From Brevibacillus laterosporus DSM 25 (GTDB lineage Bacteria > Bacillota > Bacilli > Brevibacillales > Brevibacillaceae), in the NCBI RefSeq assembly GCF_002706795.1, contig NZ_CP017705.1, positions 4,997,501 through 5,061,500 on the forward strand: a stretch of DNA of 64,000 nt, written 5' to 3'. Each line of letters opens with the position of its first letter. Position 1 is the first letter of the stretch. The notes under the pieces are model-generated. The model saw only the letters and a program-made list of their open reading frames with translations, made no database searches and had not been told where the DNA came from. Below are positions 1 to 64,000 of this stretch, piece after piece. The position numbers were made by a program, and so were the translations under genes.

Positions 1-281
1 TCTAAGGGATAACGAACCTCTCGCACCATAGCATACTCCTCTTCGCCAAAGAATGGTTTGGCTTGAAGCCGTCGCCATGTATCTGCATAGGGAATCTGCG
101 ATTGAGGTGTTTCATGTACACTTTGCTTACATTCGAACTCCTCTGGTTTATGTGAATTGAACACTGATATTTCGCTCTGTTTTTCTGGCTCAGCACGTTT
201 TTCCTTTTGGTCCATATGCTCGATACTACTATCAAGCGTCAGATGCTTTTTCATCCGTTGCAATTTATTTTTAAGAGACAA
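1..281 (-). CDS. mrfB: MrfB (YprB) exonuclease, N-terminal part, runs off left edge
   Basis: A frame opens at TTG 279-281, inside the last codons of the helicase gene, and stays open to the left edge (93 codons). It starts with SLKNKLQRMKKHL and contains PFFGEEEYAMVREVRYPL, which I recognise as the N-terminus of YprB/MrfB. A GGGGGG ribosome site lies just upstream, inside the helicase gene, so the two genes are probably translationally coupled. In B. subtilis MrfB is a metal-dependent DEDDh-type exonuclease acting with the MrfA helicase in excision of mitomycin adducts, independently of UvrABC. The catalytic residues lie outside the window. Other frames over this stretch are shadows. Confidence 0.8.
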   Translation of the reverse strand, partial: MSLKNKLQRMKKHLTLDSSIEHMDQKEKRAEPEKQSEISVFNSHKPEEFECKQSVHETPQSQIPYADTWRRLQAKPFFGEEEYAMVREVRYPL

Positions 282-2553
282 ACGCTGTCCCCCCCTGCGC
301 CACCCGCAATAAAGATAGTGCTAGTTCTTTTCCATCCCGTTCCACATATCCAATACACGAAGGACACCCTGACGCACATGGACATAAGCTAATCATCTCT
401 TCTGCTTTAGCAAGTATGGTTTCCATCTGGTTATACACCTGTTCGCTAAGACCAATGCCACCTGGATAGCGATCGTAGAAGAATATAGTTGGTTGATTCG
501 AGTGAACTGCTTTGCGCTGTGAGATCACATGTAAATCTTTCGGATCACACATTACCCATAGAGGGGCAACGTGTTGCAGTACATGTCCAGCCCCAACTAG
601 CCCAAGCTCTACCTCCTCTTGACCAATCGTTTGTAAAATGGACTCTGGGAAACTAATCCATGCTGCATTCGTATGCAATTCCTCTTCTGGCAAATGTATC
701 GGTCCTGATCCAATGTTCTCATGGGTCTCGAACTTGATTTTTTTAAAAATCGTTGCCATAGCATTAACAGCTACTTCCCCGTAAGCCAATTCAGTCTCCT
801 TCTGCTTTCGTGTAGCATCTGACTCTAGTACTTTTAATTGTACCGCCAAATTAGCATCTGTATAATAATCGACCTTAACCTCACGGATAAAAGCCTTTTT
901 CTCTTCATAATCCAGCTTTTCCACTTGATACTGTACCCCTTGATGCAGATAAATCGCTTCTTCATGTAACAATGTCATTGAACTGAAACGATCCATTTCT
1001 CCAATGACCTTCTCCTGTCCGCGGTCGGTAATGTCGACAATCACCACGTTCTCCTGTGAAGCAGAGCGTAAGCTGATGTTATGGGCTGGGAAAGAATCGT
1101 TCATCCAGAACCACTTTCCTTTGGAGGCGTGCAGAATCTGCTCTTCCGTTAAGAATTCTAGAATTTCTACTATTTCAGCTCGACCAAATGTATCTCCCTT
1201 TGTAAAAGGTAATTCATATGCTGCACACTTGATGTGATCCACGAGAATAATTAGATTGTCAGGATTGATACGAGCTGACTCAGGATTTCGTTCAAAAAAA
1301 TACTCTGGGTGTTGAATAATATATTGGTCAAGCGGTGAAGAACTACCAACCATGACAACAACAGACTCATCTTGGCGACGCCCAGCTCTTCCTGCCTGTT
1401 GCCAGGTACTAGCTACGGAGCCTGGATAACCTGTAATAACACATGCCTGTAATTGTCCAATATCTACTCCTAGCTCTAGTGCATTCGTGCTAACCACCCC
1501 GGCAATATCACCTTGCCGCAATCCACGCTCAATTTGTCGTCGTTGTGACGGTAAATATCCGCCTCTATAGCCTTGGATTGTCTTGGGTCCCAGTTTTTTG
1601 CGGATCAGCTCTTGTAAATAGGTCAAAAGTATCTCCACACGCACACGACTTCTCGCAAATAAAATCGTTTGAATTCCATTTGTCAAAAAAGCGGACGCAA
1701 TGTCTCGAGCTTCTAATGTAGCACTACGACGAATATTTAATTGGTGATTTACAATAGGTGGATTGTAAAATATAAAATGCTTCGTCCCTGTGGGAGCCCC
1801 ATTATTATCTACGAGCTCCATCTGTTCCTCTGTAATCTGTTCTGCTAATTGTAATGGATTGGCAATGGTTGCAGAAGTACAAATAAACTGTGGATGAGAA
1901 CCATAGTATGAGCAAATACGCTTTAAACGTCTTATCACATTAGCAACATGACTCCCAAACACACCACGGTAGGTGTGTAGCTCATCAATTACCACATATT
2001 TCAAATGTTCAAAAAAAGCGACCCATTTTGTATGATGAGGCAGGATCGCAGAATGTAACATGTCTGGGTTTGTAATTACAATATTTCCTGCTTTGCGGAC
2101 CATTTGCCGAATAGTAGCAGGTGTATCCCCATCATAGGTCTCCGATTTTATCGGTAGTTCCATCTCATTAATTAATTCATGTAATTCACTCTTTTGGTCC
2201 TGGGCCAAGGCTTTAGTAGGAAACATGTATAATGCCCTCGCCTGAGTGTCATTAGCCAACGTTTGCAAAATGGGCAAGTGGTAGCACATGCTTTTTCCTG
2301 AAGCCGTTGGTGTTACAGCCACAATATGCTTCCCATTCTGAATATGGCGAAAGGCTGTCGCTTGATGTGTATATAAAGAGGAAATTCCTCGTCTACTCAA
2401 CGCTTGTGCGATCCGTTCATCTATTTGTTCTGGGAATGGCACCACTTGTGGATCACGAGGCGGAATCGTCGTCCAGTTGACGATGTTTTGTTTCATCCGC
2501 TCGTCGGACCGAAACTCTTCCAAAAGTTCCGCCATATTTTTCTTTCGTAGCAT
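271..2553 (-). CDS. mrfA: MrfA (YprA) DEAD/DEAH-box helicase, mitomycin repair factor
   Basis: A 760-residue superfamily 2 helicase. Visible motifs in order: TPTASGKS (motif I), DELH (motif II), CTSATIANP (motif III), then STNALELGVDIG and QQAGRAGRR in the second RecA lobe. A C-terminal DUF1998-type part carries the four-cysteine cluster CPCASGCPSC, as in YprA/MrfA (about 750 residues in B. subtilis). I chose ATG 2551-2553, with GAGGGTGAT upstream; the frame stays open 23 codons further but without a better site. With MrfB it removes mitomycin C lesions in B. subtilis (known of the family). It overlaps mrfB by a few bases, indicating one operon. Confidence 0.93.
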   Translation of the reverse strand: MLRKKNMAELLEEFRSDERMKQNIVNWTTIPPRDPQVVPFPEQIDERIAQALSRRGISSLYTHQATAFRHIQNGKHIVAVTPTASGKSMCYHLPILQTLANDTQARALYMFPTKALAQDQKSELHELINEMELPIKSETYDGDTPATIRQMVRKAGNIVITNPDMLHSAILPHHTKWVAFFEHLKYVVIDELHTYRGVFGSHVANVIRRLKRICSYYGSHPQFICTSATIANPLQLAEQITEEQMELVDNNGAPTGTKHFIFYNPPIVNHQLNIRRSATLEARDIASAFLTNGIQTILFARSRVRVEILLTYLQELIRKKLGPKTIQGYRGGYLPSQRRQIERGLRQGDIAGVVSTNALELGVDIGQLQACVITGYPGSVASTWQQAGRAGRRQDESVVVMVGSSSPLDQYIIQHPEYFFERNPESARINPDNLIILVDHIKCAAYELPFTKGDTFGRAEIVEILEFLTEEQILHASKGKWFWMNDSFPAHNISLRSASQENVVIVDITDRGQEKVIGEMDRFSSMTLLHEEAIYLHQGVQYQVEKLDYEEKKAFIREVKVDYYTDANLAVQLKVLESDATRKQKETELAYGEVAVNAMATIFKKIKFETHENIGSGPIHLPEEELHTNAAWISFPESILQTIGQEEVELGLVGAGHVLQHVAPLWVMCDPKDLHVISQRKAVHSNQPTIFFYDRYPGGIGLSEQVYNQMETILAKAEEMISLCPCASGCPSCIGYVERDGKELALSLLRVAQGGTAFVS

Positions 2554-2649
2554 GTATCGATCACCCTCTTCTCTTTCTATTGTACGTAAAGTGTCAAGGA
2601 AAAACGAGCTTCCAGTAATCAATAATATTTACAGATATCCTTGATTAGA

Positions 2650-2690
2650 AAAAGCTAACAATCTTTCTCGAAAGACCGATCGCTAGCTTT
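2650..2690 (-). terminator. Hairpin terminator downstream of the Rrf2 gene
   Basis: Arms AAAGCTA and TAGCTTT enclose a mostly paired centre (CTTTC/GAAAG). On the minus strand a run of T follows, at 2645-2650. It sits 44 bases after the Rrf2 stop and ahead of mrfA, separating the two transcripts. Confidence 0.6.
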
Positions 2691-2733
2691 AGATGAACAA
2701 TATGTTAATACGCTTCATACGTGATGATGAGGC

Positions 2734-3162
2734 CTACTCTCTTACATTTTTACCCATACCCATTCCATGTAACACATCTGCTACTGTTTTACTTGCCAGT
2801 TCTTGCTCCATCGCCTGCTGGGCACTCAAAAAAACATCAGTCAGAGTATGTTGGATCTGCTTTCCAATTGGACATGCTGGATTAGGTTCCTCATGGATTG
2901 CAAATAGCTCATCAGGGCTTTGTACTGCTTTGTAAACATCAAGAAGAGATATCTCCTCTGGGCTTTTCGTTAACGTGGCACCTGGGGCTCCGACCTTAGA
3001 CTCTATCATTCCTGCTTTTTTTAACATACTGCTAATACGACGAATTACCACAGGATTTGTATTTACACTGCCAGCTATATAAGCCGATGTAGCCTGTCCA
3101 CAGGGTGTAGATGCTACGATTGAAAGGATATGAATAGCTACTGCAAAACGACTATTTACCAT
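2734..3162 (-). CDS. Rrf2 family transcriptional regulator (YwnA-like)
   Basis: A 142-residue protein with an N-terminal winged helix (FAVAIHILSIVA, then NPVVIRRISSMLKKAGMIES) and the wing sequence GAPGATLTKSPEEISLLDVY, typical of Rrf2 proteins. It has only two cysteines (in PCGQ and PACPIGKQ), so it lacks the three-Cys Fe-S signature of IscR/NsrR and is closer to YwnA/CymR-type members. ATG 3162 follows a GGGGGG ribosome site. The gene stands alone behind a long structured hairpin. Its targets cannot be seen here. Confidence 0.85.
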   Translation of the reverse strand: MVNSRFAVAIHILSIVASTPCGQATSAYIAGSVNTNPVVIRRISSMLKKAGMIESKVGAPGATLTKSPEEISLLDVYKAVQSPDELFAIHEEPNPACPIGKQIQHTLTDVFLSAQQAMEQELASKTVADVLHGMGMGKNVRE

Positions 3163-3221
3163 CTGCGTTCCCCCCTATTCCATGATTAGATAGCCGCTAC
3201 CCCTACTTTATACCTTTTCTC

Positions 3222-3332
3222 ACACAAAAAAAACACCTAAAAGATATACCTCCAAAGAACATGTAGGGGGTAGCTTTCAAACAGACTCTGCTCCTCTATG
3301 AACATAATCGGTTTTCTTTATCTTTTAGGTGT
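3222..3332 (-). terminator. Long-stem terminator or structured leader between pit and the Rrf2 gene
   Basis: A perfect 14-base inverted repeat (arms 3233-3246 and 3319-3332) encloses 72 bases that can fold further (TAGAGG with CCCCTA, ATG with CAT, CC with GG). On the minus strand eight T follow. It is either the terminator of pit or an attenuator in the leader of the Rrf2 gene, which starts about 60 bases on. I recognise no known riboswitch core. Confidence 0.6.
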
Positions 3333-3338
3333 ATTCTT

Positions 3339-4340
3339 TTACACAAATAGCATGACTACCTTGTATAAACCAGCTGATAACAGTGCAGTTATCGGCATAG
3401 TGATTATCCAAGTGAACACGATTCGTCGTGCTACTCCCCACTTTACATCTTTCACACGCTGTGCTGATCCTACCCCCATAATTGAGGAAGAAATTACATG
3501 TGTGGTACTAACAGGCAAGTGCAGGAAAGTAAATCCAAAAATGATAAAGGCTGACGACAAATCTGCTGCCGCACCGCTAACCGGTTTTAATTTGGTAATT
3601 TTGCCTCCAACTGTTTTAATGATTCTCCATCCACCTACCATGGTACCAAGTCCCATTGCTAAGGCGACAGATACACGAATCCATGTTGGAATATCTGTAG
3701 TTGTCTGGAAGCCCGCTGTGATTAAAGCCATCGTCATAATCCCCATTGTTTTTTGAGCATCATTGGTTCCATGGCTAAATGATTGCAAAGCAGCTGTCAT
3801 GATTTGAAAAATGCGAAATCCCTTGTTCGTTTTAGCCAGATTAGAATTGCGGAATACGATTTTGAATAAGGACATGACTAAAAACCCAATAGCCAACGCT
3901 GCGACAGGCGATATGAGCAAAGCTTCCATTATACGAATAAACCCTGAATAATTTAAGCTCCATAAACCTTCTGAAGCGATAGCAGCACCAGCAATTGAAC
4001 CAACCAGCGCATGTGACGAACTACTAGGAATTCCATAATACCACGTAATGAGATTCCAAGCTATTGCTCCAATAAGGGCGCATAGAAGTACAATCGAACC
4101 ATTTTCAAGGGAAAAAGGATCGACAATATCTTTCGTAATGGTTTGGGCTACACCTGTAAACAATAACGCACCAAAAAAATTCATCAAAGCCGCCATTACA
4201 ATCGCTACTTGAGGAGGCAACGCTCTTGTGGTAACGGAAGTGGCAATTGTATTGGCTGTATCGTGAAAACCGTTAATAAAATCAAAAGTCAAACCTAAGA
4301 TGATGATGCAAACCAAAATAAAAAGTACACTATCCATCAT
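3339..4340 (-). CDS. pit: PiT family inorganic phosphate transporter
   Basis: A 333-residue membrane protein with about ten hydrophobic segments. It has both PiT signature repeats: GFHDTANTIATSV near residue 24 in the N-half and SHGTNDAQKTMGIM in the C-half. These proteins import metal-phosphate using the ion gradient. Two adjacent ATG codons exist; AAGGGG lies 4 and 7 bases upstream of them, so the second may be used. It starts 14 bases after the DUF47 gene, the usual pit partner, so they are co-transcribed. An Rrf2 gene follows beyond a strong hairpin. Confidence 0.92.
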   Translation of the reverse strand: MMDSVLFILVCIIILGLTFDFINGFHDTANTIATSVTTRALPPQVAIVMAALMNFFGALLFTGVAQTITKDIVDPFSLENGSIVLLCALIGAIAWNLITWYYGIPSSSSHALVGSIAGAAIASEGLWSLNYSGFIRIMEALLISPVAALAIGFLVMSLFKIVFRNSNLAKTNKGFRIFQIMTAALQSFSHGTNDAQKTMGIMTMALITAGFQTTTDIPTWIRVSVALAMGLGTMVGGWRIIKTVGGKITKLKPVSGAAADLSSAFIIFGFTFLHLPVSTTHVISSSIMGVGSAQRVKDVKWGVARRIVFTWIITMPITALLSAGLYKVVMLFV

Positions 4341-4354
4341 GGAACCCCTTTTCT

Positions 4355-4975
4355 TTAGACATTTCGCATGATGATCGTTTCAAGTGCATTGGCTACATCT
4401 TCACAGCTATCTGCAACGCCTTCGAACATCTCATAAATCTCTTTATACTGCATGATGGCAATCGGGTCCTTTTGAGAAGCAAAAAGTTGACGAATACTTC
4501 TATCTAACACTGCATCCGCTTTTGATTCTAGGTCGTTAATCCTTACTACATAGGGATGAATCTCATTCATTTTCTTTTGGAACAGCAGATCGGTTGCTCC
4601 TGTAATCTCCTTGGTAGCCGCAAGTAATAGAACAGTAAACTCCTCCATGTGCTCGTCCCACTTTTGGATATTATAAATCTCCAAGCGAGAGGACAGCTCT
4701 TCAAAACCGTCTAGCACATCGTCCAGCTTAACAGCCAAAGCCAAGATGTCTTCACGCTCAATCGGTGTGATAAATGCCTTATTTAACTCCATAATTACTT
4801 TATGTATGTGTGTATCTGCCTTATGCTCGTAGTCTTTCATGACACTAGAGAAGGTAACCAGATCCCCATCGTTCTTCTCAGGAAACTGGGCAAAATACTG
4901 AGCAGACTCCTCAATTATACCTACAATCTGGCTCAACGTGCTAAAAAATTTATCGTCCTTTGGTCTAAAAATCAT
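4355..4975 (-). CDS. DUF47 family (PhoU-like) Pit accessory protein
   Basis: A 206-residue, mainly helical, soluble protein beginning MIFRPKDDKFFSTLSQ, with repeated acidic segments (EHKADTHIHKVIMEL; DLESKADAVLDRSIRQL) typical of the PhoU-like DUF47 fold (YkaA type). A GAGGAGGAG site precedes ATG 4975. It sits directly upstream of pit with a 14-base gap. In other bacteria this pairing modulates PiT uptake. The tetR-type gene ends 36 bases upstream, so all three may form one operon. Confidence 0.9.
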   Translation of the reverse strand: MIFRPKDDKFFSTLSQIVGIIEESAQYFAQFPEKNDGDLVTFSSVMKDYEHKADTHIHKVIMELNKAFITPIEREDILALAVKLDDVLDGFEELSSRLEIYNIQKWDEHMEEFTVLLLAATKEITGATDLLFQKKMNEIHPYVVRINDLESKADAVLDRSIRQLFASQKDPIAIMQYKEIYEMFEGVADSCEDVANALETIIMRNV

Positions 4976-5011
4976 AAATGCTCCTCCTCTTTCTCCAAAT
5001 CTCGTGCAAAA

Positions 5012-5599
5012 CTAATCAGAAGGAGTCCCAGGTGATATCCCTCGGATGAATGTGTTTATAGTATGGTGTATTATTTCTTGCTCATTCAACGTAATTAACG
5101 AACGGCACAGACTAAATCGCATAAAAAAGTAGCCTGTGGTGAGACAAATAAATAATTCTGCCGTAGCAACACAATCAATATCAGCTATCTTACCCTTTTC
5201 CTTCATTTTAGCAAAATAATCAGTCAGCATTTGTTTAAATTGATTTGGTTGTATCGAGATTTTTTTCACAAGCTCAGCAAACACAGTTGGGTCTCGAAAA
5301 CTAATTGAAATAATATCCTGCATCTCAGTAAGTTGCCGCAAAAAATATTGGCCGATATGTAACAGGTCCACTTCCAGTTCCCATGTGAAGTAATCTCTTA
5401 TGTTGTCCATCTGAAAAGTGTGCCTTTGCACGATCATTTCCATAATTTTGTCTTTACTGCCAAAGTTCCTAAAAATCGTCACTTCATTGACTCCGGCTTT
5501 TTCGGCAATTGCTTTTGTAGTCGTAGCTCTGTAGCCTTGTTCCTTTAACAAGTCTATTGTAGCCTGCAGAATTTTATCATTTGTCGATTCTTTCCTCAT
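5012..5599 (-). CDS. TetR/AcrR family transcriptional regulator
   Basis: A 195-residue protein with an N-terminal TetR helix-turn-helix (KILQATIDLLKEQGYRATTT, then EKAGVNEVTIFRNFGSKD) and a variable ligand-binding C-half. A GGGTGA site lies upstream of ATG 5599. A palindrome about 25 bases upstream is a good candidate for its own operator. It is transcribed toward DUF47-pit with only 36 bases between, so it may lead that operon. The ligand is unknown. Confidence 0.88.
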   Translation of the reverse strand: MRKESTNDKILQATIDLLKEQGYRATTTKAIAEKAGVNEVTIFRNFGSKDKIMEMIVQRHTFQMDNIRDYFTWELEVDLLHIGQYFLRQLTEMQDIISISFRDPTVFAELVKKISIQPNQFKQMLTDYFAKMKEKGKIADIDCVATAELFICLTTGYFFMRFSLCRSLITLNEQEIIHHTINTFIRGISPGTPSD

Positions 5600-5624
5600 C
5601 TCTTTTCACCCTAGTTTTTATGAA

Positions 5625-5642
5625 TGCAAGCACTTACTTGCA
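5625..5642. promoter_or_regulatory. Palindromic operator candidate for the TetR regulator
   Basis: Perfect 6-base arms TGCAAG and CTTGCA with a 6-base spacer lie 26 bases upstream of the tetR start, in the divergent region facing the ArsP-type permease. Size and place fit a TetR operator; binding is inferred. Confidence 0.6.
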
Positions 5643-5902
5643 AAGAAAAGTATAGTTCACAGACAGAACAGATGTCAATTTGTTAGAAAAATCAGCTGTG
5701 TCAGAAATGTAAACGATGTAATAGGCTTTTTCATCTTAATTATACGTAAGAAAAAATCTCCCGAAAATAAATCGGAGCTTTCTTATACCTATTTTTGTCA
5801 GAAGGTCAGCTCCCTACCACTCTTCCCAATCTACTCTATTCCCCACAGCTATTACATGTAAAAACGTTATTCTTTAGCATTTAGCTTGAAGCCATTCCAT
5901 TT

Positions 5903-6721
5903 GTGTTGATTGGTGTGTTTTTTTCTGCATTATTACAAACCTTCGTTAGTGATGAGACCGTGAGAAAATGGACACCTAGGCATCCAATGATAGCTATTCC
6001 GTTTGCTACCATGCTAGGTTTTATCTTTCCTATCTGTGAGTGTGCCATCGTACCAATTGTGCGACGTTTGATTCATAAGGGTATGCCGGTTTATGTGGGA
6101 ATGATTTTCTTGTTAGCAGGCCCAATCGTTAATCCAGTTGTGATGGCAGCAACATATACTGCGTTTCCAACTGAACCGCAAATGGTATTATATCGAACGC
6201 TGTTTGCCTTTATCGTTGCAGCCGTGGTAGGAATTATTCTCTTTTTCACACAAAAAACCACCCCCTTGAAGTTGGGTAGTGAATATGAAATAACGCATGA
6301 ACAACAGCATCTTCATAAGCAAACAAGAAAGCTTAGTAGTACATTTACTCACGCGGTCGATGAATTTTTTGATATGGGAAAATTTCTTATCTTTGGAGCG
6401 TTGATCAGCGCAATTATTCAAGTGTATGTTGCTAGAGATGACCTGATTTCTTTTGCGGATACTCCCCTCTACGCCAATCTAACAATGATGGGGCTCGGGT
6501 TTATTTTCTCCCTTTGCTCGGAAGCAGATGCTTTTATTGCGGCGTCGTTCTCTAACACTTTTAGCAAAGGTTCTTTACTTGCTTTCATGGTGTTTGGTCC
6601 GATGATCGACTTAAAGAATACCCTACTGCTACTAAGTGTTTTCCGAATCGGTTTTGTGGCCAAATTTATTTGTTTAGTTACGTTATCTGTTTTGCTACTA
6701 ACCCTATTCTATCCCTTATAA
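5903..6721 (+). CDS. ArsP/UPF0718-type permease (YcgR-like), N-terminus possibly interrupted
   Basis: A 272-codon frame from GTG 5903 encodes a multi-pass permease with the family signatures CECAIVPIVRRLIHKGMP, GPIVNPVVMAA and SLCSEADAFIAAS. The in-frame sequence just upstream reads KTLFFSI-stop-LEAIPFV before the GTG, which resembles the usual family N-terminus interrupted by TAG at 5882-5884. I see no ribosome site before GTG 5903. So either the protein starts late or the gene carries a nonsense lesion. It is paired with a TIGR03943 gene 12 bases downstream, as ycgR-ycgQ in B. subtilis. The substrate is unknown. Confidence 0.8.
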   Translation: MLIGVFFSALLQTFVSDETVRKWTPRHPMIAIPFATMLGFIFPICECAIVPIVRRLIHKGMPVYVGMIFLLAGPIVNPVVMAATYTAFPTEPQMVLYRTLFAFIVAAVVGIILFFTQKTTPLKLGSEYEITHEQQHLHKQTRKLSSTFTHAVDEFFDMGKFLIFGALISAIIQVYVARDDLISFADTPLYANLTMMGLGFIFSLCSEADAFIAASFSNTFSKGSLLAFMVFGPMIDLKNTLLLLSVFRIGFVAKFICLVTLSVLLLTLFYPL

Positions 6722-6733
6722 AAGGAGGTCTGG

Positions 6734-7743
6734 ATGATGCATCACCGAACGAAGAAACATCATTATTATATGCGTAGCCTTATCTTGCTAGGCTTTTCGC
6801 TGGTCTTAGCTCATCTGCTTTGGACAGGCTCCATTACTTTTTATCTGGCACCCCGTTTACATACTTTATGTTATGTTACCTTTGTTATTTTACTGTTATT
6901 AACGGGAAGCAGTTTTTGGCAAATACGACAGGCAAAGAATCAAAGCGAAGAAATATGCGATTGTGGTGGGCTACATGGATTACCATCTTCTCGCTGGAGT
7001 AGTACATTTGTGTATGGACTCTTTCTGCTTCCTGTTTTTATGGGATTGTTTATGCCTGATAAAGTGCTAGATAGTGCGATAGCCAAGCAAAAAGGGATTA
7101 ATCTTTTGCAGGGAGATGCAAAAAAGTTACTTTCAAAGGAGACTGAAAAGAACCGTGTAGATGCTACAAATAACTCTGTAGACATAGAGTCATCTAGCTC
7201 TCAGGCAAATACTTCAGCTAGTACAAACCTACTACAACTACCAGCCCAAACACCAATGGCACTACTTTTAAGCGTCCCCCCAATACTCTCTCTACACAGG
7301 AAGTCCGGAAGATGTTTGAGGGGTTTGGTGATTTCTATCAGGAGTTCGCTACTTCGTTGTACCAGGATCCTGTCCTGAAACTAACCGATCAAAACTTTTT
7401 AGATGGTTTAACTGTACTATCTGTGTTTACTCATGAATTTGATGGCCATCCGTTAGAACTGATGGGATTTGTCTACCGTCAGCCCAATATGCAAGAAAAT
7501 GAATTTGTAGTGGCTCGTTTCTCTGTGTCATGTTGTACCGCAGACGCACGGGTATCTGGAGTTCTCGTTCAATCGCCCAATGCCAAGGAATTTAAGACAG
7601 ATAGCTGGGTTAAGGTGAATGGAGCATTAGGTTTGACAACGTATGAAGGCAATGAACTACTCGTATTACAAGCGAAGCAAATCTCACAGGTTCCTGCACC
7701 AAAAGACCCTTACGTCTATTATTCCGCCATTCCTAACAATTAG
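6734..7743 (+). pseudogene. TIGR03943/YcgQ-type permease subunit, frameshifted
   Basis: The first part (from ATG 6734, after AAAGGAGGT) has two to three membrane segments and a Ser/Thr-rich linker. It then runs into unrelated residues and stops at 7378. The conserved C-terminal domain continues in the frame ending at 7743, with TDQNFLDGLTVLSVF, GHPLELMGFVYRQP and FSVSCCTADARVSG. The switch must lie between about 7220 and 7290, because the second frame has a TAG near 7217; a run of six C near 7276 is the likely spot. Without the shift the protein would be about 335 residues, normal for the family. It is either a real frameshift or an assembly error. Confidence 0.8.
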
Positions 7744-7851
7744 TTTGCGAAATATTTTATTATTTTACAATTTTAGGTTTCAACTACCTCTTTTTGTGTT
7801 AAAACCAATATGTACCCTGTTTTTTCATATACACTAAAGGAGGTTGTTTAG

Positions 7852-9426
7852 ATGCATAAGGAATTAGAAACAGAGGTTGCCATTATTGGTGGCGGTGTAG
7901 GCGGATTTGCAGCAGCATTAGGCGCCGCACGACTCGGAAAAAAAGTAGTACTTACAGAAGAGACAGACTGGATTGGAGGGCAATTTACCAGTCAAGCCGT
8001 TCCACCTGATGAACATCGTTGGATTGAACAGTTCGGTTGTACCCAAACCTATCGCCAATTTCGCAATCAGGTGCGCGACTACTACCGTCAGCATTTCCCG
8101 TTGACGACAGAAGCTCGATTAACATACAATCTTGATCCTGGTAACGGCAGTGTCAGTCGGCTATGTGCCGATCCACGTGTCTATTTATCCGTCATGGAAG
8201 AAATGTTAGCACCTTATGTACATAGCGGACTGGTTACGATTATAACCCGCTGCAAAGCGACTTCTGTTGAAACAGATGGGGATACCGTTTGCTCTGTTAC
8301 GCTTTCCCAGTGTGATAGCGGTATTACCTTTACCATAAAAGCACCTTATTTCCTAGATGCTACAGAATGCGGAGATCTTTTACCAATGGCTAACGTCGAA
8401 TATGTTACGGGAGCTGAATCTCAATACGATACGGGTGAGCCTCATGCTATAGACGGGGATGCAAGACCTTTTGACATTCAAGCTTCGACATATGTGTTTG
8501 CTATGGACTATGTGGAAGGAGAAAACCACATCATAGATAAACCAGCAGACTACGACTTTTGGCGGAATTACAAGCCTGATTTTTGGCCAGCTCGTCAGCT
8601 AAGCTTTACAGCTGCAGACCCTAGAACATTACAACCAATTGAATATTCCCTGTTCCCTGATACTGAAAAATTTTCTTTATATACCTATCGTCGAATCATT
8701 GATCAATTAAATTTTGTTCCTGGTACCTTTTCTACAGATATTACTCTGGTAAACTGGCCACAAAACGATTATTGGCTAGCCCCTATTTATGACCTTCCAG
8801 AAGAAGATGTCTCTAAGCATTTGTATCAAGCGAAACAATTAAGCTTATCGCTATTGTACTGGATGCAAACAGAGGCACCTCGACCAGATGGTAAGGAAGG
8901 ATATCCTGGATTACGCTTACGACCTGATGTGATGGGAACTACGGATGGATTAGCTAAATATCCATACATTCGAGAATCTCGACGTATTAAAGCAGCATTT
9001 ACTGTTCTTGAACAGCATGTGAGCGCAGAATGGAGGGGTGATGAGGGTGCCGAACCGTTCCTAGATACGATTGGTATTGGTAGCTATCGCATTGATTTGC
9101 ATCCAACCACGGAAGGTACAAACTATATAGATGTTGCCTCTTTGCCATTTCAAATCCCATTGGGCGCGCTAATCCCTATTCGAGTTAATAATCTATTGCC
9201 TGCTTGCAAAAACATTGGGACGACTCACATCACGAACGGTTGTTATCGACTGCATCCCGTCGAATGGAATATCGGGGAGTCAGCAGGGATGCTAGCCGCT
9301 TTTTGTGTCGAAAAAGGATATCAACCTAGAGAAGTGTGGGAGGATTCTACCAAGCTAAAAGATTATCAACAATTACTAACCAAGCAAGGAGTAGAGTTGT
9401 TCTGGCCTAAGCTCTCAGCTGTCTAA
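7852..9426 (+). CDS. FAD-dependent oxidoreductase
   Basis: A 524-residue flavoprotein with an N-terminal dinucleotide-binding motif GGGVGGFAAALGAARLGKKV and the segment TDWIGGQFTSQAVPPDEH, as in the FAD_oxidored family. A second nucleotide-contact region lies near the C-terminus (NIGTTHITNGCYRLHPVEW). No signal peptide or membrane segment. ATG 7852 follows AAAGGAGG. It is a single gene ended by a strong hairpin at 9468-9542. The substrate cannot be predicted. Confidence 0.85.
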   Translation: MHKELETEVAIIGGGVGGFAAALGAARLGKKVVLTEETDWIGGQFTSQAVPPDEHRWIEQFGCTQTYRQFRNQVRDYYRQHFPLTTEARLTYNLDPGNGSVSRLCADPRVYLSVMEEMLAPYVHSGLVTIITRCKATSVETDGDTVCSVTLSQCDSGITFTIKAPYFLDATECGDLLPMANVEYVTGAESQYDTGEPHAIDGDARPFDIQASTYVFAMDYVEGENHIIDKPADYDFWRNYKPDFWPARQLSFTAADPRTLQPIEYSLFPDTEKFSLYTYRRIIDQLNFVPGTFSTDITLVNWPQNDYWLAPIYDLPEEDVSKHLYQAKQLSLSLLYWMQTEAPRPDGKEGYPGLRLRPDVMGTTDGLAKYPYIRESRRIKAAFTVLEQHVSAEWRGDEGAEPFLDTIGIGSYRIDLHPTTEGTNYIDVASLPFQIPLGALIPIRVNNLLPACKNIGTTHITNGCYRLHPVEWNIGESAGMLAAFCVEKGYQPREVWEDSTKLKDYQQLLTKQGVELFWPKLSAV

Positions 9427-9467
9427 TCATTTTATCCTTACCCATTTATAGTTGCATTCCGTTTCAA

Positions 9468-9542
9468 AATAAAACTCGGCTACTAGTCAGTACAAGTCCC
9501 TATTCATCAAGGGATTTGTTTACTAGGGTAGCCGAGTTTTTT
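9468..9542 (+). terminator. Terminator of the FAD oxidoreductase gene
   Basis: Outer arms AACTCGGCTAC and GTAGCCGAGTT enclose a second hairpin (TCCCT...AGGGA), with a T run after the second arm. It is unusually long (about 70 bases), with A before and T after, so it can act on both strands. Confidence 0.8.
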
Positions 9543-9867
9543 AAGATAGATGTGATAAAATCTTGAAAATACCTGCTCTCCAAATATGTTGATTGAGTAA
9601 GCAGTAGATGAACTTTTATTTTGCAGGTAGTTTTCAACAATTTTTCACTCGGATCCATTCTACCTGTAAGAGAACCACTCCATCCTCCCCCAAGGCATCA
9701 CAATATCAGAATTTTCCCTGATTCCTGCAATAAGAGCATCCCCCTATCACACCAGATGGTATACGAAAGTAAAACAAACTATGCTCTTTTTACACCAGCC
9801 TATATTCAAGTATAATCAATGGTAATACATATCATTGTATAGATAATATTGAGGTGGAATAAGCACA
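9543..9867. other. Intergenic stretch with no supported gene
   Basis: A short open frame here (9621-9815) has no ribosome site and no recognisable protein. The stretch is AT-rich and probably holds the promoter of the SUKH gene (TATAGATAATAT just before its start). Confidence 0.5.
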
Positions 9868-10449
9868 ATGAAGAAACAGATTGAAGAGCTTGAACGGTTG
9901 TTATCTATTAAAGTCGGCGAAGATGTACAAGAAGAATATGACAATTATCTTTCTCTGAAAGGGGCATCCGCAGAAAACCTTCAGGAAATTGAAACGCTCT
10001 TTGATATCAAGCTACCTGAAGATTTTAAAGAATTTTATCGTTATAAGAATGGTAGCGGCTACCACTTTCATATTTTATATCCTGAATATGGTGAAGGCTG
10101 TATAGAACCTTTTTATTTATACTCCCTTGACGAAATGAAAGAAACAAAAGGCTATTTTTGCGATAATGATGAACTCCTTAGCGAATATTATGATGAACAA
10201 GAGATCTCACATCTAGATGCTAGAATTAAGCCTTATCTATTCAACAAGAAATGGTTTCCATTTGCTCAATTAGCGGGCGGCAGTCTGTATCTTATGCTAG
10301 ATTATGATCCAGCCTCAGACGGAAAAACAGGACAGATTATCGCCTATGTTCATGATCCAGATTTTATTTATTATGTTGCTGACAGCTTTACTAATCTAGT
10401 AAAACATTCAAATATAAATTTACAGGATTGGGAAGAGATTGACTATTAA
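9868..10449 (+). CDS. SMI1/KNR4 (SUKH) family protein
   Basis: A 193-residue acidic protein with SUKH features: IETLFDIKLPEDFKEFYRYKNG near the N-terminus, the central FPFAQLAGGSLYLMLDYDP and a C-terminal DSFTNLVKH. SUKH proteins are often immunity proteins against secreted nuclease-type toxins, but single house-keeping members are common. No toxin gene is next to it, so immunity is only a possibility. GAGGTGG lies upstream of ATG 9868. AT-richer than its neighbours. Confidence 0.85.
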   Translation: MKKQIEELERLLSIKVGEDVQEEYDNYLSLKGASAENLQEIETLFDIKLPEDFKEFYRYKNGSGYHFHILYPEYGEGCIEPFYLYSLDEMKETKGYFCDNDELLSEYYDEQEISHLDARIKPYLFNKKWFPFAQLAGGSLYLMLDYDPASDGKTGQIIAYVHDPDFIYYVADSFTNLVKHSNINLQDWEEIDY

Positions 10450-10530
10450 TATTGATTTGCTGTAATGAACAGTTTGTAGTTACGATTTAAATGATCCGAT
10501 TTAAAAACAACTAGCTTAAGGAGCAATAAC

Positions 10531-10935
10531 ATGATTCGTAAATATGTTCATCACATTTGTATCCAAACAAATACATATAAGGAATCGTTACAGTTTTATC
10601 AAGAAGCGTTAGGATTTAAGCTCGTTCAGGAAACACCTCATTTTCACCAACGTGAATTTAATACATGGTTAAGTCTAGATTCCTTTTACATCGAACTTCA
10701 AACTGGGAAAGCTGGTGAATTACTAGATCCTCCTAACACCAATGCCCAAGGACTTGTCCATCTGTGTTTGTGGGTGGAAAATTTGGATGCAGAGCTTCAA
10801 CGAGTGAAGAGTTTAGGCCACCGCGTAAAAATGAAGGATGGACAGGAAATCTATACCGTGGAAAATGGGCGGTTGCTAAAATTACTCGCTCCTGAAGGAA
10901 CGATTATCGAGCTTAGAGATAATCAGAGTGTCTAA
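10531..10935 (+). CDS. VOC family (glyoxalase/dioxygenase fold) protein
   Basis: A 134-residue protein with the two beta-alpha-beta-beta-beta halves of the VOC fold: VHHICIQTNTYKESLQFYQEALGF and LVHLCLWVENLDAELQRVKSLG. Candidate metal ligands are His7/His8, Glu57 (FYIELQ), His76 and the C-terminal Glu in IIELRD, as in glyoxalase I-like proteins. AAGGAGC precedes ATG 10531. The actual substrate is not predictable. Confidence 0.85.
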   Translation: MIRKYVHHICIQTNTYKESLQFYQEALGFKLVQETPHFHQREFNTWLSLDSFYIELQTGKAGELLDPPNTNAQGLVHLCLWVENLDAELQRVKSLGHRVKMKDGQEIYTVENGRLLKLLAPEGTIIELRDNQSV

Positions 10936-10937
10936 AA

Positions 10938-10986
10938 AATAAACAAGAGGCTGTCCTTTCGTGCTGACAAGTCTTGTTTATTTTCT
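10938..10986 (+). terminator. Terminator of the VOC gene
   Basis: Arms AATAAACAAGA and TCTTGTTTATT (11 perfect bases) begin right after the stop codon, followed by TTTTC. Confidence 0.85.
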
Positions 10987-11152
10987 GTAACTATAAGGGG
11001 ATAGCAACAATCTTAACCCTTTCACTAACAAGCCGATAAAACGTATAATATGAATAGATCCATAAATTTACAGTCCTTTTTTAACACAATAACTGTAAAT
11101 CATGGAAGGAAAACAATATGAATAAACCGAGAAGGAAAGGATTGATTTCAAC

Positions 11153-11674
11153 ATGGCTGAATTGATGATTCGACAACTTGGTGATCCTGTGCTACGCAAA
11201 GTATGCAAGCCTATTACCAACATCACAGATCGGGAACAAAAATTATTACAAAATTTAATTGATACACTTTATGCTGATCCTGGTCGAGCAGGTCTGGCAG
11301 CGCCACAAGTGGGCTTCTTAAAGCGAATTGCGATCCTGGACTGTGGTGACGGATTAGTAGAATTACTCAATCCAGAAATTATTTCTCGAACGGGAGAAAC
11401 CTTTGAATATGAAGCATGTCTTTCCTTACCAGGTATGTACGGTGCTGTGAAACGAGCTGAATCTATTGTGGTAAAAACATTAAATCGTCTGGGGGAAGAA
11501 GTAATTATTGAGGCTTCAGGGCATAAAGCACGCTGTATCCAGCATGAAATGGACCACTTGGACGGTGTCTTGTACATTGATCATGTAAAAAATGGGCATC
11601 TTTTTCAAGAGAAAACAAAAAAACCAGTAGACGTGTATCAAATGATTCAGCTTTCGAAGCAAAATGCTTTGTAA
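11153..11674 (+). CDS. def: Peptide deformylase
   Basis: A 173-residue enzyme removing the formyl group from nascent peptides. The three family motifs are present: GLAAPQVG (47-54), EACLSLPG with the metal ligand Cys89, and HEMDHLDG with metal ligands His131 and His135 and catalytic Glu132. Motif 2 has Ala where most deformylases have Gly (EGCLS). ATG 11153 was chosen because motif 1 then lies at the usual distance; the ribosome site (AAGGAAAGGAT) is somewhat far. A DUF2905 gene follows after 45 bases. Confidence 0.95.
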   Translation: MAELMIRQLGDPVLRKVCKPITNITDREQKLLQNLIDTLYADPGRAGLAAPQVGFLKRIAILDCGDGLVELLNPEIISRTGETFEYEACLSLPGMYGAVKRAESIVVKTLNRLGEEVIIEASGHKARCIQHEMDHLDGVLYIDHVKNGHLFQEKTKKPVDVYQMIQLSKQNAL

Positions 11675-11719
11675 ACGGAGATCATCACTGATCGTTATGG
11701 TGGCAGTTAAGGAGTACAT

Positions 11720-11929
11720 ATGGGAAAAACCTTAGTCGTAATCGGTGTCGTCTTGATTGTAGTAGGTTTACTTTGGCAGGTAGGTGGTCGCTTTTTGCAT
11801 CTAGGGCGGTTACCCGGTGACATCGTGGTAGAAAAGGAGAACTTTCGTTTTTATTTTCCTGTCGTTACCTGCATTATTATTAGCGTGGTGCTATCACTTA
11901 TCATGTACGTCATTCGTTTTTTCAAATAA
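11720..11929 (+). CDS. DUF2905 family small membrane protein
   Basis: A 69-residue protein with two membrane segments (1-22 and 47-67) flanking the conserved loop FLHLGRLPGDIVVEKENFRFYFP, which is diagnostic for DUF2905. An AAGGAG site precedes ATG 11720. Function is unknown. It probably shares a transcript with the deformylase. Confidence 0.9.
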   Translation: MGKTLVVIGVVLIVVGLLWQVGGRFLHLGRLPGDIVVEKENFRFYFPVVTCIIISVVLSLIMYVIRFFK

Positions 11930-11943
11930 ATAATGAAAATTTT

Positions 11944-11984
11944 TGGCAAGTTAGCAATGACGTTTGACATTGTATAACTTGCCA
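11944..11984. terminator. Hairpin between convergent DUF2905 and S66 peptidase genes
   Basis: Perfect 10-base arms TGGCAAGTTA and TAACTTGCCA, with inner pairing CAATG/CATTG. It sits between two convergent stop codons and probably serves both. The T tracts are short. Confidence 0.7.
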
Positions 11985-12000
11985 TTTACGTTTTAAGTAC

Positions 12001-12990
12001 TTAATGTCTTAAAATGCGAAGCTCGGTTCCTTGTTCGTTGGCCACGAATTCCGCCATTCCCCCTATTGGAAATGGAAAACAAGGTGTGGTATGCCCGAAG
12101 TCTAAACCAGCAATCACAGGGATATTTTGTAGTTCACGTTTCGTCAGAATCATCTCTTTTAACACATTAGGGGAAATGTTTGATTGTTTTTGAAAGCGAC
12201 CAAAGCAGATCCCTTTCACTTGCCCTCGGTATATAAGAGTGTGGAGTAACGATTGTAAATTACGATCAAATTCTTCAGCAAAACTAAGGTAGTCATCCTC
12301 TAGGAACAAAATGGCATCGTTCAAATCTGGCATAAATGGGGTTCCCTGTAATAAATTTAACGTACATAAATTTCCACCTAATATTTTACCTCTAGCTTCT
12401 CCTGGTTGGATCATGTACACTCCCTCATTTGGTATAAATTCACGATTTTCTTGATCAGCATACCAAGCATCGTCACTCCAAGTCTCTGAGGATTGTATGA
12501 TCATCTCTTTATTTTCCATGAAACATTTCTGGAAGTATTCGACCGTGTATTCCAGACCTTTCTTCATACCCAACGTAGAAAAATGAGGACCTGAATAAGT
12601 GACAAGCCCTGTTCTTACATAAATAGCATTCTGTAGAGCTGTAATATCAGAGTATCCAGATAATAATTTAGGGTTGTTTCTAATCAACTCATAATTCAGA
12701 TAAGGTAGCAGTTGATTAACATTAAAACCCCCAATAGTTGTCAAAATACCTTTCACCTCGGGATCAGTAAACGCCTCATGGATATCTGCTACCCTTGACT
12801 CAATCCTTGATGATGAGAAATGATCCATCTCCTCTGCATGTCTTGAAAACGTAACGCGTAACCCCAGCTTACCTAACACATATAGTGCTTGTTCACGTAT
12901 CTCCTTCGCAATAATCCCTAAACTACGGGAAGGAGATATGACACGAATCATATCCCCCTTTTGTAATTTCTCGGGAAAAATAACCTCCAT
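12001..12990 (-). CDS. S66 family LD-carboxypeptidase / MccF-like serine peptidase
   Basis: A 329-residue cytoplasmic protein with S66 landmarks: GDMIRVISPSRSLG at the N-terminus, the nucleophile elbow LLSGYSDITALQNAI (catalytic Ser), the Glu region GGNLCTLNLLQGTPF, and LDFGHTTPCFPFPIGG with the catalytic His. Members include LdcA (muropeptide recycling) and MccF (microcin C immunity). The total length and the short N-terminus fit either; the sequence does not decide. It is a single gene, convergent with DUF2905. Confidence 0.88.
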   Translation of the reverse strand: MEVIFPEKLQKGDMIRVISPSRSLGIIAKEIREQALYVLGKLGLRVTFSRHAEEMDHFSSSRIESRVADIHEAFTDPEVKGILTTIGGFNVNQLLPYLNYELIRNNPKLLSGYSDITALQNAIYVRTGLVTYSGPHFSTLGMKKGLEYTVEYFQKCFMENKEMIIQSSETWSDDAWYADQENREFIPNEGVYMIQPGEARGKILGGNLCTLNLLQGTPFMPDLNDAILFLEDDYLSFAEEFDRNLQSLLHTLIYRGQVKGICFGRFQKQSNISPNVLKEMILTKRELQNIPVIAGLDFGHTTPCFPFPIGGMAEFVANEQGTELRILRH

Positions 12991-13048
12991 ATGACAATTC
13001 CCCTTTTCTTTTAAGCGTTTCTAATTAGCTACCCTTCGTGAGTTTACC

Positions 13049-14389
13049 TTACCTGTTGCCTTGTTGTTCTAGTTCATCTTGTAACTGATTTAATGATTGG
13101 GCTGATTCAGAAACCTTATAGGTTGAATTCCCAATCATCTCGACATCTTCAATAAATTGTGCCATTTTGGTAGTGGCTCGGTCAATCTCGGTTATGCTTG
13201 TTTGCATGGAAATTACGATTTGATTGAGTGCTACTTCTGTTTGATCTGACTCTTCTTGTCCCTTGTTTACTAGGAGTTGAATGTGGCGGATGGAGGAAAC
13301 GACTTCTTGCATAAATTGACTCGATTGGGCAATAAGGGAAGAAACATCTTGAACGGATTGTCTAGTTTGTTCGGACAGCTTACGTACTTCTTGAGAGACG
13401 ACGGAAAATCCACGTCCATGCTCTCCAGCTCTAGCAGCTTCAATAGCGGAATTAAGCGCAAGGAGATTCGTCTGTTCTGCAATTTGTTGTACAAGATTTA
13501 CAATTTTTTGAATCTCATTTGAAGAGTGACTCAGCTTTTCAATCAACCCTTCCATATCATTCATACCATTACTAATATCTCGAATACGTGACTCCAGTTC
13601 TTTCATTCGTTGCTGTCCTTCACTCGCTAACTGAAGGGTCTCTTTGGATTTGTCCGCACTATGCTGGACAGCAATATTCATATCTTGACCGCTAGAAATC
13701 AACTGTTCCACCGAAGAAGTGGTTTGCTGGCTTAATGATGCAAGCATAAAGCTAATATCCGCCATTTTCGTTTGGATTTGCTCACGTCCTCGATATTCTT
13801 GCTCACGTCGCATATTTTCTTTCTCATAAGATTCAAGTACTACTTGTTGTTCAAAGTTAAACATTTTAGAAACAACAATGCTTGCTTCTAATAATTGCTT
13901 CGAATCTAGAATTTGATCAAAAATAATTCTCAATACATGCTCCTGAACATTTTGAAATGCTGCGATATACCATTTCGGCTCCAATCCAATGCGTACATGA
14001 ACCTCTGCTACTTTAAAGCGTTTTCGTAAAAATCCGTCGTTTATATGTCCATCAAACATATCCATCAGATGTAACTCTAGACTCTTTGCCAGTCGCTCTA
14101 CTGTACTGTGCTTGGTCAAAATTTGTTTTAGGTGAGGGACACTAAGAATTGTTTTGTAAAAGGTTTTGGCAATATCATGAATATGCGTCGCTATAATTGG
14201 CTGTAATGCTTTAGCTATTTTTAAATCCTCTTGACTCAGACGAATCATTTTCATTTGGGTTTCAATTTCTGAATGCTTTATATTCATGCTGACTTGGCTA
14301 CTTGCAATCTGTTCTTTAAACATTTTTGTTTGCGAAGATTCTTCTGACTTTGTTCGAAACCAACTCGAAAATAAAAAGCTTTTTCCCAT
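13049..14389 (-). CDS. hemAT: Globin-coupled methyl-accepting sensor (HemAT type)
   Basis: A 446-residue soluble chemotaxis receptor. Residues about 45-195 are a protoglobin domain, with proximal His131 in [19 protein letters not shown]. The C-half is a coiled-coil signalling domain with the conserved hairpin [20 protein letters not shown]. There is no membrane segment and no HAMP. In B. subtilis HemAT (432 residues) binds O2 through haem and signals to CheA. It is a single gene preceded by a long AT-rich region. Confidence 0.93.
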
Positions 14390-14848
14390 ATTTTTCTATC
14401 AACTTTGTTAATATATTTTGGATAAATAAATCAAATATTCACAAGCCATCACAATTATACAAACCTTATACATCATTGTAAATCATTGACCTGATACTAT
14501 TCGTTAAAAGCATGTGAATTATTTTGATAGAAAATGTTTATTGTTTTTTCAAATAAAAAATCCCTATAGTTTCCTATAGAAGTTTTATGTTATGAAAGGT
14601 GTATATTCTATTTTATACCATTATAGCCAGTAGGAATTCCTACCATTTCCGCCACTTGGCTAATGGAATACACAGTTACTCACTCTCTTTCTCTAGTAGC
14701 TTTACTGCTACATGCTGTTTTCATCTTGTCCAAGAAAAAAAGGTAACCAAACAAAATATTCAAAATATGATATGATGAACTCTGTCCTGTATTTTATAGA
14801 ACATTACAATAATATAACATATCTTTTTATGAAAGGTAGTTGGATTAG
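14390..14848. other. Divergent AT-rich intergenic region with a nested palindrome
   Basis: It separates hemAT and the PPOX gene, which are divergent. It holds the perfect 14-base palindrome GTAGGAATTCCTAC (14630-14643) nested in longer, weaker arms (TAGCCAG and CTTGGCTA). The palindrome could be an operator. I see no gene here. Confidence 0.5.
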
Positions 14849-15469
14849 ATGAAGCCCTTTCAACACACTATCCAATCTGAAGAAGAACTGCTTACACTGA
14901 CTGGTACACCAAGCCCTCTAGCCAGTAACAAGGTTATTCCATTCTTAGATGCGCATTGTCGCTCCTTCTTAGCGAAGGCACCTTTTTTAGTCTTATCTAC
15001 AAGCAACAAAGAAGGCCTTTGTGACGCATCTCCTCGTGGAGACCAACCGGGATTTGTTCATGTACTAGATGACCATCATCTTCTCATACCTGAACGCCCT
15101 GGTAACCGTCGAGTCGACTCTCTACGAAATATTATATCCAATCCATATGTAGGTTTACTTTTCATCATTCCAGGACTTGAAGAGACATTACGTATTAACG
15201 GAAAAGCACGGGTCATTGCAGATCAAGAGCTTCTCGAACCAATGCAAGTGCAAGGCCGCGTGCCTCAGCTGGGAATTGCTGTAGAAGTGAACGAATGTTT
15301 TGTACATTGCGCTAAAGCCTTTAAACGTTCTGGCCTCTGGCAACCAACTAGCTGGCTCCCAAAGGAAAGCCTTCCCAAGCCAGCAGTAATGTTGGCCGAG
15401 CATGCTAAATTTTCCGCGGAGGATGTAGCAAACCTATTACATGATAGCTACACCAAGCGTTTATATTAA
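14849..15469 (+). CDS. PPOX-class flavoprotein (pyridoxamine 5'-phosphate oxidase family)
   Basis: A 206-residue protein with the split-barrel flavin fold: FLVLSTSNKEGLCDASPRGD, LLIPERPGNRRVDSLRNII, NPYVGLLFIIPG and LRINGKARV. These match the subgroup annotated as MSMEG_1061-type FMN-dependent PPOX proteins. The substrate is unknown; it is not PdxH. AAAGGTAG lies upstream of ATG 14849. It is followed by a strong hairpin. Confidence 0.87.
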   Translation: MKPFQHTIQSEEELLTLTGTPSPLASNKVIPFLDAHCRSFLAKAPFLVLSTSNKEGLCDASPRGDQPGFVHVLDDHHLLIPERPGNRRVDSLRNIISNPYVGLLFIIPGLEETLRINGKARVIADQELLEPMQVQGRVPQLGIAVEVNECFVHCAKAFKRSGLWQPTSWLPKESLPKPAVMLAEHAKFSAEDVANLLHDSYTKRLY

Positions 15470-15525
15470 ATCATGATTTCAGGTAAAAAGAGCCCTAGTT
15501 CTTTCTAAAATCCTTTCATAATGTA

Positions 15526-15559
15526 ATAGGGCTGCCGGAATTGTATCCGACAGCCCTAT
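15526..15559. terminator. Strong hairpin between convergent genes
   Basis: Arms ATAGGGCTG(C)CGGA and TCCG(A)CAGCCCTAT. It lies after the PPOX gene and after the end of the convergent small gene. There is no long T run directly behind it. Confidence 0.65.
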
Positions 15560-15636
15560 GGGAGGCTTACTTTTTCACTTTTCTGTAATACATTGTCCAA
15601 TTCACATGCACTTTCGGTATTCCAATGTCCCTGCTA

Positions 15637-15867
15637 CTATTGCTTCTGTTTTTTCTTAGCTTTCATTTGCAATTTTTGTGTAACATCTTTATAGGTGGCA
15701 TCATCCATTTTTTTCAATAATTTATGATGTTCACTTACGTCTTGGATACTTGCCTCAACGGTTTGTGTGCGAAGATCTTTCCGTACCAAAACCGTAGAGA
15801 ACCAGAAGCCGATCATAGCCATCGATAATAAAACAGGTCCAGTAAAATATGAAATTTCATAAGACAT
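15637..15867 (-). CDS. Small single-pass membrane protein of unknown function
   Basis: 76 residues from ATG 15865-15867, chosen because GGAAGGAGA lies 7 bases upstream; a start six codons earlier would put that site inside the gene. One N-terminal membrane segment (about 8-28, GPVLLSMAMIGFWFSTVLV) is followed by a charged tail ending KAKKKQKQ. I recognise no family. It is transcribed alone. Confidence 0.65.
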   Translation of the reverse strand: MSYEISYFTGPVLLSMAMIGFWFSTVLVRKDLRTQTVEASIQDVSEHHKLLKKMDDATYKDVTQKLQMKAKKKQKQ

Positions 15868-16035
15868 GCTCTTCTCTCCTTCCATGGTTTTGTAATCTCT
15901 TCCTCGCTGTTTTTTATTCTACTAGAAAAATAAAGAAATAATATGGAAAACTAATAGAAAAATCATCACAATTTCATTATATTCTGCTGTACGTATAAAG
16001 TTCTTCTAATACCTAGTAAGCAGCTATTCTTTACT

Positions 16036-16091
16036 CGAAAAAAGGTAGCTCACCCAGTTACATTATTTTGTTTACTGGTTAACTCAGCTAT
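16036..16091 (-). terminator. Terminator at the end of the YtvI-like gene
   Basis: Imperfect arms around TAGCTGAGTTAACC and AACTGGGTGAGCTA, followed on the minus strand by TTTTTTC. The first arm overlaps the stop codon of the upstream gene. Confidence 0.55.
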
Positions 16092-17182
16092 AGCTTAAAA
16101 TCTATTTGGAGCAAACCAGACTCTCTCATTGCCTTATAAGTGATCACTAATAAAGGACCTACGAGTAAACCCACCCCACCAAATAGCTGAATACCAATAA
16201 ATAGAGAGGCTAAGGTAGCAATAGGAGACAAGCCCATATGTTTGCCCATCACTTTAGGTTCGACTGTTCGTCGGATAATTAACAGGACGATCCCTAGAAG
16301 TAACAGCTTGGTTCCCATGACAGAATCACCGGTAACATAATGGAAAATCGACCATGGCGCCATAATCACAATAGAACCTATTATCGGAATTACGTCAATA
16401 ATCCAGATGACAAGCGCCATAAACAACGCTATTTTTGGCTGAATAATGAGCAATCCAGCCAACGTAACAGCAAAAATAACTAAGCTTACCAAGAATTGTG
16501 CTTTAAAAAAGCCAGTAAAAAATGACGCTATTTTATGAAAAATAAATTTGACCCTTTGTTCGGTTTGCTCCGTTAATTTTGCATAAAACGAAGCTTTGAG
16601 CTTATCTAAATCAGCCATGATAAAGAATAGGGCGATTAAATAAACAAGAAAATTAACGAAAAAAGCAGGTACTTTTGTTACAATATATTTAATTGTATCT
16701 GCATTAACATAGGATAACAGCCCTGATTTTATTGTCCCTACTAATACACTAATCTGTTTGGTGACCTCTTCAACTAATGCATTTGGTAGACCTACGGAAA
16801 AAGCGCAAATTTGATCCAGCACCTCTTGCCAAAGCGAGGAACCCAGATCAATATAATGCGGAATATTCTCAACTACCTGCAAGAATTGTGTGGTCGCTTT
16901 TGTTATCATAAGGTATCCACTTAAAGCGATAACTAGAACAAAGAAAAAAAATACAATCAACACAGAGGGATTCCGCCTCAGCTTGAATCGCTCTTGCATA
17001 AGACCAACCAAGGGTTCTAATACGATCGCCGTCAGCAAGGCAAGTAACAAAGGAGTGGACACTGGAATAATAAAAAGAAGGAAAAGAACAGTAAGTAAGA
17101 TGCTCCCCCATTTTATTATTCTCTTTTTATTTATGAAGTTCATAGGTAGTATGAAAGGCTCCTCTCTTCTCTCTATTCCCAT
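16088..17182 (-). CDS. ytvI: AI-2E transporter family protein, YtvI-like (sporulation membrane protein)
   Basis: A 364-residue protein with about eight membrane segments. The C-terminal block RRTVEPKVMGKHMGLSPIAT, then GVGLLVGPLLVI, is characteristic of the AI-2E/PerM family. Length and the N-terminal pattern fit YtvI, a membrane protein of the sporulation regulon in Bacilli. The first ATG (17182) lacks a good ribosome site; Met14 is an alternative with AGAGAGGAG about 15 bases upstream. Transport activity is inferred from the family only. Confidence 0.75.
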   Translation of the reverse strand: MGIERREEPFILPMNFINKKRIIKWGSILLTVLFLLFIIPVSTPLLLALLTAIVLEPLVGLMQERFKLRRNPSVLIVFFFFVLVIALSGYLMITKATTQFLQVVENIPHYIDLGSSLWQEVLDQICAFSVGLPNALVEEVTKQISVLVGTIKSGLLSYVNADTIKYIVTKVPAFFVNFLVYLIALFFIMADLDKLKASFYAKLTEQTEQRVKFIFHKIASFFTGFFKAQFLVSLVIFAVTLAGLLIIQPKIALFMALVIWIIDVIPIIGSIVIMAPWSIFHYVTGDSVMGTKLLLLGIVLLIIRRTVEPKVMGKHMGLSPIATLASLFIGIQLFGGVGLLVGPLLVITYKAMRESGLLQIDFKL

Positions 17183-17334
17183 TTTAACAATAGGAAATCT
17201 ATCCTTTTATCTACTTGTATGGTAACATACCTGCTTATAAGTTTATAGAGCTATACCTTAAGACACGCTTAATTTATGCTAAAATTTTCCTTAAATAATA
17301 CGTTTAGATCTGTTTTAGGAGGAAGAACAACATG

Positions 17335-17358
17335 AAAAAAGACGCTATACCAGCGTCA
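17335..17358 (-). terminator. Terminator of hmoA
   Basis: Short hairpin GACGCT/AGCGTC followed on the minus strand by TTTTTTC, 20 bases after the hmoA stop. Confidence 0.75.
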
Positions 17359-17378
17359 TTTTTACAGCATTTCTCTCA

Positions 17379-17708
17379 TTATGACTGTACGATAGCAGAT
17401 TTACTAGACTTTACATCATACACGCCATGGGTTGAACTTACGATATGATCTGGCTTTGGTTTGCCACGGCTTTGTCGGTGACCTTCCAGATGCGCTTCAC
17501 TTGTCTCCCATCTTTTCCAGGCTTCTTCTGATTCCCAACGAATTAACACAATGACTTCTTCATCATGGCCTTTACGAGTGCGTTTTACTAACACGCTCAA
17601 ATCGATAAAGCCCTCAATCTTCTCAATGTCGCCTTCACCAGTAAAATGCTTAACGACCAAGTCTGAGGTACCTTCTTTTACGATAATCGTTTTTGTTTGG
17701 ATGAACAT
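17379..17708 (-). CDS. hmoA: HmoA-type haem-degrading monooxygenase (ABM/IsdG fold)
   Basis: A 109-residue protein with the antibiotic-biosynthesis-monooxygenase fold. Key segments are IEGFIDLSVL, EVIVLIRWESEEAWKRWETS and EAHLEGHRQSRGKPKPDH, with the conserved His in HLEGH. I recognise it as close to B. subtilis HmoA (YetG), which opens haem to release iron. GGGAGTG precedes ATG 17708. A near-consensus Fur box lies 80 bases upstream, which fits iron-repressed expression. Confidence 0.88.
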   Translation of the reverse strand: MFIQTKTIIVKEGTSDLVVKHFTGEGDIEKIEGFIDLSVLVKRTRKGHDEEVIVLIRWESEEAWKRWETSEAHLEGHRQSRGKPKPDHIVSSTHGVYDVKSSKSAIVQS

Positions 17709-17787
17709 GAACTTACACTCCCTTTATATGTATCGTTCGTAACAACCATTACTTGCTATTCAGTATCATTCTTTCTTCATTTTAGTT

Positions 17788-17806
17788 GATAAAGATTATC
17801 ATAGTC
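17788..17806 (-). promoter_or_regulatory. Fur box upstream of hmoA
   Basis: GATAAAGATTATCATAGTC matches the 19-base Fur consensus GATAATGATTATCATTATC at 16 of 19 positions. It lies about 80 bases before the hmoA start, in its probable promoter. Confidence 0.8.
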
Positions 17807-17973
17807 AATTGTTGAATCATGCAAATTGTAAATCAAGCATATATGGTCCAGATTCTTACCGAACCATATATGCTACACGTACACAAGCTAACGTTTACCA
17901 ATTACGTTTTTTAGATACTTCCGATGCTCTAGTAAAGCTTGATACTGGTTCTCTCTGAAACATTCCTCCCGAC

Positions 17974-18015
17974 AAAAAAACCGTCCTCTCCAAGCTGGAT
18001 AAAGAACGGCTTTTT
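17974..18015 (-). terminator. Terminator of glyQS
   Basis: On the minus strand the arms AAAAAGCCGTTCT and AGAGGACGGTTTTTTT form a stem ending in seven T, about 100 bases after the glyQS stop. Confidence 0.75.
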
Positions 18016-18116
18016 GTAACACCAAAATATTTGATGAAAGAATTATTATATTTACGAAATAGGATCAAACCAGTAAGGCAATTTATCGTGCTATGCTTGT
18101 AGCAAATTGTACATGC

Positions 18117-19499
18117 TTAAAAAGAAATTTTAGCTTCAATGAAGGCTTTCAAATCTGCAATCGCTACACGTGTTTGTTCCATTGTATCACGATCACGTAC
18201 CGTTACCATGCCATCCTGCTCGGACTCAAAATCGTACGTAATGCAAAGCGGTGTTCCGATCTCATCATGACGGCGATAACGTTTACCAATAGAACCGGAT
18301 TCATCATAATCTACCACAAAATCCTTGGACAAGTCCGCAAACACTTTCATAGCTGATTCAGACAGCTTTTTGGATAATGGGAAAATAGCTGCTTTATAAG
18401 GTGCTAGCGCTGGGTGGAAACGTAAAACGGTACGGCTATCTCCACCTTCAAGCTCCTGCTCCTCATACGCATCGATCAAGAATGATAGCGTTACACGATC
18501 TGCACCAAGAGATGGCTCGATGCAATAAGGTACATAACGTTCATTTGTCTCAGGATCAAGGTAGGAGAAATCTTCCCCAGAATGCTCCATATGCTGCTTC
18601 AGATCGAAATCCGTGCGGTTTGCAATACCCCAAAGCTCTCCCCAACCAAACGGGAATTTATATTCAATATCGCTAGTGCCTTTGCTGTAATGGGATAATT
18701 CATCGTCATTATGATCACGAAGGCGAACGTTCTCTTCTTTTACTCCCAATGTCAACAACCATTGGAAGCAGTAGTTGCGCCAGAACTCGAACCATTTCAT
18801 ATCCTCGCCAGGTTGGCAGAAGAATTCAAGCTCCATCTGTTCGAATTCACGTGTACGGAACGTAAAGTTACCTGGTGTGATCTCATTACGGAAGCTTTTG
18901 CCGATCTGTCCAATACCAAATGGCATCTTCTTACGCATAGTACGTTGGACATTTTTAAAGTTTACAAAGATACCTTGTGCCGTTTCTGGACGTAGAAAGA
19001 TTTCATTCGTACTAGATTCCGTTACACCTTGGAATGTTTTAAACATCAGGTTGAACTGACGGATATCTGTGAAATCCTGGCTACCACAATCTGGGCACAC
19101 AATGCTGTGTTCTGAAATAAGCTCTTGCATTTTTTCAAAAGGTAGACCATCAACAACTAGCTCGATGTTCTTTTCTGCGAGTTTATCTTCAATCAGTTTA
19201 TCTGCTCGATGACGTGCCTTACATTTTTTACAATCGATCATTGGGTCGTTGAAATTGCCCACATGACCAGATGCAACCCATGTTTTCGGATTCATCAGGA
19301 TCGCCGCGTCAATTCCAACATTGTACGGAGATTCTTGAATGAATTTTTTCCACCAAGCCTTTTTAATGTTGTTCTTTAACTCGATACCAAGCGGACCGTA
19401 ATCCCACGTATTAGCAAGACCCCCATAAATTTCAGATCCTGGAAATACAAATCCTCTGTGTTTGGCAAGAGCGACGATTTTGTCCATGGTTACACTCAT
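18117..19499 (-). CDS. glyQS: Glycyl-tRNA synthetase, dimeric type
   Basis: A 460-residue class II synthetase of the alpha2 type. Seen: [20 protein letters not shown] at the N-terminus, the [12 protein letters not shown] and CPDCGSQDF zinc-like cysteines in the insertion, motif 2 ([19 protein letters not shown]) and the motif 3 region ([14 protein letters not shown]). It charges tRNA-Gly. The leader has a terminator-like hairpin but I found no T-box consensus. Confidence 0.97.
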
Positions 19500-19532
19500 T
19501 CTCTAAAACTCCTTTTTATCCAAATAAGTATT

Positions 19533-19575
19533 GAAAAGCTCTCGCCCCTTTCTAAAAAGTACGGGATGAGAGCTT
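19533..19575 (-). terminator. Attenuator-like hairpin in the glyQS leader
   Basis: Arms AAGCTCTC(ATCCC) and (GGGGC)GAGAGCTT followed by TTTT, ending 34 bases before the glyQS start. Its place and shape resemble a T-box terminator, but the AGGGTGG antiterminator sequence is not seen upstream. Confidence 0.6.
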
Positions 19576-19702
19576 ATGCTTCACTTAACAGTCAACAGCG
19601 TAATCATGCCGTTTACCAATGTGTATGTATGACCTGCTCGCTTTGCGCTTACCCTGTAAGATAAAGCACCAGTAGTTTAGCCTACATAAACTCTTAGGTA
19701 TT

Positions 19703-19734
19703 GTAAACCATGTATTACATGTTACATGGTTTAC
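19703..19734. repeat. Perfect inverted repeat upstream of glyQS
   Basis: Eleven-base arms GTAAACCATGT and ACATGGTTTAC spaced by 10 bases. It lies in the upstream part of the glyQS leader or promoter; it could be an operator or an RNA stem. Confidence 0.6.
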
Positions 19735-19801
19735 GCCCAAAATTCAATTGAGAGTTAACAGAATCCCTGATAATCTTTGTCCATATTTTTAGGATAATGA
19801 T

Positions 19802-19843
19802 TAGAAGGCATTTCCGAATAAGCTAATCCAGAAATGCCTTCTA
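19802..19843 (-). terminator. Terminator of the CBS-domain membrane protein gene
   Basis: Perfect 13-base arms TAGAAGGCATTTC and GAAATGCCTTCTA, about 36 bases after the gene's stop codon. No long T run, but a very stable stem. Confidence 0.7.
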
Positions 19844-19879
19844 GCATCTTATACTTTACTCGTTGTGATTACATGTGAA

Positions 19880-21208
19880 TTATTGCTTATCAACCGATGC
19901 TTCTGTTTCTGGCTGATCAACAGGCTTAATCTCCACACGTTTAATGTGATTAACATCCTTTTCTAAAATACGGAACTCGTAGCCCTCGTATATAATCGGG
20001 GCATTTTTTCGCAAATCAGGATTTTGCATAAGCATCCAGCCTGCGATGGTATCTACATCTTCATCATCCATATACAGATCAAACATCTCATTTACTTCGC
20101 TGATCAGCACTTTCCCATCAATAATTTTATGATTTATCCCTATTTCTTGAATGCGAGGGCGTTCATCTTCGTCATATTCATCACGGACTTCACCGATTAT
20201 TTCTTCAATGATATCTTCCAAAGTGACCAATCCAGCAGTGCCCCCATATTCATCATACAAAATAGCCATTTGAATACGTTTTTTTTGCATTTGCACTAAG
20301 AGGTCATGGATGGCCATAGTCTCTATTACTTTTAGGACAGGACGAGTAAACTCTTTCAAACTCGTAATCTGTAGCTCACTCTCACCCAAGCTATGAATGA
20401 AGAAGTCTTTAACGTTTACAATCCCGACTACATCATCCTTATCCTCGCCAAAAACAGGGTAACGAGTATATTGTTCAGATTTTAAAGTTTTGATATGTTC
20501 TTTTATCGGGTCATCCAGATAGAGACCTACCATTTCTGTGCGCGGTACCATGATTTCTTTCGCAATCCGGTTATCGAATTCAAATATATTATTTACATAT
20601 TTAAATTCGGTTTGATTGATTTCACCGCTATGGTAACTTTCTGATAAGATCAGTCGTAGCTCTTCTTCTGTGTGAGCCATTTCATGTTCAGAGGCTGGTT
20701 TTAAACCAAATACCCCGGTAAGAAAGCGCGCGGAACCATTCAAAGCCCAGATGAATGGATACATCACTTTATAAAAATAAATTAATGGTTTTGAAAATAA
20801 CAGAGTTACTCGCTCTGCTTTTTGAATAGCAAAAGTCTTAGGAGCTAATTCCCCTACTACCACATGCAAATATGTCATGGTTCCAAACGCAATAATAAAA
20901 GAAAGGGTATTGGCTACTCCTCCCGAAATATTCATTCTTTCGAAAAGGGGCTGCAACATATGATGTACAGTAGGTTCACCTAGCCATCCCAAACCCATTG
21001 CTGTAATCGTTATTCCCAACTGGCATGCGGACAAATACTCATCCAAGTTGGTAATTACCTTCTTTGCTGCTAATGCACCTGGTTTCTTTTCCGCAACCAA
21101 TTGATCAATGCGACTCGTACGAATCTTGACTATCGCAAATTCTACCGCCACGAAAAATCCAGTAAAGGCAATCAAAATGAATACCATGACTAAATTAAAT
21201 ATCTCCAA
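19880..21208 (-). CDS. CNNM/CorC-type membrane protein with CBS pair (hemolysin family)
   Basis: 442 residues: DUF21/CNNM membrane domain (about 1-190, four hydrophobic segments, with LGWLGEP), two CBS domains (about 205-330, beginning KEIMVPRTEMVGL and ending in DEYGGTAGLVTLEDIIEEIIG) and a C-terminal CorC_HlyC domain. Relatives are linked to Mg2+ efflux or homeostasis. The start is TTG 21208, after AAGGTAACTGG; a hairpin (CCTTAAT/ATTAAGG) lies just upstream at about 21216-21239. 'Hemolysin' is a historical name. Confidence 0.9.
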   Translation of the reverse strand: MEIFNLVMVFILIAFTGFFVAVEFAIVKIRTSRIDQLVAEKKPGALAAKKVITNLDEYLSACQLGITITAMGLGWLGEPTVHHMLQPLFERMNISGGVANTLSFIIAFGTMTYLHVVVGELAPKTFAIQKAERVTLLFSKPLIYFYKVMYPFIWALNGSARFLTGVFGLKPASEHEMAHTEEELRLILSESYHSGEINQTEFKYVNNIFEFDNRIAKEIMVPRTEMVGLYLDDPIKEHIKTLKSEQYTRYPVFGEDKDDVVGIVNVKDFFIHSLGESELQITSLKEFTRPVLKVIETMAIHDLLVQMQKKRIQMAILYDEYGGTAGLVTLEDIIEEIIGEVRDEYDEDERPRIQEIGINHKIIDGKVLISEVNEMFDLYMDDEDVDTIAGWMLMQNPDLRKNAPIIYEGYEFRILEKDVNHIKRVEIKPVDQPETEASVDKQ

Positions 21209-21267
21209 CCAGTTACCTTAATCCATCGCTGAATTAAGGTGTTCACCTCCATCGAGTCGTTCTCTCT

Positions 21268-21747
21268 CTAATTTTTTTCCTGCTTGTAAGGCAAAAGTAG
21301 TAACAAAGAGTGTAAAAGCGTGGTTCCTTGTACCGACAGTTTTTGTCGAATCTCATGTTGCTCCTCTTCCGACAGAGAATTAATCTGGCTTGTCAGCAAG
21401 CTCATCTCTTGTTCGAGCTGTTGCATACGTTGATTAACATCTCTTGTCAATCCCAGCAGTTGTTCTGCATTGGGTGCTTCCCGTTTATTCTTTACCAATT
21501 CCTTTATTTTACAGAGCGGCATGTGTAATGACTTACATTGCTCAATCATCTGCAAAATTTCTAAATCATACTCATCATAATAACGATAATTGGAAGAAGA
21601 CCGCTTCGGTTGCAAGAGACCTAAATTGGTGTAGTAATCCACAGTTCGCTTTGAAATGTTTGCCAAAACAGCCAATTCTCCTATACGATACACTGCCCCA
21701 TCACTTTCCCCCCTTTCTGCTACTAATGATGTCATATCAATAAGCAT
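21268..21747 (-). CDS. MerR family transcriptional regulator
   Basis: 159 residues with a MerR winged helix (YRIGELAVLANISKRTVDYY, RYYDEYDLEILQMIEQ) and a C-terminal coiled coil (QRMQQLEQEMSLLTSQINSL). There is no metal-binding cysteine set, so it is a ligand- or stress-type MerR. The start is uncertain: the family usually begins at YRIGEL, which would be GTG 21693, with AAAGGGGGG 14 bases upstream, and not the upstream ATG. It lies just upstream of the CBS-domain gene and may regulate it. Confidence 0.82.
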   Translation of the reverse strand: MLIDMTSLVAERGESDGAVYRIGELAVLANISKRTVDYYTNLGLLQPKRSSSNYRYYDEYDLEILQMIEQCKSLHMPLCKIKELVKNKREAPNAEQLLGLTRDVNQRMQQLEQEMSLLTSQINSLSEEEQHEIRQKLSVQGTTLLHSLLLLLPYKQEKN

Positions 21748-21981
21748 ACAGTCAAACGTGATGGTTGTCGAATTTGGAGAAAAAGGAGCATTTTTAGCCT
21801 ATATGCTAACTTTACCAACCTGACAGACATTGTTGCTCTCTGTCACGCTGGCTCTCGTATAAAAATTCATATCATTGCCTTTTTCAAACTCTTAATTGTT
21901 ATTGAATCTTTGCATAGCTTTAGGTAAAATCATACGAGTATTACAAACTAGAAAAAATAATGGAGAACGAGACGAAACGAC

Positions 21982-22863
21982 ATGAGTACTGCTGACATTC
22001 CTGAGAAAACAATACGCTTTTTTTACCATCCAGTTTGTTGTGTTTGTCGTGATCTACTAGGCATTCTAATCGGTTGCGCAGTGTTTGCCTTTGGAGCTAA
22101 TACGCTAATTGCCGCCCATCAGCTTTTACCCGGTGGTTTAACCGGAATCTGTACCCTTCTTTATCGACTCACAGGGATGAGTGTTGGTACTTTATATTTT
22201 GTACTAAACATTCCTTTATTGATTCTCGGTTATCTTAAAATTGGCAAGAAATTTATTTGCTATACCATTTACGCAGTTGTTTGTATCTCAATCTTTCTCA
22301 ATGTGATTCCACAAAAGCAATTATGGACCCACAATATCTTATTGGGTGCTGTTTTTGGTGGGTTAATTGCTAGTATGGGAACAGGCTTTATACTACGCGT
22401 GGGTGGCTCAACTGGTGGAACAGACATCTTAGGCAGAATCGCTGTTAAGTATTTTCAAATTCCGATGGGCGTTTTTGGACTGTGTATTAATGCCCTAATC
22501 GTGATAGCGTCGTCCTATTTTGGTAATCCAGAGCTAGGGATGTATACAATCATCTCTATGTACATTGGAGCTCGTACAGTTGATTTGGTTCTGAATCATA
22601 TCGATCGGATTACAGTTACTATTATTTCCAAAAAAGGGGATGAGGTAGCCGAAGCGATCACAAAATCAGTAGTTCGACGCGGCGTGACCATTTGGAATGC
22701 GAGTGGTGCCTATACACATCAAGACAAACAGGTACTAATGTGCGTTATTGTAAAACACCAATGGTCGGAAACCAAAAAGATAGTACTTGCTACTGATCCA
22801 GAAGCTTTTATTACTGTGGCACCAATTAAACGTATTGTAGGTAACTTTAAAGAGACCTGGTAA
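21982..22863 (+). CDS. YitT family membrane protein (DUF161 + DUF2179)
   Basis: 293 residues. Five to six membrane segments (about 20-190) include the family motifs LLPGGLTGICTLLYRL and RVGGSTGGTDILGRI, followed by the cytoplasmic DUF2179 domain (from about 205; VRRGVTIWNASGAYT). Many spore-formers have several copies, of unknown transport function. The N-terminal sequence has CCVC at 19-22. It is a single gene ended by a strong terminator. Confidence 0.9.
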   Translation: MSTADIPEKTIRFFYHPVCCVCRDLLGILIGCAVFAFGANTLIAAHQLLPGGLTGICTLLYRLTGMSVGTLYFVLNIPLLILGYLKIGKKFICYTIYAVVCISIFLNVIPQKQLWTHNILLGAVFGGLIASMGTGFILRVGGSTGGTDILGRIAVKYFQIPMGVFGLCINALIVIASSYFGNPELGMYTIISMYIGARTVDLVLNHIDRITVTIISKKGDEVAEAITKSVVRRGVTIWNASGAYTHQDKQVLMCVIVKHQWSETKKIVLATDPEAFITVAPIKRIVGNFKETW

Positions 22864-22903
22864 CACCCTTCTCTTCATAAGATCTATAGGTACATACTAT
22901 AGC

Positions 22904-22938
22904 AGACCCACGAAACACTGACATTCGTGGGTCTTTTT
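22904..22938 (+). terminator. Terminator of the yitT-family gene
   Basis: Perfect 11-base arms AGACCCACGAA and TTCGTGGGTCT followed by TTTTTG. Confidence 0.9.
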
Positions 22939-22974
22939 GTTTGCAAAGGGAGTTCCTTTTTCAGATCCTGCATC

Positions 22975-24243
22975 CTATATAGGTTTACACTTCTTTTTAT
23001 CAAATATAAGTACCAGTAGAAAAATACATATGGGGTACAACCCACCCCAACCAAGGAAAGGATATAAACACAGGGTGACCACAAGAGAAATCCATGCAGA
23101 GATATACCCCCATTTATTTTCACGCAAAAGCTTGATTCCGGCAAGACACCCGCCTAGATATGTAGCCATAAAAGTAGCATTTGGTACCTGAATCAGCTTC
23201 TCTAGTGAGATAGCTCCACTTGCAAGTAACAGTAACGTTAGTACAAAACCACCACTAAGAAAAAGAAGTCCTCCCAAAGGAGTTTGTGTTCTTGAATGTA
23301 AGGTACCCATCCAGGCAGGAGCATTTTTTTCTTTCGCTAACGAAAAAGCAATTCGCGCGGCTGCATTTACGTAAGCATTTGCAGTAGCTAGACAGATAAA
23401 CAGAGCCGTAATAGCAACCACCCAGCCCCCCGCTTGACCAAAAGTTAGCTGTACCATCGTACTAAGTGAAGCTTTGGTACTTCCACCATAGCTAGAGGTA
23501 GCAATCGTCATGATCGCTACACCTACATATAGAAGGGCTACTAGACCTGAACTAATCATGACTCCTTTAATGGCATTTTTCTTTGGATCAACGAACTCCT
23601 CTGACAAGTGAGTTACTGCCTCCCAGCCAATAAAACACCAGAACAATAAGCTAGCAGATTGAAAAATCGAAAGCCAACCATGTGGAACAAATGGTGTAAA
23701 GGCCTCTAGCTTTGCATGTGGTACGGCAGAAGCAATGGCCAATACCAAAATGGCCAAAATAAAGGAAACCACAATCGTCTGCAAGCGCCCTGTCACCTGC
23801 ATTCCCAAAAAGCTCATGCCCACAACAACTGCAATTATCATGGCCGCCATTAGATACACACTGCTATGCTCCCAGCCTAACAGTGTGGTTACATAGGTAG
23901 CACCTGTTACTGCCAGGATCGGTGCACCAATGGGAACTGACAATAAAAAGAACCAACCAACTAAATTTCCAAAACGATTACCATAAACGAGTCTGACAAA
24001 ATGGGAAACACCCCCCGCGCTGGGATGAATTGCAGATAAGAGTCCCATTGTAATCGCCATCGGTATCATTACAAATGACATGGTAATCCAAGACAATAAA
24101 GACGCAGGTCCAGCCATTTCAGCAGCTATTCCGGGAATTAACAAAATTCCTGATCCAAGTACTGCTCCTATGTATAAAGCTACAATTTGAGGCAGGGTCA
24201 ACGTTTTCTTTAAGGTTTGAGCTGCTACACTTTGCGTTGTCAT
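22975..24243 (-). CDS. YjeH-like amino acid exporter (APC superfamily)
   Basis: 422 residues with about twelve membrane segments. Shared with E. coli YjeH (methionine/branched-chain exporter) as I recall it: GSGILLIPGIAAEMAG near TM1, HPSAGGVSHFVRLVYGNR, GWFFLLSVPIG, and FWCFIGWEAVTHLSEEF. I placed the start at ATG 24243, because GGAGG lies upstream and family alignment begins there; the frame is open about 50 codons further without a ribosome site. It is divergent from a LysR gene with a 108-base shared region, suggesting LysR control. Confidence 0.85.
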   Translation of the reverse strand: MTTQSVAAQTLKKTLTLPQIVALYIGAVLGSGILLIPGIAAEMAGPASLLSWITMSFVMIPMAITMGLLSAIHPSAGGVSHFVRLVYGNRFGNLVGWFFLLSVPIGAPILAVTGATYVTTLLGWEHSSVYLMAAMIIAVVVGMSFLGMQVTGRLQTIVVSFILAILVLAIASAVPHAKLEAFTPFVPHGWLSIFQSASLLFWCFIGWEAVTHLSEEFVDPKKNAIKGVMISSGLVALLYVGVAIMTIATSSYGGSTKASLSTMVQLTFGQAGGWVVAITALFICLATANAYVNAAARIAFSLAKEKNAPAWMGTLHSRTQTPLGGLLFLSGGFVLTLLLLASGAISLEKLIQVPNATFMATYLGGCLAGIKLLRENKWGYISAWISLVVTLCLYPFLGWGGLYPICIFLLVLIFDKKKCKPI

Positions 24244-24351
24244 AATAGTCCTCCTAGAATAAGTTGACCTCACTTTACCATATACTTTCCCATCGGTGTT
24301 ATCTATAATATTTGATAAATTCAATCGATAATTTTGATAGGAAGGGAAAAC
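24244..24351. promoter_or_regulatory. Divergent LysR/exporter promoter region
   Basis: The gap between the two divergent starts is AT-rich with repeated TTGATA/TATCAA elements (for example TTTGATAAATTCAATCGATA), which fits a LysR-type binding region. Confidence 0.5.
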
Positions 24352-25233
24352 ATGGACATATATTATCTTCGAACCTTTCGCGAAGTGGCAAGACAGCAAA
24401 GCTTTACACGAGCCGCAGAAATACTAGGCTACGCCCAATCAAGTGTAACAACTCAAATCCAGCGTCTGGAAGAAGAATTTCAGACCAGTTTATTTGAACG
24501 CTATGGTCGGAAAATTAGATTAACCGATAGTGGTGAAGAGTTGTTGCATTATTCTTCACAGATTTTGGCTCTTTTAGATGAGGTGAAAGAAAATCTATCC
24601 GAGCAAACTCAGTTAACTGGCTTGCTTACTATAGGTACAGTAGAATCATTAGCAGCATTTTACTTACCTCCTCATCTACAAGCACTTCGCCGGAAACATC
24701 CACGTATCAAGCTTTTTCTACAACCGGGAATTTGTCGTGATTTAGTCCAAGGTGTTAAAAATGGCACCTTTGATATTGCAATCATCATGGACAGACAACA
24801 CAATGATCCTGATTTGATTTGTCATGTACTAACAGAGGAGCAGCTTGTCTTAATTGGCAATCCGGATCATCCATTAGCTTCCCTCGAACAAATGAGCGTT
24901 CATGATCTCGAAGGCGAAACTATGATTGTGACCGAAGAAGGCTGTAGTTACCGTGATATGTTAGAAAGAGTAATTCAACAGAACGGGGTTAAAACTGAGC
25001 TTTCGTACGAATTTGGCAGTTTAGAGGCTATCAAGCAATGTGTTTCGTATGGTTTAGGGGTCTCGATATTGCCAAAACTTGCCGTTATTGAGGAGGTAAG
25101 ACAGGGAAAGCTCGCCATTCTTCCTTTTACACATCCAGATATCCGGGTATTCCGTCAAATTGTATATCATCGTAAAAAGCGAGTTTCTAAAGCTTTCCAG
25201 CATTTTTTAGATTTATTAGAAGAAAAAAAATAA
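24352..25233 (+). CDS. LysR family transcriptional regulator
   Basis: 293 residues: LysR winged helix at the N-terminus (YYLRTFREVARQQSFTRAAE, YAQSSVTTQIQRLEEEF) and a periplasmic-binding-protein-like effector domain. ATG 24352 was chosen for GGAAGGGAA just upstream; an ATG six codons earlier has no site. It stands divergent to the YjeH-like exporter, whose expression it likely controls in response to an amino acid (inference from arrangement). Confidence 0.9.
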   Translation: MDIYYLRTFREVARQQSFTRAAEILGYAQSSVTTQIQRLEEEFQTSLFERYGRKIRLTDSGEELLHYSSQILALLDEVKENLSEQTQLTGLLTIGTVESLAAFYLPPHLQALRRKHPRIKLFLQPGICRDLVQGVKNGTFDIAIIMDRQHNDPDLICHVLTEEQLVLIGNPDHPLASLEQMSVHDLEGETMIVTEEGCSYRDMLERVIQQNGVKTELSYEFGSLEAIKQCVSYGLGVSILPKLAVIEEVRQGKLAILPFTHPDIRVFRQIVYHRKKRVSKAFQHFLDLLEEKK

Positions 25234-25286
25234 CCACTGTCGTTACTTGCCTTCTGAGAACAAGAACAAATACTTTATCTTCAATC

Positions 25287-25327
25287 AAAAAAAGGAGTGT
25301 GTGCCTTCTCTAAGCACACACTCCTTT
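25287..25327. terminator. Bidirectional terminator between lysR and a small secreted-protein gene
   Basis: Arms GGAGTGTGTGC and GCACACACTCC flanked by A7 and T5, so it works in both directions for the two convergent genes. Confidence 0.85.
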
Positions 25328-25347
25328 TTGGTTCCTTTGAATACAAA

Positions 25348-25581
25348 TCACCTATTATTCGATTGTATGTCTCCGTGGACAGATTTTTTTCTGGAAGCAT
25401 TTTTTGGTTTTTTTATCTTCTTTTGTATTTCTGAATGTGTTTTCTCAGGTGTTTGTATGGTCACAACTTCTTTGCTTTTGGTTTGCATACTACTTGTCAT
25501 CTCTTCTGCCCAAACTGGACTTATTGACAGCATGCTCGCTGTTAAAAAGCTAGCTGTGAGCGATTGTAATTTCATACTCAT
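25348..25581 (-). CDS. Small secreted protein of unknown function
   Basis: 77 residues starting MSMKLQSLTASFLTA, with a typical signal peptide and a probable cleavage site after VWA (about residue 26). The mature part is short, basic and Lys-rich (KKIKKPKNASRKKSVHG). ATG 25581 was chosen because AAGGAG lies 8 bases upstream. I recognise no family. Confidence 0.65.
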   Translation of the reverse strand: MSMKLQSLTASFLTASMLSISPVWAEEMTSSMQTKSKEVVTIQTPEKTHSEIQKKIKKPKNASRKKSVHGDIQSNNR

Positions 25582-25693
25582 GTAACCCACTCCTTACGTA
25601 GAGGAAAATCCCCTATCTACTAAGACGATTTACAATCCAAAAGGGTCACATCTTTACCAACGAAATTCAAAAAAATTATTCCATGGAAGAGTT

Positions 25694-26557
25694 TTATGCT
25701 GTAGGAGCATTTGAATATTCTTCAAGTGTTATACCCTTATCATGAATCTCATTAGCTGCTTCTTTACCAACATAACGCAGATGCCATGGTTCATATTGAT
25801 AGCCCGTAATGGCTTCTTTCCCTTTTGGATAGCGAATAATAAATCCATATTCGTGCGCATGATCAGCTAACCAAACAGCTTCAGGAGTACCATCAAAACA
25901 GTCCTCTGCTGCACATTTCCCTGTACTTCCCGAAACATCAATGGCAAGTCCTGTTTCATGCTCGCTGTGTCCTGGTTCTGCGCTGTACTTTTTGGCCGCT
26001 TCCTCTCCATCTTTTTTCACATAACGATTAAATAAATTTGTTTGTGTAGTATGAGAACGATAAGCGGATACCCCCGCCAACATTATGCCTTCCTGCTTAG
26101 CGCCAGCAAACATTTGTTGTAGAGCATCTGCTGCTTCTTTACGCATCATACGCTTTTCAATTTTTTCTTTAAACAAAAAAGGAACATCTGGATAGACAAG
26201 ATCCTGAGGTTTATAGCTATCAGGTAACTTATACTGTTTATTAACAAGTACCTCTATGCTCTCTGGAGTCACTGCTTGTAATTTACTTCCCGACTTGTCT
26301 GTTGTGCCGTCCGTCGAGGTAGCCGGTGCTGAAGTATTTCCTGAAGATGCACCTGTAGGCTCATTTCCGGTACGTTCCTTACTGTCTGTTACTGGCTCTG
26401 TTGGTTGACCAGATTGCGTCCCCTTAGTCTCAGTGGTTTGAGCATTCTCTGAGCCTGTAGATGGCGTCTTATTCGATGTTTCCTGACACCCAGCAACCAA
26501 TGAAGCAGATAGTGCGATAAGTATAGCTGTAGCTGAAATAGTGCGCACGCTTTTCAT
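25694..26557 (-). CDS. VanY-type D-alanyl-D-alanine carboxypeptidase lipoprotein (M15B)
   Basis: 287 residues. Signal peptide with lipobox LVAGC (Cys near residue 24), then a Ser/Thr/Gly/Pro-rich spacer (about 25-90), then an M15B domain with SAYRSHTTQTNLF, GHSEHETGLAIDVSG (zinc ligands His and Asp) and EPWHLRYVG (catalytic Glu/His). It trims the terminal D-Ala from peptidoglycan stems. With no vanR/S/H/A nearby, a role in cell-wall maturation is likelier than glycopeptide resistance. ATG 26557 is the start; the frame extends nine codons upstream. Confidence 0.9.
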   Translation of the reverse strand: MKSVRTISATAILIALSASLVAGCQETSNKTPSTGSENAQTTETKGTQSGQPTEPVTDSKERTGNEPTGASSGNTSAPATSTDGTTDKSGSKLQAVTPESIEVLVNKQYKLPDSYKPQDLVYPDVPFLFKEKIEKRMMRKEAADALQQMFAGAKQEGIMLAGVSAYRSHTTQTNLFNRYVKKDGEEAAKKYSAEPGHSEHETGLAIDVSGSTGKCAAEDCFDGTPEAVWLADHAHEYGFIIRYPKGKEAITGYQYEPWHLRYVGKEAANEIHDKGITLEEYSNAPTA

Positions 26558-26645
26558 AATTTCCTTTTTTCCTCCTCTTTCCAATCACAAGGTCTGTTCA
26601 ACTGCTTCATGCGGAAAAAATTTGTACAACGTAAGTGACGATCCT

Positions 26646-26668
26646 AATAAGGAAAGGGTTTCCTTATT
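26646..26668. repeat. Inverted repeat between the vanY-like gene and the dehydrogenase gene
   Basis: Nine-base arms AATAAGGAA and TTCCTTATT about 90 bases upstream of the vanY-like start; possibly an operator. Confidence 0.45.
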
Positions 26669-26756
26669 ACTTAAAAAAGGCGATTGAATTGAACACGCTG
26701 ACCAACCTGATCAACATACTATAAAAGCACCTACAGGAACGTGGGGGAACAGCAAA

Positions 26757-26783
26757 ACCCGCCGGGTATAGTTTCCGGCGGGA
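26757..26783 (-). terminator. GC-rich hairpin after the glutamate dehydrogenase gene
   Basis: Perfect arms CCCGCCGG and CCGGCGGG, about 55 bases after the dehydrogenase stop on the minus strand. It is followed by TTTTGC. Confidence 0.75.
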
Positions 26784-26835
26784 AATAACATATCATACAG
26801 TTATCATAAGAAAAATCGATCGTGTTAGCAAGGAA

Positions 26836-28101
26836 TTATATCCAGCCCCTCGCTTTCATTCCCTCTGTGATGCGGAGTAAAGAGATCATAAAAGCGGCTG
26901 TTCTTCTGTCTGTTTGATATTGTTTAGCAATCTGACTTACTTCCTGATAAGAACGTACCATTACGTCTTTTAATTTGTCATTTACTTCTGATTCTGACCA
27001 GTAAAAGTTCATGAGGTTTTGCACCCATTCAAAGTAAGAAACCGTCACTCCACCTGCGTTGGCTAAAATATCTGGAATGACCAGGATCCCCTTTTGTTGC
27101 AAGACCTCATCTGCTGCTGGTGTTGTTGGACCGTTTGCAGCTTCTGCAATAATTTTCGCTTTAATTCGATCTACATTAGCTGAAGTAATCACATTTTCCA
27201 AAGCAGCAGGAATCAAAATATCCACTTCAACTTCTAACAGTTCATCATGTGCAATGAGGCTAGCCCCAGCTACATTACCTAAGGACCCCGCTTCCTTTGC
27301 TGTAATGACATCAGGTATATGCAACCCTGCTTTTGCATAGATAGCTGTTTTTGAATCACTAACAGCTACTACTTTAGCGCCTATTTCATGCAAAAGTCTA
27401 GCTGCGATTTGCCCAGCATTGCCGAAGCCTTGAATGGCTACTGTTGCATCGGTAGGGGACATGCCCTTTTCTTGTAAAGCTTCTAGAATCGTATACACAC
27501 AGCCACGTGCTGTAGCCTCATTCCTACCCTTTGACCCGCCAAGAATTAGTGGTTTTCCCGTTATAACCCCCGGCGTAACCGCACCTTTTAGACGGCTATA
27601 GGTATCCATCATCCATCCCATTACCTGCGCATTCGTGTAGACATCAGGTGCTGGGATATCTTTTTCGGGTCCAACTACATCGTGAATAGCCTCCATGAAT
27701 CCTCTGCTGACACGCTCTAATTCTCCTTGACTCATCGTTCGTGGATCACAAATGACCCCACCTTTACCACCACCATACGGTAAATGCACCACACCGCATT
27801 TAAATGACATCCACATAGAAAGAGCCTTAACTTCATCAAGAGTTACTTGTGGATGGAAGCGAATTCCACCCTTAGTTGGACCAATAGCATCATTATGTTG
27901 CGAACGATACCCATCAAATACACGAACAGTTCCATCATCCATCTTCACTGGAAAAGATACACTGACAACACGTTTGGGCTTTTTCAAAATCTCTACCGCT
28001 GCTCGAGGAAGATCAAGCAATTTCGCAGCATTTTCAATTTGCTTTTGAACAATTTCGTACGGATTTAAGTTTTCCGTCATTTTTGTCGCTTGTTGTGCCA
28101 T
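26836..28101 (-). CDS. NAD-type glutamate dehydrogenase (GudB/RocG family)
   Basis: 421 residues. The N-terminal substrate domain has GPTKGGIRFHP and the catalytic-Lys segment PYGGGKGGVICDP; the C-terminal Rossmann domain has the glycine motif GFGNAGQIAA. Length and sequence fit B. subtilis GudB/RocG, which degrade glutamate to 2-oxoglutarate. No duplicated codons of the inactive-GudB type were noticed at the active site. ATG 28101 follows GTGGGGGAAACC. Monocistronic, with a hairpin terminator. Confidence 0.92.
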   Translation of the reverse strand: MAQQATKMTENLNPYEIVQKQIENAAKLLDLPRAAVEILKKPKRVVSVSFPVKMDDGTVRVFDGYRSQHNDAIGPTKGGIRFHPQVTLDEVKALSMWMSFKCGVVHLPYGGGKGGVICDPRTMSQGELERVSRGFMEAIHDVVGPEKDIPAPDVYTNAQVMGWMMDTYSRLKGAVTPGVITGKPLILGGSKGRNEATARGCVYTILEALQEKGMSPTDATVAIQGFGNAGQIAARLLHEIGAKVVAVSDSKTAIYAKAGLHIPDVITAKEAGSLGNVAGASLIAHDELLEVEVDILIPAALENVITSANVDRIKAKIIAEAANGPTTPAADEVLQQKGILVIPDILANAGGVTVSYFEWVQNLMNFYWSESEVNDKLKDVMVRSYQEVSQIAKQYQTDRRTAAFMISLLRITEGMKARGWI

Positions 28102-28408
28102 GGTTTCCCCCACTCTCTTTCTCTACTATGATAAAGGATTTCTAACATTGTAAAGGAATATTACAAAAAATGAAATATAAAATGCCTTGTGTTTTTTGAT
28201 TTTACTGATAACTTTCGCACTCTTGTAACAATTTCCTTCATTTTTTAGTATGTAGGATTTTGCTATTTGTATACATACGAGTGGTTTTTTGTCTCTTTTT
28301 GCGCTTTCCCAGAAAATAATGAGCCGATTGGGTAAGTAAACTAGTAAATTGATTGGAATTTTACTACAATAAGAGGAAGAATATTAATCAATGAGAGGAG
28401 ATTTTTAT

Positions 28409-28747
28409 ATGGATTGCTTATTTTGTAAAATTATTCAAGGAGAAATTCCTTCCAAAAAAGTATATGAGGATGATGATGTATACGCATTTCACGATATAAA
28501 TCCCATTGCACCTGTACATATCCTGGTAATTCCCAAAAAACATATTTCCTCCGTTATGGGATTGGATGAATCAGATAAAGAACGAATTGGTAACCTCCAC
28601 TTGGCGATTCAAAAGGTAGCAAAGGAAGCTGGTTTAGAAGAAAACGGATTCCGCGTGGTAACAAATACCGGAAAACATGGTCAGCAAACCGTCTTCCACT
28701 TACATTATCACATTATCGGCGGCAGACAATTGGAATGGAATATGTAA
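28409..28747 (+). CDS. HIT family nucleotide-binding protein
   Basis: 112 residues, MDCLFCKIIQGEIPSKKVYE at the start and the histidine triad HLHYHIIGG at the end. Cys3 and Cys6 are the usual Zn-site remnant of Hint-like proteins. It acts on phosphoramidates or nucleotidyl conjugates. ATG 28409 has GAGAGGAG upstream; the ATG six codons before has not. Confidence 0.94.
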   Translation: MDCLFCKIIQGEIPSKKVYEDDDVYAFHDINPIAPVHILVIPKKHISSVMGLDESDKERIGNLHLAIQKVAKEAGLEENGFRVVTNTGKHGQQTVFHLHYHIIGGRQLEWNM

Positions 28748-28769
28748 GCTAATCCTTGACATATAAATA

Positions 28770-28820
28770 AATAAAACACACAAACCAGTATAACCAGCTG
28801 ACTTGTGTGTTTTCTTTATT
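28770..28820. terminator. Bidirectional terminator between HIT and MFS genes
   Basis: Perfect 11-base arms AAAACACACAA and TTGTGTGTTTT, flanked by AT-rich tails, between convergent genes. Confidence 0.85.
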
Positions 28821-28846
28821 CAAATGCGTGAAAGATAATGCATACC

Positions 28847-30112
28847 CTATGAGTCCGGCTGTGGTTCAGAGGCTGGTTGAGACGCATTATCTGTATGCTG
28901 TGGCTTTTGTAGCTGAAGTTTAAACAGTGGTATTACCGCAAAGACCCCGACTACAAAGAATAATCCTGCTATTTGGTAGCTTCCTTGTAACGTAAAAGTT
29001 TCCTTTACAACACCAGATACGCTCATCATCACAACCATCATTCCGGAAAATAAGGGGCTAAGCACTCCATTAACCCGTCCAACAAAATCTTCTTCTGCGG
29101 ACATTAGGATCAAAGTATTGACCCCAATGTGGATACAGGGAAAGAATAATCCGTTAATAAATTGAAAAGCAAGTGCTAGCATAAAATTTTGTGAAAAGCT
29201 AATTCCAATGACCGAAATGGCACTACTAATCATACCGATAGCTAATAGTTTCTGAGCGGAGATTTTTTTAGAGATCGTCATCACCAAAGCCCCACCTACT
29301 AACATAGCTACACCATTGGTCATCAAAAACCATTGTAAATTCTCTTTAGGTAAGCCTAACTGCTCCACTACTATAAATACACCCAATGGCTGTAATAACC
29401 CCACTGCTAAGCCTGCCATCATAAAGCAAAAACTTAGAGTCCGTAATACATTTTTTGACCAGACGTAACGGAACCCGTCAGTCATTTCTTTTAAAATACC
29501 TGTGGTAGCATCGTTCTTTTTGGGCTTCTGATCGGCTGGTAATCTATACAGCACGGCTGCTGAAACTAAAAACGCAACTCCTGTCAAGGCGATCGAAACA
29601 TCAATTCCAAAACTCTGAAATACCATGGTACCAATAGCTGGTCCAACAATCATGAAGATTGCCATTAGCGTTTGAAACATCGCCATTCCTGCTTGCAACT
29701 GTTCTGCTGGAACATGCTGTTTAAATAGTTTCATTGCCGATGGTTGTGAAAATTGAGACAAGATAGCAGAAAACAGCGTAACAAAGAATATTGCTTTCCA
29801 AGACCCAAACATGAGAGTAAGTAGAACACCAAAAACGGAAACGGCACTTAAAATATCGCACCACACCATCGTTCTTTTTGGTCTCCAACGGTCAGCAAAC
29901 GTCCCACCTATAAATGAGAAAATAAAGATAGGAGCAAATTCCGCTACAGAAATCATGGAGACCGCATAAGGATCATTATGGGTAATTTCCATAACATACA
30001 AAAGGATAGCAAAATTTCGCACCCAAGTGCCTAGCTGTAAAAATACTCCAGACAATAGAATAACGCGTATAAATGGATTTGATAAGATATGCGGTTTTTT
30101 TACGGTTTCCAC
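28847..30112 (-). CDS. MFS transporter
   Basis: 421 residues with twelve membrane segments. The A-like motif GGTFADRWRPKRTM lies after TM2 and the C-terminus is hydrophilic. The overall pattern (FLQLGTWVRNFAILLYVM; FVGRVNGVLSPLFSG) fits the MFS_3/drug-efflux group of Bacilli. The substrate is unknown. It stands alone between two terminators. Confidence 0.87.
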   Translation of the reverse strand: METVKKPHILSNPFIRVILLSGVFLQLGTWVRNFAILLYVMEITHNDPYAVSMISVAEFAPIFIFSFIGGTFADRWRPKRTMVWCDILSAVSVFGVLLTLMFGSWKAIFFVTLFSAILSQFSQPSAMKLFKQHVPAEQLQAGMAMFQTLMAIFMIVGPAIGTMVFQSFGIDVSIALTGVAFLVSAAVLYRLPADQKPKKNDATTGILKEMTDGFRYVWSKNVLRTLSFCFMMAGLAVGLLQPLGVFIVVEQLGLPKENLQWFLMTNGVAMLVGGALVMTISKKISAQKLLAIGMISSAISVIGISFSQNFMLALAFQFINGLFFPCIHIGVNTLILMSAEEDFVGRVNGVLSPLFSGMMVVMMSVSGVVKETFTLQGSYQIAGLFFVVGVFAVIPLFKLQLQKPQHTDNASQPASEPQPDS

Positions 30113-30213
30113 CTGATTCCCCCCTTTAATACATGCTTCCTAGTAGAAGCATCTCTATATCCTATCACATCTGTTTTATTGTATACATGATTTTTTTCAC
30201 GTAACTTTCAACC

Positions 30214-30258
30214 AAAAAAAATGCGAAGACCTTAATAAAGTAGGCTTCGCATTTTTTT
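30214..30258. terminator. Bidirectional terminator between aldolase and MFS genes
   Basis: Arms AAAAAAATGCGAAG and CTTCGCATTTTTTT. Placed just after the end of the mtnA-aldolase operon and upstream of the MFS gene. Confidence 0.85.
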
Positions 30259-30274
30259 CTTTCGGATGCATTTC

Positions 30275-31126
30275 CTATTTTATTTTTGGAAGCTGTAACC
30301 GGGAAATAACCGCCTCGGTTACCCGGTTAACAATCTGTTCCATTTGTTGTTCATCTATTTTGACAGTCAGCGTTTGAGATTCTTTGATTGAGGTAGACTG
30401 TTCAGATGCAGAGCATACATCAATTCCTGGTGGACAAATGACTCCTACTGGTGTCTCCCCCATGAAACCCATTTTCTCTCGCAACGCTACCAGCTCTTGT
30501 ACCCGTTCTACTGACAATTCCCGAGCCCCCTTCATTTGTCTTGCAATCCAGTTAATTTTCGCGGTAAATTCTAGTGATTCCATCAAATAATAGGCGGTTT
30601 GAAGATCTTTTCCCCATGTAAGTGCCCCGTGGTTTTCTAGCAGAACCCCCTGGTGGTTCATGACGTGAGAAGCAATGGACTCAGGGAGAGCCTGCGTGGA
30701 GGGAGTCGCATATTTCGCTACAGGTATGGTCCCAAGGAGCACTACCGATTCTGGCAAAGTTGCAAAATCTAATGGAAGTCCCGCTATTGCAAAAGCTGTA
30801 GCATACGGAGGGTGAACATGAACGATTCCACCAATGTCTGGACGCATTTCGTATACTTTCAAGTGCATTTTCATCTCAGAAGTAGGCCGAAGTTCTCCTT
30901 CTAACACTTCACCTTGTCCATTTACTTTGACCAGCATTTCTGGCTGCAAAGCTCCTTTACTTACACCGGTTGGAGTGATCCAAATCTCGTTGGTAGAAAG
31001 ACGAACCGAAATATTTCCATCGTTAGCCGCACCAAAGCCTTTTTCATATACTTTGCGCCCAATCTCACAGATATCCTGTTTTATTTTAGCTTCCTTTTGC
31101 ATCTGTTCGTTCGTTGGTTCGTTCAT
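30275..31126 (-). CDS. Class II aldolase (AraD/FucA/MtnB family) with a C-terminal helical tail
   Basis: 283 residues. Class II aldolase core 1-225: GNISVRL, Zn ligands His103 and His105 (HVHPP) and His166 (LENHGAL), with acid/base Glu84. After the core come a Pro-rich linker and a 20-residue amphipathic helix near 257-277 (DEQQMEQIVNRVTEAVISRL), which normal aldolases lack and which resembles microcompartment encapsulation peptides. It lies directly after mtnA. In the known DHAP shunt, MtnA plus an aldolase (Ald2) cleave methylthioribulose-1-phosphate; that role is inferred here. GAGGACAA precedes the start. Confidence 0.87.
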   Translation of the reverse strand: MNEPTNEQMQKEAKIKQDICEIGRKVYEKGFGAANDGNISVRLSTNEIWITPTGVSKGALQPEMLVKVNGQGEVLEGELRPTSEMKMHLKVYEMRPDIGGIVHVHPPYATAFAIAGLPLDFATLPESVVLLGTIPVAKYATPSTQALPESIASHVMNHQGVLLENHGALTWGKDLQTAYYLMESLEFTAKINWIARQMKGARELSVERVQELVALREKMGFMGETPVGVICPPGIDVCSASEQSTSIKESQTLTVKIDEQQMEQIVNRVTEAVISRLQLPKIK

Positions 31127-31161
31127 GGTTAGTTTGTCCTCCTTGTGTCCTGTGAATCAAT

Positions 31162-32223
31162 CTAGTTGCTTTTCTCAGTGGCTTGGAACAGATCTGTCAA
31201 CGCTTTATCGTAAGGAGCTCGTAAAATGCCTTTCTCTGTAATGATCGCTGTTATTAAATCGTGTGGAGTCACATCAAAGGCAGGGTTAAAGACTTTGACA
31301 TCAATCGGTGCTGTCTGCTTACCAAACCCTTCAATAATTTCGCCAGCTTCTCGCTCCTCAATCGGAATTTGGGCTCCTGTAGCAGTTTCAAGATCGATAG
31401 TAGACATCGGTGCTGCTACATAAAATGGAATCCCATGAGCTTTTGCCAGTAGGGCTACCCCATAAGTTCCAATTTTGTTAGCTACATCACCATTAGCAGC
31501 AACTCGATCGCATCCCACTATAACTGCCTGTACCCAGCCTTTAGACATCACCATTGCCGCCATGTTATCCGTAATTAACGTAACATCAATACCCGCTTCA
31601 TGTAATTCCCACGCTGTTAGACGAGCTCCTTGTAGAAGAGGACGAGTCTCATCGGCAAATACTTTGATATCCCAGCCTTTTTCTTTTGCCAAATAAATAG
31701 GCGCAAGTGCTGTACCATAACGTGCCGTAGCAATCCCACCAGCATTACAATGCGTCAACACTCCCATACCATCCTCAAACAACGTCAGCGCATATTCACC
31801 AATCATGCGACATGTTTCCTCGTCCTCATCACGGATCGCATGCGCTTCTGTAACGAGACGTTGCTTAATTTCAGTGACAGATAAGTGCTGATCAGCTAGT
31901 GCACGTTGTTCCATACGGTTTAGCGCCCAAAATAAATTTACAGCTGTAGGTCTTGAAGAGGCTAGATACTCTTTCTGCTTTGTGAATACATCGTAGAAGG
32001 CCTCAAAGGAATCCTCTGGTGCATCATGGATTCCCAAAAGTAGCCCATAAGCGGCAGCAATCCCAATCGCGGGTGCTCCTCTTACCTTTAGCTCCTTAAT
32101 GGCATCCCAGGCATCTTTTATGTTGTCTATTTCTAAAAATTCTTTCAAAGTTGGAAGTTTCGTCTGATCTAAAATAAATAAAGTGTTGTTTTCAAAACGA
32201 ACCGATTGAATAAACGTTGCCAT
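31162..32223 (-). CDS. mtnA: Methylthioribose-1-phosphate isomerase
   Basis: 353 residues. Family motifs: [13 protein letters not shown], active-site Cys in [18 protein letters not shown], and active-site Asp in [20 protein letters not shown]. It converts methylthioribose-1-phosphate to methylthioribulose-1-phosphate in methionine salvage. It heads an operon with the class II aldolase and is divergent from a DeoR-type regulator. GGGGGAG lies before ATG 32223. No S-box riboswitch is seen upstream. No other mtn genes are in the window. Confidence 0.95.
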
Positions 32224-32357
32224 GTGAGAGCCTCCCCCTATTTGTAAACGGTCAAATCAAGTATGAACGGTATAAAATTACTGTTTGTCTTCTATCTCTG
32301 TTATAGCAAAAAAACAAAAAATTTTCTGCTACTAATCTAAAAAACACACAAAACCAC

Positions 32358-32394
32358 AAAATCAAACATATATAATGACCGATATTTTGATTTT
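32358..32394. promoter_or_regulatory. Inverted repeat in the mtnA/deoR divergent region
   Basis: Perfect 9-base arms AAAATCAAA (32358-32366) and TTTGATTTT (32386-32394) flank a TATAAT (32371-32376). Place and symmetry fit the operator of the divergent DeoR-family regulator. Confidence 0.55.
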
Positions 32395-32607
32395 ACTAAT
32401 CTAGATCCCTATTTTCAACCGCTTTCCAGCCCTTTCATCAAACTTTTTCTACTCCTTCTCCGTATTTCTCTTCCTTTGTCACGACAATTCAACTTTCTTT
32501 TCTTTCCATCTTTTTTTACAACGTTATTTTTGGTATCCTTTTTGGCAAGAGAACAGATATATTTACCTGTAGGTCAATTGGGATAGATCATTGTTTTGGG
32601 AGGTATT

Positions 32608-33408
32608 ATGTTAGCAATCGAACGTCGCAAAAAAATCATGAATATGCTATTTGAACAAGGAAATGTGATGGTAACCGAGCTCAGTAAACAATTCACTGTT
32701 TCTGAAGAGACCATACGTCGTGATTTAGACAAATTAGAGAAGGAAGGCATTTTGGTCCGTACTTATGGAGGAGCTATTTTAGATGATGGACTACGCTCTG
32801 ATTTCCCACTCTGGGTACGTGAAAGCTACTATGTCGATGTAAAGGAAAAACTAGGAGAAAAATGCGCTCAACTCATTAAAAGCGGCGATACAATCATGCT
32901 TGATTCCAGCACTACTTCATTATATATTGCCAAAAAAATAAAAAATAAACAGAATCTTACGGTTATAACCAATTCATTTAAGGTCGAGCTAGAGTTGTCC
33001 GATGCTGAGCATGTAAAGCTAATCTCTACAGGCGGAACGCTACAACGGCGCTCCCTTTCGTATGTGAGTCATTCAGCAACCCGTGCCCTTTCCCATTATT
33101 TTGCCGATGCATCCTTCGTTTCCTGTACGGGTCTTCATCTCCAACGAGGCGCTACGGACTCTAACGAATTTGAAGCAGAAATTAGAAAGCTTATGTTAAA
33201 AAATTCAGAGCAAAAAATCTTAGTGCTAGATCATACAAAAATTGATAAAGCTGGTTTCACATTTATTACCGACTTCCAAGGCATCACAAAAGTGGTAACA
33301 GATCAATCCTTATCTGTAGAATGGCGACAACTATTAAGCAGATATAATATTGAGATCGACGATGAGAATATGGATACTGCTCCCGAGGAACCCACTACTT
33401 CCTCCTAA
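32608..33408 (+). CDS. DeoR/GlpR family transcriptional regulator
   Basis: 266 residues: N-terminal winged helix (LAIERRKKIMNMLFEQGNVMV, then SEETIRRDLDKLEKEGILVRTYGGA), and the DeoR C-terminal sugar-phosphate-sensing domain (GDTIMLDSSTTSLYIAK, TGLHLQRGATDSNEFEAEI). ATG 32608 follows GGGAGG. Divergent from mtnA-aldolase, so it probably senses a (methylthio)ribose phosphate or a related sugar phosphate. This link is inferred. Confidence 0.9.
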   Translation: MLAIERRKKIMNMLFEQGNVMVTELSKQFTVSEETIRRDLDKLEKEGILVRTYGGAILDDGLRSDFPLWVRESYYVDVKEKLGEKCAQLIKSGDTIMLDSSTTSLYIAKKIKNKQNLTVITNSFKVELELSDAEHVKLISTGGTLQRRSLSYVSHSATRALSHYFADASFVSCTGLHLQRGATDSNEFEAEIRKLMLKNSEQKILVLDHTKIDKAGFTFITDFQGITKVVTDQSLSVEWRQLLSRYNIEIDDENMDTAPEEPTTSS

Positions 33409-33447
33409 GGTTTACTTGCGAGAAAACGCGGAAACATTATTGGTACG

Positions 33448-33496
33448 AAAAAACGCAGCTTCCTGCCCATATAGGGTTGGAAACTGCGTTTTTTGT
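33448..33496. terminator. Bidirectional terminator between deoR and nupC genes
   Basis: Arms AAAAAACGCAG with TTCC and GGAA with CTGCGTTTTTT, between convergent genes. Confidence 0.85.
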
Positions 33497-33508
33497 TTAT
33501 TACCACCC

Positions 33509-34717
33509 TTACAAGAAAATCCCAGCAATCGCACCATTTAACAAGGAAGCCAATGTGCCCGCAAAGATAACCTTCATTCCAACTTGAGCAATTTCACTAC
33601 GACGCTCAGGTACAAGTGAACCAAGTCCCCCAATCAGCATCGCCATGGAACCAAAGTTAGCAAATCCACACAGCGCAAAGCTTAAGATCGCTACTGTTTT
33701 AGGTGTCAAATTTGCCATATTCTTAGCCATATCAATATAAGCAACAAATTCATTTAATACGATTTTTTGTCCGATATAAGAACCTGCTTGAAGAGCCTCA
33801 GACCATGGTACACCAACTGCAAAAGCCAGAGGGGAGAAAAGATACCCAAAAATTCTTTGTAAGGTTAACTCCATGCCAAACAATCCCCCAACATAGCCAA
33901 GCACACCATTCACCAACGCGACCAAGGCGACAAATGCCAACAGCATCGCTCCTACATTAAGTGCCAAATATAAGCCATCTCCAGCCCCACGTGCTGCTGC
34001 ATCGAATATATTTGTTGATTCATTTTTTTCCAGTTTTATTTCCCGTTCTTTCATATTTTCAGTCTCCGGGAAGAATAGTTTGGCTATAACTAATCCAGCA
34101 GGAGCCGCCATAAAGCTAGCCGCCAGCAAATATTCCATCGGGATACCTAGCAAGGAGTATGCAGCAAGCATTGTTCCCGCTATAGAGGCAAGCCCCCCTG
34201 TAAGCACAGCAAATAGCTCTGAGCGAGTCAACTGGCCTAAAAAGGGACGAATAACCAAAGGTGCCTCTGTTTGACCTACAAAAATATTCGCAGCTGCTGA
34301 CATCGACTCAGCCTTACTCGTACCTAATATTTTAGAAATACCGCCACCAATGTATTTTATAAAAAGCTGCATAACACCGACATAGTACAAAACTGAAATC
34401 AGGGCTGCAAAGAAAATAACCATCGGAACAACATTAAATGCTACGACAAACGTAATTTTAGAATCAGGGGTGTACAGTCCACCAAAAAGAAAGTTGATCC
34501 CTTCATTCGCATAACTAATAATATGATTCATTACATCGGTGAACTTACTTAATACAGCTCGACCTGCCTCCCATTTTAATACAATGAAAGCGAACAGAAA
34601 CTGAACAGCTAGTCCTCCAAGAATCGGACGCCATTTAATCCCTTTTTTATTGTTGCAAAACAAGAACGCAATAAATAGAACAGCAATTACCCCAAGGAGG
34701 CCTCGTAGAAAATCCAT
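33509..34717 (-). CDS. nupC: NupC-type concentrative nucleoside transporter
   Basis: 402 residues, eight to ten membrane segments. CNT motifs are present: [17 protein letters not shown] (binding-site QTEAP), [38 protein letters not shown], and [26 protein letters not shown]. It imports nucleosides with H+ or Na+. It follows the purine nucleoside phosphorylase gene by about 50 bases on the same strand, making a nucleoside uptake and cleavage operon. Confidence 0.93.
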
Positions 34718-34770
34718 GATGACTTACACCTCTGTTTTTTATTTAATACCTATTCATATAACCTTGTGAC

Positions 34771-35589
34771 TTACATATTCTTCACGATACCTCGTAACAG
34801 CTTAGAAAAATTCTCTTTTGCTTGTCCCGCTGCCTCATAAACCTCTTCAGCCGTAATAGGTTGCGGTAAAATACCTGCCGCTAAATTACAAATGCAAGAG
34901 ATAGTCAACACCTTAATGCCAGTATGGTTGGCTACAATCACCTCTGGTACCGTCGACATACCTACTGCATCTCCTCCTATTACTCGTGCCATTTTAACTT
35001 CAGCCGGTGTTTCAAAAGAAGGACCTGTAAAAGCTACATAGACACCTTCTTTTAAGGAAACGCCTGTCTGTGTTGCTACCTGTTTCGCTACCAGAGCTAA
35101 GGATTTACAGTATGTGGTACTCATATCAGGAAAGCGATCTCCTAGTCGCTCGTCATTAGCCCCGATCAACGGATTTATCCCCATCAAATTAATGTGATCC
35201 GTTACTAACATTAAATCCCCTGGCTGCTGGTCTATATGTAAGCCACCACTGGCGTTTGTCAAAATAAGTTGCTCAACTCCCAGCATTTTCATTACTCGAA
35301 TAGGAAATGTTACCGATTCAATACTATGACCTTCATAATAATGAAAGCGACCTTGCATAGCGACAACCGTTTTCCCTTCAAGGTTACCAACGATCAACTT
35401 ACCTGCATGATAATCCACTGTCGACATCACAAAATGAGGAATCTCTTGATAGGGAATAACAATGGCATCATCTAACTCATCCGCTAATTCTCCTAAGCCC
35501 GATCCTAGAATCAATCCGATTGTTGGCGTTTGATCTATTCTTTCTTGTATATATCTGTTAGCTTCATCTATAGCTTCCCACTTATGCAT
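34771..35589 (-). CDS. pupG: Purine nucleoside phosphorylase I (inosine/guanosine type)
   Basis: 272 residues. Motifs of the trimeric PNP family: LILGSGLGELAD (phosphate Ser), MQGRFHYYEGH, LTNASGGL, GPSFETPAEVKMARVIGGDAVGMSTVPE and SCICNLAAGI (base-binding Asn region). ATG 35589 (MHKWEAIDEAN) was chosen because GGGAGG lies upstream; the longer frame encodes a signal-like extension without support. It releases purine bases and ribose-1-phosphate, upstream of nupC. Confidence 0.93.
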   Translation of the reverse strand: MHKWEAIDEANRYIQERIDQTPTIGLILGSGLGELADELDDAIVIPYQEIPHFVMSTVDYHAGKLIVGNLEGKTVVAMQGRFHYYEGHSIESVTFPIRVMKMLGVEQLILTNASGGLHIDQQPGDLMLVTDHINLMGINPLIGANDERLGDRFPDMSTTYCKSLALVAKQVATQTGVSLKEGVYVAFTGPSFETPAEVKMARVIGGDAVGMSTVPEVIVANHTGIKVLTISCICNLAAGILPQPITAEEVYEAAGQAKENFSKLLRGIVKNM

Positions 35590-35981
35590 AAGAAACCTCC
35601 CTGTTGTTTTTTCTGTCTTATCATTCGTTTCTTGTGCAAATACCACAAAACACAACATTACCAAATATAAATCAACAATCGAGTGGTGCAATCCTATTTT
35701 ATTTTAATATCCGAATTTAATCAAGTTAAAACAGAACATTGTACGTATTTTAGCATGTTAAATTGTTTTTTTTGATTACTAAACAAAACTTTTAATGTAT
35801 TTTACTTACATTCCAAAAAAATAATCCTTTTAAAAAACTCTTCTATCCCTTTATAATATGGGTATAAAAACGTCTTTATATTGTAATTTTATGGATTTTA
35901 CTACTGGGTAGCAAACTAAACCTTTTTTTGTAAAAAAGTTTAGTTCAGGTAAAATTCATCTAATTGGGAGGCCAAACAAAC
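35590..35981. promoter_or_regulatory. Long AT-rich leader before the secreted protein gene, with a hairpin
   Basis: Contains a hairpin at 35914-35945: arms AACTAAAC and GTTTAGTT extended by CTTTTTT/AAAAAA pairing, giving a stem of about 14 bp. It ends 36 bases before the start of the secreted protein, so it is likely in the 5' untranslated RNA (stability element or control site). The promoter may be the TATAATATG near 35853. Confidence 0.55.
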
Positions 35982-37373
35982 ATGAAACGAACTCTGCATC
36001 CAATGAAAAAGTCTGGACTAGCTTTTGTCTTAGCTTTAAGCGTTTTAACAACGTCTTCCTCTGTTTATGCTCAGGAGACTTTACTGCTTGCGTCTCAGGG
36101 AGCATCTTCTTCAGTTGCTACCCTTCATTCCAATGAATATGCTCAATTCTTACAAACCAATTATCAGCTCACCTTTCAAAAACAGGTAACTCAAGCTGAT
36201 TATCTACAAGCACTAACGACAATACTTGCTTTGCAACCATCCAAAGAAAGCAAAATTTCAATTACAGATGCAAAAGCGGGTTCTACTCTAGCACAAGCTG
36301 TTCCTGCTCTGCAAGAACAAGGGATCATCAATTCCACAACTTTGAAACCAAACGAATCCTTAGCAACACAAGATGCCGTCTCTTATGCAGTTCGCGCTGC
36401 TGGTCTTAAAGAGTTAGCCTATACGTATCCGGAGGCTAAAGTAAAAAAAGCCTTTGCTTCTGCCTCCCTCACGTATAAAACGGGGCAGCTTCCTATTAAG
36501 GTAGCGCAAGAAATTGCCGTAGCAATTGATACAAAGCTACTCCCGGAATCTATTGCTCAAACCGTTATCAAAAATCAAGCTGTTTCTCCTGAAATAGCAG
36601 CTTTGTTGATCGGAAAAGTGCTGGAATATAAAGGTGAATATAAGCATTTTCTTGGTCTAACAAGCGATGAAGATATTTATGGTAAGGTTTATCATTCTTG
36701 GAAAACCACCAGTTTAATCAAAGCGGAAGAATTACAAAAAATCGTAGACGAAGCACTTAAACAAGATATCGTCACAGGCTATAATCTCAAAGATAAGCGA
36801 TTCTCTCCACGTTTTGACCCGACTCTTTCGCTCACCTATGGCCATAGCGACATAACGCATGCCATTCAACTGATCGGATTGTTAAAAAGTGAAGGATTGA
36901 TAGCAAAAGTACAACTGGAGCCAAAAACCTCTGCTTTTATCTATTTAGCCGAATGGGGTCAGCCTGTAATCACTCCTGACTATCAAGTAGTAAAGATTGA
37001 TAACGGAAAATACATCGCCTACTCCAAAGAATACGATATCAGTTTTGAATTCACATCTGTTGCTGATAAAGAAGCCTTTGATAAGATCATTCACTCTTAT
37101 GCAAAAAAAGACAAGGAAGATCAATCGGGGTTGATTATCTCATCTTGGTGGCAGCCCCTCTACTTCTCGATGAATGAAATGAAGGGCTATAAACAGATTA
37201 CCAATAACTATATGGAAAAAGACAATTACATGGCCCAATCCTTCTCGTTAAACGATAAATCGGCTCAAGTAGTTGCTGGTTTTAAGAAGATTGACCCTAA
37301 GGTAAACATAACTTCCTATCCCTTTTATGTAGATGCTCCCTTCTATAATTATCTATTAGGTGACTATAAATAA
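35982..37373 (+). CDS. Secreted protein, S-layer-homology-like
   Basis: 463 residues from ATG 35982 (GGGAGG upstream). An N-terminal signal peptide is likely cleaved after VYA-QE (about residue 31). The mature N-half shows SLH-like helical repeats: VTQADYLQALTTILAL with ITDAKAGSTLAQAVPALQEQGIIN, and later 'LIKAEELQKIVDEALKQDIVTGYN'-type segments. The match to the SLH consensus is weak (no clear ITRAE), so the family call is tentative. It has no cysteine and no cell-wall sorting motif. It is probably exported and wall-bound. A polysaccharide deacetylase gene follows beyond a terminator. Confidence 0.65.
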   Translation: MKRTLHPMKKSGLAFVLALSVLTTSSSVYAQETLLLASQGASSSVATLHSNEYAQFLQTNYQLTFQKQVTQADYLQALTTILALQPSKESKISITDAKAGSTLAQAVPALQEQGIINSTTLKPNESLATQDAVSYAVRAAGLKELAYTYPEAKVKKAFASASLTYKTGQLPIKVAQEIAVAIDTKLLPESIAQTVIKNQAVSPEIAALLIGKVLEYKGEYKHFLGLTSDEDIYGKVYHSWKTTSLIKAEELQKIVDEALKQDIVTGYNLKDKRFSPRFDPTLSLTYGHSDITHAIQLIGLLKSEGLIAKVQLEPKTSAFIYLAEWGQPVITPDYQVVKIDNGKYIAYSKEYDISFEFTSVADKEAFDKIIHSYAKKDKEDQSGLIISSWWQPLYFSMNEMKGYKQITNNYMEKDNYMAQSFSLNDKSAQVVAGFKKIDPKVNITSYPFYVDAPFYNYLLGDYK

Positions 37374-37384
37374 GAAAATGTTCC

Positions 37385-37417
37385 AAAAGCTCTGCTTACT
37401 AGCAGGGCTTTTTTTCT
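37385..37417 (+). terminator. Terminator of the secreted protein gene
   Basis: Arms AAAAGCTCTGCT and AGCAGGGCTTTT, followed by a T run, right after the stop codon. Confidence 0.88.
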
Positions 37418-37533
37418 TCCCATCCTCTTTCCGCCTATATCTCATGCTTTGATAAAAAAAGTGCATACTAGCATGTGTGTAAGAATTTCTTGAGAAGGTT
37501 CAAGAAGGAAAAGCGGATCGAAAGGAGCCCTTC

Positions 37534-38394
37534 ATGCTACGTAAAATCAGCTATACATTCTGCCTGCTACTTGTTATAGGCCTACTGGCTTCACAAGCTT
37601 GGTCTGATACCCTTTATGCAAAGCAAATAACACCGCTTTCTGTTGAGAAAAAGCTACTCATCGGGCGTCCCCTCGCCTTTGAGGTAACGATCCGACAAAA
37701 AAACCGCGATTATTATGAAAAACGTGGAGAAGCCATTTGGGACTTGCCTACAGAAAAGAAAGCAATTGCCCTAACCTTTGATGACGGACCAAACGAGTCC
37801 TACACCCCTCAAATCTTAGAGCTATTAAAGAAATATGGGGTTAAATCCACCTTTTTTACGGTCGGTACCCGTGTTCAAAAAAATCCCAAGCTGGCAAAAC
37901 AGATGGTACAGCAACATCACGAGCTGGCAAATCATACACTCACCCATCCAGATATGAGACGCCTTTCAAAACAACGAATAAAAACTGAATTGGAATCTGC
38001 TCAATCCATTATTCAAAAAACAACAGGGGTAGTACCTACTCTATTTCGTCCACCTGGTGGTAGTTATAATGAAAAAATTGTGGGTGCAGCAAAAGATATG
38101 GGATACTTGGTTGTCATGTGGTCCTGGCATCAAGATACAAAAGATTGGACGAATCCCGGGGTACAAAAGATCGTCAACAAGGTGCTGAGAAATGTACGAA
38201 ATGGCGATATCATTTTATTCCACGACCACGGTGGTGATCGTCAACAAACCGTAGATGCATTGAAAATAATTTTGCCGGAGCTAAAAAAACGCGGATATGA
38301 AATGATTACGGTATCGGAGTTAATTAGCATACGGAATCAGTATCCTGTTAAGGCGAATTTACCTTCCCTTCTCCCAACGAAAGGTCATAAATAG
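37534..38394 (+). CDS. Polysaccharide deacetylase (NodB/PgdA family, exported)
   Basis: 286 residues with an N-terminal hydrophobic signal/anchor (5-27). NodB motifs: ALTFDDGPNESYT (Asp catalytic base and metal Asp), NHTLTHPDM (metal His pair), FRPPGGSYNEK, DTKDWTNPG and LFHDHGG (catalytic His). It removes N-acetyl groups from peptidoglycan or chitin-like oligomers outside the membrane. AAAGGAGC precedes ATG 37534. It resembles PdaA/PgdA-type wall-modifying enzymes of Bacilli; the exact substrate is open. Confidence 0.9.
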   Translation: MLRKISYTFCLLLVIGLLASQAWSDTLYAKQITPLSVEKKLLIGRPLAFEVTIRQKNRDYYEKRGEAIWDLPTEKKAIALTFDDGPNESYTPQILELLKKYGVKSTFFTVGTRVQKNPKLAKQMVQQHHELANHTLTHPDMRRLSKQRIKTELESAQSIIQKTTGVVPTLFRPPGGSYNEKIVGAAKDMGYLVVMWSWHQDTKDWTNPGVQKIVNKVLRNVRNGDIILFHDHGGDRQQTVDALKIILPELKKRGYEMITVSELISIRNQYPVKANLPSLLPTKGHK

Positions 38395-38410
38395 TTGATT
38401 TGAGTCTCAT

Positions 38411-38449
38411 AAAAAAACCGCCATAGCTGTGGTGGCAGCATGGCGGTTA
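38411..38449 (-). terminator. Hairpin with minus-strand T tract
   Basis: Arms AACCGCCAT and ATGGCGGTT. Seven T follow on the minus strand, so it terminates leftward transcription best. It lies between the deacetylase gene and the btu operon. Confidence 0.7.
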
Positions 38450-38844
38450 AAGTGTATGGGAGGATTTCATCTAACAGATTCCTTCTTCAAAAAGGAAAGT
38501 AGTTGGCCTTTATTCAAATCATCGTTATTTGACGTTATAAAACAACTTTTCGCTTGTTGCTGTGAAATTGTTTGTTAGCTTGTTTTTATCAATGTGTCTT
38601 GAATCTAGTTATTTACCTCGTCAGTATAAATACAGGTGGAGGTAAAATAAGGAAGATGGATACTTCATTTCTTCCTTACATGACTCCTTGCATAGAATCT
38701 GTTGAACCCAATCCTCCCACACAAATCCTGGTGCAAATGGTATCAATCCATATGAATGTACCTATGCACAATCTCTGACCGATTTGGTTACAAAAAGGTT
38801 GCAGGGATAACTGCTTACCTTTGAACTACTTGTGCGACAGTGTA
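38450..38844. other. Intergenic stretch without a supported gene
   Basis: A 68-codon plus-strand frame here has no ribosome site or recognisable protein. I see no strong hairpin or repeat. Confidence 0.5.
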
Positions 38845-39870
38845 TTAAAATTTCCCTGGATAAAATCCTTTTGCAAGTATTTCTACCGCTCGCACATTTC
38901 GAACACCTTCAAATACATCAGAGAGTGGCAAGCTAACAAATCGCTTATTCTTGATAGCAGGTATATCGGAAAGTGCTTTATTTTCTAATAAGTATTTAAT
39001 CTTTTCCTCTGCACTAGGTTTATCATAATCATTGATTACAATAACATCAGGAGCACGTTTAATTGCTTCCTCCCAGCTCACTTCACTCCATGACTTTTCC
39101 AAATCACCAAATACGTTTTGTCCACCGGCCATCTCTATTAGACGAGTTTCTAATGAATTTCCTGTTGTATATAGACCTGAATTAACACTGTCAAAGACCA
39201 AAACCTTGACTGGTTTGTCTATGGTTCCTATCTTTTGCTGAATAGATTGGATGTCTGTTTTCATTTTAGCAACAATATCCTTAGCACGATCTTCCACCTG
39301 TAGAATCTTACCCAGCTGTATCATATCCTCATAGACTTCATCGACCGTCGGATGCTTAGATACCGTTCCTGTAATGGTATAAGCTGGGATACCAATTTTT
39401 TGTAGCTCCTCAACACTGCCAATCCCTTTAGCTGTAAAGGCAGAGCTTCTACCGATTACGAAGTCAGGCTCTACACTTAAAAAGACTTCTAGTGAAGGGT
39501 ACTGCTTAGACAAAAGTTTGATTTGATCATATTTTGCCTTATATTCGGGCAGGACTTCATCGTCAGGATAAGCGGTACCAACCATTACCTCTTCAACACC
39601 TAATGCTAGAAGCATTTCAGTAACGTGCTGATTCATGCTCACTACTCGCTTAGGAGCTTGTTCAAATGTTAAGGTATGTTCTCCATTTTTAATTTGAATC
39701 TTCTCAGCAGCTGGTTGAGAGTTAGTGGAAGCTACTTGGGGAGTGGCCCCATTTCCACAGCCGCTGACTACTAACGTAAGCCCTGCAAACATCGTAATCA
39801 TCATCTTTTGACCTCTATGCAAAAGGCCCTGTTTCTTCATACTGGAACTTTGCCTATTTACGTTGTTCAT
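38845..39870 (-). CDS. btuF: Cobalamin-type ABC transporter substrate-binding lipoprotein
   Basis: 341 residues. Signal peptide with lipobox LVVSGCGN (Cys near 38), then the class III binding-protein fold: PKRVVSMNQHVTEMLLALGVEE, SVEPDFVIGRSS and the C-terminal DVFEGVRNVRAVEILAKGF. The last gene of a three-gene operon behind a cobalamin riboswitch, which identifies the ligand as a corrinoid (inferred from the riboswitch, since family members also bind ferric siderophores). GGTAGG precedes ATG 39870. Confidence 0.88.
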   Translation of the reverse strand: MNNVNRQSSSMKKQGLLHRGQKMMITMFAGLTLVVSGCGNGATPQVASTNSQPAAEKIQIKNGEHTLTFEQAPKRVVSMNQHVTEMLLALGVEEVMVGTAYPDDEVLPEYKAKYDQIKLLSKQYPSLEVFLSVEPDFVIGRSSAFTAKGIGSVEELQKIGIPAYTITGTVSKHPTVDEVYEDMIQLGKILQVEDRAKDIVAKMKTDIQSIQQKIGTIDKPVKVLVFDSVNSGLYTTGNSLETRLIEMAGGQNVFGDLEKSWSEVSWEEAIKRAPDVIVINDYDKPSAEEKIKYLLENKALSDIPAIKNKRFVSLPLSDVFEGVRNVRAVEILAKGFYPGKF

Positions 39871-39895
39871 CTTGTTTTCCTACCTTTTCATTTAT

Positions 39896-40714
39896 TTAAC
39901 TACTAACATGGTCTGGTATCAAATAATTAATGTTCACTCTGCCTGTAATGGGATGAACGGTTACTTCCGTTTGAATCTTGTACACTCGTTCTAAAATTTC
40001 AGGTCGAAGCACTTCTTGAGGAGTTCCTGAGCAAACGATAACCCCTTTTTCTAGCATATAGAGACGATCACAGAACATAGCAGCCAAATTGAGATCATGT
40101 AAGGCAGCCAGTACACTTTTTTGCTGTTGTTTTAGCAACTGTAGCATCCCCAATTGATGATGAATGTCCAAATGATTAGTTGGTTCATCTAGCAATAAAA
40201 GATCGGTCTCTTGCACAATAGCTCTAGCCAATAAAACACGCTGCTTTTCTCCACCAGATAAACTCAGATAACTCCGGTCACCCATGCTCTGTAAGCCAAC
40301 TTGAGCTAGAGCCTGATCCACTAAGGCTATATCATGCTTATTCTCATTTTCCCACATACTCTTGTGTGGAGAACGTCCCATCAGTACAAGCTCGTATACA
40401 TTAAAATCAAATTGAATTTGTGTTTCTTGTACCACTGCGCTCAGTTCTTTTGCTAATTGCTTCTGCTGGTATCGTCCAAGTTCTTTTTCAAGTAGGAAGA
40501 TACTACCTGTCGTGGGTGAAAGGGTTCGATATACTTGCTTAAGAAGAGTAGATTTACCACTACCATTCGGACCAAGTAAGCCAACGAATTCTCCTTTTTG
40601 TACGTGTAAATCTATCTGTTGCAAAATACATGTCCCTTGGGTCTCATAGCCTACTTGCTTTAACTCTACATGCTTGTCCACGCCCAATTTTACGGTCACA
40701 TCAGCTTCCTCCAA
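39896..40714 (-). CDS. btuD: Cobalamin-type ABC transporter ATP-binding protein
   Basis: 272 residues with all ABC motifs: Walker A GPNGSGKST, the Q-loop region VVQETQIQ, signature LSGGEKQRV, Walker B LLLLDEPTNHLD and the switch His in AALHDLN. FepC/BtuD-type. It overlaps the end of the permease gene by 14 bases, showing translational coupling, and is followed by btuF after 25 bases. Confidence 0.92.
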   Translation of the reverse strand: MEEADVTVKLGVDKHVELKQVGYETQGTCILQQIDLHVQKGEFVGLLGPNGSGKSTLLKQVYRTLSPTTGSIFLLEKELGRYQQKQLAKELSAVVQETQIQFDFNVYELVLMGRSPHKSMWENENKHDIALVDQALAQVGLQSMGDRSYLSLSGGEKQRVLLARAIVQETDLLLLDEPTNHLDIHHQLGMLQLLKQQQKSVLAALHDLNLAAMFCDRLYMLEKGVIVCSGTPQEVLRPEILERVYKIQTEVTVHPITGRVNINYLIPDHVSS

Positions 40715-41798
40715 ACGTGTACGCCCTACGACGTAGTAACCAGATAAAAAATGGACCGCCGCAAAGCGCTGTGACTATTCCGATCGGTAATTCCTCAGGT
40801 GCAATGATCAACCTTGCTAATACATCTGCCCAGACCATAAAAATGGCCCCTCCACAGGCACAAAGAGGAATTAGCCTCCTATGATCAGACCCCACCCACA
40901 ACCGAAAGATATGGGGTAACATTAAACCAACAAAGCCAATGCTACCGCTTACAGCAACCAGTAAACCTGTAACAAGGGAAATCGTAATCAGTAGGATCTT
41001 ACGCATATTTTCTGGATGTAAACCCAACAGCGTAGAGGTTTCTTCCCCCAATATCAACAAATTTAGGTTGCGCGCATTCATCCATAAAAATAGAAAGAAA
41101 GCAATTACCGCAATAGTTGGCAATACAAGTGACTCCCACTTGGCACGAGTGAAGCTCCCCATCATCCAGTACAGCACACTTGAAAGACTTTCAGCTCTCG
41201 GTGCCAGCATAATAAAAAAACTAGTAAGCGCTGACAACATAATAGAAACAGCTATTCCAGCTAACAACAGACGTATTAATTGCACTCTCCCACCTACCAG
41301 CGACAAAAGAAACACCAATACAATCGAAGCTAGAGCGCCTAAAAAAGCCGCTAAAGAAAGCGCATACGAACCAAATACTCCCAGGCTACCAAATAACAAC
41401 ACTGCTGTTGCCCCCACCGATGCCCCCGATGATACGCCTAGGATATAGGGATCAGCTAAAGGATTACGAATCAATGCCTGAATGGCGATCCCAACAATAG
41501 ACAAGCCGGCACCTACAATCGCAGATAATAAAACACGTGGCATTCGAATATCCCAAACAATATGCATTTGAGCGTTAGGTACATCAGTTACTATCCAGTT
41601 TTGGACAAAAGGAACATGTGAACCTATTACCTTCCAAACGGTAACTGGGTCAATTTGCACTGGTCCCAGCATGATTGCCACCGTCATAGATAAAAATAAA
41701 ACCACGCCGCTTCCAATCAATTTCGCTATCCAGTTTTTTGTATAATGTGTACCGATGCTGTTAACTGACGTTGGGGCTGTCGTGGCGGTTTGTTGCAT
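40701..41798 (-). CDS. btuC: Cobalamin-type ABC transporter permease (FecCD/BtuC family)
   Basis: 365 residues, about ten membrane segments. Signatures DIRMPRVLLSAIVGAGLSI, NPLADPYILGVSSGASVGA and GLMLPHIFRLWVGSDHRRLIP (coupling loop) are those of BtuC/FecCD. ATG 41798 was chosen because GGGGGGAG lies 4 bases upstream. First gene of the operon; the riboswitch terminator sits 145 bases before the start. Confidence 0.92.
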   Translation of the reverse strand: MQQTATTAPTSVNSIGTHYTKNWIAKLIGSGVVLFLSMTVAIMLGPVQIDPVTVWKVIGSHVPFVQNWIVTDVPNAQMHIVWDIRMPRVLLSAIVGAGLSIVGIAIQALIRNPLADPYILGVSSGASVGATAVLLFGSLGVFGSYALSLAAFLGALASIVLVFLLSLVGGRVQLIRLLLAGIAVSIMLSALTSFFIMLAPRAESLSSVLYWMMGSFTRAKWESLVLPTIAVIAFFLFLWMNARNLNLLILGEETSTLLGLHPENMRKILLITISLVTGLLVAVSGSIGFVGLMLPHIFRLWVGSDHRRLIPLCACGGAIFMVWADVLARLIIAPEELPIGIVTALCGGPFFIWLLRRRAYTFGGS

Positions 41799-41941
41799 GC
41801 TTCTCCCCCCTGTGTAATGCAAAGTAAACAAAAGCATAATTTGAAATAAGAAGCTTGGTGATCACCCAAGCTTCAGGTGCAGGTAGCACCGAGTTGGACC
41901 TGTACGTCCCATTACCATTTTATTATTCTGAGATTTGAAAC

Positions 41942-41980
41942 AAAAAAGCATCCGCTCCAAAAGGAGACAGATGCTTGGGT
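41942..41980 (-). terminator. Riboswitch-controlled terminator before btuC
   Basis: On the minus strand AAGCATC...CTCC, loop TTTT, GGAG...GATGCTT and then TTTTTTG. It lies between the cobalamin aptamer and btuC, the usual expression platform. A second hairpin (AAGCTTGG/CCAAGCTT, 41853-41874) lies closer to the gene. Confidence 0.8.
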
Positions 41981-42049
41981 TTTTGGACAAACCAATTCCT
42001 TATAGGCGTATGTATAATGTCACCACACGACCTGCCCAAACACCTGCCC

Positions 42050-42240
42050 ATCCTCGTGGGAGTGTTACATCTTACGGCAGGTCTCCTGGCTCATGGATCG
42101 TCGCAATCATCCTTCCTTCCCATTCTCTGTAAAAGTGAACAGTGGTGTATCGGATGTAGCTCCCCATATACAGTGGCGGGACCGCATCGGGTTTTCACCG
42201 AACTTCCCTTTTAAGTCTGATCCTTAAATCAAACACCGTA
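42050..42240 (-). ncRNA. Cobalamin riboswitch
   Basis: Read on the minus strand, conserved elements occur in the right order: GGTGAAAACCCGATGC, GCGGTCCCGCCACTG and the B12 box GAGCCAGGAGACCTGCC (42077-42093). This is a full cobalamin aptamer. It controls btuC-btuD-btuF through the terminator at 41942-41980. The ends are approximate. Confidence 0.95.
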
Positions 42241-42670
42241 ACATGGATATAAAATATGTTGTAATTGTTTGTGAGTGTAACACGATTTGGTGGAACATGG
42301 CAAGGTAATGGTGAATTTGTGATATGTTTGTAAGAACTTTGTAAAATATTTACGTAATGTTTGTAGTTTGGTAGTATTCAGATCATTATTTGTTTACATA
42401 AAGTTTATTATGTTATTAATTTATTATCGTAATTCCTAGATTTCTCATATTTGTAACACTTATTTTTTTATCTCTAAATTATATGTATAGAAAGCAAAAA
42501 AGCCATCCAATTAAGGATAGCTTACCTTTCAAGCAAGTTGCAACCGATTTTATACTCGGCCTCTGTTGAAATACTGTATTGTAGCGAGTGCTAACCAATT
42601 AATCAAAATTACTTGCACTCTTTCAAAGCTCCTAATATTTGTATTCAAAGCGTCCGTATCGTAACCCTTT
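42241..42670. other. Intergenic region between the riboswitch and the DUF421 gene
   Basis: Very AT-rich. It holds one minus-strand terminator (42495-42525: AGCTATCC, loop, GGATGGCT, TTTTTG), about 145 bases after the DUF421 stop, and the promoter of the btu transcript. No gene is seen. Confidence 0.55.
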
Positions 42671-43531
42671 TTAGCTTTGTAAAAAAGGTTTTACCCCTTC
42701 TATCATTTGTTTTAAGCGTAGAGCACCCTGCTCATATTCCTTTTTAGCCACGTTATTTTTCGTTTCAAGAGAAAAAGTCTCCAAATCGGCCTGACATTTT
42801 TTTAGCGTGGACAATGTCAATGGTTTCTCTTGTGGCACCGGTACCGTAATTTGATCATCATATAAATCTACATTCAATTGCCCGTAACTATCTACTTGTC
42901 CGATATAAACGTTATCTAAGACGATGCCCATCTTATCTAAAGTTGTTTCAAGCCATCTTTTTGATAAACCTGTGGTTGCCAAAGGCTCTAGCATAATATT
43001 TCCATCCAAAATGACCGTCTGAGGTTCTCTACTTGGAGCACCTTGGATATTCAGATCTTTGGAAGTAAGTGGTTGATTTTCTTTTTTTAGCAGAACACTA
43101 ATCTGACCATTTTGTTCTAATAGCGCATACTCAACATCAGCTATCGAGAATACATTTTTTAGGCGTAATTGTTCTAACAATTCCTCACCTGTATAATTCT
43201 CCTTCTTGAGATTGTCCTCCATAATCTTACCATCTTGGATCAACACACGAGCATTTCCTTCAACCATATCGCTCACTGTCTTACTTTTGACCGATAGATA
43301 ACTGAAAAGAAACGGTACAAGGGCCCAAATGATCATACTAACAAATCCATTCATAAACCTATCATCAACGTCAGCAGAAATGAATCCCGCAATAGAACCA
43401 ATTGTGACACCCACAATATATTCAAAAAAAGTGGCTTGGGCAATTTGACGTTTTCCCATTAATCGCGTCAAGAACAATAATGTAAAAAGCGTAACAATTG
43501 ATCTAAAAACAATCTCCCAGAATTCAGGCAT
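42671..43531 (-). CDS. DUF421 (YetF-like) membrane protein with C-terminal DUF1657-like domain
   Basis: 286 residues from ATG 43531 (GGGAGGG upstream). Three membrane segments (about 8-80, with TRLMGKRQIAQATFFEYIVG) precede the cytoplasmic YetF domains (DGKIMEDNLKKENYTGEEL; VILDGNIM). The last 45 residues (LKKCQADLETFSLETKNNVAKKEY) resemble the separate DUF1657 protein encoded at 45553-45759. This fusion is known next to spoVA genes, notably in the spoVA2mob-type operon. It is divergent to spoVAC here. Confidence 0.9.
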   Translation of the reverse strand: MPEFWEIVFRSIVTLFTLLFLTRLMGKRQIAQATFFEYIVGVTIGSIAGFISADVDDRFMNGFVSMIIWALVPFLFSYLSVKSKTVSDMVEGNARVLIQDGKIMEDNLKKENYTGEELLEQLRLKNVFSIADVEYALLEQNGQISVLLKKENQPLTSKDLNIQGAPSREPQTVILDGNIMLEPLATTGLSKRWLETTLDKMGIVLDNVYIGQVDSYGQLNVDLYDDQITVPVPQEKPLTLSTLKKCQADLETFSLETKNNVAKKEYEQGALRLKQMIEGVKPFLQS

Positions 43532-43673
43532 AAATACCCTCCCTAGAACTTCTAATACCTTCTGTCTCATTTAGGTTGTGTTACTTTGTGATTTTTTATA
43601 TATGAAAGTAAGGTATAAAAACTGGCTTTGTATTCCAAATTAACTTTGACTACATTTAATGAAGGAGTTAAAA

Positions 43674-44159
43674 ATGGCTACAAAAAACAAAAAATTAACG
43701 GCAACCCAAATCGAATACCAAGCATTTGCAAAAGCGTTAGAACCGCCCCGACCTGTGCTTAAAAATACGATTCGAGCTTTTTGGGTTGGTGGTTTGATTT
43801 GTTTATTAGGACAAGTTATTCAAACCTTTTTCATTCACTTTTTTCACTTTGATGAAAAAAGCGCTGGAAATCCGACCTCTGCTGTTCTAATCGTTATTTC
43901 TGTTCTTCTGACTGGTTTTGGCGTTTATGACAAGATAGCACAATTTGGAGGGGCTGGAACTGCTGTTCCTGTTACTGGCTTTGCCAATTCGATTGCTTCA
44001 GCAGCTATTGAACACAAAAGTGAAGGGTATGTACTTGGGGTAGGCGGTAACATGTTTAAATTAGCAGGATCTGTTATCGTTTTTGGTGTAGTTGCCGCGT
44101 TTTTTATCGCATTACTTAAATGGTTTTTCACTTATGCGGTAGGTATGGGAGGATCTTGA
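43674..44159 (+). CDS. spoVAC: Stage V sporulation protein AC
   Basis: 161 residues with four membrane segments; GLICLLGQVIQTFF and the conserved GGAGTAVPVTGFANSIASAAIEHKSEGYVLGVGGNMFKLAGSVIVFG-type block (read in pieces) identify SpoVAC. In spores it is a mechanosensitive channel subunit for dipicolinic acid. ATG 43674 follows GAAGGAG. First of four tightly packed genes; spoVAD starts one base after its stop. Confidence 0.94.
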   Translation: MATKNKKLTATQIEYQAFAKALEPPRPVLKNTIRAFWVGGLICLLGQVIQTFFIHFFHFDEKSAGNPTSAVLIVISVLLTGFGVYDKIAQFGGAGTAVPVTGFANSIASAAIEHKSEGYVLGVGGNMFKLAGSVIVFGVVAAFFIALLKWFFTYAVGMGGS

Positions 44160-44160
44160 G

Positions 44161-45174
44161 ATGTTAAAGGGACATCAATCTTGGATTTTTCCATCCAAAC
44201 CAACGATTTTATCCACTGCTACAATTGGTGGACCTTTTGAAGCCCAAGGAAAAATTGCAAATGATTTTGATATTCTTCACAGTGACACCTGGCTGGAACA
44301 AGACAGCTTTGAAAAGGCAGAAAAAATCATGCTAGAAGAGGCATTTGACCTCGCAGTAAAACGAGCAAGTTTACAAAAAGGAGATATCAATTATCTGATT
44401 ACAGGAGATTTGATGAACCAAATTATCTCCTCAAGCTTTTCAGCTCGTACCATTGGGGTGCCCTATCTAGGGGTATTTGGTGCTTGTTCAACCTCCATGG
44501 AGGGGTTAGCATTAGCAGCTCAATTGATAGATAGCCAATCAGCTAATTATGTTCTTACCGGAACCTGCAGTCATAATTCGACTGCTGAAAAACAGTATCG
44601 CTATCCCACAGAATATGGTTCACAAAAGCCTCCCTCTGCACAGTGGACGGTAACTGGCGCTGCAGCTGCTATTGTTGCACCTAAAGGGGCAGGGCCAAAA
44701 GTTGTCTCTGCTACGATTGGGAAGGTCGTTGATATGGGTCTGACTGATCCTTTTAATATGGGGGCAGCTATGGCTCCCGCTGCAGTAGATACTATACAAG
44801 CCCATTTTCGAGATATGCAAATTGGACCTGATTATTATGATTTGATTGTTACGGGTGATCTTGGAAAAGTTGGCCATTCGATCGCTGGAAAATTGTTAAA
44901 GAAACATGGGTTCTCCATTCGTGAACAAGCTTTTACAGATTGTGGATTATTAATTTATAACGACAATCAAGAGGTGTTCTCAGGAGGTAGCGGCTGTGCA
45001 TGCTGTGCTACTGTTACGTATGGTCATTTGCTTAATCGGTTAACTAATCGGGAATGGAATCGAATTTTAGTAGTGGCAACAGGCGCTTTACTTTCACCAC
45101 TCAGTTTTCAACAAAATGAAACGATTCCTTGTATAGCACACGCTGTAGCTATTGAGAGGGGGGGAAATGAGTGA
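44161..45174 (+). CDS. spoVAD: Stage V sporulation protein AD
   Basis: 337 residues with a thiolase-like fold: [43 protein letters not shown] and [18 protein letters not shown]. SpoVAD binds dipicolinic acid and helps load it into the forespore. It overlaps the downstream spoVAE gene by four bases (GTGA). Confidence 0.95.
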
Positions 45175-45524
45175 GCATTTTTATTTGGGCATTTATCGTA
45201 GGAGGCATCATCTGCGTCATCGGGCAGTTATTAATGGATGTTGCCAAACTAACACCTGCTCATACAATGTCGACCCTAGTGGTAGTTGGAGCCATTATGG
45301 ATGGACTCGGCTGGTATGAACCGTTAATTAAATGGGCTGGAGCTGGTGCTACCGTTCCCATTACGAGTTTCGGGAATGCCCTAGTCCATGGAGCTATGGC
45401 AGAAATGCAACGCGATGGAATCATCGGGATCATTACAGGCATTTTTGAAGTGACCAGTGCAGGTATTTCTGCTGCTATTATTTTTGGTTTTTTAGGGGCA
45501 CTTGTATTTAAACCAAAGAGTTAG
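45171..45524 (+). CDS. spoVAE: Stage V sporulation protein AE (AEb type)
   Basis: 117 residues with four membrane segments; the block [20 protein letters not shown] is shared with SpoVAC and marks SpoVAEb. GTG start at 45171 within the spoVAD stop; GAGGGGGGG is the ribosome site. Part of the dipicolinic acid channel. Confidence 0.93.
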
Positions 45525-45552
45525 AGACATACTAAATCCGGAGGTGATAAGG

Positions 45553-45759
45553 ATGACAGTAGCTTCATCAGTAAAACAAACATTAGCTAGTTTAAAAAGT
45601 GCACAGGCTAATTTAGAAACCTTTGCATTAAGTACACAAAATAAAAAGGCAAAGCAAGCATTTACACAATCAGCTGAGCAAGCACAAACCATTATTGACC
45701 AATTAGAATCTCGTGTTCAACAATTGGAACAAGAAGAACCTCAGTATAAAGGCTTCTAG
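45553..45759 (+). CDS. DUF1657 domain protein
   Basis: 68 residues, all helix, starting MTVASSVKQTLASLKSAQAN and rich in Gln/Glu. It begins at ATG 45553 after GGAGGTGAT; earlier starts lie in the spoVAE gene. DUF1657 genes accompany spoVA operons, in particular the spoVA2mob type that raises spore heat resistance in Bacilli. Its biochemical role is unknown. Its helix resembles the tail of the DUF421 protein at 42671-43531. Confidence 0.88.
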   Translation: MTVASSVKQTLASLKSAQANLETFALSTQNKKAKQAFTQSAEQAQTIIDQLESRVQQLEQEEPQYKGF

Positions 45760-45770
45760 GAATGGCACAT

Positions 45771-45826
45771 AGAAAGAGGTAGGAGGGTTGGTATCTATCA
45801 TACCCTTTTTAACCTCTTTCTTTTTG
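45771..45826 (+). terminator. Terminator of the spoVA operon
   Basis: Outer arms AGAAAGAGGT and AACCTCTTTC with an inner pairing GGGTTGGTA/TACCC, followed by TTTTTG. Confidence 0.85.
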
Positions 45827-45902
45827 CAAACAAGACATTTCCAAAAATTACATACCTTGCTCATCTCCACGATTTCAATATAAAATTCTCAGGAGCTACA
45901 AG

Positions 45903-46595
45903 TCACACAGGAATCGTAAACTCTATGACAGCGCCACCCTCACCGTGATTATACGCCTTGATTGTCCCTTCATGTTTTTCCACAATCAATTTACAAATGT
46001 ACAAACCAAGTCCAGCATTTGCCTGTGTATACAGTAGCCTTACGATTAGTTCTCTTAACTCTCTCATGCCCATAGGGTCAAGCCCGTTTGCGGGTTCATC
46101 CAATATGATGATGCGAGGGTTATTTAATAAGGATTGAGCAATTCCTAACCGTTGCTTCATTCCCAGCGAATATGTTTTGACTTTGTCATTACCTCTATCG
46201 CTCTTATCCGTCTTAAGTCCAACAATCTCAGGCACTTGTTCAACTTTATGTAATTGCTCTTTTCTCGACATATCGGGGTTTAATCTTGCTAAGTTTTGAA
46301 GGTTTTTTCTTCCAGACATATATTCAAAGAAAATAGGCGTTTCTACCATTGCTCCTATTTCCATAAGTGCCCGCTCCCTATTTGTGGTTACATCCACACC
46401 ATTAATAAGAATTTGGCCATCTGTTGGTTTAATCAGTCCAGTCATCATTCGAATCAGAGTTGTCTTACCTGCTCCATTTGGACCGATAAAACCACAGATA
46501 TCTCCAGCTAGCACCTCAAACGAAATATCATCAATGATTTTTCTTCTACCAATCACCTTGTGTACATGATTGACCTCAATTTTATCTCTTTCATC
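45903..46595 (-). pseudogene. ABC ATPase fused in frame to a histidine-kinase tail (deletion chimera)
   Basis: The open frame (217 codons, from GTG 46556) reads as an antibiotic-type ABC ATPase: GPNGAGKTT, the signature LGMKQRLGIAQ and ILDEPANGLD. At about residue 175 (near 46034) it switches to a sensor-kinase end: GLGLYICKLIVEKHEGTI (G2 box) and GGAVIEFTIPV. A deletion must have joined two genes. In addition, family-like residues DKIEVNHVHK lie in frame upstream of the GTG, while the good start (AAGGAG...ATG 46593-46595) is one frame off. So the N-terminus is probably frameshifted too. The ancestor was likely a Bcr/LanF-type transporter next to a two-component system. Confidence 0.8.
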
Positions 46596-46722
46596 GGTAA
46601 GCTCCTTTCTTTTTTCTTAATTGAAACAAATAAAAATCAACTTTTTATCAACTAGAGAAAAATGTATTCATCGCCAGATAACCCCTTTTGTTTTAAATGG
46701 GTTGTGACAAAATATAAAGCAA

Positions 46723-47043
46723 CTACATGTCTATCAGAATCATTTGACAGACTTTGATATTGCCAGACACTTCCTGATATCCATACGAATTAGGACTACC
46801 TGTTGACTGTAAAGCAGGTAATATCCTCTCATTGTTTTTATATAAAACAACACAAATACATAATATGGCTACACATGTGACTCCCCATTTCAAACGATAA
46901 CCTACCCTCTTTATGGCTCTATGCTGTTTAACTTTCTTTGCTATCATTTCTTGAATTTCTTGATTTTTCTGCCCATGTAAAGCATAACGTGGCATATTTT
47001 GTAGTTTATCAAGCAGTTGTTTTTGCTCATGGGAAAGATTCAT
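46723..47043 (-). CDS. Putative anti-sigma-like single-pass membrane protein
   Basis: 106 residues: a helical N-terminus (MNLSHEQKQLLDKLQNMPRY), one membrane segment (about 50-67) and a short outer part that looks truncated (ends KVCQMILIDM). GGGAGG precedes ATG 47043. It overlaps the end of a sigma factor remnant by 17 bases, the usual sigma/anti-sigma order. No family could be assigned with certainty; it may be inactive since its partner is broken. Confidence 0.5.
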   Translation of the reverse strand: MNLSHEQKQLLDKLQNMPRYALHGQKNQEIQEMIAKKVKQHRAIKRVGYRLKWGVTCVAILCICVVLYKNNERILPALQSTGSPNSYGYQEVSGNIKVCQMILIDM

Positions 47044-47259
47044 GTCTAATTCCTCCCTTTGCAGAATGGACTAATTCTTTTTGCAGTTGCTTGATGGCCC
47101 TGTGCATAGTGACATTTACCTTTGTTTGACTCCAGCCTAGAATTTCAGCAGTTTCGGCTCCTGTGTCCAATCCGTGCTCCCTGTGTAGTAGACAAGATAA
47201 TTGTAAATATCATTTTTGTATTGAATAAATAATCGTTCGACCTCATGATTGCATTCCAC
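47027..47259 (-). pseudogene. ECF-type sigma factor remnant with the middle deleted
   Basis: GTG 47259 (GGAGTGAG upstream) opens with VECNHEVERLFIQYKNDIYN and VYYTGSTD, as in region 2 of an ECF sigma factor. It then goes out of frame and stops at 47137-47139. The frame ending at 47027 holds a region-4 end, AETAEILGWSQTKVNVTMHR and AIKQLQKEL. Roughly 90-100 residues between regions 2.1 and 4 are missing. It overlaps the anti-sigma-like gene. Confidence 0.75.
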
Positions 47260-47329
47260 ATTTTCTCACTCCAATTCAAGAAATACACAAATTAGACGGA
47301 CGATCTTTCTGTTTTATTACTACAATAAG

Positions 47330-47362
47330 AAAAAAACCGTATAGATTTTATCCATACGGTTT
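47330..47362 (-). terminator. Terminator of the DUF4870 gene
   Basis: Arms AAACCGTAT and ATACGGTTT with seven T on the minus strand. Confidence 0.85.
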
Positions 47363-47404
47363 CCTAAACGAAACAAACAATATAGCCGAACTCTCGGTGT
47401 AAGA

Positions 47405-47722
47405 TTACATTTCATTTAATACCTTTACACCTTTAACAATATTCCAAATGAAATAGTAAATCATCACAATAGCAGTAATAGCATAAGTAGCTACGATACT
47501 AAATCCGACTGCTGTCTCCGTTCCTTGATTCAACCCAATGGTTCCTGATACTACGAGTCCAATAACTAAGGTTACATAGGGAACAAGATGTGTCCACAAT
47601 GCTTTTTTAGCATGAAATTGAACAGCTTTGTCACCTACGAAATAGACAATAATCGGTAATAAAAATGGTGCGAAAAAGACACTGAAGTAACATAAAGAAG
47701 ATAAAATATGATTTCCTTTCAT
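47405..47722 (-). CDS. DUF4870 family membrane protein
   Basis: 105 residues from ATG 47722 (AGAGGTG upstream). Three membrane segments. LSSLCYFSVFFAPFLLPIIV followed by VQFHAKKALWTHL is the typical DUF4870 pattern. Function unknown. Single gene. Confidence 0.85.
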   Translation of the reverse strand: MKGNHILSSLCYFSVFFAPFLLPIIVYFVGDKAVQFHAKKALWTHLVPYVTLVIGLVVSGTIGLNQGTETAVGFSIVATYAITAIVMIYYFIWNIVKGVKVLNEM

Positions 47723-48027
47723 AACATTCACCTCTAATGATTTCTTATGCTCTTATTATTACATTTCCATCATAATTCAACTATTGAATAACCTTACGTA
47801 AATATAACAATTTTGTAAGGTTTCATAAATGGGTAATGAAGAAATATAGATTTGGTTTTGTATTGCATCTGGACTTGTTTTGAGATAACAGACAAATTAG
47901 TTTAATCAAGGGTTATATTGGAGATGATGGTTCTTGATAGCATAATGTTCACCTAGTGAAATGGTATCATTTAGCAGGTTATTACGTTGACAGACAACTC
48001 ATTATTTTTGAGGTGAATTAGACCGTT

Positions 48028-48288
48028 ATGAAGAAAAAACATAAAACATACTCAAAACTTTCCCACATTCCTCCATTAGCTGCTCGAATGTGGCACGATC
48101 CTACAGCCAGACCAGGCATGGTCAATTGGTATAACCCTAAGCAACTGATTGTAACAGGCATAAAAACATTACTTTCGACACTATTTGGACTCTACTCGGA
48201 TTTTAGATTGATTGAGAGAGTGATTTCATTACTTGTTTTTCCAGTCGTTAAACAATCCACAATCATCCATTCAAAAAATATTTGGTAG
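48028..48288 (+). CDS. Small hypothetical protein, possibly an N-terminal gene fragment
   Basis: 86 codons from ATG 48028, with GAGGTG upstream at a rather long distance. The first 60 residues (LAARMWHDPTARPGMVNWYN; LLSTLFGLYSDFRLIE) look like the start of a larger protein. The rest (VISLLVFPVVKQSTIIHSKN) looks like out-of-frame sequence, so this may be a broken gene. I do not recognise the family. It lies in the decayed accessory zone. Confidence 0.4.
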   Translation: MKKKHKTYSKLSHIPPLAARMWHDPTARPGMVNWYNPKQLIVTGIKTLLSTLFGLYSDFRLIERVISLLVFPVVKQSTIIHSKNIW

Positions 48289-48480
48289 TCAATTGCATAT
48301 TCACGTAAAGTAGAAGGGGAGCATTCCTTCTCAGTTGTTAGATATTGAAAATAGAGATCAACGAAATAGGGTAAGCGGCTTACTCTTTCCTCAACTTCTC
48401 TTTGTGTTTTTGTTTAATCGTAGACATAGGGAAGACACCTCAACTTTAAAGAAAAAAGCATTGTAGAAAATACTGTTTTC

Positions 48481-48672
48481 CTACGTGGGTTTTGAGGGAC
48501 TATGTTTTATTTTTTTAAAAAAATTTTTTTTGAATATAATTTCTAAAATAAATCCAGCAACTAATAAACCGAGTCCATTTGCTATCATATTACTTGGAAT
48601 GAACATATTAAATAAATAAATCATAGTTCCGTAAAGTATAATTCTTAATGTTATCATTGCAGTATTAGACAT
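48481..48672 (-). CDS. Small two-segment membrane protein
   Basis: 63 residues, GGAGAG 8 bases before ATG 48672. Two membrane helices (about 7-24 and 30-46) then a basic tail (KKNFFKKIKHSPSKPT). It resembles small DUF-type membrane proteins; I cannot name it. Confidence 0.6.
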   Translation of the reverse strand: MSNTAMITLRIILYGTMIYLFNMFIPSNMIANGLGLLVAGFILEIIFKKNFFKKIKHSPSKPT

Positions 48673-48700
48673 ATAATTATCTCTCCTTTTAGCTTGAATA

Positions 48701-48816
48701 TTAAAAATAATACCAGATATCTTTATTATCGGTAATAATGTCCATATTGTCTTTGAGAAATGGTATGCCGTTTAAATATTTCTTTTCGTGGAAATGACTA
48801 TGTGTGACAATCTGTT
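48701..48816 (-). pseudogene. Fragment related to the repeat copy at 49511-49651
   Basis: On the minus strand the in-frame residues QIVTHSHFHEKKYLNG resemble RIVTGHFQEEKYLGF encoded near 49537-49582 on the plus strand. There is no start codon. It is part of the left arm of the inverted duplication. Confidence 0.4.
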
Positions 48817-48870
48817 ATGAAGGCGATTAAGAATTGAAATACAGCATTAAGCTGTGCATAGTTTGCTATG
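48774..48870 (+). repeat. Left arm of an imperfect inverted duplication
   Basis: It pairs with 49488-49577. Shared blocks in the same order include TGGAAATGAC, TGTGACAATC, CATTAAGCTGT and AGTTTGCTATG. Identity looks high in blocks, with small gaps. The two arms enclose about 620 bases with two tiny genes. Confidence 0.65.
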
Positions 48871-48980
48871 GACAGCTTGAATCCCGCAGACGTGATGCAA
48901 TGTATTGTGGCAGTGCTTGTCGCCAGGTAGCTTCACGTGACCGGAGAAAAGGTCTTAACACTTATGAGCTACCTAATTGA
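48834..48980 (+). CDS. 48-residue Zn-ribbon-like protein
   Basis: TTG 48834 to TGA 48980. Residues KLCIVCYGQLESRRDAMYC and GSACRQVASRDRRKG give a CxxC...CxxxC pattern with an Arg-rich stretch, like small zinc-finger proteins on plasmids and phages of Bacilli. The ribosome site is weak (AAGGCGA). The next ATG starts directly at its stop, suggesting coupling. A decayed inverted copy lies at 49488-49577 (Cys to Tyr) and a degenerate one near 50925-51005. Too short for default gene calling. Confidence 0.5.
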   Translation: MKYSIKLCIVCYGQLESRRRDAMYCGSACRQVASRDRRKGLNTYELPN

Positions 48981-49229
48981 ATGAGATTCCGCATAATTCA
49001 TTTTCAAGAAGTCTTCAATCTAAAGACACTAGCTAATAATTACAAACGTCGTGAATGGATTGATTCTATTGAGGATCTATATCGAATTAAAGAATGTATA
49101 GAAGGATACCAGTCTGTTCTATTCATTTGTTACAATAAATTTGATATACCAAAAGTTGCAGATGGAATTAACGATATAGGTAAAAAGACTGACATGAGTA
49201 TAAAAGGAGACATAAGTAGAACTATCTAA
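48981..49229 (+). CDS. 82-residue hypothetical protein
   Basis: ATG 48981 follows the TGA of the Zn-ribbon gene with no gap. The protein is helical and charged (FNLKTLANNYKRREWIDSIE; LYRIKECIEGYQSVLF); no family recognised. A hairpin (49198-49247) overlaps its end. Possibly a cargo gene of the duplicated element. Confidence 0.45.
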   Translation: MRFRIIHFQEVFNLKTLANNYKRREWIDSIEDLYRIKECIEGYQSVLFICYNKFDIPKVADGINDIGKKTDMSIKGDISRTI

Positions 49230-49247
49230 TAAGATGGTTCCTTTTTA
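49198..49247 (+). terminator. Terminator-like hairpin at the end of the 82-residue gene
   Basis: Inner arms GAACTATC and GATGGTTC inside outer AAAAGGA/TCCTTTTT pairing, followed by a T-rich tail. Confidence 0.55.
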
Positions 49248-49487
49248 TTTTCAGTTCATGAAATAGCATTTTTAAGAACTGAAATCAATAGAAACATATG
49301 TTTCTGTATGCTTGTTGTCGAATGACACAATTGTGGGTACCCCTTATCATAAAAACCTTGCAATAATAAGGTTTCTGACTTATGTCTTGGTAACTATATT
49401 TGTGTCACCATACACATATCGTATCATTTCTATCAATTCCGACCTTGACCACTAGGAATTAACTCTTTGTGAAAGTGAGAGCCTCCT

Positions 49488-49577
49488 CATAGCAAACTGA
49501 GTACAGCTTAATGTGTATTTTAATACGCCCCTATAGACGGATTGTCACAGGTCATTTCCAAGAAGAGAAGTATTTGG
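49488..49577 (-). repeat. Right arm of the imperfect inverted duplication
   Basis: Reverse complement of 48774-48870 with substitutions and short gaps. Read on the minus strand it encodes IKLYSVCYE, matching IKLCIVCYG of the Zn-ribbon protein but with a lost cysteine. Confidence 0.65.
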
Positions 49578-49651
49578 GGTTTGTGTGTAATGGAACAAAA
49601 ACGGCATTAGAAATATTTTCAAAAACAAACCCTTTGAATTTACCATGTTAA
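49511..49651 (+). pseudogene. Fragment of an unknown small gene, NGTKTA repeat copy A
   Basis: 46 codons from ATG 49511 encode RIVTGHFQEEKYLGF and VCNGTKTALEI. The second block recurs on the minus strand at 50519-50713 (LCSNGTKTAIEI), with near-identical DNA over about 35 bases. No ribosome site. Probably a remnant of a gene present twice. Confidence 0.4.
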
Positions 49652-50029
49652 GCCTAATTCATCACAATAAAGCGTCTACCTCAATAAATTCTTCAGATCA
49701 GCTTCAAGACTCATTTGCCCGAATGATGTCATAGACTGTTTTTTCTAAAGTCTTTTGGTCGCATAAGGGATATGAAGTACATATTCCCCTCTATCGACTT
49801 CCATTTTGTAGCGATACTGCAGATCATTTTCAATGTTTTCTCTGACCTTTCCTTTTTCCTCTTACAAACTTGCTGTTATTTTCCACTCTAAGCCACATTA
49901 TTCAATGTGAAGACTATATTGCTGAAGCTACATATATTTTAATTAGACAAACACCTTTTCTTATAGTAGGCATAATCTAGATTAGACTGGTGTCTATAGA
50001 ACTTCTTCTAAAAAGGAGGCTTGTCATAT

Positions 50030-50488
50030 ATGGATAAATGGCAAACGTGGTACTATCCTTCTAATAATTACGTATCATACGTCTACCCTTATCAACAAAA
50101 TGTACAACCGTTGGATATTGGGGGACTCTGGCTTACAGACGACAAGGGAGATATACAATTTTTTTATTATGATGATCAAGGAAATTTTAGCATTACTCCT
50201 ACTAAAAATGTTAAAGGGTATTTTCGTCTCCCTTCGATGGAACAGGGTGAAATTGGCGAAATATCAGGAATTTTATCACCAAGGAACCTTTTAGTAGGAA
50301 CATGGAAGCGGTCTACTTATAACTCAGTTCGTAGCGGCAGAATTTATCTAGAATTTTATGATAATGGAACAAAGTTTATGGGGAAATGGGGATATGGCTC
50401 TGAAGATCCACAGCATCTTTGGACTGGCCACCGTCCATCTTTAAGCGGACCCAGAAGCGAAAGGGGGGAGGTTGAAATGAGGAGGTGA
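50030..50488 (+). CDS. Tyr/Trp-rich hypothetical protein
   Basis: 152 residues from ATG 50030; AAAAGGAGG lies 10 bases upstream. No signal peptide. N-terminus rich in Tyr (WYYPSNNYVSYVYPYQQNV). Then two related beta-type halves: IGGLWLTDDKGDIQFFYYDD, and LLVGTWKRS with IYLEFYDNGTKFMGKWGYG. The repeated G-x-W strands suggest a small beta-barrel. I do not recognise a family. The location, between a spoVA block and accessory genes, gives no clear role; a spore-coat role is only speculation. Confidence 0.65.
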   Translation: MDKWQTWYYPSNNYVSYVYPYQQNVQPLDIGGLWLTDDKGDIQFFYYDDQGNFSITPTKNVKGYFRLPSMEQGEIGEISGILSPRNLLVGTWKRSTYNSVRSGRIYLEFYDNGTKFMGKWGYGSEDPQHLWTGHRPSLSGPRSERGEVEMRR

Positions 50489-50518
50489 CCAAAGGCCACC
50501 TTTCTCATTTCTGTTTTT

Positions 50519-50713
50519 TTATGCTACAGCTAACATAAAACTTATCTGCATCCCGTAGGGCTTTAATTTATGAAATTGACTCGAGTTAATAAAATTGGTG
50601 AGGTTACTAATAATAGAGGCCTTACCAATTTCTATTGCCGTTTTTGTTCCATTACTACACAAACCCCTATTTAAACAAAGTAACCACATCTCATAGACAA
50701 CTGTAATCAACAT
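50519..50713 (-). pseudogene. NGTKTA repeat copy B, probable gene remnant
   Basis: 64 codons without ribosome site, containing LCSNGTKTAIEIGKASIISN, similar at DNA and protein level to 49576-49615 on the other strand. Likely the C-terminal end of an unknown gene. Confidence 0.4.
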
Positions 50714-51139
50714 TATGTAAACAAATAATCCGATTCAGAAGTTACTTACTTTTTATTGTTTACATAAGATTTATTATCGGACTCAATAGAATGAAGAAAA
50801 GGGTATCTACTCTATTTATCTTTGACTGATGACAAGAAAATGTACTCTTTAGCTAAAGGGTGCATTTTCTTGTCACTGCTTGAGTAATTATGAGTTGTTA
50901 TACTCCAACACTATTTTATTGCTAACAGACTTATGGTAGTACTTGACGTCAACAGTTTCACATGAACGTCGGAAAGGTCATGACAATTTTAACTACCCAA
51001 TTGGAGGAGGTCATTATCTACACTTATCCCGTTCTGAATAGTTGCAACCATATCATACTAAAAACATGGTTGAATTTTCTAACAGTACATTTATGAATGA
51101 TATCAACTCGTATCTATTTTCTACTCTTATATGGTCAAA
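50714..51139. other. Intergenic stretch with a degenerate Zn-ribbon gene copy
   Basis: At about 50925-51005 the plus strand can be read as GST-stop-RQQ then, after a frame change, SHERRKGHDNFNYP, which parallels GSACRQVASRDRRKGLNTYELP of the 48-residue protein. A hairpin-like pair (GAAAATGTAC...GCATTTTCTT) lies near 50830-50872. No intact gene. Confidence 0.4.
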
Positions 51140-51355
51140 TTAATAATATCCTTTGTATTCCTGTAAAGCCTTATTTAAGGCTAACCCTATTGATAATCTA
51201 TGTTTATTTACCTGAACTTCCCCTTCATTTCCAGAGTCTACTGTAAAATAAACATTGTCAGCCTCGTCTATATAAAGATCTATTATTTTCTGATTGTTTT
51301 CAATGTATGATTCAAATGCTATTTTTTCCTCTTCATTCTCATAATATAAAACCAC
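51140..51355 (-). CDS. Small acidic hypothetical protein or gene remnant
   Basis: 71 codons from GTG 51355, weak ribosome site. The frame stays open upstream to 51423 (FDNQIEEEVYAKRRFDAVVL), without a standard start, so it may be the end of a longer broken gene. Acidic, with DLYIDEADNVYFTVDSGNEG. Family unknown. Confidence 0.35.
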   Translation of the reverse strand: MVLYYENEEEKIAFESYIENNQKIIDLYIDEADNVYFTVDSGNEGEVQVNKHRLSIGLALNKALQEYKGYY

Positions 51356-51401
51356 TGCATCAAATCTTCTTTTTGCATATACTTCCTCTTCAATTTGATT
51401 A

Positions 51402-51785
51402 TCAAAGAGAAATTGTTGTCTTTAAATAGTAAGGAACACTGTAGGAGTTGTATATGGTAAGAATGTCAATATTTTTATCTTCTACTATTATTGTATCTAC
51501 CTTTACTTCGGGAGTATTGTCCCCTGCAAAAACTGTATTAGAAAGTAAATCGAGTATAGCTGCTTGCTTCATTCTCCCCTCCTCTTTTACCCCAATTACT
51601 TCTCCAGTATCTGATACTCCTATTATTATGTAGCAATCCTTGTCATGAACTGTATTTACAAAACAAAGAATATCATGTAACAATCTTTCGGCGTCTTTGT
51701 GCCATTCTTGCTTGAAATCCCAATAATCGCCTTCGAATCTACCCTCTATTAAATTTTTTATTTTCGTCTCTATACTATAGCTCAT
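51402..51785 (-). pseudogene. Truncated AlbA_2/Schlafen-AAA_4-type protein
   Basis: 127 codons from ATG 51785. EGDYWDFKQEW, LLHDILCFVNT, CYIIIGVSDTGEVIGV and SVPYYLK are typical of the N-terminal AlbA_2 (divergent AAA-4) domain of proteins that are usually 350-500 residues long. It stops soon after SVPYYLK, so the C-terminal part is gone. Such proteins are common near defence genes; a HEPN gene lies just upstream. Confidence 0.65.
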
Positions 51786-51893
51786 TATTGCTCCTTATAT
51801 AATTAAAGTCTACGGTCTCTCATTATTTAATTAATACTCCTAAGACGTTATTAAACATACAGTATTAAATGAATTACTGCGTTATTATAATTA

Positions 51894-53387
51894 CTAAATT
51901 CGTTTCCAATCATCATCATATTGACCTATGTACATGGACGGTGTAAGCTGATCTGAACCTGTGAACTTTACTTTAAGTTGTTCTTCCACGTGTATAGCCA
52001 AAGACAACAAAATAATCCCTTCTCGAACATACGAAAGGAGATGAATTACTGCATTTCTAAAATCATCAATTGTGATTGAATACGCTAACGGATCAACTGT
52101 TTTTTCGCGAAACTCTCTTGTTTTAGGAAATAAAAAACTATCATGAATCTTTAAAATGTTACGAATATTAGCCAATTGTTCTATAGTTGGATCTAAATAA
52201 TGGTGTTTAATTTTTTGTTTTCCGATGTCTTTACACAACCAATAAAAGCCAATTAACGGTAAATTGAACATACCTTCCGTTGTCATTTTCTTTTTCAAGT
52301 CTACAGTCGGGTCATTTTTACCTTTTCCAGCTTTTTTTTGCCAAATAGAACGGTATGACACATTATGTTCTTTGATGCCTAGTGCAAAATAATCATTCAC
52401 AAGATACGCCATTCGATCAAATAGGGAATATAAGCTCCGATATGCATATTTTATTTTTTCCAGACCAATACCATAAGTAGGATAGTCCAACGTGTTAACA
52501 ATATAGACGTCCTTATCAGAAAAATGGGGTGTTCTATTATAAAGTGCATCAAACACCATGTATCTGGCCGATACATACTCTTGCTTAATTTGATTAAACA
52601 AACCATGAAATCTTGGTCCTTCATCAATATCAGCAATAATACTTGGAAGATGAAGAATATCAGTCGCTGCGACTGATTTGGTAAACGCATCATTTAATGT
52701 GTTGAGAAACAACACATGTTTTAAACACCATTTGCGATAGTCGATCTCTTCTTCGGAATCTCCAAGAGAAAATTCACCAAACTCGTATGGTTTTTCTAAA
52801 AAATCGAGAGGGAAAAATTCCTTTAGTTTTTCGATCAATCGTTCATAATGCGCACGTGCCTCATCATGAACATGTTCAGACTGATCTTCTAATACTTCCA
52901 ACAATAATCGATAAGATTCATTAGCAAAAACTGATTGGTGCCCTTCATCATAATTAAAGTAAGCATAATCCATCAAAAATCCAGCATAGTTTCCGATCGC
53001 CATTGGAAATTTTTGTCCTACTCCAATTCTCAAATATGAGAGCGCGTTTATTATTCTCCCACATTGTAGTAAAAGATTAGCAAAGTTAGTATATGCCATA
53101 GAAAGATACGTTTCGCAATAGTTTAAATCTATACTGTCTTCCGTGTAATTGTCCAAATTGTAACGATGTTCAGATAAGTAGTCTATCGATTTTCGAAATA
53201 AAAGCAAGCACATCTCAAAATCTTCTTCGTTATTCTTTTCATCTGAATAGATTAATGCACCTTTGTACTTGAGTTGTATATAATTACTAAAAGAAGTTGC
53301 TCCATGATAAGCAATAATCCCTTTTTCAAGAATATTGTAATTATCGTCATCCATCAGGTTTAAACAATTCTCTGATATTTCCTTCAA
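51894..53387 (-). CDS. LA2681-type HEPN domain protein
   Basis: 497 codons, opened at TTG 53387. N-half of helical, TPR-like repeats. The C-half carries HEPN-type motifs RNILKIH (Arg409-His415) and RNAVIH (Arg444-His449, the classic R-N-x3-H). I recognise the LA2681 family. HEPN proteins are often RNases in toxin-antitoxin or defence systems. The in-frame residues upstream (INESVHIIGNNADKALDDGD) look like the true N-terminus, while the nearest ATG with a GGATGA site (about 53435) is one base out of frame. So the start may carry a 1-base lesion. Confidence 0.75.
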   Translation of the reverse strand: MKEISENCLNLMDDDNYNILEKGIIAYHGATSFSNYIQLKYKGALIYSDEKNNEEDFEMCLLLFRKSIDYLSEHRYNLDNYTEDSIDLNYCETYLSMAYTNFANLLLQCGRIINALSYLRIGVGQKFPMAIGNYAGFLMDYAYFNYDEGHQSVFANESYRLLLEVLEDQSEHVHDEARAHYERLIEKLKEFFPLDFLEKPYEFGEFSLGDSEEEIDYRKWCLKHVLFLNTLNDAFTKSVAATDILHLPSIIADIDEGPRFHGLFNQIKQEYVSARYMVFDALYNRTPHFSDKDVYIVNTLDYPTYGIGLEKIKYAYRSLYSLFDRMAYLVNDYFALGIKEHNVSYRSIWQKKAGKGKNDPTVDLKKKMTTEGMFNLPLIGFYWLCKDIGKQKIKHHYLDPTIEQLANIRNILKIHDSFLFPKTREFREKTVDPLAYSITIDDFRNAVIHLLSYVREGIILLSLAIHVEEQLKVKFTGSDQLTPSMYIGQYDDDWKRI

Positions 53388-53732
53388 AGTTTTAACATCG
53401 CCATCATCTAAGGCTTTATCTGCATTATTTCCAATGATATGTACTGATTCATTTATTGCATATAGAGTTCATCCTTACTTTATTTAAAATGTCATAATTT
53501 TCGTATTCGCTCTACCAAGTTTCTAATAATTGATGAGTACAAAATCCTAGACTTTTCACAATCTAGCCCGTTTTCTTCACAAAATAAAATCATAGATTAT
53601 TATATAATTGTGCTGTATGTTCTAAACGTATTTTACCATATTATGTTTTTTAGAATCAAAATAAAATAAAGAGAGCAAGTTTTGGAGGATAGTGTCCAAC
53701 CATAACATAGCCTAATTAATGACCCAAGTAGT

Positions 53733-53780
53733 AAAACATACCCCTTCAAAACTTCATATATTTTTGAAGGAGTATGTTTG
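53733..53780. terminator. Hairpin in the intergenic region
   Basis: Arms AAACATACCCCTTCAAAA and TTTTGAAGGAGTATGTTT with one mismatch; can stop transcripts from either side. Confidence 0.6.
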
Positions 53781-54183
53781 TTTAGTTATACAAAGGGAAT
53801 AAATAAAGACTATACTGGAACATTTCAGTTATAAATTTTTAAAGGTGACCCATCATTGCATTCAGCTATACGTCTCATTCTTGTTTCTGTTATCAGAATG
53901 TACAGTAACCTGAGAACTACGCTTTCCAATTATTCACTAAGGAATTTCTTCTCTCAACAACAAATTTAAGAGAGTATTATAAAATAATTTATCAGTGTAT
54001 GATGATAGGTTTACATAGTTCAAAATCCAGTGTGTAGTATTAAATTAATAATCGTCTATCTAAGACATATTCATAACAGACAATGTGGATCTTCTTTTAG
54101 AATTCACGAAATAACTTCATGAATGTTCTGACATCTATGCAAATGGAGGAATTTACGGTTATGGCTTAATTAGACACTTGATA

Positions 54184-54223
54184 AATAAAAACGACCCTAA
54201 ACATTCATTTGTCTAAGGTCGTT
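54184..54223 (-). terminator. Terminator of the PKS/NRPS operon
   Basis: On the minus strand AACGACCTTA and TAGGGTCGTT pair, followed by TTTATTT. About 160 bases after the NRPS stop codon, so the NRPS is the last gene of its operon. Confidence 0.7.
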
Positions 54224-54384
54224 ACAAAAAATCCCTAAAGTGAAAAGTCTACATCACTGCATCCTCTTTGTTACACAAAACTAACAATGAGAATTCAGTT
54301 TTTTTTATGGTCAAATACACATTTGCAATTAAGATAGCTACGTTGACTTAAGAAAGGCTAGCTTTTTTTATGTTGCTTCGCTTA

Positions 54385-57300
54385 TCAGCCGAGCAATTTG
54401 CTCAACTCTTCCTCCGTAAGTCCTTCAATCATCTCTATACCCTGTAGTATTTTCTCTGTAATTTGAGATGCATTATCGGACACTTCCGGCATGAATTGGT
54501 TCAACTCCACAGCAATTGCAGAAACAGTGGGATTGTTGAATATACTCTTTATCGGCAGTTCCACACCCGTTTTTTGCTTAATCCGGTTAAGCATTCTCAT
54601 TACCAACAATGAGTGTCCTCCGTAGCTAAAAAAGCTTTCGTTCACACTAATATTTCCCACTTCCATATCGAGAAGCTCAGCCCAGATGGAAGTCAATAGT
54701 TCTTCCAACTGATTATGTGGCCCGATATGCTCTTCAAACGTGGAGCTTCTTTTAGGCATAGGAAGTGATTTGTAGTCGACTTTTCCTACTTGGCTAAGCG
54801 GCAACTTATTCATCAAAACGATCCTAGTTGGTATCATATAATCCGGCAGATTTGACTCTAAGTGAGTTATTAGTAAATCTTTTACTTTTTTCGTACCTAT
54901 ATACTTAAGATCGATATTATTGCTCTGAGAATTACTTGATTTTGGTCCTGTAACATCACGTTTCGCAATTAAGTTATATTTCCCGCCTTCATTTCCTTCC
55001 GGATAGTAGGACACTACATGTTTAAAGCCTTGTGCACTAAGGCGTTCTTTGAGCTTATCGATCTCACTGAGAACTGGAAATACTGTAATTACAAACTGAT
55101 CAATCTTCTCCCAATCCTCGGCGTCAATACCCTCAAGGATTTCCAGTCCACTATTGTTAATATCTATTTTCACTAGTGCTATCGACGTCAATCCTAGTAT
55201 TCGGATTTGTTCAGAAATTGTTGTTAGTGACACATTTACATGTTGGCTTTCTAGAATCTTACCTGTATGAGTGTATGAAAGAGCTTTACCGTCTATCTTC
55301 CCTGCATCTGTGAGATAGCGCTGGCATCTAATAATGTCAGATGTGTCTGAATCCTTGTACTCACCAGAAATCAGAGATAGATCTGGATAATAATCGAACT
55401 GAGTTTCTCTCACAGAATTAGAAAGCCCAGCGTGAACAGGGATTATTGAATTGCTTCCATCAATTCGACTATTTTTGCAAAGGATCTCATAAACAGGATA
55501 AATAGGCTCAAAAGAATAGATACGCAAGCCTTCCACCTTGGATAATAGACTAAGGCTGGACATACCGATATTTGCCCCTACATTAAACACACAATCCCCT
55601 TCCTTTAAGGAAACATCTGGCAGCATGTTTAAAAAGTTATCCCTATAGAGCATATCGATTTCATATTTATTTAGGCCGCATACTTCCATTCCGTTATCAA
55701 GTTCATATAAGTCGTCTTGCGCCAATGTACCTTCTTCCAACATGGTGAGAATGTTATAGCATGTAGATGCAGATTTCCTATCGATTGCAGGATACGCAAC
55801 CAATGTATCTTCACCTCTTATGAGTTCCCGCTTGACCACAACAGCATCTCTAACAGCAGGATGTTGATTTAGATGATGTTCAATTTCTCCGAGCTCGATC
55901 CGGTAGCCACGGATTTTTACTTGAAAATCAAGTCTGCCCAAATACTCAATATGCCCATCCGGTGACCAACGAGCCAAATCTCCAGTCTTATACAACTTAG
56001 TGCCAAACTGAAAAGGATTGTCGATGAATTTTTCCTTAGTCAATTGATCATTATTAAGGTACCCTTGAGCTAAGCCGGCTCCTGAGATGCACAATTCGCC
56101 TGGAACACCAATAGGAGTTGGCTTGCAATTGCTGTCCACAATATAAACTTGAACGTTGCCAATCGGTTTGCCAATCGGTGTGATCATTCCTGTGCGTTCA
56201 CGATTGGAACAAGAGTGAACAGTTGCATATATCGCAGCTTCAGTTGGACCGTAAATGTTCTCAACTTTCACATTCTTAAATGTTGTGGTAGTTTGCTCCA
56301 CAAGCTCTTTCGGAAATGCCTCGCCAGCGACCATCAGGTATTTGATGGAACAGTTTTCCAGAAAGGATTTGTTTCCTTGTGCTGATTGCAGGAACTCTCT
56401 AAGCATTGAAGGTACAAAGTTGATATGCGTAACTCTATAATTCTCAATGTGACGGATAAGCTCATACGGAGACTTTTCATCGCCCGGAGGCAGAATAACC
56501 AAGTGCCCTTTGCCAACAAACCAACCAAACAACTCTGAAATGGATACATCGAACGTATAATTAGTCTTGAGTATATAGTAATCATTTTCTTCAACAGGGT
56601 ACATCTCCTCAAGGAAATAGAGTGTATTCATGATGCTTTTGTGTGTTACACAAACTCCTTTGGAATTACCTGTCGTTCCCGATGTATAAATCACATAGGC
56701 AAGGCTATCATTCGTAATTGCCATGCTATTTTCATCATTGTACAGATGACCGTGCTCAGACTTCTCCCTCGAAACTGTGTCTTTCAGATCTATAATTAAA
56801 GGACGGTCAGTCACCCCGTTCTCATGAAGGAGGTTATTCAGCACATTGCTTATTCGTTCTTTATATTTGTCGTGCGTTAACACAATGCCAGCTTTACTAT
56901 CAGTTAATATGTGTGCCAAGCGCTCTTCTGGTATCTCCGGATCAATCGGAATATAGGCAGCCCCCGCTTTCATCACACCGAGCAGTCCTACAATCATCTC
57001 TATAGATCGATCAGCTACTACCGCAACAAATTTGTTCATCGCTGCACCGCTCTGGCTTAAATCGTTGGCAAGGTCAGTCGACATCTGGTCCAGTTCACCG
57101 TATGTAACTGAATTGTCTCCATAGAGAATGGCTATACGTTCTGAATTTTCTTGAGCCCGACGACGAAATACTTGATGAATACACATATCGTTAGGATAAT
57201 CTCGTTCGGTCGTATTCCAAACCTCAACGACTTCCGCCAATTCAGGCTGAGGTAGGATAGAAATCGTTGAAACAAGGGTACTCGTGGCCGCTTCTTTTGA

Positions 57301-60300
57301 CATTGCGTTGATGATTTCTGAAACAGCGTTCTCCAGATAGCTGTGGATGGACTCACAAGAGAGTGACTGCACAGCTTGGATCTCGACCGAGAAATCGACA
57401 CCCTGATCATCAATGGATAAAAACAGCGGATAATTAGTACGCTCAAAGACACCCACAAGTGACTTAATACCGAACTGTGCAAGTTCATCTTCATTAATTC
57501 GTTCACTAGCGTTCATGAAGCGGAAGTTTAACACAGCGTTAAACAGCGGAATATCGTTATCCAAGCTGGAACAGCTCTGGGCGAGAGACAAAGATGCTTG
57601 CTCATATTTAATTAGGTTTCGTAATATTACATCAGTTTCTTGCAGCAACTGTTTGACTGATTTGTTGGCGAGAGAAACACGTAACGGCAGTGTGTTGATA
57701 AAATTCCCAAGCATTCTCTCAGCTCCCTGTACTCCCTGCAATCGACCAGACAGCACGGTTCCGAAGACGACATCCTCTTTACCCGAGCAGGTAGAAATAA
57801 CCATTGCCCAAGCTGCGTGAAAAATACTTGCAGGGCTCAGATGCATCCTTTTTGCGAATGCACGGATATTGCTGGATAAGTCTGCAGGGAATGACTTGCT
57901 AAAAACATTAATGATGTTTCTGTCAACATGTACATTTGCTAATCCATATGGCAACGTTGGTTCATTCAAATCACCTAGCGTTCTTTCAAAGAAAGCTTTC
58001 GCTTCAAGCGAGTTCACCTGTTTCATTGTGTGTGCAATGAACTCCCTGTATGGAATAGGAGTACTCAGACTAGCTTCCTTCCCTTTTAAATAAGCAACAA
58101 CTTCTGCGAACAAGAATCCAAGCGAGGTGGCATCATCCACAAGGTGGTGCATATTAAACAACAAATACCACACGCCTGTTTCTGAATCACATACGGCCTT
58201 GAGTTGCATCATTGGGGCTACGCTGATGTCCATCACATGAGGACCGGATAGCATGCTTCGGATATACTGCTGCGCATCAACACCTGGAGTAGGCTGAATG
58301 ATTTCCAAAACTAGTTCAGCTCGTCTCCAAACCACCTGTACAGGTTGCGAAACTCCCTTGCTAACAATTGCAGTCCTTAGCACATCGTTTCTATTAATTA
58401 CGTTCTGCAACGCAAAAACAAACTGGTCTAGCCGCTCTCTGTTGTCAAATGAAAATAAACCTGATAGCACATAAGGATCATTTTCCACGTCCATCAGGTG
58501 ATGGAAAAGAATCCCTTCTTGCAGAGGTGCCAGCGGATAGATATCTTGAATGTTAGCTGACCCGCCTTGTGTGTCAGATACAATGCTGTCAATCTCCTCG
58601 TCACTAAGTGACACCAGGGTGAGCATGTCAGCCGTAATATGTTTACATCCCTCCGGAATCTTATTAGGAGGAATCATATAAGCCTCCAGCGTAGCCGCAT
58701 CTTGAATTTCCGATGCTAAATGTGCGAGTGTCGGTGCTTCAAATACACTTCGTATATCTGCCATCAATTCATATTGTTGAAGGCGAGCAAGCAGTTTAGG
58801 AATAAGCAAGGAGTGTCCGCCTAACGCAAAAAAGTTGTCATTCACTCCGATTTGACCTGCTTCAAAACCTAAGATTTCTGTCCAAATATCTACTAGCAGT
58901 GTCTCCGTTTCAGTGCGTGGGGCCACATACACTTGAGATGTATATGCATCCCATTCCGGGGCAGGTAATTTCGAGCGGTTTGCTTTACCGTTTGCGGTGA
59001 CAGGAATCTCATCGAGCACGACATATGCACTAGGGATCATGTGATCAGGCAGCGTCTCTTTAAGAACCTTCGTCAGCGTGCCCCCTACATCCGTATCTTG
59101 AGCTCCGTCAGACAGAACAACATAAGCGACTATACGTTGATCGCCAGGGTTGTCCTCCCGCACGATCACCAAAGAAGAATCCACTTCCTTAACGCTGTTC
59201 AGCTTTGCTTCAATCTCACCAAGTTCAATGCGTACTCCGCGAATCTTCACTTGATCGTCACTACGACCGCAATATTCTAAGCTACCGTCTTGTAACCATC
59301 GAACTATATCTCCTGTCTTGTACAAACGGGCATTTTTATCATTTGAAAAAGGATTAGCAATGAATTTTTCGGCGGTGAGTTCAGGGTTATTCAAATAACC
59401 TCTGGCAAGACAGTCTCCACCTATGTAAAGCTGTCCCCGGCAGCCCACTGCCTGAGGAGAGCAGTGATTGTTCAGTACGTATAACTGTACATTTTGAATG
59501 GGCTTACCAATAGGAACAGCGTTAATCCCATTGTTATTTGAGCAAGCCCAATAACTCACATCTATAGCAGCTTCCGTCGGTCCGTATAGATTAATAAGCG
59601 GCGCGTGATTCTGTGCATAGTGCTTTGTAACAAGATCTGGCGCCAGCGCCTCACCACTACAAAATACATGACGAATGGTGCGACATAAACTCCACGCTTC
59701 CTGTCCCAGAATAATCCTGAACATGGATGGTACAAAATGGAGTGTTGTGACGCCTGAGGACTGAATCAACGAAGTCAGATACTCAGGATCTGCGTGACCA
59801 CCCGGTTTGGCGATGACCATGCGTGCGCCAGTGATAAGAGGCCAGAAAAATTCCCAAACGGATACATCGAAACTAAAAGGGGTTTTTTGCAAAACGACAT
59901 CGTATGTACTGAGTTTATATTCTTTTTGCATCCAGTCTATACGATTTGTCAGTGCCCGATGCTCTACCATAACGGCTTTCGGTAGCCCGGTGGATCCCGA
60001 AGTATACATTACGTATGCTAGATTGCTCGTCTCTACCCCGCTCTCTGAACGTGTCAAATTAGTGGTAGGTTGATTCGCAAATACTGCTTCTCCCCCCAAA
60101 TCCTCACCGGTATCAAGAAAGGCAACATTCATATTTTCCGTGGGCAGCGCGTCAGCTAGATATGACAGAGTGAGCATACGATTGACACCTGCATTCTCTA
60201 ACATGTAGTTTATGCGTTCAGCAGGATAAGCTGGATCTATGGGCAAGTAAGCACCCCCCGCCTTAACAATCCCTAAGATACCAATCACCATCTCAAAAGA

Positions 60301-61950
60301 ACGCTCTGCACAAAGCGCTACCACAGTTTCCGTTCGAACACCAGATTGGCGCAGGTAAGCAGCCACTTGATTTGCCCGTTCATTTAGTTGTTTATAGCTC
60401 AATTTTAGCCCCTCAAATTCCAAAGCAACGGAGTCTGGATGGGCGTTGACTTGAGCTTCAAAGATTTCATGCAGGCAACGCTCCTCAGGATATGAAACCT
60501 TTGTACGATTCCAGTCAATAAGCACTTGATTTCGCTCTTTTTCAGATAAATAACAGTAGCTTCCAATAGGTGCTCTTGGGTTACGCATAACCGCTGTAAG
60601 TAAGTTATTATAGTGGTTCATCATGGAGGCAATGTCTTTTTCGTCAAATTTGTTTGCATCATATTTGAAGCACACTACAAATCGATCCTGCTTTTCATAC
60701 ACCTCAAGTGACAACTTGAACTCACCTTCCTGGCTAAGTTTCTCAACGTACTCAACTTCACCAAGTGTTGGAGAGTTTGCCGAGATTTTAAACAGATTTT
60801 TGTTTTGGAAGGTATAAGTAACCTGAAATACAGGCGGTGTCTGTATGTTTCTCTGGATGTTTAGATCCTGAACAATGCGGGGAAATGGATACATGGAATG
60901 ATCCATCCCTTCTGCGATCGCATAGTTAAGTTCAGTCAAATAGTCTGAATAAAACCTATCTTCATTAACCATACTGCGTAGCGGTATCATATTTATAAAG
61001 TAACCAACTACATCATAGAACTCCAGTTTTGGCCTTCCCATCGTAGGGATACCGATTATCAGGTCATTCTCCCCTGTATATCGTTGCAATAATATCTGAA
61101 ATATCGAGAGAAAGAAGGCCGTAGGCTTAACCCGAAGCTCTGTGCAGAATTCAGATACGGCAGTGCATTTGGAACCAGTTAGTTGGGTTGCCAAGGTTGT
61201 CCCTTGTGCACTGACACAGGTTTCATTTTGCTGTTCAATGTCAAGTAATAAAGTTGGGAGCTCACCTTCGAGCTTGGACAGCCAATATTCTCTATCTGTC
61301 TTACTTTTTGTTCCGAAAAGATAATCTTGTTCCCATTCAACGAATTGGTCATACATAATGACTTCTTCAGACACTTCAGCATCACGACAGTTCACAGCAG
61401 CTTCATAGAACGAGAGCAGATCGGCCAAAAAAACAGGGGTTGACGCGCCATCAAATACCAAGTGATGAACGACAATTAGAGCAATATGTTCGATTGGAGA
61501 TATGCTATAAATGTTCATTCGTATGAATGGATCACGAGCCAGATCGAACAGTTTCTTTGCCTCCTCCTTTAAAAGAGATAAGAGCTCGTCTTCATCAGGT
61601 ACTTCGTTTTCGATTGACGAAAATGTCTCAGGATTGAAAGGCTGGGGCGCCAAATAAGGCACCCCTCCATCTTCAATTATTACGCAAGAAAGTTGATCGT
61701 GACGGGTAACTACCAGACCAAACGCCTGTTTAAGCTTCTCTATATCAACATTAGCACGAATACGGAAGCATATTGGAATATTATAAACGTTAGAAGTCGG
61801 ATCAAGTTTGTTCAGCATCCACAAACCCTTCTGACCCTCTGAAAGCGGATATCTGATCTCGTTATTTTTGAGCTTCTGATAGAACTCTAATACTTCTTCC
61901 ATCGTATACTTTCCGTTTTTGAACCCCAGTAATATTTCGTTTTCATTCAT
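54385..61950 (-). CDS. Two-module NRPS: C-A(Ser)-PCP-C-A[FkbM MT]-PCP
   Basis: 2521 residues. Domains: docking-like N-terminus (1-33); C1 (about 35-475, HHLVFDG 162-168); A1 (about 490-1000, YTSGSTGLPK) whose code residues read D-V-W-H-F-S-L-I-D-K, a serine code; PCP1 (Ser1047 in GGHSLL); C2 (about 1137-1580), with PLAPLQEGILFHHL and HHLVDDA, most like dual epimerising domains; A2 (1590-2053 and 2340-2397), code D-V-S-N-M-A-I-I-Y-K, no assignment; an FkbM-type methyltransferase (about 2085-2335, VFNVGANIGMSS) inserted between A8 and A9; PCP2 (Ser2447). No thioesterase; it ends EGLTEEELSKLLG. AAAGGAG precedes ATG 61950, 15 bases after the PKS gene. Confidence 0.95.
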   Translation of the reverse strand: MNENEILLGFKNGKYTMEEVLEFYQKLKNNEIRYPLSEGQKGLWMLNKLDPTSNVYNIPICFRIRANVDIEKLKQAFGLVVTRHDQLSCVIIEDGGVPYLAPQPFNPETFSSIENEVPDEDELLSLLKEEAKKLFDLARDPFIRMNIYSISPIEHIALIVVHHLVFDGASTPVFLADLLSFYEAAVNCRDAEVSEEVIMYDQFVEWEQDYLFGTKSKTDREYWLSKLEGELPTLLLDIEQQNETCVSAQGTTLATQLTGSKCTAVSEFCTELRVKPTAFFLSIFQILLQRYTGENDLIIGIPTMGRPKLEFYDVVGYFINMIPLRSMVNEDRFYSDYLTELNYAIAEGMDHSMYPFPRIVQDLNIQRNIQTPPVFQVTYTFQNKNLFKISANSPTLGEVEYVEKLSQEGEFKLSLEVYEKQDRFVVCFKYDANKFDEKDIASMMNHYNNLLTAVMRNPRAPIGSYCYLSEKERNQVLIDWNRTKVSYPEERCLHEIFEAQVNAHPDSVALEFEGLKLSYKQLNERANQVAAYLRQSGVRTETVVALCAERSFEMVIGILGIVKAGGAYLPIDPAYPAERINYMLENAGVNRMLTLSYLADALPTENMNVAFLDTGEDLGGEAVFANQPTTNLTRSESGVETSNLAYVMYTSGSTGLPKAVMVEHRALTNRIDWMQKEYKLSTYDVVLQKTPFSFDVSVWEFFWPLITGARMVIAKPGGHADPEYLTSLIQSSGVTTLHFVPSMFRIILGQEAWSLCRTIRHVFCSGEALAPDLVTKHYAQNHAPLINLYGPTEAAIDVSYWACSNNNGINAVPIGKPIQNVQLYVLNNHCSPQAVGCRGQLYIGGDCLARGYLNNPELTAEKFIANPFSNDKNARLYKTGDIVRWLQDGSLEYCGRSDDQVKIRGVRIELGEIEAKLNSVKEVDSSLVIVREDNPGDQRIVAYVVLSDGAQDTDVGGTLTKVLKETLPDHMIPSAYVVLDEIPVTANGKANRSKLPAPEWDAYTSQVYVAPRTETETLLVDIWTEILGFEAGQIGVNDNFFALGGHSLLIPKLLARLQQYELMADIRSVFEAPTLAHLASEIQDAATLEAYMIPPNKIPEGCKHITADMLTLVSLSDEEIDSIVSDTQGGSANIQDIYPLAPLQEGILFHHLMDVENDPYVLSGLFSFDNRERLDQFVFALQNVINRNDVLRTAIVSKGVSQPVQVVWRRAELVLEIIQPTPGVDAQQYIRSMLSGPHVMDISVAPMMQLKAVCDSETGVWYLLFNMHHLVDDATSLGFLFAEVVAYLKGKEASLSTPIPYREFIAHTMKQVNSLEAKAFFERTLGDLNEPTLPYGLANVHVDRNIINVFSKSFPADLSSNIRAFAKRMHLSPASIFHAAWAMVISTCSGKEDVVFGTVLSGRLQGVQGAERMLGNFINTLPLRVSLANKSVKQLLQETDVILRNLIKYEQASLSLAQSCSSLDNDIPLFNAVLNFRFMNASERINEDELAQFGIKSLVGVFERTNYPLFLSIDDQGVDFSVEIQAVQSLSCESIHSYLENAVSEIINAMSKEAATSTLVSTISILPQPELAEVVEVWNTTERDYPNDMCIHQVFRRRAQENSERIAILYGDNSVTYGELDQMSTDLANDLSQSGAAMNKFVAVVADRSIEMIVGLLGVMKAGAAYIPIDPEIPEERLAHILTDSKAGIVLTHDKYKERISNVLNNLLHENGVTDRPLIIDLKDTVSREKSEHGHLYNDENSMAITNDSLAYVIYTSGTTGNSKGVCVTHKSIMNTLYFLEEMYPVEENDYYILKTNYTFDVSISELFGWFVGKGHLVILPPGDEKSPYELIRHIENYRVTHINFVPSMLREFLQSAQGNKSFLENCSIKYLMVAGEAFPKELVEQTTTTFKNVKVENIYGPTEAAIYATVHSCSNRERTGMITPIGKPIGNVQVYIVDSNCKPTPIGVPGELCISGAGLAQGYLNNDQLTKEKFIDNPFQFGTKLYKTGDLARWSPDGHIEYLGRLDFQVKIRGYRIELGEIEHHLNQHPAVRDAVVVKRELIRGEDTLVAYPAIDRKSASTCYNILTMLEEGTLAQDDLYELDNGMEVCGLNKYEIDMLYRDNFLNMLPDVSLKEGDCVFNVGANIGMSSLSLLSKVEGLRIYSFEPIYPVYEILCKNSRIDGSNSIIPVHAGLSNSVRETQFDYYPDLSLISGEYKDSDTSDIIRCQRYLTDAGKIDGKALSYTHTGKILESQHVNVSLTTISEQIRILGLTSIALVKIDINNSGLEILEGIDAEDWEKIDQFVITVFPVLSEIDKLKERLSAQGFKHVVSYYPEGNEGGKYNLIAKRDVTGPKSSNSQSNNIDLKYIGTKKVKDLLITHLESNLPDYMIPTRIVLMNKLPLSQVGKVDYKSLPMPKRSSTFEEHIGPHNQLEELLTSIWAELLDMEVGNISVNESFFSYGGHSLLVMRMLNRIKQKTGVELPIKSIFNNPTVSAIAVELNQFMPEVSDNASQITEKILQGIEMIEGLTEEELSKLLG

Positions 61951-61965
61951 GTGGGCTAAACTCCT

Positions 61966-64000
61966 TTACTGGCGAAATGATATCTTCAATTTTTCTAGTC
62001 CGACTTCTCCATTTTTAAAATCTTCTAGCATTTTCATCTTTCTTTCTATTTCATTGATATTAGATTCAAGAGGAACGCTATCAGAATCAGAAACTTGTAC
62101 TAACTTTTTCTCGCCCTTATCCTTATCAATTGGATCATTAGACGTTTGAGAAACCAGCTTGTCTTCGAGACAATCAGCAAGTGCTCTTATCTTCGTAAAA
62201 TTCAGTAATTCAGTGGATAATAATTGGATACCGAAATCCTTTTCTACTTTACGTTGGAGTCTGATCCATGCAAGAGAGTCTATGCCCATAGAATGTATAT
62301 CCTTGTCGACAGGAATTTGTTCCATTGCCACTCCCACGAATTCTGCAAAAAACTCAATCAGATAGGCGACAAAATCAGGCTTACCGGTATGCGCTTGGTT
62401 TTTGACCTGCTCAACTGGTGCTAAACTTTGCTGCGGCAATGTTTTCGAATAAAGTCCCTCTGAATGCCAGTACCTACTTTTCTTAAAGGGATATGTCGGA
62501 AACGACATAATCGTACGTTGTGACTGATCATGCAGACTGGACCAGTCTACGCGGCAACCCTTAACCCAAAGCGCCGCAAGTTTATCCAGGTCTCGATCGG
62601 AAACCAACGCATGTACAAACTCCTCACCTCGTCGACCTGTAACAAGCAATTCCAACTCGGCAAAATCGGTTTCTGCATTTCCTGTATATATCGCCTGATT
62701 ATGAGATCCCTTGGACGAAGACTTTCCTAAGTAAGAAACTAGATTGGCCACCACATCATCCACGGATCGGGCAGTAAAGGCAAGACGTACAGGAAGCTCA
62801 TTGCGTCCAAGCTGCAACGTATACGCTAAATTCGTTAAAACTATCTCCTTGTTCTCTTCTAAATAATGAATGGAATTTTCAGCTACCCTGCGAAGTGCTT
62901 CATCATCTTTGGCAGATAACACAATGAGCTGAGAATTTATTTCCATATCCGCAGGGGCATTCGTTTTTCTATTTATATATTCCTCAATAATTAAGCTCAC
63001 ATAACTACCGCCGGCACCAATTGAATTGATTAATGCCCGTCTTGGGGAATAGCCTGACTGGTGTTGATCTTGCTGAGAAACTTCCGGCCATGTCTCAAGT
63101 TCGCTTGTCAACCTGAATGGTAGATTTTCTATGTTGAGATTTGGGTTTACCTGTCCGAACTGCATTATCGGTGGGATTATATTATTTTCAAGTTGCAATA
63201 CCACCTTTGTTAACTGAGCGATTCCCGAAGCAGCTTCCGGATGTCCTATATTCGACTTCACCGAACCTATTGGGATAGCTTTTTCTGTGTTTCTAAACAC
63301 ATGGGCCATTGCATTAATCTCGACTGCATCGCCAAGTGCCGCACCATTGGCAGCGGCCTCAATATACCCGATATCATCGGGAACGAGCCCTGCACGGGAA
63401 AGGCAATCTTCAATTACGTTTACCTGTGTTTTGTATCTAGGTGCCATAAACCCGTTGGAGCGGCCGCCGTGCATAGATGAACTCGACTTGATCACCGCCA
63501 TAATATTATCACCATCTTTGATTGCATCACTGAGAGGTTTTAACAATACGGCACCGACACCTTCTGACGGCAAATATCCGTCACCATCACTAAAGCTTCT
63601 GCTATGAGGGTTGCTTGCAAGAAGCTGCGTCTGGCTCAACGCGATATATTTTTTAGGATCAATACTCAAATTTACCCCGCCGGCAATTGCCAGTTTGGCT
63701 TCACCCTGTGCCAGCGCATTACACGCCAGATGTATCGCCATCGCTGAAGAAGAGCACATATTGTCCACAGCAACACTAGGGCCTTCAAAACCGAAATAGT
63801 AAGATACCCGATTGGCTATCATATTGTATGATGAGATAGAAGTTAATGCATTTCCGACGATGTCAGTGTTTTCTGCTTGGTACATCTGATACATCGAACC
63901 TACATAAACTCCTACGCGCCGATCGTACTGAATGTCTATCTTGGACTGAGTTATACCGTTTCCTTCAAGCAATTCCCAAACAGCTTCCAAAAATATTCGT
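61966..64000 (-). CDS. Trans-AT polyketide synthase, KS(non-canonical)-ACP end, runs off right edge
   Basis: The frame is open to the window edge; at least 674 residues are visible. The KS shows the active Cys in DNMCSSSAM and KSNIGHPEAASG, but the HGTGT histidine is replaced (EAAANGAALGD). No acyltransferase follows: a linker with SFPTYPFKKSRYW leads straight to an ACP (Ser572 in SMGIDSLAW). So it is a trans-AT module whose KS probably transfers rather than extends. The end (KMLEDFKNGEVGLEKLK) and the NRPS start (LLGFKNGKYTMEEVLEF) look like matching docking helices. The NRPS starts 15 bases downstream. Confidence 0.92.
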   Translation of the reverse strand, partial: RIFLEAVWELLEGNGITQSKIDIQYDRRVGVYVGSMYQMYQAENTDIVGNALTSISSYNMIANRVSYYFGFEGPSVAVDNMCSSSAMAIHLACNALAQGEAKLAIAGGVNLSIDPKKYIALSQTQLLASNPHSRSFSDGDGYLPSEGVGAVLLKPLSDAIKDGDNIMAVIKSSSSMHGGRSNGFMAPRYKTQVNVIEDCLSRAGLVPDDIGYIEAAANGAALGDAVEINAMAHVFRNTEKAIPIGSVKSNIGHPEAASGIAQLTKVVLQLENNIIPPIMQFGQVNPNLNIENLPFRLTSELETWPEVSQQDQHQSGYSPRRALINSIGAGGSYVSLIIEEYINRKTNAPADMEINSQLIVLSAKDDEALRRVAENSIHYLEENKEIVLTNLAYTLQLGRNELPVRLAFTARSVDDVVANLVSYLGKSSSKGSHNQAIYTGNAETDFAELELLVTGRRGEEFVHALVSDRDLDKLAALWVKGCRVDWSSLHDQSQRTIMSFPTYPFKKSRYWHSEGLYSKTLPQQSLAPVEQVKNQAHTGKPDFVAYLIEFFAEFVGVAMEQIPVDKDIHSMGIDSLAWIRLQRKVEKDFGIQLLSTELLNFTKIRALADCLEDKLVSQTSNDPIDKDKGEKKLVQVSDSDSVPLESNINEIERKMKMLEDFKNGEVGLEKLKISFRQ

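Follow-up and report, generated by a model that had tools for sequence, protein, structure and literature searches.

The second adenylation domain (A2) of a nonribosomal peptide synthetase (NRPS) in Brevibacillus laterosporus DSM 25 is interrupted by an FkbM-type methyltransferase domain lacking a set of residues that its relatives keep, and we lean towards reading this insert as a catalytically dead methyltransferase kept for a structural role, within an FkbM-interrupted A domain whose specificity region is of the alanine type. The gene lies in the 64,000-nucleotide stretch of DNA analysed here (the window). Its frame is uninterrupted and intact, and Pfam searches of the 2521-aa protein recovered two Condensation, two AMP-binding, and two PP-binding matches, one AMP-binding_C match (residues 912-989, in A1), and no thioesterase. 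The features are as follows.

54385-61950, minus strand: NRPS gene, C-A1-T-C-A2[FkbM]-T, 2521 aa (reading frame and Pfam)
60523-61854, minus strand: C1 domain, residues 33-476 (Pfam Condensation)
58984-60462, minus strand: A1 domain, residues about 497-989, uninterrupted, code DVWHFSLID, Ser-type (Pfam and code alignment)
57241-58593, minus strand: C2 domain, residues about 1120-1570 (second Pfam Condensation stretch; limits estimated)
55792-57180, minus strand: A2 core, residues 1591-2053, code DVSNMAIIY (code alignment, identity comparison)
54946-55791, minus strand: FkbM-fold insert, residues 2054-2335, between A8 and A9 (Pfam, predicted fold)
55555-55590, minus strand: SAM motif I VFNVGANIGMSS, residues 2121-2132 (alignment to relatives)
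55504-55512, minus strand: SAM motif II FEP, residues 2147-2149, E2148 kept (alignment to relatives)
55129-55173, minus strand: post-beta4 motif VKIDINNSGLEILEG, residues 2260-2274 (alignment, profile rows, model)
55075-55098, minus strand: beta5 motif QFVITVFP, residues 2285-2292 (alignment, profile rows, model)
54751-54945, minus strand: A2 C-terminal part, residues 2336-2400, A9/A10 with LPDYMIP and GKVDY (sequence, A2 model)
54511-54699, minus strand: T2 carrier domain, residues 2418-2480, GGHS serine present (Pfam and sequence)
54388-54468, minus strand: C-terminal tail, residues 2495-2521, putatively docking-helix-like (sequence reading)
61966-63999, minus strand: 3' part of the upstream 4048-aa polyketide synthase (PKS), from the same cluster and truncated at the end of the window

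The NRPS gene comes last, in the direction of reading, in a PKS/NRPS cluster that spans approximately 75 kb and runs past the right end of the window. The cluster looks like a trans-AT system, since no built-in AT was matched in the PKS genes seen and, by sequence reading, a separate AT protein is encoded upstream. To the right of the window, a sister NRPS (3050 aa, G000:C1:5112951-5122103) carries a Methyltransf_12 insert with an intact EIGCGTG motif in its second A domain (code DVQSGGAIA), at the same site as the FkbM insert, so that two kinds of insert occur within one cluster. The sister NRPS has three C domains and no thioesterase match; its last C domain is terminal and may release the cluster product. 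A 5998-aa PKS of the cluster (G000:C1:5103000-5111966) has an N-terminal AprA_N region, a winged-helix region, and Methyltransf_36, resembling an apratoxin-type loading module. Just past the cluster end, a low-GC segment (51402-53387, minus strand) encodes an LA2681-type HEPN protein and a 127-aa AlbA_2 (Schlafen) frame. Elsewhere in the window, a 217-aa frame (45903-46556, minus strand) joins part of an ABC ATPase to the end of a histidine-kinase ATPase domain and looks like a deletion fusion, and spoVAC- and spoVAE-like genes flank spoVAD next to a YetF/DUF421 gene (43659-45524, plus strand), all being ordinary sporulation genes.

The initial annotation had placed an FkbM domain between A8 and A9 of A2, and both the profile match and the flanking motifs bear this out. 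The domain search it proposed returned PF05050 (Methyltransf_21) at residues 2123-2293, above the curated cut-off (28.7 against 22.7 bits; E 1.8e-6). The score was 33.0 bits for residues 2040-2345 alone, and the insert was the sole PF05050 match in the 5.4-Mb genome at E up to 0.001. The limits given for the insert (residues 2054-2335) correspond exactly to 54946-55791, with A8 (QVKIRGYRIELGEIE) ahead and LPDYMIP and GKVDY behind, and the quoted motifs VFNVGANIGMSS, FEP, and VKIDINNSGLEILEG are present. Assignment to a common N-methyltransferase family (Methyltransf_12, 25, or 11) was rejected, as only PF05050 matched the insert at E up to 0.001. A chance profile match was ruled out by the confident fold model, by the shared site, and by the relatives, 50/50 of which, when aligned, matched PF05050 at E up to 0.001. 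The insert has the lead-in of embedded inserts: in many embedded relatives the match begins from query residue 4, and in most stand-alone Paenibacillus proteins near query residue 30. No repeat flanks both insert borders, and a phage search gave no match.

Judged by sequence, FkbM inserts that immediately follow an A core occur widely and are partly in print already, which contradicts the earlier description of the insert type as unusual. A tblastn search of the insert against plasmids gave 49 records, nine of which were fetched, annotated stand-alone FkbM proteins being left out. In eight of these nine (Nostoc and Rhizobium, two each, and Methylocystis, Eleftheria, Paenibacillus, and Bradyrhizobium), the FkbM domain separates A8 from A9/A10 of an NRPS; in the ninth, from Burkholderia ubonensis, it lies outside any A domain. 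Genome contigs were scanned with the patterns GANIG[LM]F[STG]L and [DA][LF][LV]KI[DN]V[ENH][KNH][SA], the best 80 of at least 487 confirmed stretches being returned; after filtering, the set comprised 89 inserts. Sixty-nine of them, including those of the window and its ortholog, sit directly behind an A core, leaving at least 67 others; the remaining 20 are unconfirmed in this respect, some of them being found in long frames or on cut contigs, others in short frames (about 300 aa). Among the 67, an A8-like motif precedes the insert in 58 and an A9-like motif follows within 160 aa in 60, and at least two of those without a near A9-like motif hold a second methyltransferase in between. Going by record titles, the collected rows span nine phyla, and it is the plasmid relatives and these rows across phyla that make the insert type widespread. 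One FkbM-interrupted NRPS gene, from Nostoc sp. LPT, is split into three frames and represents a pseudogene or an assembly error. Closer to home, 2 of 99 relatives carry the insert, namely the genome itself and Brevibacillus dissolubilis CHY01, and these are also the carriers (2/5) within the genus. An even sample of the phylum (398 Bacillota) contained only the genome itself, and a broader profile run against an even sample of the class (398 Bacilli) gave five matches: both Brevibacillus inserts and three others, each within a frame of roughly 300 aa.

Compared with the 87 other rows of the set, the window and its ortholog form, by alignment, an outlying pair among FkbM inserts. In SAM motif I, the Asp of DxGxNxG (column 2123) is present in 87/87 other rows and is replaced by N in the window (NVGANIG) but not in the ortholog (DIGANIG). 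Column 2258 holds Asp in 84/87 rows (A in the window and T in the ortholog, respectively), column 2265 Glu in 82 and Gln in 5 (N and H), column 2268 Glu in 87/87 (G and A), column 2289 Glu in 87/87 (T and T), and column 2291 His in 85/87 (F and S). The E/E/E/H set after beta4 and beta5, as defined from the relatives, is therefore absent, reading N/G/T/F in the window and H/A/T/S in the ortholog. A tyrosine found in 56/56 non-redundant rows is deleted in both. Where conservation reaches 95% or more, the window deviates in 8/29 columns and the ortholog in 10/29, against a maximum of 4 and a median of 1 in a leave-one-out comparison of the 56 non-redundant rows. With a 90% cut-off the values are 12/45 and 15/45 against a median of 2; one row (L020) reaches 10/46, and the separation of the pair from the other rows is weaker.

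Because the genome scan was driven by patterns, rows found by profile in whole genomes were compared as well. The three Glu are kept in 17/17 of these full rows and the His in 16/17, of which only 4 lie in NRPS-sized frames and some may repeat rows of the set. Pattern bias was checked with these profile hits, which agree, and with the plasmid hits, neither group having been chosen by pattern. Misalignment at the lost motifs is unlikely: around beta4 and beta5 the window is gap-free against its relatives, a single row excepted, in which an insertion follows beta5. Both Brevibacillus inserts retain GANIG, the FEP Glu, and D2263, and with these and the predicted fold kept, SAM binding is plausible, which weighs against a dead insert. 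So does the number of carriers, the loss of the residue set being seen in only two sequences.

The AlphaFold model of the insert (pLDDT 87.5, pTM 0.87; 50 sequences) has a class I methyltransferase fold. It matched the FkbM protein 2py6 (Z 16.1, rmsd 2.2, 168 residues aligned), and many other class I methyltransferases gave comparable Z values, including a catechol O-methyltransferase (Z 16.9) and the tRNA methyltransferase 3lhd (Z 16.9); Foldseek's top-ranked matches were others. A search by sequence for a solved relative gave nothing beyond a weak motif-I match to 3a27. Model strands 220-223 and 246-251 correspond to residues 2259-2262 and 2285-2290, which puts the lost Glu/Glu pair of the model directly behind beta4 and the lost Glu/His pair where beta5 ends. 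In catechol O-methyltransferase these same loops hold metal ligands, and on that ground the lost set may have formed the site of the acceptor and the base. A model of the interrupted A2, insert included (pLDDT 85.6, pTM 0.81), aligned over residues 2-795 with the uninterrupted A domain 4d4i, 475 residues superposing at 1.8 A. TioS (PDB 5wmm), the insert of which is a backbone N-methyltransferase, shares the two-part layout of A2 (645 modelled residues aligned, Z 48.5), but the 14 A rmsd indicates that the parts are differently placed. The TioS insert is also cited in that role in a review (PMC11355689).

The ortholog in B. dissolubilis CHY01 lies in a syntenic cluster, and its insert is 61.5% (~62%) identical to that of the window. 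Between the two, dN is 0.243 for the insert and 0.204 for the gene, with a dS of 2.18 that refers to the whole gene, the insert-only dS being saturated. The insert evolves somewhat faster than C1, A1, C2, the A2 core (68.6%, 0.214), and T2, although the difference is not large; conservation is higher (74%) for the N-methyltransferase insert in the sister NRPS. Third-position GC is 0.41 and 0.60 in the two species, yet the frame is open in both, and 60/78 fourfold sites of the insert differ. On these substitution patterns the FkbM insert is under purifying selection, and a stretch kept alike at such a distance is not what would be expected of functionless sequence; the conservation argues for some function. 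Recent decay of the insert is unlikely, given an open frame in both species and a residue loss that the ortholog shares.

One function compatible with this conservation would be a re-tooled FkbM enzyme that N-methylates alanyl-S-T, or a new or adjoining amide, and has dropped the base used to deprotonate an alcohol, in effect an O- to N-methylation switch in place inside the interrupted A domain. We consider this rather unlikely, although several observations speak for it. The insert retains GANIG, FEP, and the predicted fold and is still under purifying selection, amines require no strong base, and the insert of the sister NRPS is an N-methyltransferase by family. EreM, an FkbM enzyme, N-methylates backbone amides (PMC9259500), and most A8/A9 inserts in the table of the review are N-methyltransferases (PMC11355689). 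Against it, 5/6 former-site positions differ between the orthologs (N/H, N/H, G/A, F/S, and A/T; only T/T is shared), a pattern more in keeping with lost constraint than with a newly conserved site; the Fisher test for divergence at the former site gave p 0.039, for a comparison picked after seeing the data. The cluster, moreover, already holds an ordinary N-methyltransferase insert for another residue.

The specificity codes of the relatives mostly point to oxygen-bearing substrates. Nine-residue codes were read by alignment for 64 interrupted domains and typed by regular expressions built on code tables, giving 25 Thr-, 19 Ser-, 7 Asp/Asn-, 4 Glu-, and 2 Gln-type codes and 7 others, a distribution that fits side-chain O-methylation. 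All 57/57 domains of the Thr, Ser, Asp/Asn, Glu, and Gln types keep E2268, E2289, and H2291. The window and its ortholog, both with DVSNMAIIY, are among the seven others; in these two domains with an alanine-type code the whole Glu/Glu/His set is gone. Of the other five odd codes, three (L013, L020, and L065) come with the full set and two lack the His alone, replaced by D in L019 (code DV-QMGMIW) and by N in L045 (code DMYNMGMIH). The frame that contains L019 carries the annotation of a luciferase-like monooxygenase protein.

These counts also bear on a second alternative, in which the insert is an active O-methyltransferase with an atypical site that acts on another hydroxyl within reach on T2, for example that of the module-1 Ser or one in the polyketide chain. 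The code of module 1 is Ser-type, which would place Ser next to Ala in the predicted chain, and the insert retains its fold and the core SAM motif. We nevertheless regard such an activity as quite improbable, because the Glu/Glu/His set of 85-87/87 other rows is gone and 44/64 coded domains are Thr- or Ser-type for their own residue.

The A2 code D-V-S-N-M-A-I-I-Y had been read correctly in the initial annotation, the code positions being numbered by landmarks; the code, which had been left without a match there, is identical in the window, in the ortholog, and in a BaeN-like alanine domain. The latter belongs to a 5433-aa NRPS of Bacillus velezensis, where a ketosynthase comes after the NRPS profiles, an arrangement expected of BaeN; its size, layout, and ketosynthase neighbour suggest that this record is BaeN. 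BaeN incorporates alanine (PMC4397504). Over the whole A2 core, identity to the A domain of this NRPS is 50%. The likeness is limited, in sequence comparison, to the specificity part: residues 1770-1960 are 56.5% identical to the BaeN-like domain as against 40% for the next domain outside the genus, whereas residues 1591-1769 give 38.2% against 37.6% and in residues 1961-2053 the BaeN-like domain ranks fifth. For the tail and T2, the best matches outside the genus are Streptomyces FkbM-interrupted modules (up to 42%), with the BaeN-like tail in 58th place. This mosaic suggests that an Ala-type specificity region may have been exchanged into an FkbM-interrupted domain, an exchange that is not sharply drawn because the A2 core beyond the specificity part does not point to BaeN. 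In a tree of the inserts, the Brevibacillus pair is not firmly placed, with a warning of long-branch joining, and descent from a Ser/Thr domain is therefore not established.

Codes predict substrates imperfectly, and the proposal of the initial annotation, a hydroxylated residue methylated on the PCP, would require that the A2 code be misread, with A2 loading an oxygen-bearing residue that the insert methylates. Most relatives act on such residues by code, and codes beyond the common set exist. We attach little probability to this reading, given that the code is identical to that of the BaeN-like domain, the closest specificity region outside the genus, and that the motif losses are independent of the code. 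Judged by code only, the A2 substrate (DVSNMAIIY) would not be one with a methylatable side chain of the KtzH or ColG type.

In the favoured reading of a dead but retained insert, module 1 would load Ser and module 2 would then load Ala, which is left unmethylated. A2 would join a BaeN-like alanine-type specificity region to an FkbM insert and to a tail typical of FkbM-interrupted modules, and an alanine-type substrate would offer no side-chain oxygen to methylate. With the acidic/His set lost after beta4 and beta5, and with the fold and most of the SAM site kept, the insert would most likely be dead towards O-methylation. It would persist because the A domain is built around it, through the spacing or packing of Acore, Asub, and T. 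Reported domain removals touch on this idea from both sides. In-frame deletion of the FkbM domain in hangtaimycin biosynthesis gave no detectable demethyl product, and the authors grant that the NRPS may have been inactivated (PMC10624959); this outcome would agree with a structural need. For KtzH, a domain without the insert has been built, with loss of methylation reported (PMC11355689); such inserts may therefore be dispensable, which may speak against structural need. We found no report of an inactive methyltransferase domain in an NRPS in the open-licence literature, and absence from print is not claimed.

If dead yet conserved, the insert would be a natural test of the structural need for inserted domains in interrupted A domains, a need that bears on engineering by insertion or removal. 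For FkbM inserts in general, O-methylation should not be called before the Glu/Glu/His set and the A-domain code have been checked, and here the match to an alanine domain offers an answer to a code that the initial annotation left unmatched.

FkbM-interrupted A domains are already known, and the variant described here is defined by the loss of the residue set together with the alanine-type code. The alanine module of BaeN in the bacillaene system shares with A2 the nine-residue code and the specificity region; unlike A2, the BaeN-like A domain is uninterrupted, and a ketosynthase follows its carrier. Among methylating systems, the A8/A9 inserts listed in one review include KtzH (O-methylation) and ColG (both O- and N-methylation) (PMC11355689), and ColG, which has two methyltransferase domains, is described as N,O-dimethylating Ser-PCP (PMC10127204). 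In our set, a row from Moorena bouillonii PNG5-198 (L073), the only one of its genome's 7 hits in an NRPS-sized frame, has a Ser code and an FkbM domain followed by an N-methyltransferase-like stretch. From the species, the code, and this order of domains, we infer that L073 is ColG, which would make the O-methyltransferase of ColG a member of the FkbM family. So read, ColG of the columbamides has FkbM behind the A core as A2 does, but L073 keeps the Glu/Glu/His set, whereas the window has an Ala-type code, no such set, and a single insert. Module 16 of the hangtaimycin synthetase HtmB1 likewise contains a domain called FkbM family and assigned to O-methylation (PMC10624959). Its authors describe a DxGxNxG motif, in which the window has N for D, with the downstream residues lost. 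The aurantimycins contain O-methyl-N-hydroxy-Ser, attributed to the ArtF methyltransferase domain (PMC5031334). The producer, Streptomyces aurantiacus JA 4570, is represented in our set by an FkbM insert (L087) whose readable code end (M..VH) is Thr-type, so that its identity as the Ser domain of ArtF is unproven. KtzH of the kutzneride system, with an A8/A9 insert like that of A2, O-methylates Ser (PMC11355689), and from both KtzH and ArtF the window differs in its predicted substrate and in its catalytic residues.
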